This document shows, in pieces, positions 1 to 34,070 of a DNA stretch of 34,070 nucleotides; the first letter of the stretch is position 1, and every line of letters starts with the position of its first letter. The stretch is from NCBI GenBank assembly GCA_016930445.1, contig JAFGGT010000058.1, forward strand, positions 1 to 34,070. The letters run 5' to 3'. The position numbers and the translations under genes were made by a program. Below the pieces are notes generated by a model. The model worked only from the letters and a program-made list of their open reading frames with translations. It did no database searches and was not told the origin of the DNA. The stretch comes from Candidatus Methanofastidiosia archaeon (GTDB lineage Archaea > Methanobacteriota_B > Thermococci > Methanofastidiosales > NM3).

Positions 1-393
1 GGCATGGCCAACTGCGATATCCAGTAGCTGGACGGTCAACTCATTTTTCCATTTGATGCCAGATATTGGTCCATCTTTGATAGAAAGCCCGGATATCTCC
101 TCAAGGAATGTGAATGGGGATGTCTCATTTCCCCCTTCCTTTATCGCAATCGAGCCCGCCTCCTCGGCAATTGACAAGATGGTCTGGAAGGGGCCGTCGC
201 CGGATGCCTTCAATCTGGCCCGAACGTGGTTCCTATCGCCTCCGAAAAAGCCCTTTTCCTGCAATGACAGAAGCATCAGAAGCTGTAAGAAAAAATAGTC
301 TATGCCCTTCTCAGCAACAGGACCCAAAGATATGAATCCTTTTTTGGCCCTTTGATATTCCCTTATTAGGGTGTCAAGATCGTCTGGGGTCAT
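1..393 (-). CDS. Hypothetical protein, 3' end truncated by the window edge
   Basis: Open minus-strand frame from ATG at 391-393 to the window edge (MTPDDLDTLIREYQRAKKGFISLGPVAEKGIDYFFLQLLMLLSLQEKGFF...). It starts 8 nt after the PAS gene stop. Absent from the ORF track because it has no stop in the window. Confidence 0.7.
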   Translation of the reverse strand, partial: MTPDDLDTLIREYQRAKKGFISLGPVAEKGIDYFFLQLLMLLSLQEKGFFGGDRNHVRARLKASGDGPFQTILSIAEEAGSIAIKEGGNETSPFTFLEEISGLSIKDGPISGIKWKNELTVQLLDIAVGHA

Positions 394-401
394 TTTCGAC
401 A

Positions 402-809
402 CTAAAGGTCCAGAAGCCTCTTCTCGCCCTTGAGCTGCATTATGTCCCCTATTCTCTGGCTGGCCTCTAGACATCCCAGGTAGTTGCCCTCTCCGTCCCG
501 CAGGGCATAGTATTCGATCATTATCTTTTCCTTCTCTCCAGAGCCCTTATCCACGATGTCTATCCAGAATCTTGCCTTGTCCTTGGATCCATCCTTCATC
601 TCGGCAAGTATCCTTTCGACCTTCTCGACACTCTTGCTCGGGTGGCAGTTATGGACATCTAGGCCTAGGGCCGCCATGGGCCTCTTGAAGGTCCGTGTCT
701 CATGTTTGTTCCATGCGGCCACTTTGTCGTCCGAATCGACTATAGAGAATTCTATTGGTATCGTTTCCAAAAAAGAATCCAATAATCTTCCATCAAGTTT
801 ACCGATCAT
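402..809 (-). CDS. Stand-alone PAS domain protein, resembling the PAS domain of DUF438 proteins
   Basis: 135 aa; 'LDSFLETIPIEFSIVDSDDKVAAWNK...VHNCHPSKSVEKVERILAEMKDG...IEYYALRDGEGNYLGCLEASQ' reads as a PAS fold. Confidence 0.75.
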   Translation of the reverse strand: MIGKLDGRLLDSFLETIPIEFSIVDSDDKVAAWNKHETRTFKRPMAALGLDVHNCHPSKSVEKVERILAEMKDGSKDKARFWIDIVDKGSGEKEKIMIEYYALRDGEGNYLGCLEASQRIGDIMQLKGEKRLLDL

Positions 810-860
810 TTTCCATCCCCTCTTACTATTGATAGCACCTTGGCAATTTTAAAACAATCG

Positions 861-1034
861 CTAAATGACCCTTTGGAAAATAGGGTAAATAGGATATCGC
901 GATGACAATGGCGACATGAAGCCACCATAACTACGCTTGTGAAGGGGTTTCATATTCTCGCATATCTCTATGCTTGATCCTTCCAAGTCCAGGAATCTGT
1001 TGAGCGCGGCGGCCTCTGAGTATGATGCCCCCAT
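861..1034 (-). CDS. Possible small protein (57 aa) directly after the radical SAM gene
   Basis: ATG at 1032-1034, 2 nt after the radical SAM stop codon; TAG at 861-863; MGASYSEAAALNRFLDLEGSSIEICENMKPLHKRSYGGFMSPLSSRYPIYPIFQRVI. Below the length cut-off of the ORF track. Confidence 0.35.
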   Translation of the reverse strand: MGASYSEAAALNRFLDLEGSSIEICENMKPLHKRSYGGFMSPLSSRYPIYPIFQRVI

Positions 1035-1036
1035 GC

Positions 1037-2188
1037 TCAATCGCCTTCACTCATTTGTCGCCCTCCGCCATAGATGAGCTTCTCATAGTACTTTGATGCC
1101 CCCGTCTCGATTATCTCCATGATGATCTCCCTGGTCCTTTCCCCAACACCACGTATCGAGCTCAGATCGCTTTTTGGCCCCAAAGGGGCCTCTATCTTGG
1201 ATATCTCATACGCTGCCCGGCCATAGGTGGGCCGCGACCCCCTGAGGCTCAGAAGATAATCGATGTGCTCAAGGATCACTATTATGGTGTCGTTCACACC
1301 TAGAAGCCCCTTATATAGGTGTGGCGGCATCCTCAGAGGTATTCCATGATCCTTTGCCAGGCCATAGAATCTTTTCTGAATGCCGTCGTAATAATCCCCT
1401 GCCGCATTTCCCCATCTATCGCCTGGATACAATCCATCGTACCTCTCAACAAGGTCCGGGGCATTCTCCCTAAGGACATCGTAGAAATGCTCCTTCTGCC
1501 TCCCATCCTTCAATGTCATTCCTCCAAAGATGATAAAATCGGCATCCACATCCTTGGCCGCCTTGAGGCATTGGTCCAAGTGCGACTCATCATCGGTAAG
1601 GAACGGGATCACAGGTAGCAGGAAAATCCCACAGGGTATGCCCCGCTCCTTGCATTTACTGATGGTCTCGAGCCTTTCAGAAGGCAGGGGCACTCCAGGC
1701 TCGAATATGGAGCCCAGCCCGTCATCGGCCGATGAGAAGCTAAAGCTTACAACTGCCCCCTTTCTAGCGGCTATCCTCTCTATTATGTCCAGGTCCCTCT
1801 CGACCATTGTGGACTTGGTCAATATGTGCGCAGGATGATTGAACTTCAAAAGCAGCCTAAGGGCGCCCCTCGTCAAGAGATACTTCTCCTCCAGTGGCTG
1901 ATAGCTGTCACCGACACCGCCCCCCACCATCATGTAACCCCCTTTGAAAGAGGTCCTCTTCCTTCTGGGATCGAGCTCGCGCTTTAGGACATCCATGGCA
2001 TTTATCTTTACTGTCACATCGCGTCCGAACTCGCCTTCGACCCTGTAGCCCTCTGCCCTTCCATCACAGTATGAACAGTTATGTGCGCATCCCCTGTAAA
2101 GGTTCATCCCATACCTTGAGAGAAACCATGAGTCTATCTTCTTGTGTTTGAGCAGGATGGTCTTTGAGCTAATCTCGGTGACTGTCAT
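1037..2188 (-). CDS. SplB/COG1533-like radical SAM protein with a C-terminal helix-hairpin-helix segment
   Basis: 383 aa; CX3CX2C in 'YRGCAHNCSYCDGRAEGY'; 'DVTVKINAMDVLKREL'; C-terminal 'LSSIRGVGERTREIIMEIIETGASKYYEKLI' resembles a Pol X-type HhH. Confidence 0.85.
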   Translation of the reverse strand: MTVTEISSKTILLKHKKIDSWFLSRYGMNLYRGCAHNCSYCDGRAEGYRVEGEFGRDVTVKINAMDVLKRELDPRRKRTSFKGGYMMVGGGVGDSYQPLEEKYLLTRGALRLLLKFNHPAHILTKSTMVERDLDIIERIAARKGAVVSFSFSSADDGLGSIFEPGVPLPSERLETISKCKERGIPCGIFLLPVIPFLTDDESHLDQCLKAAKDVDADFIIFGGMTLKDGRQKEHFYDVLRENAPDLVERYDGLYPGDRWGNAAGDYYDGIQKRFYGLAKDHGIPLRMPPHLYKGLLGVNDTIIVILEHIDYLLSLRGSRPTYGRAAYEISKIEAPLGPKSDLSSIRGVGERTREIIMEIIETGASKYYEKLIYGGGRQMSEGD

Positions 2189-2994
2189 TTTAGCACATAT
2201 CTCCTTTTTTTGTATTTATATTCATTTACGCCCAGCAGTCTCATGACCTTTTCCGGCCTCTCCTTCACCATATTGCGGCAAGCCCGATAAGCTATCCAAT
2301 ACGAGTCCCTATTGCCCGTTGCGGCAAGTTCCTCCACTATTTTGAGCACAATTTCAGGCAGCTTCTTTGACAGGTCGCTGAGATTGTTCCCGATGGAGGT
2401 TCGCGGGTAGCTATTATGTTCTCTGAAAAGCCCCCTGAGAACTGACAATGGGTATTCAGGCTCCTTGTAGAACCATTTGTTCTCCTTCACGGGGCGCAGC
2501 GTCTCGGCAACGAATCGCCTGAGCATCGGGTCCGGCGACCTTGACCAGCTCGAAAGATGCTTTCTGGCATCTTCTGGGTGGCCCTTTATGACCCGCCTGA
2601 AAAAGAACTGGGCAAGTTCCCGCATGTTCCAATCATCTGATGCGGCCGCCGACTCAAAGTGCGGGATAACACCATGAATATCTTCTATTCCAAGGTTCGC
2701 AATGATCCCCAGAACGACCCCCTTCACCCTATGGCCCTCTGAGCCTTGAAAGAGACTGGAAGAGATTTCCAATAACGAAGGCTCGCCCTTTAGGCAGGAG
2801 TAGAGATGATCGCTCAATGTGTCTATGACATGCACTATGCCATAACTCGTCCTCTTATCCCCTGGTATCCTTGAATACATCTCGTCGACAATGCGTCCTA
2901 TGCCCTCCATGGCGCTCCCTGTTTCCCATTGGAGGGCCGGGATCACGACATCGTTCTCTATTTCTGTTTCGAGCCTTTCGTCGATAAGGTCCAT
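2185..2994 (-). CDS. HEAT-repeat protein of the AlkD/AlkC DNA-alkylation-repair type
   Basis: 269 aa all-helical; 'NMRELAQFFFRRVIKGHPEDARKHLSSWSRSPDPMLRRFVAETLRP...SVANxL-like NNLSDLSKKLPEIVLKIVEEL' arrangement. Its TGA overlaps the next gene's ATG (ATGA). Confidence 0.6.
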   Translation of the reverse strand: MDLIDERLETEIENDVVIPALQWETGSAMEGIGRIVDEMYSRIPGDKRTSYGIVHVIDTLSDHLYSCLKGEPSLLEISSSLFQGSEGHRVKGVVLGIIANLGIEDIHGVIPHFESAAASDDWNMRELAQFFFRRVIKGHPEDARKHLSSWSRSPDPMLRRFVAETLRPVKENKWFYKEPEYPLSVLRGLFREHNSYPRTSIGNNLSDLSKKLPEIVLKIVEELAATGNRDSYWIAYRACRNMVKERPEKVMRLLGVNEYKYKKRRYVLK

Positions 2995-3071
2995 ATATAA
3001 AGGATCGACATCGCCATTTATCCATTTATCTTGGGGAACTCTTAATAATCAGTGATGTCTAGTCTATTACG

Positions 3072-4112
3072 ATGCCGAACAGAAAGGAGGTTGGCGCACC
3101 GCCAGGCACATTGGTCCACGTGGGAAGGAAAAAGGCACAGACTGTGGCAATAAGGCAATTGTTCTACAATGCCGATGATTTTGAGGATATCGAAATAAAA
3201 AATCTTGATGAACTGAAACGTGCCAAGAAGGGCATGAACTCCTGGATAAACGTATCGGGCATCCATGAAATTGGCGTGATAGAGAGCATCGGCAACTATT
3301 TTGAAATCCATCCACTGGTCCTTGAGGACATACTCAACACCGAGCAGCGCCCAAAGCTGGACGAGTACGACGACTACGTGTTCATAGTCATCAAGAGCAT
3401 CTCCTCGTTCGACCCCGAAATCGATCATGAGCAGATAAGCATAATCCTCATGGAAAATCTCGTGATAACGTTCCAAGAGGGACTGGAGAATCATCTTGAT
3501 GGCCTGATGGAGCGGCTGGCCAAACACCAGGGGCGATTGAGGACCCACGGAAGCGACTATCTGGCATATGCTGTGCTCGACACCATAGTCGACAAGTATT
3601 TCCTTCTCTTGGACCATTATTCATCGGTCATCGAGGGCTTGGAGGTCAAGATAATAGATTCTCCCTCAAAGGACATACTCTCCAGGATCCAGAAGCTCAA
3701 GAAACAGATAGCGGACATTAGAAAGACAATGTATCTGAACAGGGAGATAATCGGCAGATTCGAGAAGATAGACACCAGGATCCTGGATAGCTCGACGCTC
3801 CCCTACGTTCGGGATGTGCACGATCACACAGTACAGATACTTGAATCGTTCGACAACTACAGGGAGATCCTTTCAGGCCTTTTGGAGATATACCTGTCCA
3901 ATCTGAGCAACAAGATGAACGAGGTCATGAAGGTCTTGACGATCATAGCCACCATCTTCATACCCCTCTCGTTCATAGCAGGCGTTTTTGGGATGAACTT
4001 CGCCCATATGCCGGAACTGGGATGGAAGTACTCTTATCCGATAGCCCTTATCTCCATGCTGATAATCGCCCTCTTCATGCTAAGATTCTTCAGCAAGAAG
4101 GAATGGATCTAG
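3072..4112 (+). CDS. corA: CorA family magnesium/cobalt transporter
   Basis: 346 aa; two C-terminal TM helices with the GMN motif ('IAGVFGMNFAHMPEL'). Confidence 0.93.
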   Translation: MPNRKEVGAPPGTLVHVGRKKAQTVAIRQLFYNADDFEDIEIKNLDELKRAKKGMNSWINVSGIHEIGVIESIGNYFEIHPLVLEDILNTEQRPKLDEYDDYVFIVIKSISSFDPEIDHEQISIILMENLVITFQEGLENHLDGLMERLAKHQGRLRTHGSDYLAYAVLDTIVDKYFLLLDHYSSVIEGLEVKIIDSPSKDILSRIQKLKKQIADIRKTMYLNREIIGRFEKIDTRILDSSTLPYVRDVHDHTVQILESFDNYREILSGLLEIYLSNLSNKMNEVMKVLTIIATIFIPLSFIAGVFGMNFAHMPELGWKYSYPIALISMLIIALFMLRFFSKKEWI

Positions 4113-4123
4113 GACATTGCAAC

Positions 4124-4747
4124 CTATTCCAGACCTATAGCCCCATGTTTGCAGGAATCCTCACAGTTATAGCAGAGTATGCAGCTCGCTCCATCGATGT
4201 TCAGCTCTTCGGCCCCCGCCGTTATTGCGTTTGTGGGGCATACCTTCTCACATGCCTTGCACCTCTTGCATTTCTCACCTATGATCTTCGGTTTCAAAGG
4301 TCTTGAAAGCGCAGGCAGGCGCATGATCAGGCCAAATGGGCACACATATCTGTGCCACAGCCTAGGTGTGAAGAACGTCAGGAAGAAGAATGCCAGGAAA
4401 AGGACCGGCAGCTTTATCCTTATCTTCGTGTAAGGGGCGGCGGCCTTGAGAAATACTATTGAAAGTATAACAAAGGCCATTATCATCAGAAGGGGCGCTA
4501 ATCTGTCCAATCTGGGCGAATCCAACCTTTTGAGCCCAAGTCTCTTGAAAAGGGCGCCTAACGCCTTGTCATATGCATGGAAGGGGCATAGGTAGCCACA
4601 GAATAGCTTTCCGTAGAATATGCTCCCAAGCGAAAGGGCAAGCATCAATGTGATGGCGAGCGGTTCCCTCTTGGTCCTTACAAGGATGAACAATACCAAA
4701 AAGGCCGCCGTCAGGGTGATCATCTGTACTGTTTTTCTGTATCTCAT
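4124..4747 (-). CDS. Membrane polyferredoxin (NapH/CcoG-like 4Fe-4S protein)
   Basis: TM helices; 'LFCGYLCPFHAYD', 'YVCPFG', and two ferredoxin clusters 'CKRCKACEKVCP' and 'CILCYNCEDSCK'. Confidence 0.85.
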   Translation of the reverse strand: MRYRKTVQMITLTAAFLVLFILVRTKREPLAITLMLALSLGSIFYGKLFCGYLCPFHAYDKALGALFKRLGLKRLDSPRLDRLAPLLMIMAFVILSIVFLKAAAPYTKIRIKLPVLFLAFFFLTFFTPRLWHRYVCPFGLIMRLPALSRPLKPKIIGEKCKRCKACEKVCPTNAITAGAEELNIDGASCILCYNCEDSCKHGAIGLE

Positions 4748-4774
4748 GATGATAGTAAAAGAGCACTTTATTAA

Positions 4775-4791
4775 AATATTTTCATAATATT
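4775..4791. promoter_or_regulatory. Inverted repeat AATATT-N5-AATATT in the divergent polyferredoxin/TrmB intergenic region
   Basis: AATATT TTCAT AATATT lies between divergent starts at 4747 and 4833; possible regulator or promoter site. Confidence 0.3.
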
Positions 4792-4832
4792 AATATAGTA
4801 AAGTTATTATTATCCTCATGCTATTATGATCA

Positions 4833-5579
4833 ATGGAAATTGAAAGCTACCTACGTGATATGGGCCTCACCGAATACGAGTCACGAGTGATGATGGCAGT
4901 TATCGGGAACGAAGGCCTGAGCGCAAAGTCCATCTCGGAGTTCTCCGGGGTGCCCTACTCGAGGATATATGGCACATTGGATTCCCTCGTTAGCAAGGGT
5001 TGGATCTCGAGGGGCGAGGGGCGCCCTTCGACATATTTCCCAAAGGACCTGGATGAGATCCTCGAGAGGCATCTTAGGGAAAAGAAAAGGCAGGCCGATG
5101 ACCTCAGGAGGTATATCGAGGCCATCAGGAGCGAAAAGATATCTGTCATGTCCCCCTCTTTCTCGATAGGTTATGGTTGGGAATCCTTTTTCGATAAGCT
5201 CTCGGAGTCTTATGGCCAAGCTAGCTCGATAAATTGTGTATTGGGATTCCACAACGCCAACATCAAGGACGCCATGGAGATGATGGAGGGCAGATTTGTC
5301 CAAGGGGTTTTCTTCGTGAAGGAAAGCGTATTTGAAAGGGCCCAGGAGGCTTTGCGGGGAGTGACCGGCAAGAATGTAAGGATACTGTCCTTCACCCCGC
5401 CTCTCTGGTTGTTCTTCATCGACAGAAAGGACATACTGATCGCGATCCCCCTGGACCCAGGAGATGCGGAAAACTCCGATGTCAAGTACCTTGAGCTCAA
5501 TAATTTCGTTATGGGCGATATGCTCAATGAGATAATGGGCATGGCATTCAGGGATTCAAAAGGCCCAGACGAGGTGTGA
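4833..5579 (+). CDS. TrmB family transcriptional regulator
   Basis: 248 aa; N-terminal wHTH 'LRDMGLTEYESRVMMAVIGNEGLSAKSISEFSGVPYSRIYGTLDSLVSKGWI'; C-terminal effector-like domain. Confidence 0.9.
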   Translation: MEIESYLRDMGLTEYESRVMMAVIGNEGLSAKSISEFSGVPYSRIYGTLDSLVSKGWISRGEGRPSTYFPKDLDEILERHLREKKRQADDLRRYIEAIRSEKISVMSPSFSIGYGWESFFDKLSESYGQASSINCVLGFHNANIKDAMEMMEGRFVQGVFFVKESVFERAQEALRGVTGKNVRILSFTPPLWLFFIDRKDILIAIPLDPGDAENSDVKYLELNNFVMGDMLNEIMGMAFRDSKGPDEV

Positions 5580-5588
5580 TTGCGGTTA

Positions 5589-5882
5589 TTACAATCTATT
5601 GAGGACCTTTTCCATGTCCAGCTTCTCGTATGCTATCACCTTGTAGTGGTCCTTGCAGGGGCACCTAATGACATTCGTGCCCTCCAATTCGCTCAACGTC
5701 CCATGGAGCCATCCCGATGTCAGGTTCTCTCGTTTTATGAATGAGTATAGGAAAAGCCTTGGGCATCCCTGATAGAACTCGCCCTCATAATCGTGTATGA
5801 TGTCCAAGAGGCATTTCAGCCACCTCCTTCTCATTTCTATCCCCCAGACTATAATCCCGTTCTCAAGGACTTCCATGAACAT
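5589..5882 (-). CDS. Hypothetical protein
   Basis: 97 aa ORF in an otherwise empty interval; no recognised family. Confidence 0.5.
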   Translation of the reverse strand: MFMEVLENGIIVWGIEMRRRWLKCLLDIIHDYEGEFYQGCPRLFLYSFIKRENLTSGWLHGTLSELEGTNVIRCPCKDHYKVIAYEKLDMEKVLNRL

Positions 5883-5987
5883 ATCAAAAAAAGGGTGAAG
5901 ATATAATAGTAAGGAAAGAGCGAGGGTAAAGTGGACAGGGCAACTATATCAGGAAAAGATTATTTATCAATGCCGCTGCCGAGAGGT

Positions 5988-6431
5988 TCACTTTGCACTA
6001 AAATGCAGATCTCCGCCCGATAGATATACTTCATATTTTTTCATGCATGCTTTGTATGTGGTCTCCCATGCCCTCTCTAAGAAATCCTTCTCGCCCCTCA
6101 TGTAATAATCCAATTCATTGTTAAGGAACTCGCTGCTGGTGATCCATAGCTCTATCAGATATATTGGGTCATCACCATCAGCAGCCCATGTAGTGCGTAT
6201 TCTCTCCCCCAGGTAGCAGGCATCTATTGCCTGCACCTCTTTCATCCTTCGGAAATCAAATGCCCTGAGATAAAATGAATTCTCATTGATAAAATCACAT
6301 AAACATTTTGCACTTGGAATCAATTTTTCATCAGAGGATTTTTCATTGGCATTGAAAAGCGTATAATGGTATTTTCCATCTAGCATCTTTATCTTCCTGT
6401 AACCAAATTCAATGATCTCTCCTTCTTTCAT
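5988..6431 (-). CDS. Hypothetical protein
   Basis: 147 aa ORF, AT-rich upstream region; no recognised family. Confidence 0.6.
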   Translation of the reverse strand: MKEGEIIEFGYRKIKMLDGKYHYTLFNANEKSSDEKLIPSAKCLCDFINENSFYLRAFDFRRMKEVQAIDACYLGERIRTTWAADGDDPIYLIELWITSSEFLNNELDYYMRGEKDFLERAWETTYKACMKKYEVYLSGGDLHFSAK

Positions 6432-6514
6432 GAAAAAAGATATGTTAAAATTATATATAAAACTTTAGAGAATATCCATTATTCTGCCTTCAAATCGGAA
6501 TTAAAGAAAACCAG

Positions 6515-6588
6515 TGGGCCCGACGAGATTCGAACTCATGATCTTCGCCTCGTAAAGGCGACGTCATAACCAGCTAGACCACGGGCCC
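6515..6588 (-). tRNA. tRNA-Val (anticodon TAC)
   Basis: Reverse strand GGGCCCG...TCGCC-TTTACGA-GGCGA...GTTCGAATC...CGGGCCC-A. Acceptor, anticodon and T arms read as paired; CCA not encoded. Confidence 0.95.
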
Positions 6589-6603
6589 TGGACAACAAAC
6601 TAT

Positions 6604-8481
6604 TCAGATTGATTGTTGTTTAAAAAACTTACGCCTATATATAACGAAGGCCCCCAGTGTCACGAAAAGGCCTGAAACGAAGCCTATGCCGAACATCACT
6701 GGGTCGTCAAGGAGCCCTCCACCATCATCCTCCTGAGGGTTCTTTCCTTGCCCGTCATCATCTGAGGCCATGAGGAATTTGAATGCGTTGGCTATTCCCT
6801 CCGAGTACTTATAGTATATTATGGCGTTGACCAGCTCCCCATTGCCCTCGAAGACTGATGCGAACTCGTAGTATGAGATGGAGAGGATAGGTATGATGCC
6901 ATTGGCCCTCTGCTCCTCTATGGCGACCGCGGCCTTTTCCTTTGCCCTCCCCAACCTGGACTCCAAGACGTCACTACCGGCAGAGTACAGCTCGATTGCG
7001 ACCGATGAGCGCGTCTTGCTCTCTATGGCATTGAAGAGCGCTGCCGCATAGTTCTCATCGTTGAACTCGCTGAACGCGCTCTCCAAGAGGTCGCTTGCAT
7101 CCGAGAGCAGGCTGCTCGAGGAGATAAGGTCCGATGCGTATATGTAGGTGAGATTTGCATCGTTCAAGATTATCTCGGTGTCGTCCTTTAGCTGCTCGAT
7201 CTCGATCGATTCGCCTTCCGAGCTTCTTTCGCTCACGGTCAGCCAGAAGTCGCTTGTCCTGGCCCTTTCGACAGAGAACGCGAGATTGTAGAGCGCCTCG
7301 GCTTCCTTGTTCCAGACAAGCCGCAACTTCGCAATGTCCAGATATTCCAATGCCTCGAAAGACCTCTCCTGGGCGGCTGAGAACGCCTCGAGGGATGAGT
7401 AGCCCGCGATCGAAGTGGCCTGGTCCTTGACAGCCCCATTCACGTCCTTAATATAGGCTTCAGCATCATTGAACAGCTGAGAGATGACCTGGCTGTCCTC
7501 GCCCGAATCCAGATAATCCAATGCGTAGCGTACATAGGTGTAGGATATCCTTGCTTGGAAGATGTATGACATCGCAGTGTAGTACATGTCCTCTTCGATT
7601 GCCCCCTCTGCCGCGGAAAGCCTCTCGTCGGCCATGTCCACATAGGCCTGTAGGTCTTCGCGGATGCTATCCGATATGGCAGAATCTTGAATGGAACTCG
7701 AGACATCCTCCTTGAGCTGCCTTGTCAGCACAATCTCCTCGTTCACATCCTCTGAGAAGAACGAGGTGTCTATCACTATGTCGCCAGAGTATTCCTCCGT
7801 CTCATATAGCATGCCAGTGAATTCGAACACGGCATCCTGTATGTCTGTCACTTCCTTTACGGACATGCCCCAGTTCTCTGGCGCGTATGTCGTGAGGTCT
7901 ATCTGCTGGTCATCGTGCGTCACCACTGATTGCCCCTCGGGCACTAGGAAGGTCTCTATGCCAAACTCGCTTGCGGCCTCCGCCTTTTCGTATATGCCTC
8001 CGACCGGCCCTACGGTGCCGTCTGGATTGATCATCCCCGTCATCATTACCTTAGGGTCCACTTCCCAGCCGTTCAGAGCGGCAACTGTGGCAACTGTGAG
8101 TATGGCACCGGCAGAAGGTCCTCCTATGACGGAGGATATGGAGGATATCGAGTAGTAGAAGTTGTACTGGTAGAGGTCTACGCCAGCGATCTCCGATGCG
8201 ACGGTGGCGGCAAGCCTGGCAGAGGCCTGCGTATCTATCTCTGAGAGAGGCCATGTCTCGACGAATATGGAGCCATCGCCCTCGGAGATGCTTATGGACA
8301 TCTCGCTGATCACGCCGACATACCCATCCTCTGTCTCTCTCACTGCCGGGGCGTGGACCGTGACAGTGTAGTCAAAGGATTGGGAAGACACTGAAAGCGG
8401 CGCTATCAATAAAACCATGAGGAATAATATTGCACTGATCCTTCTTATCATGTCATCATTCTCCATTACAGAAACAATCAT
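6604..8481 (-). CDS. Secreted/membrane-anchored Lon-like (S16-type) serine protease without an ATPase domain
   Basis: 625 aa; N-terminal signal/TM; Ser motif 'VIGGPSAGAILTVA'; Lys motif 'VGGIYEKAEAA'; long helical region; C-terminal TM 'FGIGFVSGLFVTLGAFVIY'. An alternative start is a few codons downstream. Confidence 0.88.
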   Translation of the reverse strand: MIVSVMENDDMIRRISAILFLMVLLIAPLSVSSQSFDYTVTVHAPAVRETEDGYVGVISEMSISISEGDGSIFVETWPLSEIDTQASARLAATVASEIAGVDLYQYNFYYSISSISSVIGGPSAGAILTVATVAALNGWEVDPKVMMTGMINPDGTVGPVGGIYEKAEAASEFGIETFLVPEGQSVVTHDDQQIDLTTYAPENWGMSVKEVTDIQDAVFEFTGMLYETEEYSGDIVIDTSFFSEDVNEEIVLTRQLKEDVSSSIQDSAISDSIREDLQAYVDMADERLSAAEGAIEEDMYYTAMSYIFQARISYTYVRYALDYLDSGEDSQVISQLFNDAEAYIKDVNGAVKDQATSIAGYSSLEAFSAAQERSFEALEYLDIAKLRLVWNKEAEALYNLAFSVERARTSDFWLTVSERSSEGESIEIEQLKDDTEIILNDANLTYIYASDLISSSSLLSDASDLLESAFSEFNDENYAAALFNAIESKTRSSVAIELYSAGSDVLESRLGRAKEKAAVAIEEQRANGIIPILSISYYEFASVFEGNGELVNAIIYYKYSEGIANAFKFLMASDDDGQGKNPQEDDGGGLLDDPVMFGIGFVSGLFVTLGAFVIYRRKFFKQQSI

Positions 8482-8597
8482 AGATTAATAAACTAGAGTA
8501 TATACGCTTTTTCCATTTTCATGCCCAATTTACACCCAAATGCCTTTCGGCAGAAGAGAATGAAAATAAGAAGAAAAGAGATCTCCGGATTCCGAGA

Positions 8598-9623
8598 TCA
8601 GACATAGATCTTCTTGTCCTTGGCTATCCCCAGAACCTGGTCGGTCCCATAGATCGCCTTCATCTTGTCCGTCTCCAACCCGCACATAGCCTTGATGCAA
8701 TCTATGTTCTCGGGGACCACTATGGACTCCTGATGCACGTTGGCCATCACGTAGACGTATTCACCCACCACATCCAGGGGTTCATCCCAGATGAAAAGCT
8801 CCGGCATATCGTACCTTATCCTGAAATCGCGATAGTATTCGGCTATGAGAGCGGTATCGCCATAACCCTCCTTGCCCTTGCCGACGACTATTCTGGGCGT
8901 GCCGTTCAAGAGGTCTATGACCTCGTCCCTTGATGTCCTCTCCTTGAGCTTGATCCTAAGCGTATGGACGTGGGAAAGTGTGTGCGGGACCGCCACTGCC
9001 ATCGAATAAATGTTGATATGCGGCATGACAGTCTTCACATCGGGACCATGATGGGAGACCCCGAGCACAGGTTTCACGGCATTTATCGGACCCTTCTTGG
9101 ACTCCTTCGGGTCTGCTGCCCTTCTGATAAGGGAAACGAACACATCATCGACACCGAAGGCATTGTCGAATGTGGATATGAGCCTGGAGAGGCCCGTAGT
9201 GTTGCAAGACACCACCCTGGCCTTGTCCCTTCCGACCGCCTCGCCATAATTGGCCAGTGATGAAAATGAGAATCCGGTGAGGTCATGGCTCTCACCACCC
9301 TCAACGATGACCTTAACATTGTTCTTGTCATAGATCGGCATGTTCTGCGCAGGGATGTTAGATGACGTTGCGTCAACGATTATGTCCGCATCGGAACAAA
9401 GGTCCTCGAAGTTGCCGGCAACATCGAAACCCCTGTCCTTGAACTCCTGGGACTTGTCACCTATGGTGTAGATTGGAAAATGCCTCTCCCTCGCCAGGTC
9501 CATCTTAACAGCATATGAACGGCCAGAGACACCGACCACTTCCATGCCCTTGGAGCCCTTGACACCGTCAGCAACCCTTCTACCGATAGTTCCGTAACCT
9601 ACAATACCGACTTTTATGGTCAT
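8598..9623 (-). CDS. gap: Archaeal-type glyceraldehyde-3-phosphate dehydrogenase
   Basis: 341 aa; 'IKVGIVGYGTIGRRVADGV' Rossmann motif; 'SCNTTGLSRLI' catalytic Cys. Confidence 0.93.
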   Translation of the reverse strand: MTIKVGIVGYGTIGRRVADGVKGSKGMEVVGVSGRSYAVKMDLARERHFPIYTIGDKSQEFKDRGFDVAGNFEDLCSDADIIVDATSSNIPAQNMPIYDKNNVKVIVEGGESHDLTGFSFSSLANYGEAVGRDKARVVSCNTTGLSRLISTFDNAFGVDDVFVSLIRRAADPKESKKGPINAVKPVLGVSHHGPDVKTVMPHINIYSMAVAVPHTLSHVHTLRIKLKERTSRDEVIDLLNGTPRIVVGKGKEGYGDTALIAEYYRDFRIRYDMPELFIWDEPLDVVGEYVYVMANVHQESIVVPENIDCIKAMCGLETDKMKAIYGTDQVLGIAKDKKIYV

Positions 9624-9803
9624 AAAATCACCAAATTATCGCTATCTGTATCTCATATAAGCTTATTGGTAAAAGTAGTTCATTGTTTGGCCCATTTTAA
9701 AGATTATGGTACCATCCATCCAAAAATGTTGATAATCCGATCCAGTGGTGAGAAAGCCTGGACCGTGGAAACAATTTTAAGTTTAGATGATGCCAATACC
9801 TTC

Positions 9804-10469
9804 ATGGAAATATCGCCTGAAGAGCTGGCAAGCATCATAGACCATACGCAGCTGCACGCAGACTCGTCAAAGGAGGACATTCAAAGGTTGACTGACGAGG
9901 CAAAGCGATATGGATTTGGCTCGGTGTGCGTAAATCCGTTCTGGGTGTCCACGGCCAGGGAATATTTGAAGGGAACGGACATAGGCGTGGTCTGCGTTGT
10001 GGGGTTCCCTCTTGGCCAGAACAGGCCAGAATCCAAGTTCGAGGAAGCCAGTGCAGCCATAGACGAGGGTGCGACAGAGCTCGATATGGTGATCAACATC
10101 GGGGCACTGAAATCCCAGATGTTCGGCGTTGTTGAGAGCGAGATAAGGCAGATAGCCGATCTTGGCGTCCCTGTAAAGACGATAATAGAGACCTGCTATC
10201 TCCTGCCAGAGGAGAAGATAATGGCCTGTGAGCTCTCCATGAGGGCGGGGGCGAGTTTCATCAAGACATCGACCGGCTTCGGTACCTATGGGGCGACGCG
10301 AGAGGACGTGTCCCTGATAAGGCATATCGTTGGTGAGAGGATGAAGATCAAGGCAGCAGGCGGAATATCCAGTTGGGAAAGGACAAAGGAACTCATAGAG
10401 GCCGGCGCAGACAGGATCGGCGCGTCAAAGAGCATACAGATATTGGAAGAGCTCAAGAATGCTCAATAG
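9804..10469 (+). CDS. deoC: Deoxyribose-phosphate aldolase
   Basis: 'MEISPEELASIIDHTQLHADSSKEDIQRL...CVVGFPLGQN...ELDMVINIGALKS...FIKTSTGFG...KAAGGISS'. Start chosen at 9804, not 9666, because homology-like sequence begins there. Confidence 0.93.
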   Translation: MEISPEELASIIDHTQLHADSSKEDIQRLTDEAKRYGFGSVCVNPFWVSTAREYLKGTDIGVVCVVGFPLGQNRPESKFEEASAAIDEGATELDMVINIGALKSQMFGVVESEIRQIADLGVPVKTIIETCYLLPEEKIMACELSMRAGASFIKTSTGFGTYGATREDVSLIRHIVGERMKIKAAGGISSWERTKELIEAGADRIGASKSIQILEELKNAQ

Positions 10470-11866
10470 ATGCCCACTGTCCTAAAGAACATCTTCTTTA
10501 TCGCCTCGCCCACAAGACTCTTCAGTATCTCCTTGTCATCGACCATCCCAAATATCCCCAATGGTATCTTGGCAGCTGCGGATGCCATGTGGCCTCCGGC
10601 AGAACCTATCGATCCAAATGCCTTATCCATGGCCTGTCCAAGGTTCAGCTTGACATCCTTGGTCCTGGCAGATATGTAAAGGGCGTCTTTGAGCATGCCA
10701 TAGACAAGGACCGTTTTAGCCCCTTCAAGATTAAGAAGGAACTCCGCTGCCTGGGGCAATGAGTCCCTGTTGGAGATGTAACCGACATTCGAGAGCACAT
10801 ACCCGCTCACCACTTCCCTTCCAAGTACGGACTTGCCTATAACATCCAGCACGTCAGGCGAGATGGTGGGGCTCTCGATCTGTGTCAGCACAGATGGATC
10901 GACCTTCGTCTTCAGAATAGAGACGGCATCGACATCGTCCTTCGAGAACTTCCTTTTGAAGTAGTTCGTGTCTGTCATGATGCCGTACATAAGCGCCGTT
11001 GCCAATCTGCTGTCTATATCTATGTCAAGGTCATCAAGATACTGCGTCATTATCGTCGATACGGAACCTATGCTGGTCCTCACATCCTCAAATGCGGCAT
11101 CGAAGTCGCCCATTTTCGGATGGTGATCTATTATGATGTTCGGGTATATGTCTGTGGGCAGTATGCTGGTGTTCGATTCGGAGGAATGGTCCACGAATGC
11201 CAGTCTGTCATAGCCCCTGAGAAGGTACTTTGTAAACTCATCGATGTGTATGAGATCGATGTTCAGAAGATTGACGAACACCTTGTTCTGCTGATGCCCG
11301 ATCTCCCCGCCATAGAGTATGTCGCAGCTCAGGCCCCTGCTTTCCGCAATGAGCTTAAGTGCCATGCCGGATGCGATTGAATCTGGATCGGGATTATCAT
11401 GAAGTATGATGCCCAGGCGCTCGCCCTTTGTAAGGGCCCCCTTGATGCCCCTGACCCGCTCGAGCCGCTCCATCGAATCCAAGCTGTTTATCGCCTGTTC
11501 CGCAAGGGCGGCCTGTGGGATGACCACGACATCGGCACCGTTATGCTTCAGCTCATCCAGGTCCTTTACGGAAAAGCCCCTGGCAATAATGTAAGACTCG
11601 GGATTGAGCTCGGATATATGGTCGATAAGCTTTAGATTTATGTCGCTGTGATTGGTCATCACGAAGGACACCCTAGCTTTCTCTATTACCCTCTGGACCT
11701 GGGCAGATGGCGAAAAGAAATCGCCTTCTACGACGCTGAAGCCTCGATCCAATAGATCCCTGACCTTCTTAGGGTCCTTCTCGATTATATAAAGCTCCTG
11801 ATCCCGATCCTTGAGGATGTTCGCTATCGCATAGCTGACCAGGCCAGATCCTAAAATAAGATACAT
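10463..11866 (-). CDS. TrkA-N (RCK-like) domain fused to a DHH/DHHA1 phosphoesterase
   Basis: 467 aa; N-terminal 'MYLILGSGLVSYAIANILKDRDQELYIIEKDPKKVRDLLDRGFSVVEGD'; DHH motifs 'LHDNPDPDSIASG', 'FVDHSSESN', 'IIDHHPKMG'; C-terminal 'GSAGGHMASAAAKIP'. Confidence 0.88.
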   Translation of the reverse strand: MYLILGSGLVSYAIANILKDRDQELYIIEKDPKKVRDLLDRGFSVVEGDFFSPSAQVQRVIEKARVSFVMTNHSDINLKLIDHISELNPESYIIARGFSVKDLDELKHNGADVVVIPQAALAEQAINSLDSMERLERVRGIKGALTKGERLGIILHDNPDPDSIASGMALKLIAESRGLSCDILYGGEIGHQQNKVFVNLLNIDLIHIDEFTKYLLRGYDRLAFVDHSSESNTSILPTDIYPNIIIDHHPKMGDFDAAFEDVRTSIGSVSTIMTQYLDDLDIDIDSRLATALMYGIMTDTNYFKRKFSKDDVDAVSILKTKVDPSVLTQIESPTISPDVLDVIGKSVLGREVVSGYVLSNVGYISNRDSLPQAAEFLLNLEGAKTVLVYGMLKDALYISARTKDVKLNLGQAMDKAFGSIGSAGGHMASAAAKIPLGIFGMVDDKEILKSLVGEAIKKMFFRTVGIY

Positions 11867-11985
11867 CTAGAGACACACCTTGTCTTTTAAGAATGAAATA
11901 ATTATAAATATTTAACTACTCATGTGTTGGATTTTAGTAAAGGATTGCAAACGCACAATGACAAAGTTTAAAAAGGGATGTCATA

Positions 11986-12900
11986 ATGTTATGTCTAATT
12001 CACGGGGGATTCAATTTGGATGACGACTTATTCAAAGAGCTAGGAGAACTTAGAAAGAGGCACCAGGAGCTAAGAGAGTCTTGTGAATCAATGAAAAAAG
12101 AGATCGACGATAGTGTAAATAGAAGGGACGAGAACAACAAAATATTCAAAGAGATGTTGGAAGAGCTTAAGAATGCCAAGATCGAGAGGGACCAAGCGAA
12201 CGACAAGGTCTCAGAGTTCAAGAAGATAAGAGATGAAAAGAGAGATGAGCTTGCAAAGCTCAAGGACGAGCTCAAAGGCATCAAGAAGGATATGACCACC
12301 GACTCTTCGACACCGAATCCTTTCCGTCTGCAGAAAAAGATAGATGAATTGGACTGGAGACTGGAAACTTCTGTTTTACCCCTTAAAGAAGAGAACAAGC
12401 TTATCGGTCAGATTTCCGTCCTTAGAAAGGACCTTGAGAGCAGCAAGCTTTCAAAGGAAGTAAGAGATAAGATGAAGGATCTCAGGGGCAAGATTCACGA
12501 TCTTAGAAAGGAAATAGACGACCTTCATGAGAAAGTAGTCGAGTTTTCTCAGGAATCCGCTAAATTCCACGAGAGGGTGACATACTCATCCCAGAGAGCC
12601 TCAGAGACAAAGAAGATCGCTGACAAGGCTCATCAGGAATTCCTTGCAAAGAAGAAAGAGCTTAACAACAAATATGCTGAACTCCGCGAGATACGCGACA
12701 AGATGAACAACAGCAAAGGTAGAATAACAGAGAAGAAGGCGGAGAAGAAGGCCAAGAGGGTCAAAGAGAAGGAAAAGGAGACCCAAAAGATAATGGATGA
12801 ACTCACCGACCAGGCAAAGGACCTGTACGAGAGATTCAGCAAAGGCGAAAAGCTCACAACAGAGGAATTCAGGATATTACAGGAATCAAATTTCCTTTAA
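11986..12900 (+). CDS. Archaeal coiled-coil protein (COG1340-like)
   Basis: 304 aa, almost entirely charged heptad coiled coil. True start may be the TTG at 12016 (LDDDLFKELGELRKRH). Confidence 0.8.
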   Translation: MLCLIHGGFNLDDDLFKELGELRKRHQELRESCESMKKEIDDSVNRRDENNKIFKEMLEELKNAKIERDQANDKVSEFKKIRDEKRDELAKLKDELKGIKKDMTTDSSTPNPFRLQKKIDELDWRLETSVLPLKEENKLIGQISVLRKDLESSKLSKEVRDKMKDLRGKIHDLRKEIDDLHEKVVEFSQESAKFHERVTYSSQRASETKKIADKAHQEFLAKKKELNNKYAELREIRDKMNNSKGRITEKKAEKKAKRVKEKEKETQKIMDELTDQAKDLYERFSKGEKLTTEEFRILQESNFL

Positions 12901-13156
12901 AAACTGACTCTTTTCCTATTTTATTTAACATATGATTCTATATATAGAAACTCTTCTTTTTTCTTGATAAATTCAGACTAATCTATTCCCAATCAAAATA
13001 AACCCTCCGAATTTTAGATTTTAAAGTAAACTAGAGTTAAGGGAATTGTATTTCTTACAATAGAAAGATATTATTTGATATTTAATTCCAATAAGATAAT
13101 ATTTATATAGCTATCCATCATAGACTTTCTTATAAGCCTCCGGCCGGTGTAGAGCT

Positions 13157-15298
13157 TTGGTTGACAAAATACTTGTTCTTGGTGTCGATAGGGACAACGA
13201 TATAGGGGATAAGATAGGCGTAGATGGGCCCATATTGGGCAGGGAGGCGATAAGGGAGACCGCGATAGAGCTTGGCATAGCCGACCCCACCGAATCTGAC
13301 ACCAATGTGCTCTTCCACTGCATAAAGCTATACGATAAGCTGAAAAAGGAGGGAAAGGAGGTCTATGTCGCCATCGTGACCGGCGACAGGTCCGTTGGCG
13401 TCAAGTCTGACATGATAATCTCAGACCAGCTTGACATTGTCATGGAGAGGTATGAGACAAAGGCGACGATACTTGTCTCCGACGGCAAGGAGGACGAGAA
13501 CACCCTTCCCATACTGCAGTCGAAGATGGCCATCGTATCCATTGAGAGGGTGACTGTCCAGCAGAGCGAGAGCCTTGAGGACACCTATTTCATACTGCAC
13601 ACATACCTCAAGAGGATGATGGATGACAGGAAGGTATCCGGGCTGCTTCTCGGAATACCAGGGATAATCATTATCATATACGGTCTTACTTACATATTCC
13701 CGGACTTCACGAAATACGGATGGTTCGTCTCCTTCTCGATATTGGGAACATACCTGTTCCTGAAGGGATTCGGCATCGACGACTACCTAAGTGAGAGGGT
13801 CACGCCCAAGAAGATAAAGCTCATCGCCTACTCTGTGGCCATGGTGATAGCCTTATACGGCGGTTACAAAGGTTTCACCAACATCCACTGGAGCATGGTA
13901 CCATACCTGAACATCGAGTCTGCAAAGTATGTGTTCACTTCGTTCTTTGACGGCTCGTTCCCGCTTCTCTACATTGGGATAATAGCAGCATTGGCGGGAA
14001 ACGTTATCAGCACATACCCTAAAAACATGAGAAGATTCTGGGTGCATATGATGGTATTCATCGTCGCGTGCGCATCGTTCGGGGGAGTCTATCAATACAC
14101 CGCATACATCCAGAACGAGATCACAAGGAACGAGATGATGTTTTCCTTCGTGTTCATCGTGTTCATAGCCATATTGGGCGTTGTCATATCCGTTCTTGGA
14201 AGGTCGAAGGCCATAACACCCGAAAAGAGAAGGAGGGTGCCCCTGAGCAGAAGGGGCGTTATCACCATATTCATAATGCTGTCCCTGATAACGACAGGGA
14301 TGATATACTTTGGCGAAGGTAACGAGGTGATCGTCAACGAGGACCCATCCTTCGCCGTGACCACGAATCTTGCTGACCAATACAAGGTCTCTATAGGCAT
14401 GACGTCAGATGACAGGACATTCATGGTCTGGCAGGACAATCGCAACGGCAACTGGGACATATACATGCGCTACATTGGTTCCAGTGCAGGGATAAACGTG
14501 TCGAACAACGCTTTCCAACAGACCAATCCCATGGTCTGGCAGGACAGGATCGTCTGGCAGGACAATCGCAACGGCAACTGGGACATATACCTTTACTATA
14601 TCGCGACCGGCGTGCTTGTGCAGATCACCGATGACGAGTACAATCAGATAAATCCTGATATCTATGAGGACAGGATAGTGTGGGAGGACGAGAGGAACGG
14701 GAACGCCGATATCTACCTATACAGCCTGGTAAGCGAGGATGAGATGAGGATTACCGTGGACGAGACAGGCTTCCAACCTTTCCAGACCAGCCCGAAGATA
14801 AGCGAGGATACCATAGTATGGCTTGACAACAGGTTCGGGGAGTTCAACATATTCAGCTACAACATAACCACCGGGACCGAAAGGGCGATAACTAGCGGCC
14901 GTTCTATAAAGTTCAATCCGAAGATAGACGGCAGCCTGATCGTTTGGGAGGACAATCGCAACGGCAACTGGGACATATACATGTTCGACCTAGAGGCCGG
15001 CGAAGAGCTGCAACTGACCACAAGCCCGGCGAATCAGGTCAATCCCTGTGTCAATGGGAACTACGTGGCCTGGGATGACGACAGCGCAGGCGATAAGGAG
15101 ATCTACGTATACGACAGGGAATCAGGCGAGACCGTGAGGGTCACGGAAATGCTCACAGACCAGGAAAATCCTTACATAATGGACCAGTACCTGGCATGGA
15201 TCGACTGGAGAAATGACCTTGATGGCATCCAGACGGATACCGAGGACGACAATCCAGACATATATGCTGTAAGTCTCAGTGACATATTCACACAATAG
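13157..15298 (+). CDS. DUF373 family membrane protein fused to a C-terminal TolB-like beta-propeller
   Basis: 713 aa, TTG start; N-terminal 'KILVLGVDRDNDIGDKIGVDGPILGREAIRETAIELGIADPTESDTNVLF' (DUF373-like); about seven TM helices; seven repeats of the 'IVWxDNRNGNWDIY' type. Confidence 0.85.
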   Translation: MVDKILVLGVDRDNDIGDKIGVDGPILGREAIRETAIELGIADPTESDTNVLFHCIKLYDKLKKEGKEVYVAIVTGDRSVGVKSDMIISDQLDIVMERYETKATILVSDGKEDENTLPILQSKMAIVSIERVTVQQSESLEDTYFILHTYLKRMMDDRKVSGLLLGIPGIIIIIYGLTYIFPDFTKYGWFVSFSILGTYLFLKGFGIDDYLSERVTPKKIKLIAYSVAMVIALYGGYKGFTNIHWSMVPYLNIESAKYVFTSFFDGSFPLLYIGIIAALAGNVISTYPKNMRRFWVHMMVFIVACASFGGVYQYTAYIQNEITRNEMMFSFVFIVFIAILGVVISVLGRSKAITPEKRRRVPLSRRGVITIFIMLSLITTGMIYFGEGNEVIVNEDPSFAVTTNLADQYKVSIGMTSDDRTFMVWQDNRNGNWDIYMRYIGSSAGINVSNNAFQQTNPMVWQDRIVWQDNRNGNWDIYLYYIATGVLVQITDDEYNQINPDIYEDRIVWEDERNGNADIYLYSLVSEDEMRITVDETGFQPFQTSPKISEDTIVWLDNRFGEFNIFSYNITTGTERAITSGRSIKFNPKIDGSLIVWEDNRNGNWDIYMFDLEAGEELQLTTSPANQVNPCVNGNYVAWDDDSAGDKEIYVYDRESGETVRVTEMLTDQENPYIMDQYLAWIDWRNDLDGIQTDTEDDNPDIYAVSLSDIFTQ
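14426..14464 (+). repeat. Intragenic propeller repeat, copy 1
   Basis: GTCTGGCAGGACAATCGCAACGGCAACTGGGACATATAC, identical to 14552-14590. Confidence 0.95.
14552..14590 (+). repeat. Intragenic propeller repeat, copy 2
   Basis: Identical 39 nt to copy 1, 126 nt (42 codons) downstream. Confidence 0.95.
14949..14980 (+). repeat. Intragenic propeller repeat, copy 3 (32 nt identical)
   Basis: AGGACAATCGCAACGGCAACTGGGACATATAC, identical to the 3' 32 nt of copies 1 and 2. Confidence 0.95.
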
Positions 15299-15320
15299 AG
15301 ATGGGTTCGCACGTGATAAA

Positions 15321-17552
15321 ATGGGGGAAAAAGGCATACTCAAATGGATCAGAAGACATGACCTGGCCCTCATTCTCCTGGTATACTTCTTCGGGGTCTA
15401 CATAAGGCTCGCGCCGAAGCTTGAGATGGACAGCCATCTGCCCGTGTTCCTGGGCGATGTATGGTACAGGATATGCATGTCACAATACATCCTGGACTTC
15501 CATGCGCTGCCTATCCCTGACATCCGCTACCTCCCCTACGGTGACGTGCCCCTATGGTACCCCCCTCTATCCATGCTGTTCTTTGCCGGTGTATCGGCCG
15601 TTTCGAATCTGGACCTGCCAACGGTGATGACCCGGGTAGTGCCCTTCATTGAGGCTTTCACCCCGATACCTGCTTACTTCCTGGCAAAGGAATGGTTTGG
15701 AAGGAACGTGGCCAGGATAGCATTGGTCATGATGGCCATAACGCCGTCCTTCATACTTTACAGCTCTATAGCCGATCCCCAGGTGTTCACTTTGATGGTG
15801 ATACCTGTCGTACTCATATTCCTCTCTAGGCAGCAATATGGTTTCTCCGCCAAGGCGTCTGTCGGCATCGGCATACTGCTCGGCATCAACTTCATGACGC
15901 ACCTCTCATACTTCATCACCGTCGTGGCGATGATACTATACGTCATGGCAAGGTGGTTCGACAGGAAGCCTGTCAGGAACGAGATAAAGTTCCTTGCAAT
16001 CTCCCTTGGCATAAGCCTACTGATATCCAGTTGGTGGTGGCTTCCCGACTTCCTGTTCTATTGGTGGATATTCATCATAACGACCTCAACGCTATTGCAG
16101 ACCTTCGGGTCCCACTTCAGCTCATACGGCACGCCATTCATGATACTTGGATTCATGGGCTTCGGATACATGCTGGTGAACAGGCTCTCTTACCTGAACG
16201 ATAGCGCCAATCGCAATGTGAAGCATCTGATCGCTCTCTCTTTGGCGTTTTCGGCCCTATGCGGGGTATTCCTCGGCAAGGGTGTCACGGTGCCCGTGAT
16301 ATCGATCCTGGCGCTGCTCTACGCATTTGTGATGATGATCAGCCTGAAATCGAATGACAGGACCCCAGCAATCATAAGCGTTGTTATAGCCTTGATCACA
16401 GGGGGCGTGGCATCGTTTGTTGCCCATAGGGCGGGGAACATCGGGACCTGGACCAAGACGTTCACTTTCGTTCCAGCGATCTTCGCCAACATGTATGAGG
16501 GAATAGCCATACTCATCGTGGTCATATTCATTCTGATGATGCTCTCAGTGGTAATGTCGAGAAACATCTCTAAGAGGGCGTATGTTACGCCTTTACTCTC
16601 GCTAGCCTCATTCATATTCCTCCTGCTCCTCATCATGGTCGTGGGGAATCAGCTGTCAAAGGGAGAGATCGTCGACACCTTGAAGGGATATCTCAGCGGT
16701 TACAATCTGCTGGCCCCGATGTCGGTCGTCCTGATACCCACTCTCTTCAGGTACCAATACGATGGAAGGATATCAAAATACATCGTCGACCACAAGTACA
16801 GCACATTCATGGTGCTCTGGACGATATTTTTGCTCTACGAGGTTTTCAGCGAGAACATACTCTCGATCATACGGGAATACGGCCTCATGTGGGAGACCAC
16901 GGTCAGGCCTCTTGAGGGCTACAGATTCTACATATTCCTCGCCCAGCCATTCTCGATCATGGCGGCCATAATGATAGAGGAGGTAAGGAAGCACAAGAAG
17001 GCGTATCTTTACGGATTCATGCTCTTCATCGTCGGGATGGGTTATATCTCCATGGAAGGATTCAGCATGCCGGACTACGACATGGACTTCAAAATTACGA
17101 ACTCGGGGGTGTTCATAGAGGACTACAATGCCGCCATCTGGTTCAGGGATAACTCTACTTACGATGACAGGATGGTCGCAGACTATTATACCGGGCAGAT
17201 GTTCAGCGGAGTATGCTCTGGGAGGTCCCTAATAGGCGGCCTGTTCCCTCTTAGGAACATCGACTTCAATGAATATATCAAGGCACCGGCCAAGGTGCAG
17301 GACGACATATATGATTTCTACAAGACAAGCGACCTGGACCTGACACTTACCATAGCTGAGAGGTACGGCATCACCCATGTGTTCATCTCAGATAACATGG
17401 TGGGAAGGGGTTGGCTAGGCTCCTACAAGGACAGCAGCTTCGGCGTGCCCGTAAATTGGAACAAGTTCTTCGGCTCCGACATGTTCAAGATCGTCTATCA
17501 GGACAAGTCCAATCCATACAACAAGGTATACATACTAGAGATAGTGAAGTAA
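15321..17552 (+). CDS. Multi-pass GT-C fold membrane protein, STT3/AglB- or PMT-like
   Basis: About 743 aa with many TM helices; 'FLGDVWYRICMSQYILDFHALPIPDIRYLPYG' after the first TM; C-terminal soluble part with 'YDDRMVADYYTGQMFSGVCSGRSLIGG...IAERYGITHVFIS'. Start set at ATG 15321; an alternative is 15279. Confidence 0.65.
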   Translation: MGEKGILKWIRRHDLALILLVYFFGVYIRLAPKLEMDSHLPVFLGDVWYRICMSQYILDFHALPIPDIRYLPYGDVPLWYPPLSMLFFAGVSAVSNLDLPTVMTRVVPFIEAFTPIPAYFLAKEWFGRNVARIALVMMAITPSFILYSSIADPQVFTLMVIPVVLIFLSRQQYGFSAKASVGIGILLGINFMTHLSYFITVVAMILYVMARWFDRKPVRNEIKFLAISLGISLLISSWWWLPDFLFYWWIFIITTSTLLQTFGSHFSSYGTPFMILGFMGFGYMLVNRLSYLNDSANRNVKHLIALSLAFSALCGVFLGKGVTVPVISILALLYAFVMMISLKSNDRTPAIISVVIALITGGVASFVAHRAGNIGTWTKTFTFVPAIFANMYEGIAILIVVIFILMMLSVVMSRNISKRAYVTPLLSLASFIFLLLLIMVVGNQLSKGEIVDTLKGYLSGYNLLAPMSVVLIPTLFRYQYDGRISKYIVDHKYSTFMVLWTIFLLYEVFSENILSIIREYGLMWETTVRPLEGYRFYIFLAQPFSIMAAIMIEEVRKHKKAYLYGFMLFIVGMGYISMEGFSMPDYDMDFKITNSGVFIEDYNAAIWFRDNSTYDDRMVADYYTGQMFSGVCSGRSLIGGLFPLRNIDFNEYIKAPAKVQDDIYDFYKTSDLDLTLTIAERYGITHVFISDNMVGRGWLGSYKDSSFGVPVNWNKFFGSDMFKIVYQDKSNPYNKVYILEIVK

Positions 17553-17571
17553 TACCGAAACGATTTTATCC

Positions 17572-18402
17572 ATGTACAATGACTTATTCTCTATGAGAAT
17601 CGACTTCCTGAGGCAGCTGCTTAGGGCCGACATAGGATATGGGGACATCACATCGTCCCTTCTGCCAGACAGGGTCGTCAAGGGAGAGATATTGGCAAAG
17701 GAGGACCTTGTCCTGTCAGGTACCGCCCAGATAACACCGCTCTTGAGTGAATACGGGGTGGAATGCAATGCCTACTTCAACGATGGCGACCATGTCAGCT
17801 CGGGATTGGTGATAATGGCGCTGAAGGGGAATGTAAAGACCCTCCTGACGCTAGAGAGGACCGTCCTCAACATTCTCCAAAGGATGAGCGGGATAGCCAC
17901 AGTGACTGCAGAATGCGTGAAGGCCGTAGGGCCCTCTGTCAGGGTGGCAGCGACGAGAAAGACCCTTCTGCCTTATTTCGACAAGATGGCGGTCATCGAT
18001 GGGGGAGGGGACCCCCATAGGTGGAGGCTTGACGACATGTTCCTCATAAAGGACAATCATATAGAGTTGCTTGGCATACGCGCGGCCGTCGACAAGGCGA
18101 GGAAGATGTCATTCTCAAAGAAGATAGAGGTCGAAGTGGCATCGATGGAGCAGGCCCTTGAGGCCGCAGAGGCAGGAGCAGACATAATAATGCTCGACAA
18201 CATGCGCCCCAGCGACATCAAGGCCACCATCAAGGCCCTCAAGAGAGCGGGACACGACAAGATCATGTTCGAGGCTTCGGGCAACATTACCCCGCTCAAC
18301 CTGAAAGAATACGCATCCAGCGGCGTGAACATAGTCTCAATGGGATGGCTCACGCATTCCGTCAGGTCTGTGGACATATCGCTCGAGGTACATGGTGATT
18401 GA
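17572..18402 (+). CDS. nadC: Nicotinate-nucleotide pyrophosphorylase (carboxylating)
   Basis: 276 aa; 'DIGYGDITSSLL', 'LLTLERTVLNILQRMSGIAT', 'VAATRKTLLPYFDKMAVIDGGGDPHRWRLDDMFLIKDNHI', 'EVEVASMEQALEA'. An alternative start is 17593. Confidence 0.92.
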   Translation: MYNDLFSMRIDFLRQLLRADIGYGDITSSLLPDRVVKGEILAKEDLVLSGTAQITPLLSEYGVECNAYFNDGDHVSSGLVIMALKGNVKTLLTLERTVLNILQRMSGIATVTAECVKAVGPSVRVAATRKTLLPYFDKMAVIDGGGDPHRWRLDDMFLIKDNHIELLGIRAAVDKARKMSFSKKIEVEVASMEQALEAAEAGADIIMLDNMRPSDIKATIKALKRAGHDKIMFEASGNITPLNLKEYASSGVNIVSMGWLTHSVRSVDISLEVHGD

Positions 18403-19188
18403 TTGGCCAGCCACCTCACGACGAATCAGGCCATAATTTTCTGCGAATGCCCAAGGAAGTACTATCTGAGGCACATTAAGGGCGCCAGTCCATCCTACGA
18501 CCAAGCGCATGTTCTGGACATGGCCAAGGCAAGGGCATTTCTGGCGCTGTTTAAAAACGAGAGAAGATTCCTGTCTGAAGTTGGGGATCAATCTGAGCTT
18601 CGGGAATGCTATGCCAGATGCCTGGACATGGCCATAGCTACATCCATATCCCAGTCCGCGCCACATATCATGGGCGCTGACCCTAAGGAGATGGAGGCCC
18701 ACATCGAAAGGGAGCTTGAAGTATTTCTTTTGGGGAGGATTGAGAGGGCAAAGAGACATATGGGCACCTTCGGCATCACCGGCGAGGAGCTGGCAATCTC
18801 GGTCACATATCCTCCAGAGGATGTTGGAAGGAGGGTAGTTGACTTCAAGCACCGGATCTCCGGAAGGATATCGCTCATTCATGCAGAACCTGACTTCGCC
18901 CGCCCGATACAGATAAGCACTGCCATGCCCCCGATGAAAGGCATCTGCAAGGGGGAAGAGATGGCCGCGAAGATGAACGCCCTGCTCCTGGAAGAGCTAG
19001 TGGGGCGCCCTGTGGTTGCCTCCTCGATACACTACCTCAAGATATCCGAGACACGTTCAATTGCCATAGGCGAGTCCAACAAGGAGGAGGTAAAGTCATT
19101 CGTGTCACAGGTGACAGGCAAATGCGACTTCGAGAAGAGCTCTGGCGCATGCGCCTTCTGTGAGGTGAGGGGGGAGTGCGGGCAATGA
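18403..19188 (+). CDS. Cas4/RecB-like protein with an apparently degenerate nuclease active site
   Basis: 261 aa, TTG start abutting the nadC TGA; 'FCECPRKYYLRHIKG' and C-terminal CX2CX5C ('CAFCEVRGEC') match Cas4-type Fe-S cysteines. The nuclease-motif positions read GRIS / IQIST / EEMAAKMNALLLEE. Confidence 0.65.
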   Translation: MASHLTTNQAIIFCECPRKYYLRHIKGASPSYDQAHVLDMAKARAFLALFKNERRFLSEVGDQSELRECYARCLDMAIATSISQSAPHIMGADPKEMEAHIERELEVFLLGRIERAKRHMGTFGITGEELAISVTYPPEDVGRRVVDFKHRISGRISLIHAEPDFARPIQISTAMPPMKGICKGEEMAAKMNALLLEELVGRPVVASSIHYLKISETRSIAIGESNKEEVKSFVSQVTGKCDFEKSSGACAFCEVRGECGQ

Positions 19189-19979
19189 TAACAGTGACCG
19201 ACCTCTGTGACTACGTTTGGTGCCCCTACCAGGTCTATCTTAAGAAGGTCAAAAAGATCAGGCCCCCGCCCACTCCGCAGATGGTAAGGGGCACGGTGAT
19301 CCACAGCATCAAGGAGGAGGTATCCAAGAGGGAGAGGATACTTGTCTCCAGCCACATATCCGAGGGCTCGAGCCTGGACGAGATAAGGAAGTGCATCTTC
19401 GATAATGCGATGCGATGCGCCAAGAACGTCATCCTAAAAGAGAGGCAAGGGCTCGAGGCGCAGGGGGTCGATCCTATGGCCCTCCTTTCGGAACTAAAGT
19501 CCGACTTCCACTATGAGAGCATTGCCAGCGCCGCAAGGCTGAAGAGGCTTATCGAAAGAATAGGGCTTGGCGCTGCAATTGAGATGACATATCCTGAGCA
19601 GGAGGCCGAATTCGTGCTGGAGGACAAGGAGCTCGATCTCAGGGGCAGGATAGACTGCTTTGAGCAGGTAGGTGGGATGAGCATACCGATAGACTACAAG
19701 TCGGGGAACATGCATGAGGATGTCACGCCATCACAGAGGATGCAGATAAGCGCATACGCCGTGATGATGGAGAGGAGCATGAACACGAAGGTGCCTCTTG
19801 GGATAATAGAGTACACGAACTTTGGGCGCCTGAGGCCCGTCATAGTTGATGACGAAGCGAAGGAAGATGTTTACAAGACGCTTGAAGCTGTAAAAAGGAT
19901 CGTATATGGAAAAGAGGAACCTGAAAAAAATATAGGAAAGAGATGCAATTACTGCTCTTTCAAGGAATATTGCATCTAA
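19185..19979 (+). CDS. Cas4/RecB-like PD-(D/E)XK nuclease with Fe-S cysteines
   Basis: ATG at 19185 overlapping the previous TGA (ATGA); 'WCPYQVYL', 'RGTVIHSI', '[10 protein letters not shown]...IPIDYKSG', '[10 protein letters not shown]', '[10 protein letters not shown]'. Confidence 0.85.
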
Positions 19980-22180
19980 CCTTGTGGATTCTGGTAGTCC
20001 GAGGCCTTCGGAGGTTCGGGCTTCATTCCCTTCCTTGCCCTGATGGTCCTGACAACGTTCGTCTGGAGCTCGCGTGGAAGCTGCTCGAAACCGATCTGCT
20101 CGGTGGTCCATAGGGCACGCCCCTCTGTGGCGCCACGGATCTCGCTAGTGAATCCGAACATCTCGGACACCGGCGTCTTGGCAATGACCGTCGTAAGGTC
20201 GCCTTCCTGAGACATGTCAAGGATCTGTCCCCTGCGGGACTGCACTAGCTTCGTTATGGAACCCATGAAGTCCTGGGGCGCAGTGGTGAAGAGCTTTTGC
20301 ATCGGCTCGAGGATGATCGGTTCTGCCGAGAGTATGGCCGCGAACAGCCCCTGCCTCACAGCGGGTATGACCTGTGCCGGCCCCCTGTGGATGGCGTCCT
20401 CGTGCAGCTTTGTATCCATGAGCTTCATCATGACCTTGTTGGTAGGCTCGCCTGCGACAATGCCCTTGTCCATCACGGAGTGGAATGCCTCGATGACCAG
20501 TTCCCTGACCTCGCCTATGTGGACCACACCACGGGTCATGTTGAGATACATGTTCCCTTGGTACACGTCCTCCACGCACTTCGCCATTTCCTTGGTCATT
20601 CCAAGTTCCTTCAGTGTTTCCTGAAGCTCCTTTCCCTTCACTCTGCCTTCTGATATGGTACCGTCCTTTATGGCGGCATATACGCTATCCAGCATTGGTT
20701 CGACCACTATGTAGAACTTGTTGTGCTTGTTGGGCGACTTACCCTCCAGCTCAGGCGATGTCGCCGTGATAGACTCACGGTAAACGACAATTGGCTCGGA
20801 TGTCTTGATGTTGACGCCCTTGTCCTTTCGTATCCTGTACTCGACGACCTCAAGGTGCAGCTCACCCATACCGGACAGAAGGTACTCGCCGGTCTCCTCG
20901 TCTATCTTGGCCTGAAGCGTCGGGTCTTCCTTGGCCACCTGCCTGAGGACCTCGATAAGCTTTGGAAGGTCCTTGGGATTCTCTGGTTCCACTGCCACAG
21001 TAACTACGGGCTCGCTGTAGTGCTTTATTGCCTCGAAGGGCTCCATAGGTTCTGGTCCGGTCGATATTGTCTCACCGGCCACCGCGTCCTTCAGGCCTGT
21101 CACGGCCACAATGTTACCTGCAGGCACCTCTTCCATGGACTCCCTGTCCGGCCCCATGTAGATACCTAGCTGCTGTACCCTCTTCTTCTGTTTGGTACCG
21201 GATATCCATACCTCTTGGCCCGTCCTCAGAGTACCTGAGAAAAGCCTTCCAGTTGCTATCTCGCCGGCGTGCTTGTCAACGTTTATCTTCGTTACCACCA
21301 TGGCGACATTGCCCCTCTCGTTGCAGGTTATCATGTCAACGGCCTTTTTGGACTCCATGTCGTGCTTCCAAAGCTGAGGTATCCTGTACTTCTGTGCGAC
21401 CTCGGGGTTTGGTAGATGGTGTATTACCATGTCAAGGATGATCTTGTGTATTGGGGCCTTTCTCGCAAGTTCCCTCTCCTGGCCGTTGTAGGTCATCTCT
21501 ATGATGTCCTTGAATGTTATCCCGTATTGCTTCATGAACGGGACGTTGATGGCCCAATTGGCATAAGCTGAACCGAACGCGACGCTTCCGTCGGTCACGG
21601 ATACCTGCCAGGCCTCCTTGAACTCTGGTGGGGCCATCTGTTTGATGAGCTTGTTTATCTCGGAGATCGTCTTTAGGAACCTGTTCTGCATATCCTCGGG
21701 CGAAAGCTTCAATTCCTTTATGAGCCTGTCGACCTTGTTGATGAAAAGGACGGGCTTTACCCTCTCCTTCAGGGCCTGCCTGACCACCGTCTCGGTCTGT
21801 GGCATCTTGCCCTCGACGGCACATACGACGATGATGGCACCGTCTATGGCCCTCATGGCACGTGTCACATCGCCACCGAAATCGACGTGGCCTGGCGTGT
21901 CGATAAGATTGATAAGATACTTGTTGTCATCGAACTCATGCACCATCGATATGTTGGCTGCATCTATGGTGATGCCCCTCGCCTGTTCCTGCTCGTCGAA
22001 GTCAAGCGCTAGCTGCTTTCCCGCAAGCTCCTCGGCCATGAGCCCTGCACCGAACAGAAGATTGTCCGAGAGCGTCGTCTTGCCGTGGTCAATGTGAGCA
22101 GCGATACCGATGTTCCTAATGAAATTGGGCTGATGCATGATCTCTTGTGCGGCTTTGGCCATCTTCTCCTTTCTTCCCAT
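19976..22180 (-). CDS. fusA: Elongation factor 2 (EF-2)
   Basis: '[20 protein letters not shown]', '[11 protein letters not shown]', '[17 protein letters not shown]', 'NKVDRL'; 'DAIHRGPAQ' diphthamide loop. AGGTGA lies upstream of ATG 22180; a GTG at 22189 is an alternative. Confidence 0.97.
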
Positions 22181-22185
22181 GAACT

Positions 22186-22803
22186 TCACCTAGCTGATTT
22201 AGCGATACGCTCTATCTCTTCCTTCTTACCGACTGCAAAGCTCTTGATATCATTGTCATGGCCCGCCACTATCTCCTCGGCCAGAGCCTCGGCATAGCTT
22301 GTCTTGGACTTGAACGCCCTTGCGCTTGCGCCCAGGCATATGTTCTTCAAGGCAACATCTATCCTCCTCTGGGGAGATATGTCAACAGCCTGATGGTACT
22401 TGACACCACCGTATGCGATCGTTGTAGTCTCCTCCCTTGGTGAAGAGTTCTGGATCGCGACGATTAAGACCTCTATTGGATTCTTCTTCGTCTTCTTGTT
22501 GATGATATCGAATGCTTCCTTGACGGATTTGTAGGCCTTCATCTTCTTGCCGGTAAGTCCGCCGTTCCTTCTGATGAACCTTCCGCTGACCTTCTTTTTA
22601 ACCGCACCGGAACGCATCGACTTGTTCACTAGGCGCTCGACTATGTTCTGCCTTATCTTCCAGAATCTGTGAGCCTCATGGCGTCCGCCTGAATGTGGGA
22701 TAAGGACTGGTGTCAGGGTAAGGTAGCTCTTGAGACCCTCGTCCCTGATATCAACATTGTAATCCCACTTGCCAAACATCTTGAATTCGTAAATTTCGGA
22801 CAT
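22186..22803 (-). CDS. rps7: 30S ribosomal protein S7
   Basis: 205 aa; '[20 protein letters not shown]...[49 protein letters not shown]'. Confidence 0.96.
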
Positions 22804-22807
22804 AAGA

Positions 22808-23242
22808 TCACCTGATTGGCTTTTCCTTCTTGCCCTGGACCATCTCGTTGAGCGATACCCTGTTGACCTTCGTCACCTTGTATTTCACACCAGGTATGTC
22901 ACCCATGGACCCACCCTTACGTCCCCCGATGCCCTCTATCACCACTTCATCGTGCTCGTCAATGAAATTTATGGCTCCGTCTCCGGGACAAAAGGCTGTA
23001 AGCTGCCTTCCATTCTTTATAAGCTGGACTCTCACGCACTTCCTGATGGCCGAGTTCGGCTGTTTGGCCTCCACTGGGACCTTCTCAAGCACTATGCCTC
23101 TCGCCATTGGTGCACCCTCAAGGGGGTCTGACTTTGTGCTCAATTGCAACACGCGTCGCTTGTAATCGATGTCCTTCCATCTGAAGGCCTGTCTCTTTCT
23201 CTTAAGATTACGAGCGGCAAATTCTCCTCTTGGACTCTCCAT
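22808..23242 (-). CDS. rps12: 30S ribosomal protein S12
   Basis: '[62 protein letters not shown]'. Start set at ATG 23242, preceded by GAGGTGA. Confidence 0.96.
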
Positions 23243-23298
23243 TAAATTCACCTCATCATCATAATATCCGTTTCTTTGCAAAGTTGATTTATAAATCT

Positions 23299-23730
23299 TT
23301 ACATTATCATTACATCATCGAGCCCATGGTGTCTTTTGAGAAGCTCCTTGGCTCGCCTTATGTTCTTTCCAGACCTACCTATGGCAATTCCACGGTCCTT
23401 CCTGTTGACCTCGACGCCAGCGACCCTCTTTCCGTCCTTATCGCTGTACTTGACTGATATGATCTTGGCAGGTTTCATCACGTTTTCCAGGAATTTGGTT
23501 GGGTCGTCAGAGTACTCTACGATTTCTATCCCCTTGTTGATCATTTCCTTTACCTTCTGCAGGTTGGCACCCTTCTTGCCGATGGCAAGGCCCATCTCGC
23601 CATCCTTTACAACGAACACTATGGTTTCCTCACTCTCTTCCACAATGCAATCCTTGACCGTCGCGCCGGTAATGCTTTCAAAAAGCCCTATGTATCGTAT
23701 TTCATCTGCACCCAACCTCAGACGCATCAA
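23299..23730 (-). CDS. nusA: Archaeal NusA-like KH-domain protein
   Basis: 143 aa; '[20 protein letters not shown]' and '[34 protein letters not shown]' KH motifs; operon position. Confidence 0.93.
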
Positions 23731-24026
23731 TCTCCCTCCGCTGAGAGTATCATTGACTCGCCTGGGGACAGCACTGCAATCATCGATACGACGAATGGCT
23801 TACCACAGACCATTCCAAGGTCAACGCCAGTTCCCTTGTATGCAAGCGTGGGGACGTTCCCAAGCTTGGAATAATAATCAAGATCATCCTTGCTCTCCTT
23901 CTTGCAGTTGTTGGCATAGATGATGATCTTGGCATCCCCTGTCTTCAAGGCCACAAGGGACTTGTCCGTCCCGATTATGACCTTTCCGGTCTCCATGGCC
24001 TTTCTTATCTCTCTCGCTATGTCCAT
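23727..24026 (-). CDS. rpl30e: 50S ribosomal protein L30e
   Basis: 99 aa; 'TGKVIIGTDKSLVALKTGDAKIIIYANNCKKESKDDLDYYSKLGNVPTLAYKGTGVDLGMVCGKPF'. Confidence 0.95.
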   Translation of the reverse strand: MDIAREIRKAMETGKVIIGTDKSLVALKTGDAKIIIYANNCKKESKDDLDYYSKLGNVPTLAYKGTGVDLGMVCGKPFVVSMIAVLSPGESMILSAEGD

Positions 24027-24030
24027 TTAA

Positions 24031-25221
24031 CTATACCTCCTTATGAAAATCAGGCATCTTCATTACCAGATCGATTATTCCGGTGCCGAGAGGTATGGGT
24101 TGCCCGACTATGACGTTCTCAGTCACGCCATTGAGCATATCCCTTTCGCCTTCCCTAGCAGCCTCGAGCAGGTGCCCCGTAGTGACCTCGAATGAGGCCC
24201 TTGCGAGCACACTGGCCTTCTCGCCCGTGATACCATGCCTGCCTATCTGTTGGATGTCCCCTTCAAGGCACATGGCATCAGCAAGCAACATCGTGTGTCG
24301 CTTGTCAACTTCAAGGCCTTGTTCATCCAGCACCTTCTGTATCTCGTTTATGATGGTGTTCCTTGCAGCCTCTATTCCCAAGACCTCGTATATCTCATAA
24401 ATGTTATTTGTCTTTGTACGCCTGTAGTCGACTCCCTCGATCTTCAGGACCTCGGCAAGGTCCGATCCTTCTGTATAGATGAAGTATTCCTCGCCCTCCT
24501 TCTTGATCATGGCACGCTCTATCCCCTTAATCCCTTTCAGGGGCAGTGCCTTGATCTTTTGTGAGAACTTCCTCAGCTTGAGCAGATTCATCTGCCCTGG
24601 CGAAACGACTATGGTGAAGTTCTCTTCGTCATACCTTATGTTCTCTACAGACTTGACCTTCTTCAGCTTCTTGATGACGAGCTCCATTGTAAGACCGGCA
24701 TCCTCCATCCTCTCGCTGTCAAGGTCGATGTGGAACTCCATGTTGATGACATCAAGCGCCGTCTGTATCGAGACGTTCTCTATCGTTGTACCCTCAATGC
24801 GCTGGGCCACAAGTATCGCATTCTCCCTGGAGGAGGAGTACTCCTCTTCAAGGGCGACCATCATGACCGGGGTTGAAGGATCCTTCCTTACATCGACTAT
24901 CTCGATGATACGTGGAAGGCCAAGCGTGACGTTGATCTCTGCCACACCGGCATAGTGGAATGTGTTGAGTGTCATCTGAGTGCCGGGCTCCCCGACGCTC
25001 TGTGCCGCTACCGTCCCGACCGGTTCACCAGGGTCGACCTGCGCCTTCTCATACTCTCGGCATACGCCTTCTAGAATGGCTTCTAGCTCTTTCTCGGAAA
25101 ACGTCCTCTTCTTCTTGCTGAACTTGACAAGGGCCGCGACCGTCTCCTCCTTGATGGAGCGGGACACCCTGCCAATCATCATCTCGTCAGCCTTGGCAAT
25201 TATTAAATCATCGGAAACCAT
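24031..25221 (-). CDS. rpoA2: DNA-directed RNA polymerase subunit A''
   Basis: 396 aa; 'QVDPGEPVGTVAAQSVGEPGTQMTLNTFHYAGVAEINVTLGLPRIIEIVD'. Confidence 0.97.
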   Translation of the reverse strand: MVSDDLIIAKADEMMIGRVSRSIKEETVAALVKFSKKKRTFSEKELEAILEGVCREYEKAQVDPGEPVGTVAAQSVGEPGTQMTLNTFHYAGVAEINVTLGLPRIIEIVDVRKDPSTPVMMVALEEEYSSSRENAILVAQRIEGTTIENVSIQTALDVINMEFHIDLDSERMEDAGLTMELVIKKLKKVKSVENIRYDEENFTIVVSPGQMNLLKLRKFSQKIKALPLKGIKGIERAMIKKEGEEYFIYTEGSDLAEVLKIEGVDYRRTKTNNIYEIYEVLGIEAARNTIINEIQKVLDEQGLEVDKRHTMLLADAMCLEGDIQQIGRHGITGEKASVLARASFEVTTGHLLEAAREGERDMLNGVTENVIVGQPIPLGTGIIDLVMKMPDFHKEV

Positions 25222-25224
25222 ATC

Positions 25225-27912
25225 TTAGGCCCCCTTGCCTGATTTAAGTACCTTGTGTATGATCCAATCGATGTCAACGGCCTTGCCGTATGTGGACTTG
25301 GCCGGGTCTATGCCATCCTCGCCGTACTTGAACTGCACGATGATATCATCGTTTGTCCTGACCGTGCCGTCGTAGCGAACGCTCATGTCCTGCAGTGCGT
25401 TCATGAGCCTCCTCTGCATGTAACCGCTCTGTGCGGTACGAACGGCAGTATCGACAAGACCTTCCCTGCCACCCATCGCATGGAAGAAGAACTCCTTTGG
25501 ATTGAGCCCCTTCTTGTATGATGAAGAAACGAATCCACGGGCCTCTGCACTGACATCGTCCTCTCCGAAGGAGGATAGCGATCTCTTGAAGTAGCCCCTG
25601 TGCAGCCTGTTGCCCCTAACGGACATCTGCCCGAGGGATGCGCTCATCTGCGTCAGGTCCAGCATGTTGCCCTTGGCACCTGTCCTTGCCATGACCACTG
25701 CTTCCCTGTCCATTCCCATGTACCTCTCTGCGATGGAGCCGGCCTTGTCCCTGGATTCGGCCAGGGTCTGCATTATCCTTGATTCAAGCGTCTCCTCAAC
25801 GCTCCTTCCCGGGAGTGGCTCCAAGTACCCTTCCCTGTAAAGGTCGATGAGCTTGTTGACCTTGTCCTTACCGTCCTTAAGCACCTTCTCGATAAGGTTG
25901 AGGCCCTCCTTTGGAATGTCCTCGTCATCGATTCCAGTTGAGAATCCGATGATGCAGTTGCTCCATAGTATGAGCTTGGTCACAGAGTCTAGGAACTTCC
26001 TTCCGGCATCGGTGCCATAGTCCTTGACCAGCTTGTCTAGCAGCTTGCAGGTCGACCTTGCCTTGAAGGTGGCGCCGTCGATGATCCCTGACTTGAGCAC
26101 ACCGTTCTCTATGACGACATAAGCGTCGAACTTGCATTCCTTGTTGTCGTCTATCGAACACCTGTCGCACTTCTGACAGACCTTTGATTTGTATTCTATG
26201 TTCAGGTCATTCGGCAATAGCAATGAGAATATCTGTTTCCCGGTCCAATAAGGCACGCCGTCCACGATCTCGGCAGGCTCCGGGGTCTCGCAATCTATCT
26301 CGGAGACGTAGAGCATCTGGGCCAGCTGATTCTTGTCGAACATCCTGCCCTTCTTCGTCAACAGGTATGCACCAGAAAGGTAGTCCTGGCTCCCGCCTAT
26401 CACAGGTTCGCCGAATCTGGGCGATATTATCTGTTCCTGGACCCTCATGAGTATTCGGGCCTCTGCCTGGGACTCCTCCGTCTGGGGAACGTGCAGGTTC
26501 ATCTCGTCACCGTCGAAGTCGGCGTTGTAGGGCGGGCACACACAAAGGTTCAGGCGGAATGTCTTGTATGGCATTACCCTTACCTCATGGGCCATGATGG
26601 AGAGCCTGTGAAGAGAAGGTTGCCTGTTGAAGAGCACGATGTCCCCATCCTGGAGGTGCCTTTCGACGACATATCCCATCTCCAGCTCTTCGGCAAGTAT
26701 GTCGCTCGTTATGTCCGTGACCCTCTTCCTCTTTCCATCGGGCCTGATTATGTAGTTGGCCCCAGGGTATGTGAAAGCGCCCTTTCTGACAAGCGAGCGA
26801 AGCCTCTCAATGTTCCTGATGGTCGCCCTCTCTGGCAATGTGAGCTCCATCGCCACGAACTCCGGCACACCGACCTCGTTTATTGATATGTTGGGGTCTG
26901 GGGATATGACCGTACGGGCTGAGAAGTCGACACGTTTTCCGGAAAGGTTGTTCCTGAATCTGCCCTCCTTTCCCTTCAGCCTCTGGGTGAGCGTCTTTAG
27001 GACCCTGCCAGACCTGTGCCTTGCAGGCGGCACTCCTGATACCTCGTTGTCGAAATACGTGGTAACATGGTATTGCAGAAGCTCCCAGAGGTCCTCGACT
27101 ATGAGCTGCGGAGCGCCTGCGTCGAGATTCTCCCTTAGCCTCTGATTTATCCTGATGATGTCTACAAGCTTGTGCGTCAGGTCGTCCTCCGACCTGATAC
27201 CTGATTCAAGCGTGATGGATGGGCGTACCGTCACTGGCGCCACTGGGAGCACAGTGAGTATGCACCATTCCGGCCTCGCAGTTTCCGGATTCCAACCGAC
27301 CAGGTAAGCATCGTCATCAGTGATGTTCTCGAATCGTTCCCTTATGTCGGAAGCCGTTAGCTTCTTGTCACCCTCCTTATAGGAGGTGGGTTTCTCGAAC
27401 TTTATCTTCAATTGCTCAGAACCGCAATGCGGGCACTTGTTGTCCTTTAGGACACCCTTCTTTTTGGCCGCCTCGTTCAGTATATCGGATATGATGTTCT
27501 CCCTTATACTGCCTCTGACCCCTTCTTCCCTGAGCTTCTCCTTGTATTGGAATATGCGGTCCTCCGGCAAAAGAAGCCTCGAGCAGTCCTTGCAAGTCGC
27601 CTTAAGGACGTCATAGACCTCCTTGGCATAACCAACATGGATGACCGGGCGGGAAAGCTCGATATTTCCAAAATGGCCCTGGCACTCGCCGAACTTCAGT
27701 CCGCATGTGCGGCATTTCAGGCCGGGATCTATGACGCCGAGCTTGGGGTCCATGAGCCCGCCCATTATCGGGTAACCCTCGTCGTCGTAAGTGTCGGCAT
27801 AGACTACCGTTGTGACGGACATCCTCCTTATCTCCTCTGGAGAGAGCAAGGCAAATCTGATCTCCTTGATCTTCTTTGGAGGCCCAAATAGCACAATATC
27901 CTCTTCGTTCAT
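25225..27912 (-). CDS. rpoA1: DNA-directed RNA polymerase subunit A'
   Basis: 895 aa; 'NADFDGDEMNLHVPQ', zinc motif 'CRTCGLKFGECQGHFG', 'FNRQPSLHRLSIMAHEVRV'. Confidence 0.98.
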   Translation of the reverse strand: MNEEDIVLFGPPKKIKEIRFALLSPEEIRRMSVTTVVYADTYDDEGYPIMGGLMDPKLGVIDPGLKCRTCGLKFGECQGHFGNIELSRPVIHVGYAKEVYDVLKATCKDCSRLLLPEDRIFQYKEKLREEGVRGSIRENIISDILNEAAKKKGVLKDNKCPHCGSEQLKIKFEKPTSYKEGDKKLTASDIRERFENITDDDAYLVGWNPETARPEWCILTVLPVAPVTVRPSITLESGIRSEDDLTHKLVDIIRINQRLRENLDAGAPQLIVEDLWELLQYHVTTYFDNEVSGVPPARHRSGRVLKTLTQRLKGKEGRFRNNLSGKRVDFSARTVISPDPNISINEVGVPEFVAMELTLPERATIRNIERLRSLVRKGAFTYPGANYIIRPDGKRKRVTDITSDILAEELEMGYVVERHLQDGDIVLFNRQPSLHRLSIMAHEVRVMPYKTFRLNLCVCPPYNADFDGDEMNLHVPQTEESQAEARILMRVQEQIISPRFGEPVIGGSQDYLSGAYLLTKKGRMFDKNQLAQMLYVSEIDCETPEPAEIVDGVPYWTGKQIFSLLLPNDLNIEYKSKVCQKCDRCSIDDNKECKFDAYVVIENGVLKSGIIDGATFKARSTCKLLDKLVKDYGTDAGRKFLDSVTKLILWSNCIIGFSTGIDDEDIPKEGLNLIEKVLKDGKDKVNKLIDLYREGYLEPLPGRSVEETLESRIMQTLAESRDKAGSIAERYMGMDREAVVMARTGAKGNMLDLTQMSASLGQMSVRGNRLHRGYFKRSLSSFGEDDVSAEARGFVSSSYKKGLNPKEFFFHAMGGREGLVDTAVRTAQSGYMQRRLMNALQDMSVRYDGTVRTNDDIIVQFKYGEDGIDPAKSTYGKAVDIDWIIHKVLKSGKGA

Positions 27913-27916
27913 ATTA

Positions 27917-30900
27917 TCACGCCCTGTCCTCCAGCTTCAGCTTTGGCCATATGAGCATTGACTCGAGCTCTTGTATAAGTAATTTGAAAGCATATGATAC
28001 CTCGACAACGTAGATATCTATCTCCTCTCCACATATTGCGCAGTACTTCTTGTTCCTCACCTTGTCATAGATGGCGAGATTTCCGCACTTGTTGCACACG
28101 AGCACATTGTACTTGTCGGAAGACTCCAGAAGCCTCTCCTGTAGTAGCATCGCCGCGCCGTGGCCGACTAGGCAGTCACGCTCCATCTCTCCGAACCTTA
28201 GGCCCCCTTCCCTGGCCTTACCCTCTGTAGGTTGCCTCGTCAGCATCTGCCTTGGGCCCCTTGAACGGGCATGCATCTTGTCCGAGACCATGTGGTGGAG
28301 CTTCTGGTAGTATGCAACGCCTATGTAGATGTCTGCCAACATCATCTCTCCGGTGATCCCGTTGTAGAGGACCTCCCTTCCAGTATGCTTAAGCCCGTTC
28401 TCCACAAGCTTTCTCCTGATGTCGGATTCGTCCTCATTGTCGAAGGCCGTCGCGTCTATCCTCCTCCCCTCCAGGGATCCGACCTTGCCCCCTATCATCT
28501 CAAGTATCTGTCCAACGGTCTTACGCGATGGGATTGCGTGGGGATTTATTATCAGGTCAGGCACGATGCCGGATTCCGTGAATGGCATGTCCTCTTGGGG
28601 CATGATGTAACCTATGACACCCTTCTGTCCGTGACGGGATGCGAACTTGTCACCAAGCTCGGGTATGCGCTGATTCCTCATCTTTATCTTCGCAAGCTTA
28701 TTTCCGTCCTGGGTCTCGGAGATTATCACCTTGTCTATGGTGCCTTCCTCGCCCGGGCGGATAGCGATAGAGGTCTCTCCACGGCCTGCGATGTCGATTC
28801 CGAAATCATCTAGCTCCTGCAGGAAACGCGGCGGGCTGGTCCTGCCTATTATTACATTTCCCCCGGAGACCGTGGATTCGGGCCTGATTATGCCATCGTC
28901 GTCCAGGAACTCGTATGCCTCGTTGCCGCGGAATCCCCTTATCGTCTGGTCGGGTATCTCGAACTTGTCAACCTGCCCTCCAGGATAACGCCTTTCCTCT
29001 GTTGCGTATGTCCTGAAGAACGTCGTCCTTCCAAGACCCCTCTCGATCGAACCCTTGTTGATTATCAGGGCATCCTCAATATTATAACCATAATATGAAA
29101 GTATCGCAACGACAAAGTTCTGGCCGGCGGGCCTTCTGTCGAACTTGACCGCGTCAAGGATCTTCGTGTTGACGATCGGCACCTCGGGGTAGTGCATGAG
29201 GTGTTCCCTCGTCTCCACACCCCACATGTAGTTCGCAGATGGGAATCCCAGTGCCTGCTTCGCCATGCCGGCTCCGTATGAGATCCTAGGAGCGGCGTTG
29301 TGCTCGGGGAACGGCACTATGCTGGCCGCAATGCCCAGTATCGATGCGTTGTATATCTCAAGGTGCGTGTGGTCCGGGGTTATCTCGTCCTCATTAATGG
29401 CCACGAAGGCGTTCTCTTCCTCCTCAGCATCCAAAAACTCGATGATCCCCCTTTCGATGAGGTCGTTCCAGTTGAGCTCCCTCTTTATCATCTGATCGAC
29501 CATCTCGTCTTTTAGCAGTGACTTTCCTTCGGAGATTATTATGACCGGCCTCCTAGCGCGCCCGCCATCGCAATTTATCTGCACCTCGTTTGTGCTGGGA
29601 TAGAAGGCAACGTTGACCTGACGGGAGATGTAACCCCTTCTCCTGTCCTCGCGTATCTTCTTCACAAGATCGTTTCCGTTCTCGTGTATGCCTATGAGAT
29701 TTCCGTTGAGGTAGATGTAGGCCATGACCTTTGGGCCGGAACGCTTTTCGAGCTTCCTGAGCCCCACGAGCTTGAGGTATTCCATGAGGTCGTCCTCATC
29801 TGAGGACACTGAAACGGCGCTCATCAGGGCCATGTTCTTGACAAGGCCGCAGTTCGGACCTTCTGGTGTCTCGTTCGGGCAGATGCGACCCCAGTGCGTT
29901 GCGTGCAGGTCACGCGCTTCGAAGTGAGACTGGCTCCTTGACAGGGGGGACACCACCCTCCTAAGATGGGAGAGCCTCGACATGAAGTTCACAGAGTCCA
30001 TGAGCTGTGAGACGCCTGTCCTGCCGCCAGGCCAGCTGCCGGTGGCTATTGCATGCCTGATACGCTCGGTCAGGACATCGGAACGCACCGACTTCCTGAT
30101 GAACTCGTTCTGCCTTGTGGAGTCGTACCTTCCACGGGCATAGGTCCTCTCAAGCTGGTACTTTATGTCCCTTGTGAGTTGAATGAATGATAATCTGAAT
30201 AGATTTTTTAGAAGTTCTCCCGCAAGCTTCCAACGCTTGTTGGTGTAATGGTCCTTGTCATCCTCATCCCTCTTGGCCAATGCAAGCTCTATTACCCTCT
30301 CTGCCATTATGCCAAGATAATAGGCCTTCCTGACCCTATCGTCCCTCTCTGTCCCAATGTGGGGCAATAGATATCTGTCCACCGAGTCCTCCGCCCTCTT
30401 GAGGCGGTACTCCTGAAGTTGCCCAATGGCGACCTTCTTCCCAATGACGTCAAGGGCCGCCTCCTCGGAAGAGATCCCCAGCGAGTTCTCAAGATTGTCC
30501 AAAAGCTCCTTCTGGATCTCCTGGTCCCCTGACACCGCCATGACTATGTCCTGGTCAGATGTTATGCCAAGTGCCTTCATCAGGACGATGAATGGGACCT
30601 TGCCCGGAACCGAGGGAAATGAGACATCGAGGATGCCATCCCTCTTCCTCTCGATCTTGACGAGCGAGCGGAATCCCTGCCTTGTCGAAAAGACCTTTGC
30701 GATGCAGGACTCGGTCCTCTCGTCGTGCTCGACCAGGACCCTGTTCGGCGATAGGTCCTCGATGGCCACAATGACCTTCTCAGTGCCGTTGACTATGAAA
30801 TAGCCGCCTGGATCGTTCGGGTCCTCGCCAAGGGCCACGAGGTCTTGGTCGTCCTTATTTGATAATATGCAAGAAACAGACTTGAGCATCACGGGAAGGT

Positions 30901-31234
30901 CGCCGATAAAGACCTCCACCGGTTCTCCGAGCTCCCCGTCAGGGGTCTCGGCACACATCTCGAGGTAAAGGGGAACAGAATATGTCAGGCCACGCAATCT
31001 GCACTCAAACGGGTACAAAACCCTTTTGGAACCATCGGCCTCTTTGATCACAGGATTGCCATGCCTTATCTTACCGAACTTGACATTGAACTCATCAAAA
31101 TCCGTCTCAATCACACCTATCTCATCGATTATCTCCTGAAGACCTCTGGTAATGAAGTCGTTGTAGGAGTCAAGGTGTTGTCTCACAAAACCTTTCGTTT
31201 CAAAAAAGGATTTAATAACTGGCCATCCGTCCAT
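27917..31234 (-). CDS. rpoB: DNA-directed RNA polymerase subunit B (single, unsplit)
   Basis: 1105 aa; '[16 protein letters not shown]', '[15 protein letters not shown]', '[17 protein letters not shown]'-type motif, C-terminal zinc cluster. Confidence 0.98.
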
Positions 31235-31246
31235 CTAAATCTTCTC

Positions 31247-31498
31247 CTAATCTATAACGTACCTATAGTATACTCCCTCGCCGGCGGGGGAATTGTACCT
31301 AATGATCTTAATAATCTTTCCTTTGAGGGAAATGTTGTCCCTCTCCTCTATGGCTTTGATAATGGGGTCGCTGGACTTTATTAGAGGCAGATTATTCCTA
31401 GTAATATTATACTTTTCCAAGAACAAAATCTCCTCCTCGGGAGACAATACTATGTGTTGGGGTACTAATTCATGTTTAGTTATATCAATCTTACTCAT
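31247..31498 (-). CDS. rpoH: DNA-directed RNA polymerase subunit H
   Basis: 83 aa; 'HELVPQHIVLSPEEEILFLEKYNITRNNLPLIKSSDPIIKAI...GKIIKIIRYNSPAGEGVYYRYVI'. Confidence 0.97.
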   Translation of the reverse strand: MSKIDITKHELVPQHIVLSPEEEILFLEKYNITRNNLPLIKSSDPIIKAIEERDNISLKGKIIKIIRYNSPAGEGVYYRYVID

Positions 31499-31548
31499 TC
31501 AATATCAACCTCTATTCATACCACCATCTATTTATCTTAAGTATGAAG

Positions 31549-31622
31549 CGGGCCCGACGGGGTTCGAACCCGCGACCACCTGGTTAAAAGCCAGGTGCTC
31601 TTCCAGACTGAGCTACAGGCCC
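31549..31622 (-). tRNA. tRNA-Lys (anticodon TTT)
   Basis: Reverse strand GGGCCTGTAGCTCAGTCTGG...CCTGG-CTTTTAA-CCAGG...GGTTCGAACCC...CGGGCCC-G. Confidence 0.95.
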
Positions 31623-31741
31623 ATTTGAACGCTTTAACAGGAGTGGCTTCGCTGAGACCAATTGATATGAAGAAATTACAAAAACTCAAAGTCTCATTCA
31701 TCTCCAATATGTCAACCATCACCTTTTACACCATCAATTGG

Positions 31742-31816
31742 CGCCCGGGCCGGGATTCGGACCCGAGTCACAGGAGTGACAGTCCTGTATGATGGACCGG
31801 ACTACACCACCCGGGC
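31742..31816 (-). tRNA. tRNA-Asp (anticodon GTC)
   Basis: Reverse strand GCCCGGGTGGTGTAGTCCGG...CAGGA-CTGTCAC-TCCTG...GGGTCCGAATCCC...CCCGGGC-G. Confidence 0.94.
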
Positions 31817-31828
31817 ATACAATGTTGA

Positions 31829-31951
31829 GGTAAGTGGCCGGCAGCGTCTCGAGGTTCCCACCTAAGGTAGTACCACTCGAATCGCAAAGAGACTTTACTT
31901 CTGGGATCGGAACGAGACCAGGTGTGACCCTCCCGCTATGACCGCCGTACC
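31829..31951 (-). rRNA. 5S ribosomal RNA (ends approximate)
   Basis: Reverse strand GGTACGGCGGTCATAGCGGGAGGGTCACACCTGGTCTCGTTCCGATCCCAGAAGTAAAGTC...CGCTGCCGGCCACTTACC has the archaeal 5S consensus. No 16S or 23S nearby. Confidence 0.92.
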
Positions 31952-31972
31952 GGACATTGTGTTATCATTCCC

Positions 31973-31981
31973 CTTTTTAAA
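31973..31981 (-). promoter_or_regulatory. Candidate TATA box for the 5S rRNA
   Basis: Reverse strand TTTAAAAAG, centred about 26 nt upstream of the estimated 5S 5' end. Confidence 0.5.
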
Positions 31982-32010
31982 CTTTTCGGTATTCAAATTA
32001 TTTGGAAATA

Positions 32011-32022
32011 GCCTATATAAAT
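32011..32022. promoter_or_regulatory. TATA-like element readable on either strand
   Basis: Plus CCTATATAAATT preceded by purine-rich GGAAATAG (BRE-like); minus AATTTATATAGG. Could serve a plus-strand transcript or a second 5S promoter. Confidence 0.35.
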
Positions 32023-32187
32023 TTTAGGGTTTTTGGAGACATATAACGGGGTGAGTCCCCAGATTCGGAGCTCTGCGCTAGGCAAATATCATGCCAAGCG
32101 GCATATTCTCGAGATCCCAGGGGAAATTTCATGCGAGGAGAATGTGATCCTTCGAAAATCGTTCTGCCTTACATCGCCTTAGAATAG

Positions 32188-33588
32188 CTAACCTGTCGCC
32201 TCTCCGATCCTTCTTGAGACGTCCTCGAGGAATGGCGTGATGTTCTCATGCGGGACGAATGCGCCGCATGCGCAGGCATGGCCACCGCCTTCCCCCCCAT
32301 ATTGCTCGGACACTTCCCTAAGTATCTTGCCCATGTTTATCTTCCTGCCGATGAGCAGCTTTGAGCATCTCAGGGACACCTTGATGTTGCGGTCGTCCGT
32401 CGGAGTATAGCCAATGATCGGCGTGTAGGGATCTATGCCCTCGGATCCCAGCAGCAATCCCGCAACGGTGCCCACCAAGGTATCCGATATGCCGGTTCCA
32501 TCGAAGTATTGGAGATTGTCCATCTTCTCTATACCCCTGGACTCTATGAGGCCTATGCCTCTTGCGAGCTTTCTCCTATGTGTCTTTAGCAGGCTCATCA
32601 GCTTGTCGAAGTATATGCCCCTGTTCCCCTTGGCAACTTCCACCCCTATGTCCGGAGCACCGTTCCTCCCCGCGGCATTTAGACATGTTGAGAACTCGGT
32701 CGCATCTCGAAGCGGCGAGTATGGCTCCTCCCCTTCCAACGTATAAGACTCTCCGAACACAAGCTTGGGCGCCAGATGGACAAAGTCCCCAGGGAGCTCG
32801 CTTAGTATCCTCCTGATAAGCTCTGTCCCCAGTACTTGCTTCTCCTCGAAGGAAAGGTCGGATGGGGTCCTCCAGTCCTCGTTCCTCAAGGGTATCCCAA
32901 GAGAGGACAGTAGGGCGATGCAATTCGATTCATTTCCAGTGACCCCCGGGACGGGGGGGTCGGAGAAGTACTGGAGCGCCTTGTATATTGGTCTTGTGAA
33001 TCTGCCATAGAGCCTTAGGTCTGGCGATGCGGCGACACTGCCATTAGATATGCCATCCTCCAGTATCGATCTGTTCGCGCCCTTGAGGGACCCCCATATG
33101 TTCTGCATGTCGCCGACAGCACCCACGATGGCCAATGGGGCAAGGTCCGTATTGGACCCATCCAGCGCCTTGGCAAAGTAATAGGCCATGCCGCTTCCCG
33201 AGATCTCATCACCGCCATCCACGCCTGCAAGGAATGGATTGAAGTGGCAATCATAGAGGGACTCCGTGAACTGGTGATGGTCGATTATGGTGATCCTCGA
33301 ATCGGGGAAATAGCGCCTTATGGTGTTCTGCTGTCCGCTGCCAATGTCGCAGAATATCATGTTCTCGAAAGGCTCTATCCTTGGGATGTCATTGATCTTG
33401 ACACACTTGAAGCTGTGCTCAATCCCTGCCCTTTCCAAGGCCTTGGATACTATGGCGCAGCTTGAGATGCCGTCGGCATCCATATGGGACGCGATCAGGA
33501 AATCATCGTTGCGATTCTCGATGACGTTCTTGGTGCACGACCTGGCCAACTGGAAAAGGTCCATGTAGAATCTTGGGTCAGCTGCCAA
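32188..33588 (-). CDS. RecJ-like DHH family single-stranded-DNA exonuclease/phosphoesterase
   Basis: 466 aa; 'FLIASHMDADGISSCAIVSKAL', 'FCDIGSGQ', 'ITIIDHHQF', C-terminal 'YGGEGGGHACACGAFVP'. Confidence 0.9.
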   Translation of the reverse strand: MAADPRFYMDLFQLARSCTKNVIENRNDDFLIASHMDADGISSCAIVSKALERAGIEHSFKCVKINDIPRIEPFENMIFCDIGSGQQNTIRRYFPDSRITIIDHHQFTESLYDCHFNPFLAGVDGGDEISGSGMAYYFAKALDGSNTDLAPLAIVGAVGDMQNIWGSLKGANRSILEDGISNGSVAASPDLRLYGRFTRPIYKALQYFSDPPVPGVTGNESNCIALLSSLGIPLRNEDWRTPSDLSFEEKQVLGTELIRRILSELPGDFVHLAPKLVFGESYTLEGEEPYSPLRDATEFSTCLNAAGRNGAPDIGVEVAKGNRGIYFDKLMSLLKTHRRKLARGIGLIESRGIEKMDNLQYFDGTGISDTLVGTVAGLLLGSEGIDPYTPIIGYTPTDDRNIKVSLRCSKLLIGRKINMGKILREVSEQYGGEGGGHACACGAFVPHENITPFLEDVSRRIGEATG

Positions 33589-33602
33589 TATAAGCTTTTA
33601 CT

Positions 33603-33932
33603 TCATGCCCTGATACGGGATTCGTTCCAGAACGCATCGTCCAACTTGTTGGATTCCTCGGAGATCAGCCATTCCGAAAGTTCATTCAGCCTTTCCTGTA
33701 TCCATGAGTTGCCCTTCCTCTGTGACCGCTCCCAAAGAAATGACAGATAGTCCCCGAGGGACTCGGGATATTCGATATAGTCCTTGTCCAAGAGCTCGTA
33801 AAGGTAAGGTTCCCCCCTATCGTTGCAGTCTCCACCTATGCTGGCATACCTGATATACCATCCTGTGCTCGTTATCTTGATGCCATAAATGTTCTTATGG
33901 CCCCACTTCTTGGACAATACGGTGAATTTCAT
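33603..33932 (-). CDS. Hypothetical protein
   Basis: 109 aa intact ORF; 'YIRYASIGGDCNDRGEPYLYELLDKDYIEYPESLGDYLSFLWERSQ' looks protein-like, but no family is assigned. Confidence 0.6.
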   Translation of the reverse strand: MKFTVLSKKWGHKNIYGIKITSTGWYIRYASIGGDCNDRGEPYLYELLDKDYIEYPESLGDYLSFLWERSQRKGNSWIQERLNELSEWLISEESNKLDDAFWNESRIRA

Positions 33933-34020
33933 AAAAAATGACCCTCAATTCTAGTATAATGCGTTAAAGAATAAATATTTATCTAAATAATCGATAATAT
34001 TCTTTTAATTTCCTTTATAA

Positions 34021-34042
34021 TTGAAATATTCGAATAATTCAA
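34021..34042. repeat. 22-bp near-perfect palindrome in an AT-rich intergenic region
   Basis: TTGAAATATTCGAATAATTCAA; 10 of 11 half-site pairs match. Confidence 0.8.
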
Positions 34043-34070
34043 ATATTAAAAAAACAGTTCAAAAAATATA

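Follow-up and report, generated by a model that had tools for sequence, protein, structure and literature searches.

Genes for SplB-like or HhH-bearing radical SAM proteins have already been described in association with DNA repair genes, being coupled to UDG, DinB, ImuB-C or NreB. COG4277 also bears an HhH motif, and the COG4277/COG1573 UDG–radical SAM operon presumably corresponds to the NCBIfam models TIGR03914 and TIGR03916 (rSAM_link_UDG). In bacteria, the UDG operon COG1573–COG4277 and the COG1533 SplB gene are under SOS control, and COG1573–COG4277 has been described as a putative system for base excision (PMC8565304), with related contexts described in PMC3765255; both studies tie bacterial SplB-type and UDG-linked radical SAM genes to SOS repair (PMC3765255, PMC8565304).

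In archaea, the adjacency of NreB and SplB genes has been published by Giroux and MacNeill (2016, PMC4929162), who suggest a role in intra- or interstrand crosslink repair and raise in print the question of what archaeal SplB-like radical SAM proteins act on; NreA mutants show mitomycin C sensitivity (PMC4929162). Here, we analyse a pair of overlapping archaeal genes, one HEAT-like and one encoding a radical SAM protein, for which an earlier note had proposed an undescribed two-enzyme repair unit. That novelty extends to coupling with HEAT-like, AlkZ-like or endonuclease III-like glycosylases, of which we found no report in the open-access literature searched, but not to radical SAM coupling with UDG, DinB, ImuB-C or NreB.

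Organization and distribution of the gene pair

The pair lies on the minus strand of the window, by which we mean the whole 34,070-nt stretch of DNA that was analysed. The first gene, HEAT-like, spans positions 2185–2994 (ATG at 2994, TGA at 2185, 269 aa) and the second, encoding the radical SAM protein, positions 1037–2188 (ATG at 2188, stop at 1037, 383 aa). Reading of the sequence confirmed the previously proposed ATGA overlap of the two genes at 2185–2188 on this strand. We consider both ORFs to be real genes because they match Pfam DNA_alkylation and Radical_SAM above the cut-offs and because an orthologous overlapping pair is present in another archaeon. The source genome is unfinished (1.24 Mb in 120 contigs, 84% complete) and encodes archaeal-type EF-2, RNA polymerase and GAPDH, these families having been named by reading the translations.

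A divergent corA-like gene starts at 3072. A TATA-like TTTATATA at 2994–3004 (minus strand) extends into the annotated start codon of the HEAT-like gene, so that the true start or the promoter may be elsewhere. Farther along the window, at 18403–19979 on the plus strand, two genes overlap, of which the second encodes a Cas4/PD-(D/E)XK nuclease and the first, without a Pfam match, ends in a Cys-rich tail resembling that of the Cas4 gene; the two may form a diverged Cas4-like pair.

The radical SAM gene is followed by a small ORF (861–1040, minus strand), which begins 2 nt past the radical SAM stop when read from the ATG at 1034 (57 codons, stop at 861) or at an alternative TTG at 1040 (59 aa). 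When a profile built from five AlkZ-like proteins of archaea was run by hmmsearch against the window translated in six frames, it matched this ORF at profile positions 349–384 of 388 (E 4e-5 in that search). The match covers the last 36 profile residues alone, a complete HTH_42 protein with the catalytic motif is absent, and the source genome has no other AlkZ-like (PF06224) match. Since it resembles the C-terminal 36 residues of AlkZ-like proteins, the ORF is probably the C-terminal remnant of such a gene, as far as a short match can tell; if so, the locus would once have held a second glycosylase beside the radical SAM gene. The ORF had been listed as part of the operon; its start 2 nt after the second gene holds, but we reject it as a third conserved gene and unit member given this AlkZ match and the finding that nothing corresponds to it behind the radical SAM gene in the second archaeon described below. 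About 50 nt farther downstream, on the same strand, a PAS-domain gene (PF13596, 402–809) shows no sign of membership in the HEAT/radical SAM unit.

In the Bathyarchaeota MAG G115, contig JAFGLT010000097.1 carries a HEAT homologue with 45% identity that runs off the contig end, and a second contig begins within the same gene and continues into a radical SAM gene with 56% identity to that of the window. The HEAT gene is therefore split over two contigs that share 118 nt at their ends, with 2 mismatches, and the two genes overlap by 20 nt. These alignments indicate that the overlapping pair is conserved in a distant archaeon, as the earlier note had asked of its proposal. None of the 114 other genomes in the source's phylum set yielded the HEAT protein, which may therefore be a recent acquisition. 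Radical SAM orthologues in G259 and G331, which at about 55% identity are the closest after that of G115, have no HEAT neighbour, so the HEAT partner is dispensable. No relatives of either protein were found in the viral contigs searched. Plasmid and phage records contain distant radical SAM and AlkD/AlkC homologues; four plasmid neighbourhoods that were inspected, one of which lacked annotation and one of which had dnaE nearby, revealed no glycosylase neighbour.

The two encoded proteins

The 269-aa protein matches PF08713 (DNA_alkylation) just above the cut-off (23.3 versus 21 bits), and phmmer against the PDB retrieved AlkC (5vhv/5vi0, E 1e-8) and AlkD2 (E 4e-6). An AlphaFold2 model, computed with one relative alone in the alignment, has a mean pLDDT of 87.5. 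All five Foldseek matches to this model below E 0.001 are AlkC or AlkD2 (E 1.8e-4 to 7e-4, TMq about 0.6), and AlkD ranks next, mixed among generic solenoids. Sequence and predicted structure together assign the protein to the AlkC/AlkD HEAT-like glycosylase superfamily, in agreement with the AlkC/AlkD likeness and the structural match anticipated for it. With AlkC and AlkD2 as top matches and AlkD following among the solenoids, we reject a phycocyanin-lyase-type or other non-DNA HEAT family, the assignment that the earlier note had named as fatal to its proposal.

The catalytic residues are Trp109/Asp113/Trp187 in AlkD (PMC8626424) and Glu121/Glu156 in AlkC (PMC11514114). An hhalign comparison with an archaeal AlkD-type alignment places DWNMRE of the window protein on the W-x3-D motif, making W122-N-M-R-E126 (2617–2631, minus strand) the presumed active-site motif, equivalent to AlkD Trp109-x3-Asp113. 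In the phmmer alignment to 5vi0, E164 within R159-R-F-V-A-E164-T-L-R-P168 (2491–2520, minus strand) is equivalent to AlkC Glu156. An ungapped HMMER alignment puts Q129 opposite AlkC Glu121; we prefer E126 over Q129 as the catalytic acid because of the motif and its spacing. Both E126 and E164 are retained in the G115 homologue.

With AlkC from Pseudomonas fluorescens (5vi0/5vhv), the protein shares the fold and the RR-x3-E-x2-RP and NNLxD motifs, its own NNLSDL motif being AlkC-like, and with AlkD from Bacillus cereus it shares the fold and the W-x3-acid motif; identity to AlkC/AlkD is about 20%. It is shorter than AlkC (269 versus about 360 aa) and lacks the C-terminal extension beyond the HEAT domain, which is included in the about 360–380 aa of AlkC proper; its end falls approximately where the extension begins in the proteins of L047 and L048. 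It differs from AlkD by a Glu for the Asp of W-x3-D and by an Asn at the Trp187 position. We interpret these features as the signature of a separate subfamily between AlkC and AlkD with predicted base-excision activity.

The 383-aa protein matches PF04055 (Radical_SAM) at 52.7 bits, above the cut-off, and the NCBIfam models Rv2578c and PA0069 at 176 and 142 bits, both far under the equivalog cut-offs of 430 and 360. We classify it from these profiles as a COG1533-type radical SAM protein nearest to the Rv2578c/PA0069 families, with which it has the entire radical SAM core in common and from which it differs by an extra C-terminal HhH domain, the model match stopping at residue 283. The three Cys of the [4Fe-4S] cluster motif C34-x3-C38-x2-C41 (2066–2089, minus strand) are invariant in 17 relatives; no further Cys is conserved across the 17, C186 being kept solely in the four nearest orthologues. 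Modelled without an alignment, the protein reached a pLDDT of 39.8, and a scan for PCNA-binding motifs found none.

The second gene had been described as SplB-like and linked to photoproduct repair. A radical SAM core with the [4Fe-4S] motif is indeed shared with SplB, but the catalytic Cys is missing and the Pfam SPL score of 12.5 bits is under the cut-off of 27. The column of the catalytic H-donor Cys140/141 of SPL, located via the mutant structures 4fhg/4fhe (Ser or Ala at Cys140), is occupied by V92 in the window protein, which also has no match to TIGR04070 (NCBIfam). We therefore reject a true spore photoproduct lyase, and UV repair is not to be assumed.

Residues 299–363 form a helix-hairpin-helix domain (HHH_8, PF14716, 31.1 bits, cut-off 30; 1100–1294, minus strand) that is found in 10 of the 17 relatives. 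A profile of all 17 retrieves the 8-kDa domains of DNA polymerases lambda and beta (E 4e-4 to 6e-4), among them that of Pol lambda 1nzp (E 3.7e-4), pointing to homology with the 8-kDa domain of DNA polymerases beta/lambda/X. The column of the Schiff-base Lys (Pol beta Lys72, Pol lambda Lys312) holds I355 in the window protein, and no relative with an aligned residue there has a Lys. A dRP-lyase function is rejected for want of a Lys72 equivalent, I355 at this position making DNA binding likelier than lyase chemistry.

Radical SAM genes beside other repair genes in archaea

Beyond the HEAT pair, AlkD-like genes are coupled to COG1533-type radical SAM genes in at least three further lineages. 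Such pairs occur in G084 (4-nt overlap), in four genomes of one genus (G005, G006, G008 and G011; 8-nt overlap in G005 and G011), in G425 (8-nt overlap) and in G276, where the genes stand in the opposite order and the contig ends within the radical SAM gene. The W-x3-[DE] motif is present in every radical-SAM-paired HEAT protein whose sequence was inspected. At one G006 locus (L175, 2824–3563), the AlkD-like partner looks broken (partial ORFs of 96 and 105 aa) beside an intact radical SAM gene, a state that may reflect misassembly.

In G006, G008, G011, G012 and G014, an AlkZ-like (PF06224) gene precedes a second radical SAM gene, these five being the AlkZ-like genes found in this genus within the phylum set. 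In G114 (L027), the radical SAM gene overlaps the start of a downstream HhH-GPD endonuclease III-like gene. COG1533-type genes are repeatedly found next to genes for glycosylases that represent three unrelated folds, and the idea of the earlier note that the two window genes are coupled as a repair unit gains support from this repeated association of the same radical SAM type with glycosylase genes. Other repair genes are also found as neighbours: a second COG1533-type gene of G115 (L043, 1435–3412) overlaps a Y-family (DinB/Dpo4-type) polymerase gene by 14 nt, and in G020 and G019 (L014/L017) FEN1 (XPG) and an ORF that apparently encodes an ATP-dependent DNA ligase come after an HhH-bearing radical SAM gene.

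Several of these neighbourhoods contain additional genes. At five loci (L019, L020 and L023–L025), genes for an AlkZ-like glycosylase, a radical SAM protein and an NAD(P)H-FMN-reductase-like flavoprotein form a tight run, with 4–58 nt gaps or an overlap before the radical SAM gene and 3–12 nt behind it. The flavoprotein may serve as electron donor for the radical SAM cluster. The radical SAM gene of L014/L017 overlaps an upstream oxidoreductase-gamma-subunit-like gene by 4 nt, that of L027 also overlaps an upstream 503-aa ORF, and in G179 and G180 (L182 and L183) a CxxCxxCC (PF03692) metal-binding gene lies 27–28 nt before a related HhH-type radical SAM gene.

On a quick tree of 69 radical SAM proteins, in which long branches were flagged, no fewer than 5 changes of the HEAT-paired label are required under well-supported branches, so that the pairing was gained or lost repeatedly. 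A radical SAM gene is missing beside most of the archaeal AlkD genes examined. With about two such radical SAM genes per about 1,800 genes and about 125 DNA_alkylation loci inspected, chance would account for about 0.2 adjacent cases (a rough estimate, no formal test), versus cases in at least four lineages.

Proposed function and comparison with known systems

We propose, with a probability of about 60% and on the strength of gene and protein comparisons, that the two genes form an archaeal DNA-repair unit in which base excision is combined with radical-based lesion processing. The genes are translationally coupled; the glycosylase and the radical SAM enzyme would be produced jointly and probably target one kind of DNA damage. 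Its family (AlkC, AlkD, YtkR2) leads us to predict for the HEAT protein an excision activity on purines with cationic N3/N7-alkyl or bulky adducts, following the AlkC/AlkD route without base flipping. The radical SAM protein would reach the same damaged DNA via its HhH domain and apply a 5'-deoxyadenosyl radical to a lesion that the glycosylase cannot finish, by reversing alkyl or crosslink adducts, by processing an unhooked monoadduct or by acting at the resulting abasic site. Its substrate, at a guess, would be crosslinks, bulky or alkyl adducts, or the post-excision product: elsewhere its partners belong to the AlkZ/YcaQ/AlkX family, which unhooks crosslinks (PMC7367128, PMC13303869), or to AlkD/YtkR2, which act on bulky adducts (PMC8626424), and the published NreB–SplB adjacency likewise led to the suggestion of crosslink repair (PMC4929162). 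If true, the proposal would provide a repair strategy for anaerobes, where O2-dependent direct reversal (AlkB) is unavailable. A decidedly doubtful extension would make HhH-tailed COG1533-type radical SAM proteins an oxygen-independent counterpart of AlkB that, in anaerobes, reverses alkyl or crosslink DNA adducts through radical chemistry, while the partner glycosylase, exchangeable among the AlkC/AlkD, AlkZ, endonuclease III and UDG types, sets the lesion range.

The HEAT protein could instead be a non-catalytic DNA-binding adaptor, like AlkD2/AlkF, that guides the radical SAM enzyme as the sole chemist. The presence of AlkD2, which is no alkylpurine glycosylase (PMC4433238), among the top PDB matches by both sequence and fold fits this explanation, as do the Asn at the AlkD Trp187 position, shared with AlkC, and the Glu in place of Asp in W-x3-[DE]. 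We nevertheless consider it unlikely: E126 and E164 (AlkC Glu156) are both retained, in the G115 homologue too, the classical W-x3-D persists in the AlkD-like partners from other genomes, and the AlkZ-like and endonuclease III-like partners elsewhere come from families that include catalysts.

It is quite unlikely, in our assessment, that the two genes have no functional relationship, with a radical SAM protein that modifies RNA or a metabolite and a pairing that is an accident of horizontal transfer. Gene overlap in both lineages that hold the HEAT/radical SAM pair, the recurrent association of such radical SAM genes with glycosylases of three folds, with DinB and with FEN1, and an HhH domain resembling that of X-family polymerases all argue against such an accident, which would agree with the G259 and G331 orthologues that lack the HEAT gene, the patchy distribution of the latter, the unrelated neighbours of many COG1533-type relatives and the lack of an established function for the Rv2578c and PA0069 families. 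It is extremely improbable that the radical SAM protein repairs UV damage as a genuine SPL-type enzyme while the HEAT protein deals with alkylation on its own. The profile of the 17 relatives does find SPL structures (E 2.4e-3, residues 18–186) and 5 of the 17 match TIGR04070 weakly, but V92 occupies the Cys140 column, the relatives have no extra conserved Cys, the Pfam SPL score stays at 12.5 bits against 27, and archaea are not known to contain spore photoproduct (PMC4929162).

The repeated coupling to glycosylases of unrelated folds, which underlies the preferred reading of a joint repair unit, is a concrete, testable clue to the substrate of the radical SAM protein. The SOS system that governs the bacterial operons is not expected in archaea. 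In the NreB–SplB pair, as at this locus, an archaeal SplB-like radical SAM gene adjoins or overlaps a DNA-repair gene, but the partner there is Nre, which has no known activity and is no glycosylase. The radical SAM protein of the window has no match to TIGR03916 (rSAM_link_UDG) at E <= 1. With the UDG–radical SAM operon, the window pair shares the coupling of a DNA glycosylase gene to a radical SAM gene, whereas the glycosylase is of the UDG type in that operon and HEAT-like here.
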